From: Verrucomicrobiota bacterium | GTDB lineage: Bacteria; Verrucomicrobiota; Verrucomicrobiia; Limisphaerales; VHDF01 | Direction: 5' to 3' | DNA: 37,122 bases | Assembly (NCBI GenBank): GCA_016871495.1 | Contig: VHDF01000044.1 | Location: 1-37,122, forward strand | Shown here: one piece after another, positions 1 to 37,122 of the stretch | Position numbering within the stretch: position 1 is the stretch's first letter | Layout: each line of letters starts with the position of its first letter | Position numbers and translations under genes: made by a program | Notes under the pieces: generated by a model | Database searches by the model: none | What the model saw: only the letters and a program-made list of their open reading frames with translations | What the model was told of the DNA's origin: nothing

Positions 1-332
1 CACCCGTCAGCGCGCCGCCAAATCCTGACACCCTGTCAAAAACCTGGAAATCCCCATCAGGCCGCCAAACCCGCGTCAACATTGGCGATTACGCCCCAAA
101 TTGTCCAAAATCGCCACGACCTATGATATATCCGGGCTAGGTGGATGCCTTTACCCTGGCAGCACCCTTGCCCGTTGAACCTGCCATGCCCCTTTGAAGA
201 CACGCTCTGAAGTGGCGTGAACGCCGAGCTCCGGCGCTCCCGCGCGCATCACCGACAATCTGTGGATGCACCGCCCCCCTTACTCACCCGCCACCCGGCA
301 CGGCGGTCATGCCCCGCCGATGCTCATTTCCC
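1..332. other. Non-coding left edge
   Basis: No convincing gene is seen here. The short open frames overlap one another and have repetitive proline/arginine-rich translations with no family signature. The stretch lies downstream of the leftward S8 protease gene. It holds a small inverted repeat, TGACA-CCC-TGTCA, at 26-38 and one copy of a palindromic dispersed motif at 209-239. No U-tract terminator is visible for the protease gene. Confidence 0.6.
209..239 (+). repeat. REP-like palindromic motif, copy 1
   Basis: The core GAAGTGGCGTGAACGCCG forms a short hairpin (GGCGT-GA-ACGCC). Near-identical cores lie at 13232-13260 and 28500-28518, always between genes. Copies 1 and 3 are also both followed at a distance by GGATGCACCGC. 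The similarity beyond the palindrome suggests a dispersed family rather than chance. Confidence 0.55.
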
Positions 333-1856
333 TCAGGGCTTGCCCCCGGGTGGCACCGGCGGACGGAATCCGAGTCGTTGCCGGATTTCTTGTTCCGCCG
401 CGCTCAATGTCTTGCCGGGTTCCGCGGCCAAACCCGCCGCCAAACCCGTCACGTAGGCCGTCGAATAGGAAGTCCCGGTCCCAAGATAGGACCGATTGTT
501 GAACTGAACCACTCCCGCGCCAGGCGCGAGAACATCCACAAAATCACCCCGATTGGCATAACCCGCGAGCCGTCCTGATCGATCACCCGCCGTGACAGCC
601 ACCACTTCGGGGTACGCTGCCGGGTAAGTCGGAAGTGTGACCGGCTCGTTGCCGGCTGCACCGAAGAAAAGAACCCCCTGGCGATGCCCCTGTTGGACGA
701 TCTGCCTCAACAAAGCGCTGTCGGTGTAGCTGCCCAAACTCATGTTCACCAGGGTGGCGCCTTCCTTGATCGCCGTGTACACGCCGCGCGCCACATCAAA
801 GGTCGAAGTTTCTTCTTTTGCCCCATAGACATCGATGGGAAGAATGCGAACCGGAGTACCTTTTCCCGATTCATCCACCATGGAAACGCCCCTGAGAATG
901 GTCTCGGCCATGGAAGTTCCGTGGCTGGGTTCACGCGACAACCCCGCTGGCTCGGAGGCGACCGTCATGCCCGGCAAAAGGAAATCCTTCAAGGCGGTCC
1001 CTTGGCTTTGCACGGACGTATCGACAAGACCAATAATAATTTTGGACCCGTCGGGATTGACCCTGGGCTTGAGGTTGAGAGGGGGCGTGGAACTGGAACT
1101 GAGAAGTTCCGGTTTGCGCGGGTTGGGAATGCTATAGTTCGACTCCACGGAAGCTACGCTTTCATCTGCTTCCAACTTGGATCTCGCTTCGAGCGCCGCC
1201 TTCTCATCTTCGAATCGAAGTCGGTAAGCGTCGAGCCCTTCGATTTTGCCCGCGACTTTGGCACCCAGCAACTTCGCCCATTCCTCGATCCGGCCGCCCT
1301 GTCCCGGCTTCAGCGCCACCACCAGTTCATTGGGAATTCGACCCCGGTTCTTTTCGTCCGGCTTTTCGGCCTGGATTTCGACCGGAGCCAGCCGGGCGGT
1401 GGCTTCTTGCACCGTGGTCCGATACACATACAGCGTGGCGGAATGGCCCGACTGCGGCGTGAGGGCGTAATTGAGACTCGAGGTCAGGCGCGGCAACGCT
1501 TCACTGGGAATCAAGCGTTGAAATCGGGTGCTGACTGGAATCTCCGCTCCAGGCTCAAAGAACACCTCCCAGCCCGTGGCATTGGCCAAGAGCTGCAACG
1601 TCTCCCGAAGTGGCAACTTATCCACATCTGCGGAAAGCCGCTCAGTCACGCGGTCGAAATCAACGCGGGCCCCAGCCTTGGTGCTTGAGGTGCGGGCCAT
1701 CTTGGAACGATCAGGAATTGGGAACGGTTCAGCAGACTGCCCGTGGAGACTTAAAGCCGTTCCCAAGGCAAGCCACCCTCCCATCAGGAGCACTCGGAGG
1801 CGGCGCCATTCTGGCATGAAAAGGTAAACCCCGTCATAACGCGTTGGTTGCGTCAT
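333..1856 (-). CDS. Secreted S8 (subtilisin-like) serine protease with STN-like N-terminal domain
   Basis: This is a 507-residue predicted exported endopeptidase. The ATG at 1856 is preferred over the one at 1895 because AAGGCG lies just upstream and a signal peptide follows soon after (hydrophobic run LLMGGWLALGTALSL). Residues around 60-150 resemble the short secretin/TonB N-terminal (STN) fold (PLRETLQLLANATGW). Next comes an I9/fervidolysin-like propeptide (PNELVVALKPGQ). The catalytic domain shows Asp in GLVDTS (about residue 278), His in PSHGTSMAE (about 311), the oxyanion Asn in GAAGNEP and Ser in GTSYSTAYVTG (about 461), with subtilisin-like spacing. The substrate is unknown. It is divergent from the FAH gene, with starts 50 bp apart. 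Confidence 0.88.
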   Translation of the reverse strand: MTQPTRYDGVYLFMPEWRRLRVLLMGGWLALGTALSLHGQSAEPFPIPDRSKMARTSSTKAGARVDFDRVTERLSADVDKLPLRETLQLLANATGWEVFFEPGAEIPVSTRFQRLIPSEALPRLTSSLNYALTPQSGHSATLYVYRTTVQEATARLAPVEIQAEKPDEKNRGRIPNELVVALKPGQGGRIEEWAKLLGAKVAGKIEGLDAYRLRFEDEKAALEARSKLEADESVASVESNYSIPNPRKPELLSSSSTPPLNLKPRVNPDGSKIIIGLVDTSVQSQGTALKDFLLPGMTVASEPAGLSREPSHGTSMAETILRGVSMVDESGKGTPVRILPIDVYGAKEETSTFDVARGVYTAIKEGATLVNMSLGSYTDSALLRQIVQQGHRQGVLFFGAAGNEPVTLPTYPAAYPEVVAVTAGDRSGRLAGYANRGDFVDVLAPGAGVVQFNNRSYLGTGTSYSTAYVTGLAAGLAAEPGKTLSAAEQEIRQRLGFRPPVPPGGKP

Positions 1857-1906
1857 GGTTTCGCCTTGCGAGCAGCGCCGTCCCTGGTTTAGCATGCGCG
1901 AACACT

Positions 1907-2662
1907 ATGGCAGCGATTGGCCGATTTCAAAAGGGCGATGACATATTTTACGCCAAAGTCGTGGATGGCGAACTCTTCAAACTGCACGGGGACGTGTTTG
2001 GATCTCCGTCCTACGATCGCAAACCGGTCGCCATCAAAGGGGTAAAGACGCTCACTCCGGTCGCCCCCTCAAAAGTGATCGCGGTGGGGCTCAATTACGC
2101 CGATCACGCTCGCGAGAGCGGCAAACCCCTGCCGAAAGAACCCCTCTTCTGGTTGAAAGCCCCGACCAGTCTGATCCCGGATGGCGCGAAAATCGAAGTT
2201 CCGTTTCCTGCTCATCGCACGGATTATGAAGCCGAATTGGCGGTGGTGATTGGACGCCGGATGCGCAACGTGACGGCAGCGGCGGCGGCTCGATACATTT
2301 TCGGATACACCTCGGCCCAGGATGTCAGCGACCGGACGATCCAAGCCTCGGAAAGTCAATGGGCCAGAGCCAAGTCCTTCGACACTTTCACTCCCTTGGG
2401 CCCGTACGTGGAGACCAAAATCGACCCGCACGATCTGACCATTCAGCTGTTCCAAAATGGCCAGCTCCGCCAGAACTCCAATACGAGCCAGCTCATTTTC
2501 AACTGTTTTGAGTTGGTCAGTTTTGTCTCCACCAACATGACCCTCCTGCCGGGGGACGTCATTCTGACCGGCACACCCAGCGGCGTGGGACCGATCGAAT
2601 CAGGGGACCGACTCGAAGTCCGCATCCAGGGATTGGCTCCCCTGGTGAATACGGTGAAGTAA
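1907..2662 (+). CDS. Fumarylacetoacetate hydrolase (FAH) family protein
   Basis: A 251-residue cytosolic enzyme of the FAH superfamily, which hydrolyses or decarboxylates acylpyruvates and related 2-keto acids using a divalent metal. Seen: the family signature VGLNYADHA, metal-ligand region DYEAELAVVIG, an Asp in SAQDVSDR, Lys in WARAKSFDTFTPLGP, and the C-terminal DVILTGTPSGVGP. Its length matches the YcgM/HpcE-type single-domain proteins. I chose the ATG at 1907 because a start at 1844 would overlap the divergent protease gene and add a tail without family similarity. No catabolic partner adjoins it, so the exact substrate cannot be assigned. Confidence 0.9.
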   Translation: MAAIGRFQKGDDIFYAKVVDGELFKLHGDVFGSPSYDRKPVAIKGVKTLTPVAPSKVIAVGLNYADHARESGKPLPKEPLFWLKAPTSLIPDGAKIEVPFPAHRTDYEAELAVVIGRRMRNVTAAAAARYIFGYTSAQDVSDRTIQASESQWARAKSFDTFTPLGPYVETKIDPHDLTIQLFQNGQLRQNSNTSQLIFNCFELVSFVSTNMTLLPGDVILTGTPSGVGPIESGDRLEVRIQGLAPLVNTVK

Positions 2663-2692
2663 GCGGAGATTCGGTCGGCGGCGGAACTCGAA

Positions 2693-4186
2693 CTATTTCG
2701 CATCGATCGCCAGCTTTCGCCGTTCCAGAGTCGTCGACTCTGACCGGGCCAGCTGGGACACGGCTTTGTTATAAGAGGCGAGCGCGTTGATCTCCAGGGA
2801 GCGGGAACGGGTCAGATCGCGTTGGTAAAGCAGGACCTGGTAGGAGGTGGTTTTGCCATTTTCAAGTTTCTTCTGTTCGGCATCCAAGGCAGCCTCGGCG
2901 AAGGCGCGCGCTTGCTTGCGAGCTTCCACGGCTTCCAGATTGGCCTGCGCCTGTTTGATCGCATCGTCGATCTCCACCATGATGTTTTGTTCCAGGCTCT
3001 TGAGCCGAAGCAGCAATTGCTCCATTTCAGCTTTGGATGAGCGATAAGCGTTGCGGGCGGCGCGATTGCCAAGCGGCACGCTCAACACCGCTCCATAACT
3101 GGAGATCGGCGCGGAACGATTCGCAATGTCACTGAAAGCACCGCTGTATTCCGGTTTGGATCCGTTGTAGCCATAGGTGCCGAACAAATCCAACGAGGGA
3201 AAGAGCTGGTTCTTTTGGTATTTGATCGTGATGCCTTGATTCTCCACATCCAGCTTGGACTGCAAAAGCTCGGGGCGATTCGCCAGACCCTTTTGCCAGC
3301 TGTCCAGGCGGTTGAATGGCTCGGGGACGGCCTTCAAGGCCTCAGTCGGTTCGAGGGTGGCATCCTGCCACTTCGAAAAATCGTCGCTCAGCAGTTGCTT
3401 GAGGGTATTCTGCGCGAAAGAGAGCCGGTTCCGCGCGTCCACCAAGCTCGCTTTCGACGCCGCCACGTCGGATTCCGCGGCCTTTTCATCCAACGGCGCC
3501 AACGCCCCGACCTCGACCCGTTTCTTATTTTCGGCCAGGAGCCTCTCGGCGAGTTTCAACGCCTGATCCTGCACTTTGACCTCCTCGAAGGCGGCGATCA
3601 AATCGTAATACGCCAATTCCACGGAGGTGACGGTGTTGATGATCTGTTGCCGCACCTGCTGCTGCGATCGTCGCACATTCCGCTTGCCGATCTGAATATT
3701 GAGCCGGGTCCGGTCGATCCAGAAGTTCCTCAGCAAGGGTTGGCGCATTTGGATCGAAACCACACCATTGGCATTCTCGAAAGGAAACCCCGCGCCCGTT
3801 AGGCCTTCGGTCTCCTGCATGCGGCCCTGCAGCGTATAGCTGAATCCGGTGGGGAGAATTCCGCCGAGCGTCGCATTGAACGCCTCCGTCCCTGACGAAG
3901 TGCCGGGGACGACCCGGTTTTGCGCGTCCAGGGTCGTGGGTGACGTGTTGTCGCTGTGCGACCCGCTTAGCGACAGATCGGGCTCGTAGTCGGCGTACAA
4001 GGCGTCCAGGTTGTATTGCGCGATGCTCGGGTTGACCTTGACGATGCGAATGTCGAGGTTGTGTTGCAGCGCGAGTTGAATGCACTGATCGAGCGTCACC
4101 TGGCGGGAGCTTTCGGCCCCGCTCACCTCCCGAGCGAGCCCCAAGATCAAGGTCGTGAAGAATAGAATCGTCCGGCTGCGTTGCAT
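2693..4186 (-). CDS. TolC-family outer membrane efflux protein
   Basis: A 497-residue outer-membrane factor, expected to form a trimeric periplasmic channel for a type I exporter or RND pump. Seen: a signal peptide ending near REVSGA, the TolC-type opening VTLDQCIQLALQHNLDI, long heptad-like helical regions, and the repeated second half (ENQGITIKYQKNQLFPSLDLFGTYG). No inner-membrane pump or adaptor gene is adjacent, so it is an orphan in this window. A GbsR/MarR-type regulator lies 226 bp upstream on the same strand and may control it, but that link is inference. The family assignment is firm and the transported substrate unknown. Confidence 0.9.
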   Translation of the reverse strand: MQRSRTILFFTTLILGLAREVSGAESSRQVTLDQCIQLALQHNLDIRIVKVNPSIAQYNLDALYADYEPDLSLSGSHSDNTSPTTLDAQNRVVPGTSSGTEAFNATLGGILPTGFSYTLQGRMQETEGLTGAGFPFENANGVVSIQMRQPLLRNFWIDRTRLNIQIGKRNVRRSQQQVRQQIINTVTSVELAYYDLIAAFEEVKVQDQALKLAERLLAENKKRVEVGALAPLDEKAAESDVAASKASLVDARNRLSFAQNTLKQLLSDDFSKWQDATLEPTEALKAVPEPFNRLDSWQKGLANRPELLQSKLDVENQGITIKYQKNQLFPSLDLFGTYGYNGSKPEYSGAFSDIANRSAPISSYGAVLSVPLGNRAARNAYRSSKAEMEQLLLRLKSLEQNIMVEIDDAIKQAQANLEAVEARKQARAFAEAALDAEQKKLENGKTTSYQVLLYQRDLTRSRSLEINALASYNKAVSQLARSESTTLERRKLAIDAK

Positions 4187-4412
4187 AAGTGTTTTGATGC
4201 TGATGGATGCCCCCCCGCCACGTCAAACGGAAGCGCTCAGGGAAATGACACGGATGCCATGGCACGGGTTACAAAGGTGAATGGCATGGACGAACCCAAA
4301 GCGCCGGGCATTCACCCCGAGTCTTCGCGCTCTCCGATCTCGACCTCACCGGGGGGGAGGGAGCAAGCGGTTCCAAATCCGAGCCGCCGCGGAGTTCTCT
4401 TTCAACCATGAA

Positions 4413-4946
4413 TCAATTTTCCAGGCCCGCCAGTTTTCGGATGCGTCCGCCGAGTTTCAAAAAGCGCGCCAGCACGGGCGTAGGCCAGGCGCGAATCTGG
4501 GCGTACCAACCCGAGGTGGTTTCAAAAAAATCCGTCAGTTCCCGCAGTTTTTCACGGGTGTGGGCTGAGCCCGCCTTGTCGGCTTCGGCTTCGGCGAGGC
4601 ATTCCCGGAGCGTCGCGAGCGTGGGATCGATCTCGCGCTTCTTGCGCTCGTCCAGCACGGTTCGGAACAGCTCCCAGACGTCCTTGAGGCTTTCGTAGTG
4701 GTCGCGGGAGTCGCCCAGAATATGAACGCGCTTGATGATGCCCCAGCCGAGCAGTTCCTTCAGGCTGTTGCTCACGTTCGATCGGGCCACGCCGAGGGTA
4801 TCCGCAATGATCTCTGCGGGCTGAGGCTGGGCGGACAGGAACAGCAACGCGTGGATTTGGGCCACCGTTCGATTGACGCCCCAGCGGGTGCCCATCTCGC
4901 CCCAATGCAAGATGAACTTCTGTTGAACAGGAGAAAGCGGAGTCAT
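4413..4946 (-). CDS. GbsR/MarR-family transcriptional regulator
   Basis: A 177-residue winged-helix DNA-binding protein of the GbsR type. The helix-turn-helix lies around residues 30-75 (TVAQIHALLFLSAQP, then IADTLGVARSNVSNSLKELLGWG, wing at VHILGDSRDHYES), followed by a helical region for dimerisation. I place the start at the ATG at 4946 (MTPLSPVQQ), not at 5003. The longer start would put an atypical Cys-rich segment in front and would include the palindrome at 4960-4977, which looks like an operator. Autoregulation is therefore likely. The downstream tolC-type gene is a plausible target. The effector is unknown; GbsR of Bacillus responds to choline. Confidence 0.87.
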   Translation of the reverse strand: MTPLSPVQQKFILHWGEMGTRWGVNRTVAQIHALLFLSAQPQPAEIIADTLGVARSNVSNSLKELLGWGIIKRVHILGDSRDHYESLKDVWELFRTVLDERKKREIDPTLATLRECLAEAEADKAGSAHTREKLRELTDFFETTSGWYAQIRAWPTPVLARFLKLGGRIRKLAGLEN

Positions 4947-4959
4947 ATTGCGTTCGACA

Positions 4960-4977
4960 TTTCTGTCTGTACAGAAA
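4960..4977. promoter_or_regulatory. Putative operator of the GbsR-type regulator
   Basis: The sequence TTTCTGTCTGTACAGAAA has perfect 7-bp inverted arms (TTTCTGT and ACAGAAA) around a 4-bp spacer, with an overlapping 8-bp palindrome CTGTACAG. It lies 14 bp upstream of the regulator start, in the 75-bp gap after exonuclease III. Position and symmetry fit binding by a dimeric MarR/GbsR protein. That it is an operator is inferred. Confidence 0.55.
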
Positions 4978-5021
4978 CTACAAAAAGAAACGTCGGGGCG
5001 CAAGTTTTGGCCTTCCCGGCG

Positions 5022-5777
5022 TCACCTCTCCAACACGATCCCGACGGGGCAATGGTCGCTGCCGGTCACTTCCTTGAGAATGGACGCCCGGCGGAGCCCG
5101 GGCCGCAGGGCCGCGCTCAGCAGGAAGTAATCGATGCGCCACCCCACGTTCCGGGCCCGCACTCCCGGCATCTGGCTCCACCAGGTGTAATGCCCGCCCC
5201 CTTTCTCGAGTTCCCGAAAAGTGTCCACAAATCCCGCCTGCACAAACGCGTCAAAGCCCGCCCTTTCTTCGGGCGTAAAACCGTGATTCTTCACGTTTGC
5301 CTTGGGGTTCGCCAAATCCAGCTCGGTATGGGCCACATTCAAATCCCCGCACCACACCACCGGCTTCTTTTTCTCAAGTTTTTTGAGAAATCTCAAAAAA
5401 TCCCGATCCCAAATCTGGCGGTAAGCGAGCCTCGTCAGCTCCCGCTTCGAGTTCGGCACATAGACGTTGACCAGAATGAAATCATCGAACTCCGCCGTCA
5501 AAACACGGCCCTCGCGATCGTGCTCGGAAATCCCCATGCCCCGGGTCACGCGCAAGGGCCGGGCGCGGGTGAAAATCGCGGTCCCGGAATAACCTTTCTT
5601 TTCCGCCGTATTCCAATAAGTTAGGTATTCTGAAGTCCACAACGGTTCCACGTCGTCCGGTGCGCACTTGGTTTCCTGGAGGCAGAGCACGTCCGGACGT
5701 TCCGCGTCCAAAAACTCGAGGAAGTTCTTCCGCAACACCGCCCGCAGGCCATTGACGTTCCAGGAGAGGAGTTTCAC
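5022..5777 (-). CDS. xthA: Exodeoxyribonuclease III (AP endonuclease)
   Basis: A 251-residue enzyme of the EEP superfamily that cuts DNA at abasic sites and degrades 3' ends in base-excision repair. Seen: N7 in LLSWNVNGLRA, E35 in CLQETK, the YSGTAIFTR region, GDLNVAH, and the C-terminal WRIDYFLLS and GSDHCPVG motifs, so the catalytic set is complete. The start is the GTG at 5777: it overlaps the stop of the upstream PIG-L gene in the tetranucleotide GTGA and gives the normal family length. A longer frame to 6134 is only a shadow of the PIG-L gene. The overlap suggests translational coupling to PIG-L, an unusual partner for a repair enzyme. Confidence 0.95.
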   Translation of the reverse strand: MKLLSWNVNGLRAVLRKNFLEFLDAERPDVLCLQETKCAPDDVEPLWTSEYLTYWNTAEKKGYSGTAIFTRARPLRVTRGMGISEHDREGRVLTAEFDDFILVNVYVPNSKRELTRLAYRQIWDRDFLRFLKKLEKKKPVVWCGDLNVAHTELDLANPKANVKNHGFTPEERAGFDAFVQAGFVDTFRELEKGGGHYTWWSQMPGVRARNVGWRIDYFLLSAALRPGLRRASILKEVTGSDHCPVGIVLER

Positions 5778-6664
5778 GGCGAGGAACCCGCAAGCACGGC
5801 CCTGAGGGGGGCTTCCACGTCGTCGTGACGAGATAGGAACAAGCCCTCCCTCAGCGCGGGTTGCAGGCGCCCCGCCTGCCATCGCCTCAATCGATAAAGC
5901 GTCGCATAGGCGAAATCGGGCGGCGCCGCGCCCTGTTTCCCCACCAGTTCTCCTCCGCGCCGCACGTTGTCGATCATCCAGGCGGCCGTGCGCAAGTGGT
6001 AAGGATTGCGCCGCACTTCGCCCTCGTGAAAAGAAAGTGCGCTCAGCAGAACCCCCAAGTCCCCGGGCGAAACCTCGAGCATCACGTTCGGCGTGTCCAT
6101 GGCGCCCCAGAATTCCGTTTCGATGACGGCGCAAGAAAAGGTGTCCTCCATCCGTTGCAAGGCATCCATCAGGAGAAAATGCACCCCGACATGGGTCGTG
6201 TTCCGATCGGTTTCATGGGGGAACAACACCGCGCTTGGACCATACCTCTTCAACACCGCCAGGATTTCCGAAACGGCGGCATTCCAGTGGGCCGGGTTCC
6301 CCGCCCGGTTGCCCAGATGCAAACCCTCCAAGCCGGACGATCCCAGCGTGGCAAGCTCGAACCCCGCGTAGCGACAGCATGCCCTCAACTCCTCCAACCG
6401 GGCGGCTTGGCGGTCTTTGCGGCTCCCTTGGGTCACCGCCACGTTCACCACCCGCCAACCCCGCTCGCGGGCGAGCCGAAACGGCCAGGCCCCGATGATC
6501 ACTTCGTCGTCCGGATGCGGCGAAAAGATCAAGACCACCGGAGCCCCTTCCGCCGGAGCGGAATAGTCCGGGAAAGGCAGGTTTCCGAGCGGAAAGTCTC
6601 GTCCGGATTCCAGCAACGCGGCGAAATCGCGGGCCAGTTGTGGATAAGGATTGAGTGGGGGCAT
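5774..6664 (-). CDS. PIG-L family deacetylase
   Basis: A 296-residue LmbE/PIG-L-type zinc hydrolase; the family removes N-acetyl groups from GlcNAc-containing substrates (GlcNAc-PI, GlcNAc-inositol, bacillithiol precursors, diacetylchitobiose). Seen: the zinc and catalytic motif SPHPDDE (residues 48-54) and a later His pair in THVGVHFLLMDAL that would supply the third ligand. It starts 15 bp after the ROK-like kinase stop and overlaps exonuclease III by 4 bp, so the three probably share a transcript. Together with the kinase it hints at processing of an amino sugar. That substrate is inferred. BshB-like function cannot be excluded, but no bshA or bshC is visible. Confidence 0.88.
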   Translation of the reverse strand: MPPLNPYPQLARDFAALLESGRDFPLGNLPFPDYSAPAEGAPVVLIFSPHPDDEVIIGAWPFRLARERGWRVVNVAVTQGSRKDRQAARLEELRACCRYAGFELATLGSSGLEGLHLGNRAGNPAHWNAAVSEILAVLKRYGPSAVLFPHETDRNTTHVGVHFLLMDALQRMEDTFSCAVIETEFWGAMDTPNVMLEVSPGDLGVLLSALSFHEGEVRRNPYHLRTAAWMIDNVRRGGELVGKQGAAPPDFAYATLYRLRRWQAGRLQPALREGLFLSRHDDVEAPLRAVLAGSSP

Positions 6665-6679
6665 GATGGGGACGAGAGG

Positions 6680-8074
6680 TTACAACGAAGCCGGCAGGCT
6701 GGCGGCGGCCATGGCTTGCCCGTGGCGTTTCTGTTTTTCGTCGGGCATATGGAGCCGCGCGCCGATTTCAGGAAACTCCAACGCGAGCACACGTCGAGCT
6801 TGTTCCAACAACAAGTCGCCGCCAACCCCGGTGGTAACCCGCCCGAGAAGCAGCAAGTGATCAAAGTCGTAAAACTCGCGATACTGGGCCGCGGCGTAAC
6901 CCAAACACACTCCAAGGGTCCGATAGATCCGCGCGGCGCGTTCGTCGCCTTCCTTCATGGCCGTCTGGACCGCGAGAAGTCGATCCGGCAGCGCCCACTC
7001 TGACGAAATCGGCAGTCCCGACGCCGGAATCAACCTCGCCACGGCTTGTTGGGAAAAAAACTGCACCCCGCAGCCGCGATCGCCGGACCACTCGTCGAAC
7101 GGAGCATCGTTTCGAACATCCACCGGGGCGAACGCCAACTCATTCAACCAAGGCGTGATGTTTCCTTCCCGGCTCACAAAACCCGCGGCCAGACTCGAGC
7201 CCATGGCGATGCCCAGCACGGCCGGGGATTCCAAACTCATCGAGCCCGCCAGCGCCGTCACTTCGCCATCATTGACGACCTCGAAAGGAACATCGCCCCA
7301 GGACTTTTGGATTTCCCGGAAAAGGAGTCGCACCCGGGTTTCAAAGAGCGCGTCAGGCACGCCGCGAAAAAGAGAAGCCACGCGCACCTCGTTCCCGACA
7401 ATCACTCCGGCAGAACTTCCGCCGATCGTATCCACGCGAGGCAAATGCGAGGCGGCGGCACGCAACGCCGCCTGAATCTGTTCGAAATGCCATTGCGGAT
7501 CCTGCTGGGGCCGCGGATCCCATCGAAACTCGTCGCTGTACAGCACCGTGCCGTCACGCACGGCCGCGACCTTGATGTCACTGGCCCCCAGGTCGAATCC
7601 GACGCGGCATCCCTGCCAATGACCTCCCAAGCGCTGGGTTCGCTCGGACTCGGCGGGTAGATCCCCAAGCTCGACCGCGCGAACTTCAAAAGGCCGGGCG
7701 TAGATCTTTTCCCCCATCAGGGCCGCGTCGAAACCGCCGGTCGGGGTGTCTCGATAGTAAGCTCGCAACTGTTCCCCGATGAAGGAGGACCCTGCGACCC
7801 AGATTCTCCACCCCCCTCGTGCCCAGAGCAAAAACTTCAGGGTCCGTTCAGCGAGGCGGAAGTTGCCCGCGCTCGACGGATGGTCGCCTGGAAAAAGCGA
7901 GATCTGGCATCGCGTCACCGACTCGGGTGAACGCTCGACGGCCAGATCCAGGGTGACCGAGCGGCCGGTGGCGCGGGCCGCCTCTTGAAATTGGCGGCTC
8001 GCCAGCACCATCGGTCTGAATCCCGGATCCAACTCCGGGGTAACGCGTGGCAGGACCTCGGACTCGGCCTTCAT
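6680..8074 (-). CDS. ROK-like sugar kinase (ASKHA fold) with extra N-terminal domain
   Basis: A 464-residue protein. Residues 157-464 follow the ROK/ASKHA pattern: phosphate-1 loop VGFDLGASDIKVAAV (D161), a second half with VVNDGEVTALAG (catalytic-type Asp269), a glycine turn AMGSSLAAGFV, and adenosine-loop-like FDHLLLLGRVTTGVGG. The ROK zinc motif (CxCGxxGCxE) and the usual GE(I/L)GH sequence are absent; NELAFAPVD occupies that position. The first ~150 residues are an additional domain I do not recognise. It is divergent from the GalU-like gene across 123 bp, and the first gene of a leftward group with PIG-L and xthA. A sugar kinase is likely, but the substrate, and whether it is active, are open. 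Confidence 0.75.
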   Translation of the reverse strand: MKAESEVLPRVTPELDPGFRPMVLASRQFQEAARATGRSVTLDLAVERSPESVTRCQISLFPGDHPSSAGNFRLAERTLKFLLWARGGWRIWVAGSSFIGEQLRAYYRDTPTGGFDAALMGEKIYARPFEVRAVELGDLPAESERTQRLGGHWQGCRVGFDLGASDIKVAAVRDGTVLYSDEFRWDPRPQQDPQWHFEQIQAALRAAASHLPRVDTIGGSSAGVIVGNEVRVASLFRGVPDALFETRVRLLFREIQKSWGDVPFEVVNDGEVTALAGSMSLESPAVLGIAMGSSLAAGFVSREGNITPWLNELAFAPVDVRNDAPFDEWSGDRGCGVQFFSQQAVARLIPASGLPISSEWALPDRLLAVQTAMKEGDERAARIYRTLGVCLGYAAAQYREFYDFDHLLLLGRVTTGVGGDLLLEQARRVLALEFPEIGARLHMPDEKQKRHGQAMAAASLPASL

Positions 8075-8197
8075 GGATGGATCAACTGCATGAGCTTTTG
8101 GAATCGTTCACAACCAGCGACTTCCGCCACCGTCGTTTGACACGCGCGAGAGAATTTGTGACCCTCACGCGCGGATCAAGTTCAATCGAAAGAACCT

Positions 8198-9061
8198 GTG
8201 GACATCAATCGAGCCGTCATCACCGCGGCGGGCCGGGAACAACGCTCGCTCCCGCTGCAAACCCTCGTGGATCAGGACGGCACCACGAAAGCGGCTCTGC
8301 AAATCGTTCTCGAAGAAGCGATCGAGGCGGGCATCCATGAAATTGCCGTGGTCGTCCAAGAAGGCGATCAACCCGCCTACACCGCCGCGGCGGGACCCCA
8401 CGCCTCCCGGATTGCATTTGTGGTGCAAAAGGAGCAGCGAGGCTATGGGCATGCGATCCATTGCGCCAAGTCGTTCTGCGGGGACCAGCCCTTCTTGCTC
8501 CTGGTCGGTGACCACCTTTACGTTTCGCGCTCGCAGCGTCGGTGCTCGCAACAATTGCTCCAACTGGCGAAAACGCAACATTGCTCCATCTCAGCCGTCA
8601 ATCCCACCCACGAGAGCAAGCTCCCTTACTACGGGGCGGTCGGAGGGCGGCTCGTGCCCAACAGCAAGGAACTCTACGAAGTCTCGACCGTGGCCGAGAA
8701 GCCCACGCCCACCGAGGCCGAGCAGCGACTCATGGTGCCGGGGTTGCGAGCGGGTTATTATCTTTGTTTCTTCGGCATGCACGTGCTCACGCCCATGGTG
8801 CATGAGCTGATTGAGGAGCAAATCGCCGCCTCCCCTCAGGGCTTCGCGCACCTCAGCCCTGCCCTGGATCAATTGGCGGCGCGCGAACGCTATCTCGCCG
8901 CCGTCATTCAGGGCCATCGCGTGGACGTGGGACGCCGATTCGGCCTGTTGACTGCTCAACTGGCGCTGGGACTCGCGGGTCCTTACCACGTTGAAGTCCT
9001 GGCCGCCATGCTCGACGCCACCGGGCGCCGACTGCAAGACCACTGGACCGAGGGCCGCTGA
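8198..9061 (+). CDS. GalU-like nucleotidyltransferase with atypical signature
   Basis: A 287-residue Rossmann-like NTP-transferase resembling bacterial UTP-glucose-1-phosphate uridylyltransferase, which makes an NDP-sugar from NTP and sugar 1-phosphate. Seen: N-terminal AVITAAG, the alignable helix LQIVLEEAIEAGI, KEQRGYGHAIHCAK (GalU GLGHAVLCA), LLLVGDHLY, a TVAEKPTP segment and GYYLCFFGMHVL. The canonical GxGTRxxPxTK loop is replaced by GREQRSLPLQTLVDQ, so nucleotide binding may be altered. The GTG start at 8198 follows weak purine-rich sequence. It ends 16 bp before the GHMP-UDPGP fusion and is probably co-transcribed with it. The product could be a normal uridylyltransferase with unusual specificity, or a non-catalytic partner. 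Confidence 0.78.
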   Translation: MDINRAVITAAGREQRSLPLQTLVDQDGTTKAALQIVLEEAIEAGIHEIAVVVQEGDQPAYTAAAGPHASRIAFVVQKEQRGYGHAIHCAKSFCGDQPFLLLVGDHLYVSRSQRRCSQQLLQLAKTQHCSISAVNPTHESKLPYYGAVGGRLVPNSKELYEVSTVAEKPTPTEAEQRLMVPGLRAGYYLCFFGMHVLTPMVHELIEEQIAASPQGFAHLSPALDQLAARERYLAAVIQGHRVDVGRRFGLLTAQLALGLAGPYHVEVLAAMLDATGRRLQDHWTEGR

Positions 9062-9077
9062 TCCGCTCCCGATTTCC

Positions 9078-12000
9078 ATGATCGATCTCATCCGGATCAT
9101 CGAATCTTCCGAAGATTCCCTCCGGAATACCGCCGTGGATCCCTTGGCGGACGCAGGTTCATCCGTGCAACTGCTCGACCAGTGCCGGCAACTGGACCAA
9201 TTCCGGCGCAAGAGCGGGAATCTTTACCATCGTGTTCGAGCCCTGCTGTTCCTCTACACGATCCATCGCTACCACCTTCCCTCGCGTCCAGAGATCCAAA
9301 CCGTTGGCAAGATCCCTTTCCGCGGTTATCAATTGTTGCTGGAGCGCCGCTTCGCGGAAGCCATCGATCATTTCCTCAGCTGCGCCAACCGCCAAGGCTG
9401 GAGCGACGGCATCTGTTCCGCACTCGCCGCCGCCTACCATCGCCTCGCCTTTCAGACCCTCGCCGATCAAGTCCGCCGCAGCGTGCGCTCCGTCCTCGGC
9501 AATCAATGGATGTTCCGCATGGGACACCCCCAGGATCAGCCCCTGCGAATCCGGGCGGAATTGAGGGAGCCCGGCGAGGACGGCACCTACCCACTCCTCT
9601 CGGAATCCACGCCGGTCCGCATGGACCTCTCCCATTCGGCCTGGAGCGACATTTTTTTCCTCGGCATGGATTTTCCCGAGGGTGCCCGAGTCTTGAACGC
9701 GTCCGTGGACCTCGGTGTGCACGGGCGCGACGCGCATCCCTTGCCTCCCTTATCCGCCGCGTTCAGAACCATCGACGAGCCGGTGCTCAGATTGACCTCC
9801 TGCGATCTGGGCGTCACCGACGACCTGCGTTCCCTCGCGGAGGTCTTCGATTTCGGCAAGGACCACCTCGGTTTGCTGAAGGCCGCGGTCATTGCCGCCG
9901 GCATCGTTCCCCCCGGGTTGGAGGGAAGCGGACAGCAGCTTTCGGATTTGCTGGCCGGCATGGCCGGACGCGGCAAAGGCATCGAGGTGGTCTCGCAGGT
10001 GCGCGATATTCCCAAGGGCTCCCGTTTAGCGGTTTCGACGAATCTCCTGGGCTCCCTCATCTCCGTCTGCATGCGCGCCACGGGACAAACCCGCGCCTTG
10101 GAAGGCCCTTTGGAAGAACCTGAGCGACGGGTGGTTCTGGCGCGCGCGCTCCTGGGAGAATGGCTCGGGGGTTCCGGCGGGGGCTGGCAGGATTCCGGCG
10201 GCATTTGGCCGGGAATCAAGTTGATCGAGGGAGCTCCCGCCGCCAGAAACGACCCCGAATTCGGCATCAGCCAGGGCCGGCTCATGCCGACCCACCGGGT
10301 GCTCGATCGCCACGAAGTTTCCAACGCCGCCCGCGCCGGCCTGCAAGAATCTCTCATCCTGGTTCACGGCGGCATGGCCCAAAATGTCGGCCCCATCCTC
10401 GAGATGGTGACGGAAAAATATTTGCTCCGCTCTCCTCGCGAATGGGCCGGCCGCCTCCAAGCACTCGACCTGCTGAAGGAGATCCTGAACGCATGCCGCC
10501 AGGGCGACCTGAAAGCGCTCGGCCGCGCCACCACCGCCAACTTCAAGGGACCCATTCAGTCCATCATTCCCTGGGCCACGAACGCCTACACCGAAAGCAT
10601 CATCGCGGGCGCTCAAGAATCGTTTGGGGAAGACTTCTGGGGATTCTGCATGCTGGGAGGCATGTCCGGAGGAGGCATGGGATTTTTCGTCGCGCCCCAT
10701 CGCCAGCAGGAAGCCAAGTCAAAGCTGCTCGACCTCATGCAAACGGCCCGCCACCATTTCCGGGCCGCTCTTCCCTTCGCCATGGAGCCCGTGGTCTTCG
10801 ATTATGCGGTCAATGAGACGGGCACGACGGCAAGACTGCTGACCGGGAACAAGTCTCTTCTTCCCCTGGGTTACTACGCCGTGCGCTTGCCCAAACTGCT
10901 CCGCCAAGACCAAGCTGCCCTGCCCCGAACCCAACGGATGGAACTGGACAAACTGGGTGCGACCGCGCGCACGCGGCCCGAAATGGCCGGCCTCGTCCAG
11001 TCCCTGTTCGATTCCCTCATTCCCCGCGGAAACCAGGAGTCCGGATCCGAGGACAACCTTGCCGAATCCCTTGGCCGCAACGGATTTGATCCTGAGCAGC
11101 ACGAGATGATCCGCAAGCAACTCAAGGAGGGCCTGATCGGGCTCGCTCAGAATCGTCTGCGCGCGGACACCGAAATCGTGGATGTGGAAGCGCCTGATGT
11201 TTCCCAGGCCGAATCTCTCGACCTTACCCACAGCTCCAGCCCGACGGGGCGAACGCTCGCCAGCCGTGGCTGGGACTCCCTGGCCCGGGGGGAGGTCGCC
11301 ATCGTCAGCCTGGCCGCCGGAGCCGGCTCTCGTTGGACGCAGGGAGCGGGCATTTGCAAAGCCTTGCATCCGTTTTGCAAGCTCGGCGGAAAGCATCGAA
11401 CCTTCCTGGACGTTCATCTGGCGAAGAGCCGCCGCTTGAGCCGGCTGTCCGGCGCGAATCTTCCGCATGTATTCACCACGAGTTACTTGACGCATGAACC
11501 CATTGAGTCCTATTTCGCGAGCCGCCTGACCGAAGCGGACCGGGACCGTGTTCTCCTCTCACCCGGACGGAGCGTGGGCCAGCGATTCGTGCCCACCGAG
11601 CGGGACCTGCACTTTCTGTGGGAAGAAACGGCCCAGCAGATCCTTGACGAACAGCAGCAAAAAGTCCGCGAAAGCGTGCGGGCAGCGCTGGTGAATTGGG
11701 CCAAGTCACGCGGGGAAGCCAGCGATTACACCGAAAATGTGCCCCTCCAGTGCATGCACCCCGTGGGCCATTTCTTTGAAATGCCGAACTTGTTCCGTAA
11801 CGGGGTGCTCGCGAAACTTTTGCAGCGTCATCCCGCCCTCCGCTGCCTGCTCCTTCACAACATCGACACCACCGGAGTGAACGCGGATCCGCGTCTCCTC
11901 GAAGAGCATCTGGCACAGGGCGCCTGCCTTACCTTCGAAGTCATCGCCCGGAGGCTGGAAGATCGGGGCGGAGGCCTGGCGAAAGTGAACGGACGCACCC

Positions 12001-12443
12001 GCATCCTCGAGGGCTTGGCGCTCCCGCGGGAAGAGGACGAGTTCGAGCTTAGCTATTACAATTCCATGAGCACGTGGATCGACCTGGACCGTTTGCTGGA
12101 AGTTTTTTCCCTCGATCGCGGGGTCATCCTGGAGGCCGGTCGGGGCCACAAGACGGCTCAGGACAAGATCGTGACTTCCATCCGTGAAGTCGCCGCGAAA
12201 TTGCCCACCTACGTGGCAATCAAGGAAGTCAAACGTCGGTGGGGACATGGCCAGGAAGATATTTTCCCCGTGGCGCAGTTCGAAAAACTTTGGAGCGATC
12301 TGACCATGCTGCCGGAAGTGTCCTGCCGCTACATCGTGGTTCCGAGAAGTCGAGGCCAGCAGCTTAAAGACCAAGCCCAACTCGATGGCTGGCTCAGGGA
12401 TGGCAGCGCGGCCTACGTCGAATCCCTTTGCGACTGGGATTGA
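9078..12443 (+). CDS. Fucokinase-like GHMP kinase / UDPGP-family pyrophosphorylase fusion
   Basis: A 1121-residue predicted bifunctional sugar-activating enzyme. Residues 1-180 are helical and unassigned. Residues ~180-560 match the L-fucokinase branch of GHMP kinases: substrate motif VRMDLSHSAWSD (~185), ATP loop IPKGSRLAVSTN (~311), the branch-specific GGGWQDSGGIWPGIKL (~367) and motif 3 GGMSGGGMG (~527). Residues ~740-1121 match UDPGP-type pyrophosphorylases: VSLAAGAGSRW (~744), CKALHPFCKLGGKHR, HNIDTTGVNADP (~926) and KVNGRTRILEG. Kinase-first order is opposite to Bacteroides FKP, where the pyrophosphorylase leads. Both GHMP motifs deviate from consensus (SHSAWSD for GGWSD, GSRLAVST for GSGLGTSS). 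The ATG at 9078 avoids overlap with the upstream gene. Substrate and nucleotide are unknown. Confidence 0.82.
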   Translation: MIDLIRIIESSEDSLRNTAVDPLADAGSSVQLLDQCRQLDQFRRKSGNLYHRVRALLFLYTIHRYHLPSRPEIQTVGKIPFRGYQLLLERRFAEAIDHFLSCANRQGWSDGICSALAAAYHRLAFQTLADQVRRSVRSVLGNQWMFRMGHPQDQPLRIRAELREPGEDGTYPLLSESTPVRMDLSHSAWSDIFFLGMDFPEGARVLNASVDLGVHGRDAHPLPPLSAAFRTIDEPVLRLTSCDLGVTDDLRSLAEVFDFGKDHLGLLKAAVIAAGIVPPGLEGSGQQLSDLLAGMAGRGKGIEVVSQVRDIPKGSRLAVSTNLLGSLISVCMRATGQTRALEGPLEEPERRVVLARALLGEWLGGSGGGWQDSGGIWPGIKLIEGAPAARNDPEFGISQGRLMPTHRVLDRHEVSNAARAGLQESLILVHGGMAQNVGPILEMVTEKYLLRSPREWAGRLQALDLLKEILNACRQGDLKALGRATTANFKGPIQSIIPWATNAYTESIIAGAQESFGEDFWGFCMLGGMSGGGMGFFVAPHRQQEAKSKLLDLMQTARHHFRAALPFAMEPVVFDYAVNETGTTARLLTGNKSLLPLGYYAVRLPKLLRQDQAALPRTQRMELDKLGATARTRPEMAGLVQSLFDSLIPRGNQESGSEDNLAESLGRNGFDPEQHEMIRKQLKEGLIGLAQNRLRADTEIVDVEAPDVSQAESLDLTHSSSPTGRTLASRGWDSLARGEVAIVSLAAGAGSRWTQGAGICKALHPFCKLGGKHRTFLDVHLAKSRRLSRLSGANLPHVFTTSYLTHEPIESYFASRLTEADRDRVLLSPGRSVGQRFVPTERDLHFLWEETAQQILDEQQQKVRESVRAALVNWAKSRGEASDYTENVPLQCMHPVGHFFEMPNLFRNGVLAKLLQRHPALRCLLLHNIDTTGVNADPRLLEEHLAQGACLTFEVIARRLEDRGGGLAKVNGRTRILEGLALPREEDEFELSYYNSMSTWIDLDRLLEVFSLDRGVILEAGRGHKTAQDKIVTSIREVAAKLPTYVAIKEVKRRWGHGQEDIFPVAQFEKLWSDLTMLPEVSCRYIVVPRSRGQQLKDQAQLDGWLRDGSAAYVESLCDWD

Positions 12444-12798
12444 CCCCGGCCGAGTGCCGGATTCGACCATCGCCCCGCATCGCGCAGCGTCGAGCTGCGC
12501 AAAAGCACGAACGGCAAAGGCCTGCCGAAATCTGAGGTGGATCCGCAGGGGGATCCATCGAAACTTGAGCAAAGGCTTCGAATCTCAGATCTTGCGAGAG
12601 ACCGATGCGGAGGTTGGTGGTCTCAAGGTGACCCGGCGGTATCGTCGCTGCGCTTCTCAACCACCGACTCCAAGCTGGCAAGCCTCGGGCTTGCGACTGA
12701 GCCGCTTCACGTCACTCTGATCTCACATCCCTTCTGCATCCGTCCCGCATCCCCCGCTTGGGGTCAGCATGTCTGAGTTTATGGAGCCCGGAGCAGTT
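12444..12798. other. Repeat-bearing gap between the fusion gene and tRNA-Glu
   Basis: No protein gene is supported. Overlapping short frames on both strands are low-complexity translations of a dispersed repeat (12488-12618). The remainder shows no clear terminator, promoter or RNA fold that I can support. Confidence 0.6.
12488..12618 (-). repeat. Dispersed ~130-bp repeat, copy A
   Basis: Read on the minus strand this stretch aligns along its length with 23617-23752 (plus strand). Shared runs include CCGCATCGGTCTCTCGC, TTCGATGGATC and CCCTGCGGATCCA. The core TGGATCC...GGATCCA is an inverted repeat that could form a hairpin. One reading frame is conserved too (LRIHLxFR, then LDAA), yet no start, signature or plausible full-length gene exists, so I treat it as a non-coding repeat. 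Confidence 0.75.
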
Positions 12799-12873
12799 TG
12801 GTAGCGCGTACGGGAATCGCACCCGTCTTTCAGCCTTGAGAGGGCCGTGTCCTAACTGATAGACGAACGCGCC
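12799..12873 (-). tRNA. tRNA-Glu (anticodon CTC), atypical core
   Basis: The 75-nt minus-strand sequence folds into a complete cloverleaf with encoded CCA. The acceptor stem is 7 bp (G1-U72 wobble), the D-stem 4 bp, the anticodon stem 5 bp with loop CTCTCAA (anticodon CTC), the variable loop 4 nt and the T-stem 5 bp. U13-G22 and the absence of nucleotide 47 are typical of bacterial tRNA-Glu. It is unusual in the tertiary core. The D-loop reads ATCAGTTA where AGCGGTTA is usual, and the T-loop reads TGCGATT instead of TTCGANT, so the near-universal G18-Psi55 contact becomes A18 and G55. It would decode GAG if functional. Confidence 0.88.
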
Positions 12874-13109
12874 GCCCGAGAGCATCGAATTTTACGGAGC
12901 CCCCCCCGGCTGTCAATGCACCAATGCAACTCCTGACCTTCCGACGCCTCTGTGCGAGCGCCAGAAATGCGGATTGCCATGGATGGATCACGGTCGTCGA
13001 AGCCGGTAAAACCACGAGCCGTCACTAGGCTCAGACAACCTGACCTCGAAGCGGAGGGAAAGGCAGGAGCGAGGGTGTGATCCTGATCTTGATTCGTGAC
13101 CGGGATTCC

Positions 13110-13140
13110 GTGCCTCAGTGTCTCTGTGCCTCCGTGAGAA
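13110..13140 (-). repeat. 'Cacggaggcacagagacac'-type intergenic repeat fragment
   Basis: On the minus strand the stretch reads TTCTCACGGAGGCACAGAG and continues ACACTGAGGCA, translating to RRHRDTEA. From general knowledge, similar 'HRDTE'-coding stretches recur in intergenic DNA of many bacterial genomes and are often miscalled as small proteins. Only one copy lies in this window, so its repeat status rests on recall and not on the sequence. Confidence 0.35.
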
Positions 13141-13231
13141 CCATCGCAACCGGCGCGCGAGCTTCAGCCCGCTTCGACGTGGAACAACACCAAGCACGGG
13201 GTATGACCCGGCATTCTCGATCTTCCACGCT

Positions 13232-13260
13232 GAAGCGGCGTGAACGCCGCGGTCCGAGCC
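13232..13260 (+). repeat. REP-like palindromic motif, copy 2
   Basis: The core GAAGCGGCGTGAACGCCGC contains the perfect hairpin GCGGCGT-GA-ACGCCGC. It shares the sequence and flanking TCCG with copy 1 (209-239). It is intergenic, about 190 bp upstream of the NDH-SelD gene. Confidence 0.55.
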
Positions 13261-13451
13261 GCAATGGGTCAGTGCCGAGCGACTGGGAAAGCAAGGGATC
13301 TCACGGAGACCGAAAAACATGGATGCGGAATCCGTGATCTCATGCGTGGAGAAGTTCTTCCTTCATCTTTCGTTTCTTTCGGCCCATGCCACTTGTTGAG
13401 AACCTTCAAGCCCGCCGACGTTGCCGCACCATTCCTCCCTTTCAAGGTTGA

Positions 13452-15719
13452 ATGGACCGTCTTCCGCCTCGCATCATCGGCGCCATGCGGTTTGCATCCG
13501 TCGTGGAGAAGGACCTGATCCTGGCTGGAGGGGGCCATGCCCATGTCGCCGTGCTCAAGTCGTTCGCGATGCGTCCTGTGCCCGGGCTTCGCATCACCTT
13601 GGTTTCCAAGGAATCGACCACAGCCTACTCGGGCATGCTGCCCGGACTAATTGCAGGCCATTACAGCCTTGATGAGATTCATCTCGATTTGCGTTCGCTC
13701 TGCCGGCAGGCCGGCGCTCAATTCTATCAGGCCGAAATCGCAGGACTCGATCCTTCCGCTCACCACCTGCTCCTCCGAGAACGACCGCCCGCGGCTTACG
13801 ATCTGATTTCCATCAACACCGGATCCACGCCGTCCATGCAGTCGGTGCCGGGCGCCGTGGAGCACGCCATCCCCGCCAAACCGGTCAGAGAATTCCTGCA
13901 CCGTTGGGAGCGACTCCAATCGGACTGGACCCAAGGTCCGGAATCCCCCAGGACCCTCACCGTGGTGGGAGGCGGAGCCGGCGGTGTTGAACTCTTGCTC
14001 TCCATGCGGCACCGGCTGTTGTCGAGGTCTGCGGAATTGGGACGCTCCACAGCCCCCCTTCATTTTCAATTGATCACGGCATCCGCGTCCCTCCTGCCCA
14101 CCCACAACCGGCGGGTCCAAACCCGGTTCGAACGGTGGTTCAACAACCTCGGGATCACTTGGTTCGCCGGGCATCGTGTCCTCGAGGTCACGCCGCAGTT
14201 CCTGCTTTGCGAGGGTGGACGCCGCGTGGAAACGAATGCCACCATCTGGGTAACCCAGGCCTCGGCGCCGGATTGGATCCGCGATTCGGGGTTGGCCACC
14301 GACGAGCAAGGCTTCATCGCCGTCAACCCCTTCCTCCAATCCACGTCGCACCCCGACGTGTTTGCGGCGGGTGATGTCGCCGCGATGATGGGGTCCCCCC
14401 GGCCCAAGTCCGGGGTGTTTGCGGTGCGCCAGGGACGTCCCCTGGCGGCCAACTTGCGGCGGGCTTTGGATCAGCTCCCGCTGCGGCCTTACGTTCCTCA
14501 GCAGCAGTTTCTCAGTCTCATCAGCACCGGTGACCGCCAGGCCGTCGGTTCGCGAGGTCCTTGGTCGTTCGAAGGGGAGTGGGTCTGGAAACTCAAGGAC
14601 CACATCGACCGCGCATGGATGGCGCAATACGAACCCGTCGAATCCATGAACGCGGCGCCGCCCGCCCTCCAATCCGGCAGCGCGCCTTCGATGCGTTGTG
14701 GTGGATGCGGCGCCAAGATCGGCCCCCAAATACTCGATCGGGTTTTGGCACGACTCCGCGCCTCAGCCGCGCCCGGTGCGATGCCGGGACTCGATGAACC
14801 GGACGATGCGGCGGTGATCCTTTGGCCGTCCTCCTCGGCACTCGTGCAAACGGTGGATTATTTCCGGAACTTTTTGGATGACCCCTACCTGTTCGGACGC
14901 ATCGCGGCTCTCCACGCGCTCGGTGACATTTTTGCCATGGGCGCGGAACCCCGCTCGGTGCTGGCCATCATTACCCTCCCTCCTGGCCGAACGCGACCCG
15001 TGGAGGAGCAGCTTTACCAAGTCTTGGCAGGCGCCCTCGCAACCCTCGGGCAAAACAGCACCAAGCTCCTCGGCGGCCACACTTCCGAGGGAATCGAACT
15101 GTCCTTCGGTCTGGCCGTCAATGGCGAGGCTTCTCCCCACCGGTTGTTGAAGAAGGGAGGCATGCGCCCAGGAGATCGGTTGATCCTCACCAAGCCGATT
15201 GGCACGGGCGTAGTGATGGCTGCGTCCATGCGGGGCAAGGCCCATCCGCATTGGATCGACGCGGCGATTGCGGTGATGTTGGTTTCTAATCGGGACGCTT
15301 CCCGCATTTTTCTCGAACACAGCGCAACCGCCTGCACGGACATCACGGGATTCGGGCTCGCAGGACATCTGCGCGAGATGGCAGTCGCGTCCCGAGTGAC
15401 ATTGGAGATCCACCTGCAAAGTATTCCTTTGCTCTTGGGGGCATTGGACAGCTCGCGGAGGGGAATCGCCAGCACACTGTTCCCGGAAAACCTGCGGCAA
15501 GCCGAGGTGATTCAAAACCTCGAAGCGGTCAGGCAGGAACCCATGTTTCCCCTTCTGTTCGACCCGCAAACCTCGGGGGGGCTCATCGCTTCAGTGCCGC
15601 CCTTGAACGCTCAGGCCTGCCTGGATCAACTCCAACGCGAAGGCTACCGGGAGGCTCGGGACATCGGCGAGGTCGCCAGCGAGGGTGCGTCTGGAATCGG
15701 AAGGCTGGTGGTGCGATGA
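13452..15719 (+). CDS. selD: FAD-dependent pyridine nucleotide-disulphide oxidoreductase / selenide, water dikinase fusion
   Basis: A 755-residue two-domain protein. Residues 1-~390 are an NDH-2-like flavoprotein: FAD loop LILAGGGHAHV, AYSGMLPGLIAGHY, NAD loop VVGGGAGGVELLL and the FAD-side VFAAGDVAAM. Residues ~410-755 are SelD, which makes selenophosphate from selenide and ATP. The catalytic loop MRCGGCGAKIG supplies C419 and K422, matching E. coli C17 and K20; TVDYFRN, DIFAMGAEP, GGHTSEG and DPQTSGG follow. Such NDH-SelD fusions are known in cyanobacteria and other bacteria. An alternative ATG at 13485 is possible. No selA, selB or mnmH lies nearby, so use of Se for Sec or selenouridine cannot be decided here. 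Confidence 0.93.
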   Translation: MDRLPPRIIGAMRFASVVEKDLILAGGGHAHVAVLKSFAMRPVPGLRITLVSKESTTAYSGMLPGLIAGHYSLDEIHLDLRSLCRQAGAQFYQAEIAGLDPSAHHLLLRERPPAAYDLISINTGSTPSMQSVPGAVEHAIPAKPVREFLHRWERLQSDWTQGPESPRTLTVVGGGAGGVELLLSMRHRLLSRSAELGRSTAPLHFQLITASASLLPTHNRRVQTRFERWFNNLGITWFAGHRVLEVTPQFLLCEGGRRVETNATIWVTQASAPDWIRDSGLATDEQGFIAVNPFLQSTSHPDVFAAGDVAAMMGSPRPKSGVFAVRQGRPLAANLRRALDQLPLRPYVPQQQFLSLISTGDRQAVGSRGPWSFEGEWVWKLKDHIDRAWMAQYEPVESMNAAPPALQSGSAPSMRCGGCGAKIGPQILDRVLARLRASAAPGAMPGLDEPDDAAVILWPSSSALVQTVDYFRNFLDDPYLFGRIAALHALGDIFAMGAEPRSVLAIITLPPGRTRPVEEQLYQVLAGALATLGQNSTKLLGGHTSEGIELSFGLAVNGEASPHRLLKKGGMRPGDRLILTKPIGTGVVMAASMRGKAHPHWIDAAIAVMLVSNRDASRIFLEHSATACTDITGFGLAGHLREMAVASRVTLEIHLQSIPLLLGALDSSRRGIASTLFPENLRQAEVIQNLEAVRQEPMFPLLFDPQTSGGLIASVPPLNAQACLDQLQREGYREARDIGEVASEGASGIGRLVVR

Positions 15720-15746
15720 CGCTCGACCTTCGGGCAGGAACCCGCT

Positions 15747-16439
15747 TCAGCGATCCGACCCAAACACCCCGGCGAGGACGATCTCCTTGATTTTCCACAC
15801 CATGGTCATCGTCAACGCCACCGGAAGCAACACGAGGAAAAGAGCAAGCCATTCGCGCACTCGATCGATCGCGGCCAGCAGGACCGGCCAGGATCCGCTC
15901 GCGGACAGCAACGCGTAGAGGGCCATCATCACGGTCAGAACACCGAGCAAATACGAGTTCAGCGTCGCGAAAAATTGCGTTTCGATGCGGAGGGTCTCGT
16001 CGGGAAGCAACCCCGCCAGCCTGGCCATGGCGTGGTTGAGGGTGACGAGAAAAAGAAGTCCGCAAACCAGCAGCAGGAGGACCGAATAACCGAAGAATTC
16101 ATTTTGCGGGACGCGGCTCCACCAATGCAGGAACGGGCTCAAACCCAGATTGACGAATGCGAGCACTTTGGCCCGCGCCAGCAACAGACCCCACCCTCGG
16201 TCCTGAGACTGAAATTTGCCCAGGCGGATGAGCGCGAACCAGAGCCACGCCGCCGCGAGCACCGAGGGCACCATGCCGAGCGGGCGCAGCCAGTCGCTCA
16301 ACGTGGTGCGCGCTCCCAGCAGGATCGCGATCGGCAGCCCCCAGAAAAGCCCGGAGAGTCCGCGGACGAGTTCGCGGAGGGACTGCATCACGGCCTCGCG
16401 GGGGGCGGCCGGGAATTCCAGGCGATCGGTTTGAGACAT
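15747..16439 (-). CDS. Multipass membrane protein of unknown function
   Basis: A 230-residue integral inner-membrane protein with about five or six hydrophobic segments (for example LFWGLPIAILLGA, SVLAAAWLWFALI, YSVLLLLVCGLLFLV, YLLGVLTVMMALYALL, LALFLVLLPVALTMTMV) and a short cytoplasmic-type N-terminus. I do not recognise a family with certainty; the organisation is loosely like Yip1-type proteins. It begins 40 bp after the arginine decarboxylase stop on the same strand and is probably the last gene of the argG-speA group. It converges on the NDH-SelD gene. The link to arginine or polyamine transport is only positional. Confidence 0.75.
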   Translation of the reverse strand: MSQTDRLEFPAAPREAVMQSLRELVRGLSGLFWGLPIAILLGARTTLSDWLRPLGMVPSVLAAAWLWFALIRLGKFQSQDRGWGLLLARAKVLAFVNLGLSPFLHWWSRVPQNEFFGYSVLLLLVCGLLFLVTLNHAMARLAGLLPDETLRIETQFFATLNSYLLGVLTVMMALYALLSASGSWPVLLAAIDRVREWLALFLVLLPVALTMTMVWKIKEIVLAGVFGSDR

Positions 16440-16443
16440 GCAG

Positions 16444-16480
16444 GCGGTTCGCGGACTCGCGCGGGCCGGTCGCGAATCGC
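16444..16480 (-). terminator. Hairpin directly after speA
   Basis: On the minus strand the arms GCGATTCGCG and CGCGAACCGC pair with one mismatch immediately after the speA stop codon. No U-tract follows, so it may act as an mRNA-stability or attenuating hairpin and not as an intrinsic terminator. Confidence 0.3.
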
Positions 16481-18453
16481 TAAATGGCGAGGTAAGTGTA
16501 TTCCTTCAGTCCGCGCTCATACTCATCGAGCAAGCGCATGCCATCGGAGGGTTTGAGCTTGTCCGCTTTGATGGCGGCGTCGAACTGCAATTTCATGCGG
16601 CGCTTCAATTCGTTTTCATCGTATTGCACCGCCGCCAGGGCTTGCGCGATCGTGTTTCCCTCGATGATTTCCTCGATGTAATATCCGGCCGGTTCGTCCG
16701 GATCGAGAAACACGTGGACCTCGTTCACGCGTCCGAACAAGTTGTGCAGGTCACCCATGATGTCCTGGTAGGCTCCCATCAGGAAGAAACCGAGATGATA
16801 AGGCTCCGTCGCCGCGCCTCCTGGGGTGCCGTTTTCCCCCGCACCGTTGGAGGCTGAAGGAGGCAGAGGATGGAGCGGCAGCGTGCTGCGCACGTCGCGA
16901 AGGTCGATGAATTTGTTGATCTGTCCGTCCGAATCGCAGGTGATATCGACCAGGGTGCCCTCGCGCGTGGGGCGCTGGTCGAGCTGGTTGATCGGCATGA
17001 TCGGGAACAACTGCCCGAGCGCCCAGTGATCCAGGAGGGACTGAAAGACCGAGAAATTGCACAAGTATTGATCTCCCAGGCTCTCCTCCAGCTTGCGGAT
17101 TTCCTGGGGCACATAGGCCTGCCCCTTGAAGCTGCGCACCACGTCGCATCCGATGCGCCAGTAGAGATCCTCGATCTTGGCTTTCTCAGGCAAATCCATG
17201 AGGCCCAGCGTGAACATGTTGTGGGCGTCTTCTTTCCGCTCCAACGCGTCGTGGTAAGCCTCGAGCTTGTTGAGCTTGCCAAGGTTCTTGAGAATATCCA
17301 ACAACTCCCGGACGAGTGGATGCTCGTTTTCCCCGTAGGTCAGGAGCTCGACGGGCCGGGACTTCTCGATGGCGCCGAAGACTTCCACGATCAACACACT
17401 GTGATGCGCCACGATGGCCCGGCCGCTCTCGCTGATGATGTCGGGATGCGGCACCTTCTCGGCGTTGCAGATGTCTCCGATGTAATAGACGATGTCGTTG
17501 GTGTATTCCTGCAGGGAATAATTCGTGGAACTGTCAAACGCGGAGCGGCTGCCGTCATAATCCACCCCCAGCCCCCCGCCCACGTCCACATACTCGATGG
17601 GAAACCCCATCTTGTGGAGTTTGGCGTAAAACCGGGAGGCCTCCTGCACGGCCTTCTTGACCGTCAAGATGTCCGGCACCTGCGAGCCGATGTGGAAATG
17701 GACGAGCTTGAAACAGTGGGTCAGCTCTTCCTTCTTGAGAAGATCGGTGGCGGCCAGAAGCTCGACCGTACTGAGTCCAAATTTTGCGTTCTCGCCGCCG
17801 CTTTCGGCCCATTTCCCGGCGCCTTTGCTGGCCAGGCGCGCCCGAATGCCGATGAGCGGTTCCACACCCATCTGACGGGAAACCCCGATGATCTGGCGCA
17901 ATTCCTCCAACTTCTCCACCACCATGATCACCTTCTTCCCCAGCTTGATCCCCATCAACGCCATGCGGACGAACGCGGCGTCCTTGTAGCCGTTGCAAAT
18001 GATCAGGCCGCCCGGCTGGTCTTGCAGTGCCAGACCGGCAAACAATTCCGGCTTGCTGCCCACCTCGAGTCCGAATTGAAACGGCTTTCCGGCGTCCAGA
18101 ATTTCCTCCACCACCTCCCGCAGTTGATTGACTTTGATCGGGAACACACCGCGGTATTGCCCTTGATAATTGAACTCCGCGATGGACGTGCGAAAGGCTT
18201 GGTTCAACGATTCCACCCGGTGCCGCAGAATGTCCTGAAACCGGATGAGCACCGGAAACTTGAGCCCGCGGGCGCGCGCTTCCTCCACGACGTCGGTCAG
18301 ATCGACTTGAGTGCCCGCGTCCTGCAGGGGCAGGGCCACCACATGGCCCTCGTCATTGATGTCGAAATACTTCGCGCCCCAACGGTCGATGTTATAGGTG
18401 GCGCGAGCCGCCGCAAGATCCCACGGCGGAGTGTTCTCGGAGGCATCACTCAT
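16480..18453 (-). CDS. speA: Biosynthetic arginine decarboxylase
   Basis: A 657-residue PLP enzyme converting arginine to agmatine, the first step of the agmatine route to putrescine and spermidine. Seen: N-terminal YNIDRWGAKYFDIND, the PLP lysine in FPIKVNQLREV (K107), HFHIGSQV, glycine-rich phosphate-binding DVGGGLGVDYDG, ISESGRA, and C-terminal CNFSVFQSLLDHW with the catalytic Cys. Length and order match E. coli SpeA. A glycine/alanine-rich insert (NGAGENGTPGG) lies after LPLHPLPPS. The gene follows argG by 37 bp on the same strand, so arginine made through argininosuccinate may feed directly into polyamine synthesis. Confidence 0.96.
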   Translation of the reverse strand: MSDASENTPPWDLAAARATYNIDRWGAKYFDINDEGHVVALPLQDAGTQVDLTDVVEEARARGLKFPVLIRFQDILRHRVESLNQAFRTSIAEFNYQGQYRGVFPIKVNQLREVVEEILDAGKPFQFGLEVGSKPELFAGLALQDQPGGLIICNGYKDAAFVRMALMGIKLGKKVIMVVEKLEELRQIIGVSRQMGVEPLIGIRARLASKGAGKWAESGGENAKFGLSTVELLAATDLLKKEELTHCFKLVHFHIGSQVPDILTVKKAVQEASRFYAKLHKMGFPIEYVDVGGGLGVDYDGSRSAFDSSTNYSLQEYTNDIVYYIGDICNAEKVPHPDIISESGRAIVAHHSVLIVEVFGAIEKSRPVELLTYGENEHPLVRELLDILKNLGKLNKLEAYHDALERKEDAHNMFTLGLMDLPEKAKIEDLYWRIGCDVVRSFKGQAYVPQEIRKLEESLGDQYLCNFSVFQSLLDHWALGQLFPIMPINQLDQRPTREGTLVDITCDSDGQINKFIDLRDVRSTLPLHPLPPSASNGAGENGTPGGAATEPYHLGFFLMGAYQDIMGDLHNLFGRVNEVHVFLDPDEPAGYYIEEIIEGNTIAQALAAVQYDENELKRRMKLQFDAAIKADKLKPSDGMRLLDEYERGLKEYTYLAI

Positions 18454-18490
18454 GTCGATTTCTGCATGGCGAGTTGGGCGTGTCCGGCCC

Positions 18491-19732
18491 TCAACGTTCG
18501 GCTCCCAGATTTCTGGCCCCGTTCACTGCCGAATTCACCCGCAACCGGAGCCCGTTCAACCGGATGAAGCCGGTGGCGTCGTCCTGATTGTAGGCCTTGC
18601 CAGGGTCCGCCTCCATGGTGGCGATGTGCGGGTTGTAAAGGCTGACCTTCGAACGGCGACCCGCCACGTAAAGACCTCCCTTGTAAAGCTTCACCCGGAC
18701 CGTGCCCGAAACATTTTTTTGCGATTCCTCAACGAGGGCTTGCAAGGCAAGCCGTTCCGGCGCGTACCAGAATCCGTAGTAAACCAACTCGGCGTAGCGC
18801 GGGATCAGCGAGTCGCGCAAATGCATCACCTCGCGGTCCATGGTCAGGGATTCCACCTGGCGATGGGCAAAATGGAGGATGGCCCCGCCCGGCGTTTCAT
18901 ACACACCCCGGCTCTTCATCCCCACGAACCGGTTCTCAACCATGTCCACCCGCCCCACGCCGTGCTTGCCACCCAGGGCGTTGAGGACCTTCATCACTCC
19001 GAGGGGGTTCCATTTCCGCCCATTGACGGCCACGCAGTCACCGCGCTCGAAATCAAGCGTGACATACTCGGGTTTCTCAGGCGCTTCCTCCGGGGAAACC
19101 GAGAGCTTGAACATGTCCTTGTTGGCCGGCGCGAAAGCATCCATCCAAGGATCCTCCAGCACACCCGCCTCGAATGAAATGTGGAGGAGGTTGCGGTCCA
19201 TGGAGTAGGGCTTCTTCGCGCTGGCCTGGACCGGGATTTTTTTCTCCTCGCAGTAGCGGATCATCTCGGTGCGTCCCGGGAATTGCTTCCGAAACCGCTC
19301 CTCGCGCCAGGGAGCGATGATCTGAAGATCAGGCGCCAGCGCGGCCGCCGTCAGTTCGAATCGCACTTGATCGTTTCCCTTGCCGGTCGCCCCGTGGCCG
19401 ATCGCCTGAGCTTTCTCCTTCCGGGCAATTTCAATCATGCGCTTGGCGATCAAAGGCCGGGCGATGGACGTGCCGAGAAAATACTGGCCCTCGTAAATGG
19501 CGCCCGCGCGAATCATCGGGAAAATGAAATCCTTCGCAAATTCCTCCTGCAAATCGTCCACATAAATCTTGGAAGCGCCCGTCTTGCGAGCTTTGGCGTT
19601 CAATCCCTTCAATTCGTCCTCCTGTCCGATGTTCGCGCAGAAGGCGATCATTTCCGCGTCGTAGGTTTCTTTGATCCAGGAGAGGAGAACGGAGGTGTCG
19701 AGTCCGCCGGAATACGCGAGAACGATTTTCAT
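18491..19732 (-). CDS. argG: Argininosuccinate synthase
   Basis: A 413-residue cytosolic enzyme joining citrulline and aspartate with ATP, the penultimate step of arginine synthesis. Seen: the PP-loop AYSGGLDTS (residues 6-14), [26 protein letters not shown], the LHISFEAG segment, [15 protein letters not shown] and a C-terminal [10 protein letters not shown]. The ATG at 19732 ([10 protein letters not shown]) gives the normal N-terminus; an upstream in-frame ATG at 19777 would add 15 residues with no similarity. argH is not in the window. It is the first gene of a leftward group with speA and a membrane protein. Confidence 0.97.
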
Positions 19733-20123
19733 GAATGCGATGCGAATGCCCTTTGGGCGGGGGCGACTAAACGACAACCAAGGCGGCGTGGGAAGAAGAT
19801 TTTACGACGCCCCGTCGCCCCAACCCCGGCTGGTTCAACGTGCGCCGCCGGCCCCAAGCGGGCCGGAGAACGGAACCTCGTTCGGGCGCCACGCCCGCCC
19901 GTGTATCCCGATGTTGTTGGTAGGGCGGGCCTGTCCCAGCCCGCCGCCCACGGGATGCAAAACATCATGCTCCGGCGGCGCGCCGGGACGGACGCGCCCT
20001 ACCTGCATCACCGGCAACATCGGGATGCACCGCACGCCCGCAGCCCCTTCGAAGGTGGATTGCCTTCTTCCACGGGTCGTGCCTACATTCCGCTCGTTCC
20101 GCATGCAAGCCCATCGAATTTCT
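19733..20123. other. Divergent gap between argG and the aldose epimerase
   Basis: About 390 bp without a supported gene. Much of it is a large imperfect inverted repeat (19901-20030). Promoters for both flanking genes must lie here, but I see no clear consensus boxes. An open frame running through it in phase with the epimerase lacks family similarity before residue 1 of the assigned start. Confidence 0.6.
19901..20030. repeat. Large imperfect inverted repeat
   Basis: The left arm (19901-19948) opens with TATCCCGATGTTG, then GGTAGGGCGGG and CTGTCCCAGC. The complement of the right arm (19972-20030) opens with CATCCCGATGTTG, then, after an extra ~11 bp, GGTAGGGCGCG and CCGTCCCGGC. The arms differ at several positions, as expected of an old or evolving hairpin element. 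Similar 'GTAGGGCGGGC...CCCGCCCTAC' hairpins are, from general knowledge, frequent between genes of Verrucomicrobiota. Confidence 0.65.
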
Positions 20124-21305
20124 ATGCACCCATCCGAAACGAATCGCCGGAAATTTTTCAAAGCCTGTTCCACCGCCACGCTGGGGGGCGCCCTGGCTTG
20201 GTCTTCGGGTTGCTCGACCTCGATGGCCAAGCGGACTCCTCACGGAAATCAGCCCATGAAAATCGATGAAGCAGTCTTCGGCCAACTTCCGGACAACACA
20301 ACCGCCCGTCTTTACACCCTGCGCAACTCCAACGGCATGGTGGTTAAAGTGACCGATTACGGCTTGATCATCACCGAGATTCATGTGCCGGACCGCCAGG
20401 GCCGTCTTGGCAACGTGGCCTTGGGATTTGGAACCCTCGGCCCCTACCTCGCCGGGCACCCGTATTTCGGGTGCATCGCCGGGCGCGTCGCCAATCGAAT
20501 CGCCAAGGGCGCCTTCACGCTGGACGGCAAGTCCTACCAACTCGCCGTCAACAACGGGCCGAATCATCTTCACGGCGGCCTCAAGGGCTTCGATAAAAAG
20601 CTCTGGAAATCCTCCGGCATCCTCATCGCGCATGGCCGCGCTTCCGTCCGCTTCAGCTACACCAGCCCCGATGGTGACGAAGGCTACCCCGGCAATCTCT
20701 CCATGAAGGTGACTTATGCCCTGACGGACGACCAGGAGATCCGCATGGACTACGAGGCCACGACCGACAAGGCCACTCCGGTCAACCTCACCAACCACAG
20801 TTACTTCAACCTTGCGGAACGAGGCGACGTCCTGGGCCACGAACTGCAATTGATGGCCGACCGTTACACGCCCACGGATGACACCCTCATTCCCACCGGC
20901 ACGCTGGCATCGGTCCGAGGCACTCCCATCGACTTTACCCGACGCGCCTCGCTGGGCGCCCGGCACACCCAAACGGGCCTCACTCCTCCCGGATACGATC
21001 ACAATTTCGTGCTCAATCACGGGGGCAAATCCCTCGGGAAAGCAGCGGTGGTCACCGAGCCCAAGACCGGCCGCGTCCTGGAGGTCCTGACCACCGAACC
21101 GGGCATTCAACTCTACACCGGCAATCACCTCGACGGTTCGCTCACCGGCACCGGCGGAATCGTTTACGGACGTCATGGCGGATTCTGCCTTGAAACTCAG
21201 CACTTTCCGGATTCCATCAACAAGCCCTCGTTTCCATCGGTCGTGCTCCGGCCAGGGCAAACTTATCGCACCACGACGATTTACAAATTCTCGACGGTGT
21301 CGTGA
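20124..21305 (+). CDS. galM: Aldose 1-epimerase (galactose mutarotase) with Tat/lipobox leader
   Basis: A 393-residue protein. The C-terminal ~340 residues are a GalM-type mutarotase, which interconverts alpha and beta anomers of aldoses: NSNGMVVKVTDYG, GCIAGRVANRIAKG, the NNGPNHLHGGLKGFDK segment with catalytic-type His, NLTNHSYFNLA and GYDHNFVLN, plus GIQLYTGNHLDG with EIDL-like end residues and a Glu in FCLETQHFPDS. The N-terminus has a twin-arginine motif NRRKFF followed by a hydrophobic stretch and a lipobox-like WSSGC near residue 30. This suggests Tat export and lipid anchoring, so it would act outside the cytoplasm. Alternative starts are 20103 and the internal ATG at 20257 (no leader). 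Confidence 0.92.
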   Translation: MHPSETNRRKFFKACSTATLGGALAWSSGCSTSMAKRTPHGNQPMKIDEAVFGQLPDNTTARLYTLRNSNGMVVKVTDYGLIITEIHVPDRQGRLGNVALGFGTLGPYLAGHPYFGCIAGRVANRIAKGAFTLDGKSYQLAVNNGPNHLHGGLKGFDKKLWKSSGILIAHGRASVRFSYTSPDGDEGYPGNLSMKVTYALTDDQEIRMDYEATTDKATPVNLTNHSYFNLAERGDVLGHELQLMADRYTPTDDTLIPTGTLASVRGTPIDFTRRASLGARHTQTGLTPPGYDHNFVLNHGGKSLGKAAVVTEPKTGRVLEVLTTEPGIQLYTGNHLDGSLTGTGGIVYGRHGGFCLETQHFPDSINKPSFPSVVLRPGQTYRTTTIYKFSTVS

Positions 21306-21336
21306 AGTTCAACCCGCCTCCGGCGACCTCTGGCCC

Positions 21337-22086
21337 ATGAAGCTTGTTGCAGGAATCACCCTCTGGACTGCGGCCGCGTTGTCCCCGCTTGCGCAGACTC
21401 CGGGTCCGGATGGTGTTCAAAAGGATCATGCCTTTACCACCACGGTCTCCCAGACTCATGCTTACCGGTACTTGCAGTTCTTGCCCAAGGGCTACACGGA
21501 AGATCCAGCCAGGCGCTGGCCTTTGATCTTGTTCCTCCACGGCGCCGGGGAACACGGAACCAACGTCTGGCTCGCCAGCGTTCATGGACCGCCGAAAATC
21601 GTCCGAACCAAGCCCGAGTTTCCGTTCATCGTGGTTTCCCCTCAGTGCCCGCCCGGCAGCCGATGGGATGCGGAGCCTTTGCGGCAGTTGCTCAATCATG
21701 TGGAGGCGTCGCTGCGTGTGGACAAGTCCCGCGTCTATCTCACCGGATTGAGCATGGGGGGCTATGGCACCTGGAGCCTCGGTCTGCGTCACCCGGACCG
21801 CTTCGCGGCAATCGCCCCGATTTGCGGAGGCGGCGAACGCATCGATGTCATGCTTGGGTCCCGCTCCCGCACCGAGCCGTTCAAGTCGCTGCCGATTTGG
21901 GTTTTTCATGGCGCCAAAGATACCGTGGTGCCTCTCTCCGAGTCGGAGCGCATGGTCGAAGCCGTCCGCCAAGCGGGGAACACCCGCGTGAAACTGACGG
22001 TCTATCCCGAAGCGCAGCATGATTCCTGGACCGAGACTTACGACAATCCGGCCCTTTACGAATGGTTCTTTTCCCACCGCAGGTGA
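21337..22086 (+). CDS. Secreted alpha/beta hydrolase (esterase/PHB depolymerase-like)
   Basis: A 249-residue predicted periplasmic or secreted serine hydrolase. Seen: a signal peptide (MKLVAGITLWTAAALSPLAQ), oxyanion region PLILFLHGAGEHG, nucleophile elbow GLSMGGYGTW (Ser), Asp in HGAKDTVVP and His in EAQHDSW, giving a complete triad. The pattern fits the predicted-peptidase/phospholipase-carboxylesterase group often found with carbohydrate-active proteins. It starts 31 bp after the aldose epimerase stop, so the two probably form one unit concerned with extracytoplasmic carbohydrate or ester substrates. The actual substrate is unknown. Confidence 0.88.
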   Translation: MKLVAGITLWTAAALSPLAQTPGPDGVQKDHAFTTTVSQTHAYRYLQFLPKGYTEDPARRWPLILFLHGAGEHGTNVWLASVHGPPKIVRTKPEFPFIVVSPQCPPGSRWDAEPLRQLLNHVEASLRVDKSRVYLTGLSMGGYGTWSLGLRHPDRFAAIAPICGGGERIDVMLGSRSRTEPFKSLPIWVFHGAKDTVVPLSESERMVEAVRQAGNTRVKLTVYPEAQHDSWTETYDNPALYEWFFSHRR

Positions 22087-22119
22087 CAAATCACCCGAAA
22101 CAGGCAAGATTGCGTCCGT

Positions 22120-22431
22120 ATGCCTGACACGCACGGCCTGGCAGTGGCGCCGGAAGAAACCCAGGAAAAGGATCCTCAGGCCAAGTCGGAGCTGGATCCC
22201 GGATACTTGGTCATTTGCTGGAATGATCCCGTGAACTTCATGGAATATGTCACCCATGTTTTTCAGGAGATTTTTGGCTGGCCGAAACAGAAGGCGCAGT
22301 TCCACATGCTGCAAGTGCATCGGGAAGGTCGCAGCGTTTTGACGCGCGAAACCCAGGAACGCGCCGAGCACTACGTCCATCAGTTGCACCGCTACCGGCT
22401 GCACGCCACCATGGAACGCGACCGTCCTTGA
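22120..22431 (+). CDS. clpS: ATP-dependent Clp protease adaptor ClpS
   Basis: A 103-residue adaptor that binds N-degrons (N-terminal Leu, Phe, Tyr, Trp) and hands substrates to the ClpA or ClpC unfoldase. Seen: pocket motif CWNDPVNFMEYV, HVFQEIFGW, the conserved His in MLQVHREGRSVL and an ending LHATMERD. The WNDPVN motif and the HATMERD end resemble actinobacterial ClpS rather than E. coli ClpS, whose motif is VNDDYTPMEFV. It is followed with a 4-bp overlap by a DUF2017-like gene and then by aat. No Clp ATPase gene is in the window. The upstream hydrolase ends 33 bp before it. Confidence 0.94.
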   Translation: MPDTHGLAVAPEETQEKDPQAKSELDPGYLVICWNDPVNFMEYVTHVFQEIFGWPKQKAQFHMLQVHREGRSVLTRETQERAEHYVHQLHRYRLHATMERDRP

Positions 22432-22904
22432 TTCCTGTGAAGCTGAGTCGAAAGGCGTCGGGTGGCTGCTCCTGGGAACTGGATCCGCGCGAGGCGAGTC
22501 TTTTCCTCCGGCTCTTGCGCAGCTACCCTGTGGTGGGCAGTCCCCCGACGCTTCCGGGCTCCGGACACACCGCCGATTCCGAGGGAGCCGAAGCGCTCCT
22601 GCGCCAAAGCTTCGCCCAGCAGTCCGAGGAATCCCGTCAAGAATTGCGGGCCTGGCTCGAGGGTGCCTGGCCGGCCAAGCCGACGAAGAAGAACGTAACC
22701 CTCGATCTCAGCGAGAAACGCCTCGAATGGCTGTTGCACGTATTCAACGATATCCGGGTGGGCCATTGGAAAAAGCTGGGGTCGCCCGATCATCTCGATC
22801 TTCCCCTCAAAGGTTGGAGCCTCGATCAACTGGGTTCCTGGCGCGACATGCAAGCCTCCGGCTTTTTTGAGACGGCGATCCTCACCGCCTTGAACTCGAA
22901 TTGA
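22428..22904 (+). CDS. DUF2017-like protein between clpS and aat
   Basis: A 158-residue soluble protein without assigned biochemistry. I relate it to DUF2017, a family best known next to clpS in Actinobacteria. The shared pattern is an N-terminal 'L-x-P-x-E-A-x-L' element (WELDPREASLFLRLL) and a C-terminal block VTLDLSEKRLEWLLHVFNDIR followed by LG, like the family's 'L...W(I/L)..LND(I/L)R..LG'. The TTG start overlaps the clpS stop as TTGA; a GTG at 22437 is an alternative. aat follows after 16 bp. Context makes a role in N-degron handling likely, for example an adaptor modulator. That is inference. Confidence 0.7.
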   Translation: MIPVKLSRKASGGCSWELDPREASLFLRLLRSYPVVGSPPTLPGSGHTADSEGAEALLRQSFAQQSEESRQELRAWLEGAWPAKPTKKNVTLDLSEKRLEWLLHVFNDIRVGHWKKLGSPDHLDLPLKGWSLDQLGSWRDMQASGFFETAILTALNSN

Positions 22905-22920
22905 GAAAGGGAAACCCGCC

Positions 22921-23586
22921 ATGGTACCCTGGCTCGGCGAGAAGCTTTGGTTTCCCGATCCGCGAAATGCCTCGCGCAGCGGCTTCCAAGACGGCCTCGT
23001 CGCGCTCGGGGGCGATTTCCGCCCGGAACGCTTGCTCCTCGCGTACCGTTCCGGAATTTTCCCGTGGTCGGAGGACCCCATTTCCTGGTGGTCGCCGAAT
23101 CCCCGCGGCGTCCTGCCGTTTTCGAAACTCCACATCTCCCGCAGCCTGGCGCGCACGCTGCGCCGCCAGCCGTATGAAATCACCGTGGATCGCGCCTTTC
23201 GGAGAGTGATGGAGGCTTGCGCCGGTCCGCGCGCAAGCGGCGGAGGAACCTGGATTTCTGAGGGATTCATCGAAGCCTACAGCCACCTCCATGAACTGGG
23301 CCGCGCCCATAGCGTGGAATGCTGGAAAGATGGCGGGCTGGTCGGAGGCATTTATGGAGTCAGTTTTGGCTCGGTGTTCGCGGGTGAATCCATGTTCCAT
23401 CGCGCCGACAACGCGTCTAAAGTTGCGTTGGTCAAACTCGTGGAGATTCTGCAAGAGAAGAACTTCGACCTTTTTGACGTGCAAGTGGTCAATCACGCCA
23501 CCCTCGCCCTCGGAGCCACCTCGATTCCGCGAGAAACCTACCTCCGCCTGCTCGCCCCAGCCGCCGCACGTTCTGACCGTTGGTAG
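22921..23586 (+). CDS. aat: Leucyl/phenylalanyl-tRNA-protein transferase
   Basis: A 221-residue enzyme transferring Leu or Phe from aminoacyl-tRNA to N-terminal Lys, Arg (or Met) of proteins, creating primary N-degrons. Seen: WFPDPRNAS, DGLVALGGDF, YRSGIFPW, WWSPNPRGVLPF, TWISEGFIEAYSHLHELG, GGLVGGIYGVSFGSVFAGESMFHR, SKVALV and DVQVVNHATLALGA, so all family blocks are present. A purine-rich AGAAAGGGA lies about 9 bp before the ATG. With clpS and the DUF2017-like gene it forms an operon that both makes and reads N-degrons. A dispersed repeat starts 30 bp after its stop. Confidence 0.97.
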   Translation: MVPWLGEKLWFPDPRNASRSGFQDGLVALGGDFRPERLLLAYRSGIFPWSEDPISWWSPNPRGVLPFSKLHISRSLARTLRRQPYEITVDRAFRRVMEACAGPRASGGGTWISEGFIEAYSHLHELGRAHSVECWKDGGLVGGIYGVSFGSVFAGESMFHRADNASKVALVKLVEILQEKNFDLFDVQVVNHATLALGATSIPRETYLRLLAPAAARSDRW

Positions 23587-23616
23587 CGCCAGGCTTCAGT
23601 CAGGAAAGGGCAATGG

Positions 23617-23752
23617 ATCCGCATCGGTCTCTCGCGAGATCTCAGCCGCAAAGGCCTTTCTCAAGATTCGATGGATCACCCTGCGGATCCATCTCAACTT
23701 TCGTCGGACTTTTGACGCTCAAGCTTTGGCGCATCTCGACGCCGCTGAACTG
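23617..23752 (+). repeat. Dispersed ~130-bp repeat, copy B
   Basis: Aligns with 12488-12618 (opposite strand), sharing CCGCATCGGTCTCTCGC, TTCGATGGATC and CCCTGCGGATCCA. It lies between the convergent aat and methyltransferase genes. Its right part is also the 3' end of the methyltransferase reading frame. Confidence 0.75.
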
Positions 23753-24227
23753 CTGGCTTCAGGTTGAATTTCGGAAAGAATCCCGGCACGCGTCCCGCAT
23801 ACTCGGCGTAATCCGCAAATCGCTCCCGCAGATGCGCTTCTTCCAGCATGGATTTGCGCTTCAAAACCGCCGCCAAAACCAACGCCGCGCCCAACGCGCA
23901 TCGGCTTTCCCAAAAAATGGACCAACCCAGCGTGGACAGCATTAAGCCGCCGTAAAGGGGATGCCTCACCCGTGCATAGTTTCCACGCGTCACCAGGATG
24001 GCTCCGGGAGGGAGCGCCGGGCCGGTGGTTCGCTGAGACCCGAGGGATCGAACTCCCGCCAACCCGAGCAACCCGCCGACGCCAATCAAAGCTAAGCCCG
24101 CCAGCGTCGCCACCAGAACTTGGCCCGGACTTCCCCACCCCACCCCCGCCACCACGACCCACAAGCTCAAAACGTTCTGAACCCAAGTCCAAGCCGATCC
24201 GAACCGCGCTCGAAATCGCGCCGACAT
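23694..24227 (-). CDS. ICMT/PEMT-type membrane methyltransferase
   Basis: A 177-residue membrane protein of the isoprenylcysteine carboxyl methyltransferase/phospholipid methyltransferase type. Seen: four or so hydrophobic segments (LSLWVVVAGVGW, VLVATLAGLALIGVGGLLGL, LMLSTLGWSIFW, ALGAALVLAAVL), the SAM-binding pattern TRGNYARVRHPLYGG and the following EEAHLRERFADYAEYAGRVPGFFP, a classic family ending. The reading frame continues ~25 residues past that ending into the dispersed repeat at 23617-23752, giving a charged tail (LERQKSDES) likely gained with the repeat. It starts 6 bp after the SGNH-hydrolase stop. The methyl acceptor is unknown. Confidence 0.87.
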   Translation of the reverse strand: MSARFRARFGSAWTWVQNVLSLWVVVAGVGWGSPGQVLVATLAGLALIGVGGLLGLAGVRSLGSQRTTGPALPPGAILVTRGNYARVRHPLYGGLMLSTLGWSIFWESRCALGAALVLAAVLKRKSMLEEAHLRERFADYAEYAGRVPGFFPKFNLKPAVQRRRDAPKLERQKSDES

Positions 24228-24233
24228 GAATGC

Positions 24234-25181
24234 TCAGTAAGGCAGCGCCTCCTGAATCCGGCGGTTGAGCTCCTCCGCTTTGGCCAACGCCTCGGGCAAG
24301 GGGATTCCCCGCTTCATCCCAGGCCGCAAGTGCCGCGCATGGCTCAACCAAGAGTCCTTCATCCACCGCTGCTTCTCTTGGACCAACGCCAACACTTCAG
24401 CGCCACGCGAGTAAGCCCCAAGGACATCCATGGGGCGCTCCACCTCGAGAATTCTGTCCGCCGCCCCAAAAAACTGAAGCAATGGCTGGGCAATGACCCA
24501 GTGCCCGGCTTCCGTCGGATGAACTCCATCGGGAGCCAGGCGATACGAGGGATTGGACTTTCGCCGTTCCTCCAAATGCCGGCCCATGTGGCGGTGCAGG
24601 TCGATAACCTCCCAGCCATGGGTCCGCTGCCCCACGAGCCATTCGGCATAGCGATCCAAAACGCGATCATAGTTGAACGGCTTGTTGGAGCCTGCAGGCG
24701 GATCAAAGGTCGGCGGCGTCACATGGATCATCCGGGCGCCGCGGCTTCGAACCTGTTCGCGCAACTTCTCGATGCCCGCGCGAAACCGCTGAAACCGCTG
24801 TTCATCCCAATCCAGGTAAATGCCATCGTTCATCCCGTAGCAAGCCACCACGCAATCCGGACGCACGGCGTCCAACACCCTGGTCAATCGCTCGTGAAGA
24901 TCAGGCCGGGGAAACTGGCCTCCCGCGTGGCCGTCCTCGGATAACCCCGAAACCGTTTCGCTGGGCAGTCCTGCATTGGCCACCTCACCTCGCCAGTCAG
25001 GATACCGGAGGCGAAGCCACGCTTCGAAGATTTCAACGAAATGGCCGGCGTAAGTGATGCTGTCCCCGAGAAACAGCAGCCGCTGGGCAGACGGCGCCGC
25101 AGACGGGGCGGCCAGGGCGGTTGCGGACCAAACGGCAGTCCAAGCGCAACACAGAAAAACCAGACGGACACTCGTGATCAT
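24234..25181 (-). CDS. Secreted SGNH/GDSL hydrolase
   Basis: A 315-residue predicted exported esterase. Seen: a signal peptide (VRLVFLCCAWTAVWSATALAAP), block I FLGDSITYAG with nucleophile Ser, block II Gly in NAGLPSETVSG, block III YGMNDG, and block V DGVHPTEAGHWV with Asp and His. The SGNH set is complete. A C-terminal helical extension of ~90 residues follows the catalytic block. The start at 25181 places the signal peptide at the N-terminus; the frame is open to 25289 but the extra residues lack leader character. Family members deacetylate polysaccharides or cleave esters; the specific target is not readable. Confidence 0.9.
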   Translation of the reverse strand: MITSVRLVFLCCAWTAVWSATALAAPSAAPSAQRLLFLGDSITYAGHFVEIFEAWLRLRYPDWRGEVANAGLPSETVSGLSEDGHAGGQFPRPDLHERLTRVLDAVRPDCVVACYGMNDGIYLDWDEQRFQRFRAGIEKLREQVRSRGARMIHVTPPTFDPPAGSNKPFNYDRVLDRYAEWLVGQRTHGWEVIDLHRHMGRHLEERRKSNPSYRLAPDGVHPTEAGHWVIAQPLLQFFGAADRILEVERPMDVLGAYSRGAEVLALVQEKQRWMKDSWLSHARHLRPGMKRGIPLPEALAKAEELNRRIQEALPY

Positions 25182-25370
25182 GGGGAGCAACAGGGGTTCA
25201 AACGGCGGAGCATCGATACCATCGGCGCGGGCGAATGTCGAAGAGAACTGCCGATCCACGGTCCCGAGCTCGTGACGCAAGGAAGCCACCCTTCGCGCTA
25301 AAGTTTGAATTGTTCGGGTGCCACAGCGCGTCTACTCTTCTATCGAAGATTCCCAACTCCCACTCCTCTT

Positions 25371-26714
25371 ATGAATTCCACCCTCAACCGGCGCCGCTTC
25401 CTCCGGCGGGCCGTTCACTCCGGCGCCGGGCTCCTCCTTTTGCGAAACAGCAAGCTGGCCTTCGCCTACGAGGCCAACAGTAAACTCAACATCGCGGGCA
25501 TCGGAGTCGGCGGACAAGGCCGCGGCATTCTCGACGCATTCCATCGTTTTGGACACAACATCGTGGCGCTTTGCGACGTCGATGAGCAGCGCGCGGGTGA
25601 CATTTTTTCCAAACATCCTTTCGCCAGGCGCTACCAGGATTTTCGAAAAATGTTCGACGAGATGGAGAGAGGCATCGACGCGGTTCTCGTCGCCACACCG
25701 GATCACACCCATGCCGTCGCCGCCATGGCCGCGATGCGGCGCGGCAAACATGTCTACTGCGAAAAACCCCTCACCCGCACCGTCCATGAATCTCGCGTGA
25801 TGCGGGAAGCCGCCCTGCGCCACAAGGTCGTCACGCAGATGGGAAATCAGGGTTCGGCGGAATCGCGCTTGCGCCGGGCCGTCGAGCTGGTCTGGGGCGG
25901 CGTGATCGGCGAGGTGCGGGAAGCGCACATCTGGTTCGGCGGAGGCAACGGCCCGATGAAGCGTCCCGCGGAATCCCCGGCGGCACCCGCCGGATTGAAC
26001 TGGGATCTTTGGCTCGGCCCCGCACCGTGGCGGCCTTATCACTCCGCCTACGCCCCGGCGAGCTGGCGCGCCTGGCGGGACTTTGGCAGCGGCATCGTCG
26101 GCGACTTCGCCTGCCATACGGCCAACATCATGTTCAGAGCGCTGCGGTTGGAGGAACTCTGGGATCCCGCCCAAGCGGGCGCCCGCTCCATCATCCGCGT
26201 TCAATCCTGGCCCTCGGAGGTGGATCGAGAAGGGTATCCAACCAGCTCCAAGACGCTCATCGAGATTCCCGCTCGCGGAGCCCTTCCCCCGGTCAAGATG
26301 ACCTGGTACGCGAAGGAAAAACCCTCCGAAGACCTGATGCTGGGCCACAAAAGAGGCGATTGGGGAGATTTGCTCGTGGGATCCAAAGGCTCGCTCTATT
26401 CGGACAACCCTTGGAACGCGCATTACGTGTTGCTGCCCGAAAAGAAGTTCGAGGATTTCAAAGGAGGGCCCGCGGAATCCCTGCCCAGAAGCAAAGGCCA
26501 TCAGTGGGAATGGGTGGAAGCCTGCAAAGGCAATGGCAAGACCTTCTCGCCGTTCGAAATCGGAGGGCCCCTCACCGAACTCGCCCAACTCGCCAATCTC
26601 GCCACCCTGGTCGAGGGACCGTTGGAATTCGACGCTTTGAGCGGAAAGATCCTCAATTCCACCGCCGCGAGCGCTCTTCTGCACCGCGAGTATCGCGCCG
26701 GATGGACCCTGTAA
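25371..26714 (+). CDS. Tat-exported Gfo/Idh/MocA-family oxidoreductase (1)
   Basis: A 447-residue predicted NAD(P)-dependent oxidoreductase carrying a twin-arginine leader (LNRRRFLRRAVHSGAGLLLL). Seen: the Rossmann motif IAGIGVGGQGRG, ALCDVDEQRA, ATPDHTHAVAAM, the catalytic-type CEKPLTR, and a C-terminal domain including GDFACHTANIMFRAL. Such Tat-directed proteins are abundant in Planctomycetota and Verrucomicrobiota, and are thought to act on sugars with a tightly held cofactor. The ATG at 25371 starts the leader. A second family member follows after 99 bp with its own leader. The substrate is unknown. Confidence 0.92.
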   Translation: MNSTLNRRRFLRRAVHSGAGLLLLRNSKLAFAYEANSKLNIAGIGVGGQGRGILDAFHRFGHNIVALCDVDEQRAGDIFSKHPFARRYQDFRKMFDEMERGIDAVLVATPDHTHAVAAMAAMRRGKHVYCEKPLTRTVHESRVMREAALRHKVVTQMGNQGSAESRLRRAVELVWGGVIGEVREAHIWFGGGNGPMKRPAESPAAPAGLNWDLWLGPAPWRPYHSAYAPASWRAWRDFGSGIVGDFACHTANIMFRALRLEELWDPAQAGARSIIRVQSWPSEVDREGYPTSSKTLIEIPARGALPPVKMTWYAKEKPSEDLMLGHKRGDWGDLLVGSKGSLYSDNPWNAHYVLLPEKKFEDFKGGPAESLPRSKGHQWEWVEACKGNGKTFSPFEIGGPLTELAQLANLATLVEGPLEFDALSGKILNSTAASALLHREYRAGWTL

Positions 26715-26813
26715 TATGCCCGGCCATCTCCCACCATCAACGCTCGAATCCACCCACCGCCGCGCTCCAATTTCTGCATTGACCTGAGAACCCTCCTGCC
26801 CCGAAATCATAGC

Positions 26814-28202
26814 ATGAATCCATCCCAATCCCCAACCCCATCCCCGTCCCGACGCGAGTTCATCAAGACGTCCGGCAAATTCGTCGCGGCCTCCGCCCTC
26901 GCGGGGGTGGCCCTCCCCCATGTTCATCCTGCGGGAAGCAGCCTCGTGCAAGCGGCTCTCGTGGGCTGCGGTGGACGCGGCACCGGCGCGGCTTCAGACG
27001 CGTTGGGCACCAGCCAGCTCGGCCCCGTGAAACTCGTCGCCATGGCGGACGTTTTCAACAGCAAGCTCAAGACCAGCTACGACGCCATCCAACGCCGGCA
27101 TCCCAATCAAGTCGATGTGTCCGATGACCGGAAACACATCGGCTTCGACGGCTACCGCCATGCCATGGATCAATTGAAGCCTGGTGACGTGGTGATCCTG
27201 ACCACCCCGCTCGCGTTCCGCTGGGTTCAATTGGATTACGCGATCAAGAAGGGCTTGAATGTGTTCATGGAGAAGCCGCTGACCGCGGATGGTCCGACGT
27301 CGCGCCGCATGCTCAAGCTCTCCGAGGAAGCGGACAAAAAGAACCTCAAGGTGGGTGTCGGCCTGATGTCCCGCCACAGCCGCGCCCTGCAGGAACTCGA
27401 GAAACGCATCCGTGGCGGCGAGATCGGCGACATCATCAACTTGCGCGGATACCGCATGCACGGCCCCGTGGGATCGGCCTATTCAGACAAATGGCCGGGC
27501 CAGCCAAATGAACTGCTCTGGCAGATTCAGCGGTTTCACAGCTTTCTCTGGGCCAGCGGCGGCTGCTACAGCGATTTCTACATTCACCATGTGGACCACC
27601 TTTGCATGATGAAAGGCGCCTGGCCCGTGAAAGCGATGGGCATCGGCGGACGCCACTACCGCGAAAACAAGATCGATCAGAATTTCGACAGCTACTCCGT
27701 CGAGTACACCTTCGCGGATGGCACGAAGATGTACATGGACGGCCGTCACGTTCTCGGCTGCAAGAACATCTATTCGAGCTACGCACACGGGAGCAAAGGC
27801 TTCGCCGTGATTTCCAAGCAGGGGGATTGTGGTGGTCCCTCGAGCACTTACCGTGGCCAGAACATCGACCGCTCCAAGATGATCTGGCAGTCCAACGACA
27901 ACACCAGTCCCTACGCGAACGAATGGGAAGACCTCATGGCGGCAATTCGCAACGACAAGCCTTACAACGAGTGCAAGCGCGGCGTGGAAGCCAGCGTTGT
28001 GACCAGCATGGGCCGCATGTCCGCGCACACCGGCGAGGAAGTGACCTACGACGATTTCCTGAACTCCGAGCATGAGTATGCTCCGGGCGCGGATAAGTTC
28101 ACCATGGACAGTCCGGCTCCTTTGCAGGCCGACAAGGATGGAAAGTATCCCATCCCCCTCCCCGGCATCTGCACCAAGACCGAATATCCGGTGAAGGCCT
28201 GA
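26814..28202 (+). CDS. Tat-exported Gfo/Idh/MocA-family oxidoreductase (2)
   Basis: A 462-residue oxidoreductase with the twin-arginine leader PSRREFIKTSGKFVAASALAG. Seen: a Rossmann motif ALVGCGGRGTGA, VAMADVF, VVILTTPLAFRW, EKPLTADGP, GVGLMSRHSR, and the substrate-domain segment CYSDFYIHHVDHLCMMKGAWP with clustered His. The second half (YSSYAHGSKGFAVISKQGD) is typical of this export-type branch. It is not a close duplicate of the preceding gene; the two differ across most of their length. A good intrinsic terminator follows 28 bp after the stop, so the pair probably ends a transcript. Confidence 0.93.
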   Translation: MNPSQSPTPSPSRREFIKTSGKFVAASALAGVALPHVHPAGSSLVQAALVGCGGRGTGAASDALGTSQLGPVKLVAMADVFNSKLKTSYDAIQRRHPNQVDVSDDRKHIGFDGYRHAMDQLKPGDVVILTTPLAFRWVQLDYAIKKGLNVFMEKPLTADGPTSRRMLKLSEEADKKNLKVGVGLMSRHSRALQELEKRIRGGEIGDIINLRGYRMHGPVGSAYSDKWPGQPNELLWQIQRFHSFLWASGGCYSDFYIHHVDHLCMMKGAWPVKAMGIGGRHYRENKIDQNFDSYSVEYTFADGTKMYMDGRHVLGCKNIYSSYAHGSKGFAVISKQGDCGGPSSTYRGQNIDRSKMIWQSNDNTSPYANEWEDLMAAIRNDKPYNECKRGVEASVVTSMGRMSAHTGEEVTYDDFLNSEHEYAPGADKFTMDSPAPLQADKDGKYPIPLPGICTKTEYPVKA

Positions 28203-28230
28203 GCCCGCCCTTCGTCCATCCACCGCAGCG

Positions 28231-28261
28231 AGGCCAACGGGTGCGCCCGGTTGGCCTTTTG
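28231..28261 (+). terminator. Intrinsic terminator after the oxidoreductase pair
   Basis: Arms AGGCCAACGGG and CCCGGTTGGCCT pair over 11 bp with a single bulged G and a 4-nt loop (TGCG), followed by TTTT and GCTT. This is the clearest rho-independent terminator in the window. Confidence 0.8.
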
Positions 28262-28499
28262 CTTGCCTTCCGGAAGTCAAGGGCAGCGAACACCGTTGAA
28301 GGCTCCGCGTTCGGATCGTGGATTGCTCCGAAGAATCGGCCGCAGCAGTTTCTCGATCCATGAATCCGCGGCGTTTCCATTCCGGGTCGCATCGCTTCCA
28401 AGCTCAGACCCTCACCGTGCTTCGCACCCATGCCATCGCCCCTCGGAAGCGCTGGGCCATGGAGCGGGAGGAGATCGCCGCGGCCGATGGGCGCGAGCG

Positions 28500-28518
28500 G
28501 AAGCGCCGTGAACGGCGC
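28500..28518 (+). repeat. REP-like palindromic motif, copy 3
   Basis: The core GAAGCGCCGTGAACGGCGC has arms GCGCCGT and ACGGCGC around GA. Both arms changed together relative to copies 1 and 2 (GCGGCGT/ACGCCGC), so the hairpin is preserved by compensatory change. CCCCGACCCC and GGATGCACCGC follow. Confidence 0.55.
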
Positions 28519-28619
28519 GCCCCGACCCCTTGCGGATGCACCGCTCTCAAAATGGATGGGAGTTCCCGCTTGAATTGAAAGAAACGTTCAGGCGAGATTC
28601 CCACCCCTGTAACCGAACT

Positions 28620-29087
28620 ATGACGCTCGCGGACATCGTTCAACGAGAGCACATCATCGACGACCTGAAGGCTTCCAGTCGCTGGGAAGCCATCGACGAA
28701 CTCATCGACCGTCTGGTCGAGTGCGGTCGCATCAAGCTGGAGCACCGCGAGGCCATCGCCTCCGTCGTTAAAAAAAGGGAAATCTCGATGAGCACGGGTA
28801 TTGGCTTCGGCATCGGCATCCCGCACGCCTCCACCGAACTGGTCACCGAAGTCATGGGCGCGTTCGGCCGATCCAAGAAAGGCGTCAATTTCGACGCACT
28901 CGACAATCAGCCCGTCCACCTGGTGGTGCTGTTCCTCGTCCCCCACGGCCAGTTCCAAAAGCATCTCCACACTTTGGCCAACATCGCCAAAATGCTTCAT
29001 CATCGCGACTTCCGCCAAGCCCTCGAGGAAAGCCCGGGCGCCGATGAAATCCTGGGGCTGATTCATTCCCAATCCACGCGGAAATGA
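28620..29087 (+). CDS. PTS EIIA (fructose/Ntr-type) domain protein
   Basis: A 155-residue single-domain EIIA of the fructose/mannitol/PtsN fold. Seen: the phospho-acceptor region GIGFGIGIPHAST with His69, a preceding basic KKREISMSTG segment, and QPVHLVVLFLVPHG, typical of the family. No EI, HPr, IIB or IIC gene is near, so a regulatory PtsN-like role fed by a separate phosphorelay is more likely than sugar transport. The ATG at 28620 gives the standard length; an in-frame ATG at 28530 would add an unrelated tail. argS follows 49 bp downstream. Confidence 0.9.
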   Translation: MTLADIVQREHIIDDLKASSRWEAIDELIDRLVECGRIKLEHREAIASVVKKREISMSTGIGFGIGIPHASTELVTEVMGAFGRSKKGVNFDALDNQPVHLVVLFLVPHGQFQKHLHTLANIAKMLHHRDFRQALEESPGADEILGLIHSQSTRK

Positions 29088-29136
29088 CCGGTTCTTCCGC
29101 CGGATTCCGCCCCGCCTCTTTCCACCGTCCCGTCCT

Positions 29137-30903
29137 GTGCTCCCCCATCGCGCCATTGAGGAACGCTTGCAAGCCTCCGCATCGCGTCTTTTTGCGGAGG
29201 CTGATCCCGCCCTGTTTTCCGTCCGGCCTTGCCCGGACGCACGACACGGCGACTACCAAGTTTCCGCCATCATGGCGCTGGCCAAAGCCCGAAAAACGGC
29301 CCCCCGCCCTTTGGCCGAGCAACTGAAGAATTCCCTGGACCTTTCGGACCTTTGCGAAGCGGTGGAAGTTGCGGGCGCCGGATTCATCAACTTTCGACTC
29401 CGCAAGGAAACCTTCACGAGCGCCCTGCAAACGGAAGGATCCGGCCCGCGCCCCCTCCTGGAGGCGGCTCGCCATCCGCAGACTCTGGTCATCGACTTCA
29501 GCTCGCCCAACGTCGCCAAACCCATGCATGTCGGGCACATTCGCTCCACCGTGCTTGGCGATTGTTTGGCGCGCCTCAACCGACTTATCGGCCACCGCGT
29601 CATCACCGACAATCATCTCGGAGATTGGGGCACCCAGTTTGGAAAACTCCTGGTGGGTTGGAAACAATACCTCGACCCCTCCGCACTCAAGACGAACCCA
29701 ATCGCCGAATTGGAGCGGCTCTACAAACTCGTCAACCAGGCGTCGGAATCTCAGCCCGAAGTTCTGGAGGCAGCCCGCCGCGAACTCGTGGCCCTCCAAC
29801 AGGGCCAGCCCGAAAATCTGGCCATTTGGCGCGAAATGATCCGGCTTTCCCAGGACCAGTTCGATCGAGTTTATGGAAGGCTGGGCATTCAATTCGATCA
29901 TACCCTGGGCGAAAGTTTCTACAATCCCCAACTCCAGGGCGTCGTGAACCAAATGCTCGAACGCGGCGTCGCCCGCCAAAGCGATGGCGCCGTTTGCGTG
30001 TTCTCCGACGGAACGTGTCCTCCCAAAGACGACCCCTTCCTCATTCAACGAGACGGAGAATGGCTTCCCAACCCCTTTCTCGTCCGTAAGAGCGATGGCG
30101 CCTCCAATTACGCCACCACCGATCTGGCCACCCTGGATTATCGCCAGAGAACCTGGTCGCCCCATCGAATTCTCTATGTCACGGATGGCCGCCAGCAACT
30201 CCACTTTCGCCAACTCTTCGCCGCGTTTCGCAGGTGGCAACCCGCTCATCGAACCCGGCTGGAACACATCTGGTTCGGCTCCATTTTAGCCGAGGATGGT
30301 AAACCCTTCAAAACTCGGTCGGGTGAAACCGTCCGGCTCGAGGACTTGCTCGACGAAGCGGAGGAACGAGCGCTCGCCGTCGTCACCGCCAAGAACCCGG
30401 AATGGACGGAATCCGACCGCCGCCATATCGCCCGCGTGGTCGCCATCGGCGCCATCAAGTACGCTGACCTGCTGCCAAACCGCCAGAGCGATTACCTCTT
30501 TAGCTGGGACAAAATGCTCGCCCTCAACGGCAATACGGCGGTTTACCTCCTCTACGCCTGCGCCCGCATCCACAGCCTCCTGCGCAAATCAGGCGCCACG
30601 CCTGGAGCGGAAGCCAGCCTCGAAGCGTTGCGTCTCGAGGCTCCGGAGGAAATCGCTCTCGCCAGACTTCTCCTCAATTACGGGCTGGTGCTGGAGGCCG
30701 CTGCCGAGGAATGCCGCCCCAATTACCTCTGCAATTACCTCTACGAACTGGCCGGACTCCTGGCTCGATTCTGGGAGAACTGCCCGGTCCTCAAGGCCGC
30801 CGAGACGGAACGTCATTCGCGTCTCGCCCTCAGCCGCCTCTCAGGCCAAGTGTTGAAGCAGGGCCTTGAAACCCTCGGCATCAGCACGCTCGATCACATG
30901 TGA
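29137..30903 (+). CDS. argS: Arginyl-tRNA synthetase
   Basis: A 588-residue class I aminoacyl-tRNA synthetase. Seen: an N-terminal additional domain with AGAGFINFRL, the HIGH-type motif HVGH (131-134) in NVAKPMHVGHIRST, TDNHLGDWGTQFG, DFSSPNVAK, YVTDGRQQLHFRQLF, the KMSK-region equivalent DGKPFKTRSGETVRL, then the anticodon-binding DALR-type domain with NTAVYLLYACARIHS. Length is normal. The start is the GTG at 29137 because no in-frame ATG lies between it and the upstream gene. An internal ATG near 29270 would truncate the N-domain. It converges with the ceramidase-like gene. Confidence 0.96.
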   Translation: MLPHRAIEERLQASASRLFAEADPALFSVRPCPDARHGDYQVSAIMALAKARKTAPRPLAEQLKNSLDLSDLCEAVEVAGAGFINFRLRKETFTSALQTEGSGPRPLLEAARHPQTLVIDFSSPNVAKPMHVGHIRSTVLGDCLARLNRLIGHRVITDNHLGDWGTQFGKLLVGWKQYLDPSALKTNPIAELERLYKLVNQASESQPEVLEAARRELVALQQGQPENLAIWREMIRLSQDQFDRVYGRLGIQFDHTLGESFYNPQLQGVVNQMLERGVARQSDGAVCVFSDGTCPPKDDPFLIQRDGEWLPNPFLVRKSDGASNYATTDLATLDYRQRTWSPHRILYVTDGRQQLHFRQLFAAFRRWQPAHRTRLEHIWFGSILAEDGKPFKTRSGETVRLEDLLDEAEERALAVVTAKNPEWTESDRRHIARVVAIGAIKYADLLPNRQSDYLFSWDKMLALNGNTAVYLLYACARIHSLLRKSGATPGAEASLEALRLEAPEEIALARLLLNYGLVLEAAAEECRPNYLCNYLYELAGLLARFWENCPVLKAAETERHSRLALSRLSGQVLKQGLETLGISTLDHM

Positions 30904-30925
30904 GGGCCGCCCGTCCCCCGGGTGA

Positions 30926-30966
30926 GAGTTGAACGCCACTCGTCGGAGATCTCCGAGATTCAACTC
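30926..30966. terminator. Nested palindrome between convergent genes
   Basis: Outer arms GAGTTGAA and TTCAACTC enclose a perfect 12-bp palindrome CGGAGATCTCCG (30944-30955). It lies in the 86-bp gap between the convergent argS and ceramidase-like genes. Neither strand has a U-tract after it, so a bidirectional terminator or mRNA 3'-end stabiliser is possible but unproven. Confidence 0.4.
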
Positions 30967-30989
30967 GCGCTCGGAATCCTGGCGGACCG

Positions 30990-32525
30990 TCACTTCAATT
31001 CCGGGGCGAGGTTCCCATAAGACCACGGTGCGCGAAAAGGAGGCGCCGGCGGGGGAATCGGAACCGGGCCGGGCGTCATTTCACGAGCCAGGGCAATGCC
31101 CGCTTCGGCCATCTTTCTTCCAGCCGAAACCTCCAGGTTGCTGTAGGCCGTCAAGCGCGTCTCATAACCGCCACCCTGAGCCCCAAAAGCTTCCTCGGTC
31201 GGAACATAGCCCACGATTCCATTGGCCAGCTCCACCGGAAACGTGAAGGGAAACTTGCTCCCCTTCTTGATGTCCAAGCCGTATTGCACAAAATACTCAG
31301 CGGGGTTCGTGACCAAAACGACTGGACCGATCTGCATCGCTTGCACTTCCACCTCCACTTCGGGCCGCGCCTTCGCCATGGCATCCAGGAGCACAGTTTC
31401 CTTGGCAAAGGTCCATTCCGTTTCACCGACCTCCTTTGGATCCCTCTTCACCAGTTCCACCGCCTTCTTCACCTTCTCCGCCGTGGGCAGCCGTCGGGGT
31501 GACTTCCAGACCTTGCTCCGCGCGTCGAGGGGTATGACTCGACCGGCGCCGCGACGGATGAGCAGCAGCGTTTTGTAGGCCTCCGCGCCCACCCGCCCGC
31601 CGACGATGCTCCACCACTCCTCCGCATCGGGATTCTGGAAACGAGTCAAATTGTCCACCTGGGTGATGTCGCCCGATGCGCCCTGCAAGAACACCACCGG
31701 CAATGCCCCATCCCCCGTGGCCTTCCGCAGGGTTTCCTCCATCGAACCGATCCAACTGGCGGAGATGCCCCCGGGGCTTGTGGTGGCGTGACAGGCAAAA
31801 TTCACGACCACACCCAGGCATCGACCTTTCAAGTCCCACACCCCGATCACGCCCACTTCAGGATCGATCGGTCCCGCGTAACCGATCACTTCGGGATTGC
31901 CCGCGCCCGGATGCGAAAACGTCAACCCCCCTTTCATGCGCAACCGCCGGTTGAAGGAAACTTTATCCTCGTGCCCCACCCCAGCCGCCACTTTCGCGTC
32001 CACACGATGGTCGTGAGCCTCGACCACGGCGTCCGCGATTTGCCGCAGTAATCGCTGGTCGTACCCCGGATTGGAGATGATGGTCTTGTTTTCCGCCAAT
32101 TCCCGCACCCAGGGCTCGGCTTGATCAAAATCGCCCGGCTCGCTCATCCCCATGGGCCCCGAGGAATGGGAATGCGAAGCGCCGATAAGGACGTGATCAC
32201 CAGGAATGCCGCAACGCCTTTGGATCTCGTTCCGGGCCAGCTTCGTGAGATGCCGGGTGATGAAGAGCAGATCAATTCCAACCACGGCCACCTTCTTCCG
32301 CCCGTCATCGAACACCGCGGCCCGCACCTTGCAGGCATCGTGAAAACTTCGATGATAGCTCTTGCCGTAACCGCCCGGCGCCTCCATGCCAAGATCCGGT
32401 GTGATGTCTCGCTCCGAGAATCCCGCCTTGATCGGCTGAGACGTCTCCTGCGCTCGCGCGGAGAAAATCCCTATCGCAGCCAAAACCAGCCCGCAGAAAT
32501 ATCCCACTCCAGATCGACGATTCAT
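30990..32525 (-). CDS. Neutral/alkaline ceramidase-like hydrolase
   Basis: A 511-residue predicted secreted hydrolase related to the N-terminal catalytic domain of neutral non-lysosomal ceramidases. Seen: a signal peptide (YFCGLVLAAIGIFSARAQ), opening KAGFSERDITPDLGM, AVVGIDLLFIT, zinc-site-like GASHSHSSGP (His118, His120), VVNFACHATTSPGG and PAEYFVQYGL. It is shorter than true ceramidases (about 640 residues or more) because the C-terminal immunoglobulin-like domain is missing. Many such proteins occur in Planctomycetota and Verrucomicrobiota, where ceramide is an unlikely main substrate. It starts 6 bp after the PVC haem protein stop, as the last gene of that operon. Confidence 0.9.
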   Translation of the reverse strand: MNRRSGVGYFCGLVLAAIGIFSARAQETSQPIKAGFSERDITPDLGMEAPGGYGKSYHRSFHDACKVRAAVFDDGRKKVAVVGIDLLFITRHLTKLARNEIQRRCGIPGDHVLIGASHSHSSGPMGMSEPGDFDQAEPWVRELAENKTIISNPGYDQRLLRQIADAVVEAHDHRVDAKVAAGVGHEDKVSFNRRLRMKGGLTFSHPGAGNPEVIGYAGPIDPEVGVIGVWDLKGRCLGVVVNFACHATTSPGGISASWIGSMEETLRKATGDGALPVVFLQGASGDITQVDNLTRFQNPDAEEWWSIVGGRVGAEAYKTLLLIRRGAGRVIPLDARSKVWKSPRRLPTAEKVKKAVELVKRDPKEVGETEWTFAKETVLLDAMAKARPEVEVEVQAMQIGPVVLVTNPAEYFVQYGLDIKKGSKFPFTFPVELANGIVGYVPTEEAFGAQGGGYETRLTAYSNLEVSAGRKMAEAGIALAREMTPGPVPIPPPAPPFRAPWSYGNLAPELK

Positions 32526-32531
32526 AAGAAA

Positions 32532-35500
32532 TTACTGGTTCATGAAGGCGAGCAAGTCCGCCATGTCTTGGGTCGAAAGGCCCGACTCCAGACCTTCCGG
32601 CATGATGGAACGTTCCTGCCGCGATTGCCGCCGAATCGAACTCCGTGCCAAGACCAACTCGGCGCCGAAGGCCTGCCGCAACGTGATCGCCGACGCCGTT
32701 TCATGGATCACCACCCCCGAGTGGCTTTCACCATCCTGCGTCTCGAGGGAGACGGACGAGAACTGGGGCGCCACTTCGCGATTCGGATCGAGGATGTTGA
32801 CCAGCAACTTCTCGGATCCCGCGTTACGCAGCGTTTCGAAGTCGGGCCCCAACGCAAACCCCTTCCCCTGCGCTCGATGGCATGAGGCACATCGTTCCGC
32901 ATAGATTTTCTCGCCGCGGCCCGCCACGCCCGGCAACCCCAACGCCGGCCGCCAACGGTCCACTTCCGCGCTCCGAGGTCCCTGCTTTTCGGCTCCGAAA
33001 AGGACGGCGGCCCGGCTCCGTATCGAAACCACCGAGTGTTGGAGCAAGTTCTCGACATCCGAACGGTTCAGGTCGGCGACTTTCACTTGTCCCCCTTCGA
33101 TGGCCGCGAGGAGCCCCTGGGCTCGCTCGGGACGCGCCAGCATCGATTTCATGGCTTCCGATTTGGCGCGCGCAGTCAAGTTTCCCCACGATTTCAAAAA
33201 TCCTCGCGTCGCTTCCAGGCCGGGATATCGACCCAAAGCTTGCGCGGAAGCCCACTGCACCGCTTCCGGAACCCCGGGGCGAAGCAGCGCCAACAACCCC
33301 TCCCCGGATTTTTCAAACGCGCGCGTTCCCAGCAACTGCACCGCCTGAACCCGAGCCGCCTCAAGCGCATGAACATCTCCAGCGATTTCGGCCGCCTTCG
33401 CAAACATTCCGGACAACACCCCCTTCGAATCCGCTTCATCCAAGGTTCGCCCGGACTTCTTCAATCCCGCGCCCAGCGCACTCACCCAGGCCACGCGAGG
33501 CCAGGCGTCGTCCAGGGTTGAAATCGTCTCCAGGACCGACTCGACCTCCGAACGGTCGTTCAATTGTCCCACCATCCGCAGCGCCTCGCCCAGCACCGAA
33601 CCGAGGCCGGATTTCAGGGCGGACGCAGAGGACCCGCGCGCGTCCTGGAACAGTTGAAAACCGCGTTTGCCCGTGGATTGAAGGACCGCCGCCTGGATCC
33701 AACGGTCTTCAGGGCTGCGTTGAAGGATGTTCACCAAGGCCTGGATCTGGCCTTCGCCATTCCAACGACCGAGCGCCAGCGCCACTCGAAAGCGCACGCC
33801 GAGGTCAGGATCTCCAGCCAGGCGCGAGAGGAGTGCGGCCCCTCGATGCGGCTCCGAATCCCGGTTCGAGAGGCGAAGCCCGGCAAGCTTTACCGCGTGC
33901 TCCCGAACTCCGGCGTCTCCATCCCCGGCCGCCGTCTCCAGATGTCCCCAGCCAAGCTCCCCCATGCCTTCCAAGGCATGGAGCGCATAAAACCGCCCGA
34001 TGGAATTGGAAGCCTTGGTCAGGAAAATTTCCAGCGCCGCTTTCGCCGCAGGATCTTGGCGTTCGTAAAGCAGTCGCGATGCGGTGTCGCGATGCCACCC
34101 GTTGGGATGTCCCAGCAGGGACACCAATTCCGGCGTGGTCAACCGCGCCAACCGGGCGGGCTCCCGCCGAAATCCCTTCTCAGGCGCCACGCGATAAATT
34201 CTTCCCCGATCGTTCCCGCTGTTAAGATCCAAATGTTGTTTGATGTTCTCCGGCAAGGACCAGGGATGCTCAATGACCTCCCGGTACATGTCGCAAATGT
34301 AAAGACATCCGTCCGGCGCGTTCGCAAATTGCACCGGACGAAACCAGATGTCCCGCGAGGCGATGAACTCCGATTGCTGCTCATCGTCTGGACGTCGCGC
34401 GGTCGGTTCCAGCCCGGTCAATTCGACCCGCTTGCGATGCACCAGATTTCCGCCGGCATCTCCGATGAACGCATTATCCGCAAAGTCCGGCCCATAGGCG
34501 TCTCCCCGGTAGATCGTGCCTCCGGTCGCGCCCGTGAAATAACCCGAAACTCGGCCCCCGCCTTCGACCATGCCCGGCACCACTCCGGTAACCCGCCACC
34601 GCGTGCGCAACACGCGCCACGGTTCATCCGGGCTGATCCGGTACACTTCCGCCGCCGGCCCATCGACCGCAATGCTGACCCGGGGGGAGGGCATGGCAAA
34701 GGAGCCGTGCTCCACCACTTCAAGCGGATCATAAACCATCGCTTGAAGATGGTCGCTATTGCTGCACACGTATTTCCGGCCCCCGCTGTCGAAACTGAAA
34801 CCGTATTGTCCTCCTCCGGCTTCAGCCCGCAACTGAAGGGTGCGAGGATCAAAGGAAAAGTCCCTGCCCTGGCAAGAAACCACCGCATGGCCTTGCACCA
34901 TCAGGTTCGACAGGATCGCTCCGTTGGGTCCCGTCGCCCCGTGAATGCGCTGGTCGATCCCCCAATTAAGGCTGTTCGGAAGAGCCTGCACATTCAATCG
35001 GTCCCGCCCCGCCCCGAAGCCGGTGAACACGACGTTTCGCACATCCGCTTTGCCATCCCCATCGGAATCCTTGAGGTAAAGCAAATCGGGCGACGCCAAA
35101 ACATAAACGCCTCCCGCGTAGCAAATCACCCCCGTGGGCCAGGGCAAATCCGACGCGAAGGTTGTCGCGCGGTCGTAAACGCCGTCCGCGTTCAAGTCCT
35201 CCAGCAGTTGGATTCGGCCCAAGTGCGGTTGCTCTTCCCGTCGCTCCGAATAGTCGATCATGTCGACGACGTAGAGGCGGCTGTTTTCGTCGAACGCGAT
35301 GGCAATCGGGTCTGCGACCAACGGTTCCGCCGCGGCCAATTCGAGCCGAAAACCCTTCTTCACGGAGAAAGTCTCGAGGGCTCGGTCCGCCGCCACCGGA
35401 GGAATCCGGGGCAATTCGGACGCATCCACTTTCGGCTGTTCCCCGGTCTTGCCATAAGCCGCCGTGTAGGTCTGGCTCGAACGCGGAGGCTGGGCTGCCG

Positions 35501-35663
35501 TTGCGGGCGCCCCAGCGCCCCAACTCACACCCATCGACCAAACCATCAGGAACCAAACCAAAGCCCAGGGAAGATGCACCCTCCGAGAATACCAACCCGC
35601 GACCGGTTTGCCAACCACGGGTCGAATCAAGTCGAGGGCAGAACGGCCGGTGTGCAGGCCCAT
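32532..35663 (-). CDS. PVC-type haem-binding CxxCH protein with propeller and HEAT-like region
   Basis: A secreted protein of up to 1043 residues. After a signal peptide (ALVWFLMVWSMGVSWGAG) comes a beta-propeller 'membrane-bound dehydrogenase' domain (residues ~85-480: FRLELAAAEPLVADPIAIAF, YVVDMIDYSER, LLYLKDSDGDGKAD, YICDMYREVIEHP). Then follow helical HEAT-like repeats (~500-880) and a C-terminal cytochrome c-like domain with CASCH (924-928) and an ending MPEGLESGLSTQDMADLLAFM. This architecture is characteristic of Planctomycetota and Verrucomicrobiota; it is presumed to transfer electrons during extracytoplasmic sugar or alcohol oxidation. The start is uncertain: the ATG at 35663 overlaps the upstream gene by 37 bp, and GTG codons at 35618 or 35579 fit a signal peptide better. 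Confidence 0.93.
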   Translation of the reverse strand: MGLHTGRSALDLIRPVVGKPVAGWYSRRVHLPWALVWFLMVWSMGVSWGAGAPATAAQPPRSSQTYTAAYGKTGEQPKVDASELPRIPPVAADRALETFSVKKGFRLELAAAEPLVADPIAIAFDENSRLYVVDMIDYSERREEQPHLGRIQLLEDLNADGVYDRATTFASDLPWPTGVICYAGGVYVLASPDLLYLKDSDGDGKADVRNVVFTGFGAGRDRLNVQALPNSLNWGIDQRIHGATGPNGAILSNLMVQGHAVVSCQGRDFSFDPRTLQLRAEAGGGQYGFSFDSGGRKYVCSNSDHLQAMVYDPLEVVEHGSFAMPSPRVSIAVDGPAAEVYRISPDEPWRVLRTRWRVTGVVPGMVEGGGRVSGYFTGATGGTIYRGDAYGPDFADNAFIGDAGGNLVHRKRVELTGLEPTARRPDDEQQSEFIASRDIWFRPVQFANAPDGCLYICDMYREVIEHPWSLPENIKQHLDLNSGNDRGRIYRVAPEKGFRREPARLARLTTPELVSLLGHPNGWHRDTASRLLYERQDPAAKAALEIFLTKASNSIGRFYALHALEGMGELGWGHLETAAGDGDAGVREHAVKLAGLRLSNRDSEPHRGAALLSRLAGDPDLGVRFRVALALGRWNGEGQIQALVNILQRSPEDRWIQAAVLQSTGKRGFQLFQDARGSSASALKSGLGSVLGEALRMVGQLNDRSEVESVLETISTLDDAWPRVAWVSALGAGLKKSGRTLDEADSKGVLSGMFAKAAEIAGDVHALEAARVQAVQLLGTRAFEKSGEGLLALLRPGVPEAVQWASAQALGRYPGLEATRGFLKSWGNLTARAKSEAMKSMLARPERAQGLLAAIEGGQVKVADLNRSDVENLLQHSVVSIRSRAAVLFGAEKQGPRSAEVDRWRPALGLPGVAGRGEKIYAERCASCHRAQGKGFALGPDFETLRNAGSEKLLVNILDPNREVAPQFSSVSLETQDGESHSGVVIHETASAITLRQAFGAELVLARSSIRRQSRQERSIMPEGLESGLSTQDMADLLAFMNQ

Positions 35664-36424
35664 TTCTCCACTAATCCTTGCACGGCTCCCAACAGGGCGT
35701 TCACCCTCGCGGCCAGCTCAAAATCAGACGGAGCTTCCAGGGTGTAGCAAAGCGAAGTCTTTCGCGAAAACAGGTAGAAGGCCTCCGGCCATTGCGGACG
35801 CGACAACGGATCCGTGCTCGGACGGATGATGCCCCTGCTCGCCGGACGCCCCTCGATTTCCTCCGCCAGATCGATCGGCACATGACATCCAGCCCGTTCA
35901 ATCAAGTGCTCCGCCCAGCCCTCCGCAAGGGTCTCCGCCAATTCGTAGAGATAGAAGCCGTTCGCTTCCCAGTCCTCGTGGAGGCATACGGCCAGATCAA
36001 ATCGCGGCTGCCGATCCAACCAGTCAATGTGCGCCCGGGTCTCCGGTGCCTCGCGATGCAGATACTGCCGGTTTAAATCCAATCCATGGCTGGCCTCACG
36101 CCGGTTCAATGGAAAGCCCGACGGATTCAAACAAGGACAGAGCCAGACTCCGACCTCCTCCGGCCAAAAATCGGCGTCCACCAGCCGAGCGGCGGCCAAC
36201 AATCCCGCGGGTTCGTCACCATGGATCCCCGCCGAGATATAGATCTTGCGCGGCGCGCTCTCGGTGCCTCTCACCAAGGCCCACAAGCCGGGCGCAGGTT
36301 CGGGCGCGATCGTTTCGACCCTCCAGCCGCGATCGGAGGCTCGCTCCCGCAGCAAACCAAGGAGTTGATGCACATCCACCCGCTCACCGAAATACCCGCC
36401 CCGATTGAGGCCGACCCGTTTCAT
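35627..36424 (-). CDS. M14-family zinc carboxypeptidase-like protein
   Basis: A 265-residue cytosolic-type enzyme of the M14/succinylglutamate desuccinylase fold. Seen: zinc ligands H68 and E71 in AGIHGDEPAG, LNPSGFPLNRR and LDLNRQYL (substrate-carboxylate site), third ligand H149 in CLHEDWEANGFY, and a catalytic-type E230 in YTLEAPSDF. No signal peptide is visible. The start ATG at 36424 overlaps the bioB stop as ATGA, implying coupling; a much longer open frame to 36946 is a shadow of bioB. Relatives include murein-peptide amidase MpaA and AstE/AspA enzymes. The substrate here is not determined. Confidence 0.85.
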   Translation of the reverse strand: MKRVGLNRGGYFGERVDVHQLLGLLRERASDRGWRVETIAPEPAPGLWALVRGTESAPRKIYISAGIHGDEPAGLLAAARLVDADFWPEEVGVWLCPCLNPSGFPLNRREASHGLDLNRQYLHREAPETRAHIDWLDRQPRFDLAVCLHEDWEANGFYLYELAETLAEGWAEHLIERAGCHVPIDLAEEIEGRPASRGIIRPSTDPLSRPQWPEAFYLFSRKTSLCYTLEAPSDFELAARVNALLGAVQGLVEKWACTPAVLPST

Positions 36425-37122
36425 CGCCCGCCCGAACAGGCTTCCGCGCCCTCCCCACACCCGCAGCCGCCTCCCTGTTCCTGCTGGTCGAATCCACGCG
36501 GATCCCAGTCTGGATCCAGCCCCAAATCCTGCAGCATCTTGAGGTCTTTCTCCACCGACTGGTTCAGAGTCGTCAGATAGTTGCCCACCATCAACGCGCT
36601 GGCGCCGGCCATGAACACCATGCTCTGCATGTCTCGCAGGTTCACGGTGCGGCCGCCGGCGATCATGATTTCCTGCCGGGGAAGCAGGAATCGAAAGACG
36701 GCAATGGTCTTCAGAATCTCCATCGGTTCCAGCGGCGGCAGATCCGCGAAAGGCGTCCCCGGGATTCGATTCAGGATGTTGATGGGCACCACGTGAGCAC
36801 CCGCTTCCCGCAAGGCCAGCGCCAAATCCACCCGATCCTCGCGCGTTTCCCCCATGCCCAGGATCCCGCCGGAACAAATCTTGATCCCCGCCTGTTTCAA
36901 CAAGCGAAGGGTTTCGAGCCGCTCGTCGTAGGTATGCGTCGAACATTGTTCGGGGAAAAAGCGCCGGGAACTCTCCAAATTATGCCCGTAGCATTCCAGT
37001 CCAGCGGCCTTCAAGCGATTCGCCACGTTCGCACTCTTGATCAATCCCAGCGAAGCGTCCGGACGAACCGCCCCCTGCCGGCGCAGATCCTCGATGCGGG
37101 CGCAGACTTCGTCGAGCATCGG
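36421..37122 (-). CDS. bioB: Biotin synthase, C-terminal part (5' end outside the window)
   Basis: 234 codons of a radical-SAM enzyme that inserts sulphur into dethiobiotin. The gene runs off the right edge, so the N-terminal CxxxCxxC cluster is not visible. Seen: ASLGLIKSANVANRLKAAG, YGHNLESS, CSTHTYDERLETL, CSGGILGMGET, PINILNRIPGTPF, FRFLLPRQEIMIAGGR with the [2Fe-2S] Arg, and GASALMVGNYLTT. It ends in an unusual glycine/cysteine-rich tail (GGGCGCGEGAEACSGGR). No other bio gene is visible; M14, PVC haem protein and ceramidase-like genes follow in a tight series. Confidence 0.95.
   Translation of the reverse strand, partial: PMLDEVCARIEDLRRQGAVRPDASLGLIKSANVANRLKAAGLECYGHNLESSRRFFPEQCSTHTYDERLETLRLLKQAGIKICSGGILGMGETREDRVDLALALREAGAHVVPINILNRIPGTPFADLPPLEPMEILKTIAVFRFLLPRQEIMIAGGRTVNLRDMQSMVFMAGASALMVGNYLTTLNQSVEKDLKMLQDLGLDPDWDPRGFDQQEQGGGCGCGEGAEACSGGR

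Follow-up and report, generated by a model that had tools for sequence, protein, structure and literature searches.

A conserved chromosomal tRNA-Glu(CUC) gene of Verrucomicrobiota with A18 and G55 in place of the G18-Psi55 elbow contact

Canonical tRNAs are regarded as sharing, almost without exception, the G18-Psi55 contact of the elbow. Psi55 needs U55 and Gm18 needs G18 (through TruB and TrmH, respectively), and the features by which GluRS recognizes tRNA-Glu are U11-A24, U13-G22, a missing position 47, and A37. The gene described here shares with canonical bacterial tRNA-Glu the cloverleaf, the Glu anticodon loop, U11-A24, U13-G22, the missing position 47, the encoded CCA, G19-C56, and U54-A58, but it carries A18, G55, and U15/G48 where the canonical molecule has G18, U55, and G15-C48. 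In known structures, residue 18 is inserted between residues four and five of the T-loop and makes one hydrogen bond to Psi55, and the 19-56 pair constitutes the flat outer face of the elbow (PMC4810234). Work cited in that review reportedly makes rapid translocation dependent on the 18-55 pair.

Natural, working tRNAs lacking both G18 and Psi55 have been described, namely tRNA-Pyl and the type II mitochondrial tRNAs (PMC7609411). In these, the entire elbow is lost or rebuilt, whereas only one pair is exchanged in the present gene and 19-56 is kept. The tRNA array units of viruses and plasmids (PMC5966550, PMC12803027) offer another comparison, as A18/G55 is found in many viral-array tRNAs, in the gene studied here, and in an array of the same genome (on contig C16, see below). 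Nevertheless, array tRNAs are clustered, while this gene is single, chromosomal, and present order-wide. No description of A18/G55 or of an 18-55 exchange was found in the literature searched, a set outside which most subscription journals lie.

The window, i.e., the whole stretch of 37,122 nucleotides that was analysed, is one entire contig (C44) of a 5.06-Mb genome that is 97% complete. The single tRNA that ARAGORN finds in it is a minus-strand tRNA-Glu(ctc) spanning 12799-12873, which scores 51.3 bits against the Rfam tRNA model RF00005 (gathering score 29). Written 5' to 3', the gene is GGCGCGT TC GTCT ATCAGTTA GGAC A CGGCC CTCTCAA GGCTG AAAG ACGGG TGCGATT CCCGT ACGCGCT ACCA, with ATCAGTTA as D-loop, TGCGATT as T-loop, and AAAG as variable stretch. 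Every stem is paired (with G1-U72, U13-G22, and G28-U42 as wobbles), all of the GluRS identity features are present, and both G19-C56 and U54-A58 are retained. Read base by base, position 18 is A, 55 is G, 15 is U, and 48 is G. A preliminary description of this DNA, which gave no strand, had reported these four bases together with intact stems, a CTC anticodon, an encoded CCA, U13-G22, and the missing position 47, and each of these points holds. As the G18-Psi55 pair is general to tRNAs and no mark of Glu, the gene is still classed as a tRNA-Glu by its remaining features.

The genome yields 56 tRNA hits. Only one Glu(CTC) gene was found, the other Glu gene being a normal TTC isoacceptor; a sequencing error, or a normal Glu(CTC) combined with a lack of expression, had been named as grounds for dismissing the odd elbow, and neither such an error nor a normal Glu(CTC) is found. 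Outside the C16 array, the single-copy tRNAs that were read retain a D-loop with G18-G19 and a T-loop with U55-C56, Glu(CTC) being the sole exception. The window gene and most tRNAs of the C16 array score below most other tRNAs of the genome, and A18/G55-elbow tRNAs may thus be under-scored by tools and annotators. In 13 genes of the window, GAG (225 codons) and GAA (256) are each common.

A sigma-70-like promoter, TTGACA-16-TAAAAT, is predicted at 12889-12916 on the minus strand, 15 bases upstream of the 5' end of the mature tRNA. It matches 11 of 12 consensus positions, for 0.1 such sites expected per shuffle, and TTGACA/TTGACT-like boxes occur at similar positions upstream of most Glu(CTC) orthologues of either elbow state.

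Of 58 genomes of the order, 9, each from a different family, contain the whole 75-mer unchanged, and 49 have some match; as 8 genomes besides the present one, all from other families, carry it, chance or error is ruled out as the source of A18, G55, U15, and G48. Order-wide, 22 copies of the identical 75-mer were counted, and a Glu(CTC) match is found in 136 of 154 good-quality genomes. Across the same 26 genomes, the mean pairwise identity of Glu(CTC) is 94.5% (95.8% without positions 18 and 55) vs. 88.9% for Glu(TTC), so that conservation is higher in the gene whose elbow is unusual. An early pseudogene, which the preliminary description had considered, or an assembly error would explain why two hallmark bases are changed, but the gene is identical in many genomes from independent assemblies, carries compensatory changes, is highly conserved across families, and has a promoter-like site. 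Neither relaxed constraint, nor damaged stems, nor a missing promoter was found, which makes either explanation extremely improbable. The earlier argument that intact stems combined with selective elbow changes are unlike decay is one that we share.

A non-translational role, for example as a dedicated Glu donor for a peptide- or tetrapyrrole-making enzyme, was also considered. The conservation of Glu(CTC) above that of Glu(TTC) would fit such a role, and the preliminary description had pointed to elbow changes in staphylococcal cell-wall tRNAs. However, the tRNA-Gly of that type, which is marked by weak EF-Tu binding, exists in addition to a normal isoacceptor with the same anticodon, whereas no second Glu(CTC) was found in the genome of the window. 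The gene is the only one found for this anticodon, its Glu identity is intact, its elbow changes compensate each other, and its G18/U55 orthologues look wholly ordinary. GAG use in the window is as given above, no dedicated enzyme adjoins the gene, and its neighbours differ in this genome from those found elsewhere. The likeness to the staphylococcal tRNAs is, therefore, unsupported, and a dedicated donor appears very unlikely; judging from the gene's features, the likeliest role of tRNA-Glu(CUC) would be the translation of GAG, a non-translational role not being indicated.

Orthologues read base by base carry either G18 with U55 (state A) or A18 with G55 (state B), and nothing else. For a wider count, each form of the query was run once against 320 genomes, and the state of most of them was taken from the ratio of E-values, checked by eye: the query of matching state scores about 500-fold better, and a mixed gene would score equally with both. 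About 43 genomes are in state B and about 200 in state A by this comparison, and no mixed 18/55 form appears among the roughly 250 genomes of the order with the orthologue. Two odd ratios (G083 and G125) come from gene pieces that end at contig ends before position 55, leaving only position 18 readable. In 84,980 species, the A18/U55 pattern has no match, while the A18/G55 pattern matches 34 stretches. Nearly all of these bear a Verrucomicrobiota label (Pedosphaera, Limisphaerales, and similar); the few Patescibacteria, Omnitrophota, and Akkermansia labels among them are the submitters' names. One locus (L416, G122:C131:13900-18097) holds two state-B Glu(CTC) copies on a single contig, separated by about 3.7 kb, one of them with G at position 14.

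The two states have been exchanged repeatedly. An rpoB tree of 27 state-A and 27 state-B genomes needs 12 state changes, an approximate number, as the tree is that of one gene after a short search; at least six switches are forced by the branches with an SH-aLRT of 95 or more alone. In six independent pairs, positions 18 and 55 change jointly every time (sign test, p 0.03, the minimum attainable with six pairs). The main sequence background comprises 12 state-A and 22 state-B copies, distinguished by no position other than 18 and 55, and A18/G55 also stands upon a G15-C48 background in one genome (G116). As read from the aligned genes, the switch has happened on several sequence backgrounds. 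The occurrence of two states without mixed forms, repeated switching, and genes differing at 18 and 55 alone show the changes to be compensatory.

Together with the sequence, the conservation, and the promoter-like site, the two-state covariation, the repeated switching, and the lack of mixed forms make it very likely that this is a functional chromosomal tRNA-Glu(CUC), reading GAG beside a normal tRNA-Glu(UUC), with an elbow closed by a compensatory A18-G55 purine pair. The covarying bases suggest that A18 and G55 most likely pair with each other, replacing G18-Psi55. A18 would occupy the slot of G18 between positions 57 and 58, touching G55, and RNase P and the ribosome would still meet an unchanged outer face, owing to the retention of G19-C56 and U54-A58. 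By analogy, an A18 meeting G55 is plausibly compatible with known T-loop motifs. In the interdigitated T-loop motif of the L1 stalk, RNase P, and T-box RNAs (PMC4810234), an inserted residue is held as A18 of tRNA-Glu(CUC) would be, although that motif serves RNA-RNA docking, while the present case is a tRNA elbow with a geometry predicted from the sequence. Psi55 and Gm18 would be missing, as their target bases U55 and G18 are, and charging with Glu and decoding of GAG would be expected of the retained features.

Some considerations run counter to this reading. The normal tRNA-Glu(UUC) could decode GAG alone, so that Glu(CTC) may be dispensable, and an A-G pair might lower efficiency, given the reported dependence of translocation on the 18-55 pair. 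In this conserved gene, 18-55 has been exchanged for A-G at least six times without intermediates, which constitutes a natural double-mutant experiment, and matched species pairs with tRNAs differing at 18 and 55 alone make the contribution of the pair, of Psi55, and of Gm18 directly testable.

The same elbow is found in tRNA arrays. On contig C16 of the window's genome, at about 44332-52645 (L165:4332-12645), about 16 tRNA-like genes lie on one strand. By hand alignment, all of them have G55 and most have A18, and their 19-56 is mostly G-C, plus a U-A and a probable C-G case. Within this array lie a Ro60 homologue (C16:47563-49254; TROVE 7e-49, Ro60 vWA 3e-61) and a sub-threshold match to YrlA Y RNA (C16:46006-46135; 40.5 bits for a gathering score of 69), and the array may perhaps form a separate system together with this Ro60 and the possible Y RNA. 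A generic A18/G55 pattern with an 8-nt D-loop and a 5-nt variable loop matches none of the 320 genomes, but the D-loop spacing makes it miss the C16 array too, so that this null is no gauge of array frequency.

On viral contigs, two generic A18/G55 patterns match 51 and at least 120 stretches, and 79 of 129 viral loci hold at least five tRNAs. Viral tRNAs with 7-nt D-loops, unselected by pattern, comprise 186 G18/U55, 51 A18/G55, 18 G18/C55, 9 U18/U55, 5 G18/G55, 3 A18/C55, and no A18/U55, an association between positions 18 and 55 with a Fisher p of about 5e-47 when the relatedness of the tRNAs is ignored. As viral arrays follow the same 18/55 rule, the alternative elbow may be a general one. 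In these arrays (loci L202-L330), position 54-58 is A-U in 34 cases beside U-A in 964, and 19-56 occurs as A-U, C-G, and U-A beside G-C.

Horizontal transfer or gene conversion, for instance from mobile tRNA arrays, could have spread A18/G55 without any double mutation in place, and a short incoming tract could move both bases together. The array of 16 genes with A18/G55-type elbows in the window's own genome, the many viral A18/G55 tRNAs, and the recurrence of the identical 75-mer in distant families speak for this. However, conserved G18/U55 genes are equally identical across families, and no array Glu(CTC) that could serve as donor was found in the window's genome. Within family f16, a state-A gene (G089) and a state-B gene (G097) both keep the marks of the family, and 18 and 55 are the sole positions at which they differ. 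The window gene, moreover, sits outside any array, and the Glu(CTC) orthologues lie in one chromosomal neighbourhood: the same gene follows downstream at 40 of 50 loci, both states pooled, which makes them one orthologous locus. With this synteny common to both states, transfer is an improbable account of the switching. In the window's genome, the usual downstream gene lies on a different contig (C22:12454-12804), so that the tRNA or its surroundings must have moved.

In much of the order (loci L031-L060 and L133-L153), Glu(CTC) is followed by a small conserved gene of about 120 aa and then by an HNH endonuclease gene. The small gene has no Pfam or NCBIfam match, and a search against solved structures gave a weak match only (E 0.27, 'toxin-like protein'). 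A RelE-like reading made by eye was set aside in view of these results, and no function is claimed.

The altered elbow could instead be adaptive if, as in viral arrays, it allowed escape from a tRNA nuclease, a toxin, or a modifying enzyme that recognizes G18 or U55. That viral arrays and the Ro60-linked island have the same elbow, and that switching is repeated, is compatible with this. The other single-copy tRNAs read nevertheless keep G18 and U55, and the escape of one isoacceptor would be an odd defence; no such elbow-reading enzyme was identified, and neutral compensation explains the switching too. Escape is, thus, a rather doubtful explanation. Much the same doubt attaches to a broader proposal, in which A18-G55 would be a second kind of elbow that works fully, is used for many amino acids in viral and mobile tRNA arrays, and has become fixed several times in a single chromosomal tRNA, where it would be kept because it evades enzymes or nucleases requiring G18 or U55 (TruB, TrmH, or elbow-reading defences). 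For the compensatory A18-G55 pair, the switching is most simply explained if two linked changes crossed a fitness valley neutrally; evasion of an elbow-reading factor, at which the viral arrays hint, would be a possible alternative.

The preliminary description had grouped an altered 15-48 contact with the 18-55 change. Both alterations are real, but they do not belong together. U15/G48 is found in all the orthologues read within the order, bar G116, and in both 18/55 states, and is thus no marker of A18/G55 tRNAs. Genomes of the same class also have G15-C48 or A15-U48 at these positions; the sequences indicate that 15-48 covaries there (G-C, A-U, U-G), as expected of the Levitt pair, and U15/G48 is an older variant of that pair, unrelated to A18/G55.

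Regarding the surroundings of the gene, blastn delineates a dispersed repeat of about 150 bp at 12627-12781 (strand not assigned), ending 17 bases beyond the 3' end of the tRNA. It has copies of 90-91% identity on contig C16, and one of these, at 49713-49862, falls within the tRNA-array island. A second dispersed repeat of about 135 bp, at 19899-20034 of the window, has five copies on C16 (98-100% identity). At 13452-15719 on the plus strand, the window also holds a gene for a fusion of an oxidoreductase with a SelD-like domain (TIGR03169 and TIGR00476, both above cut-off).
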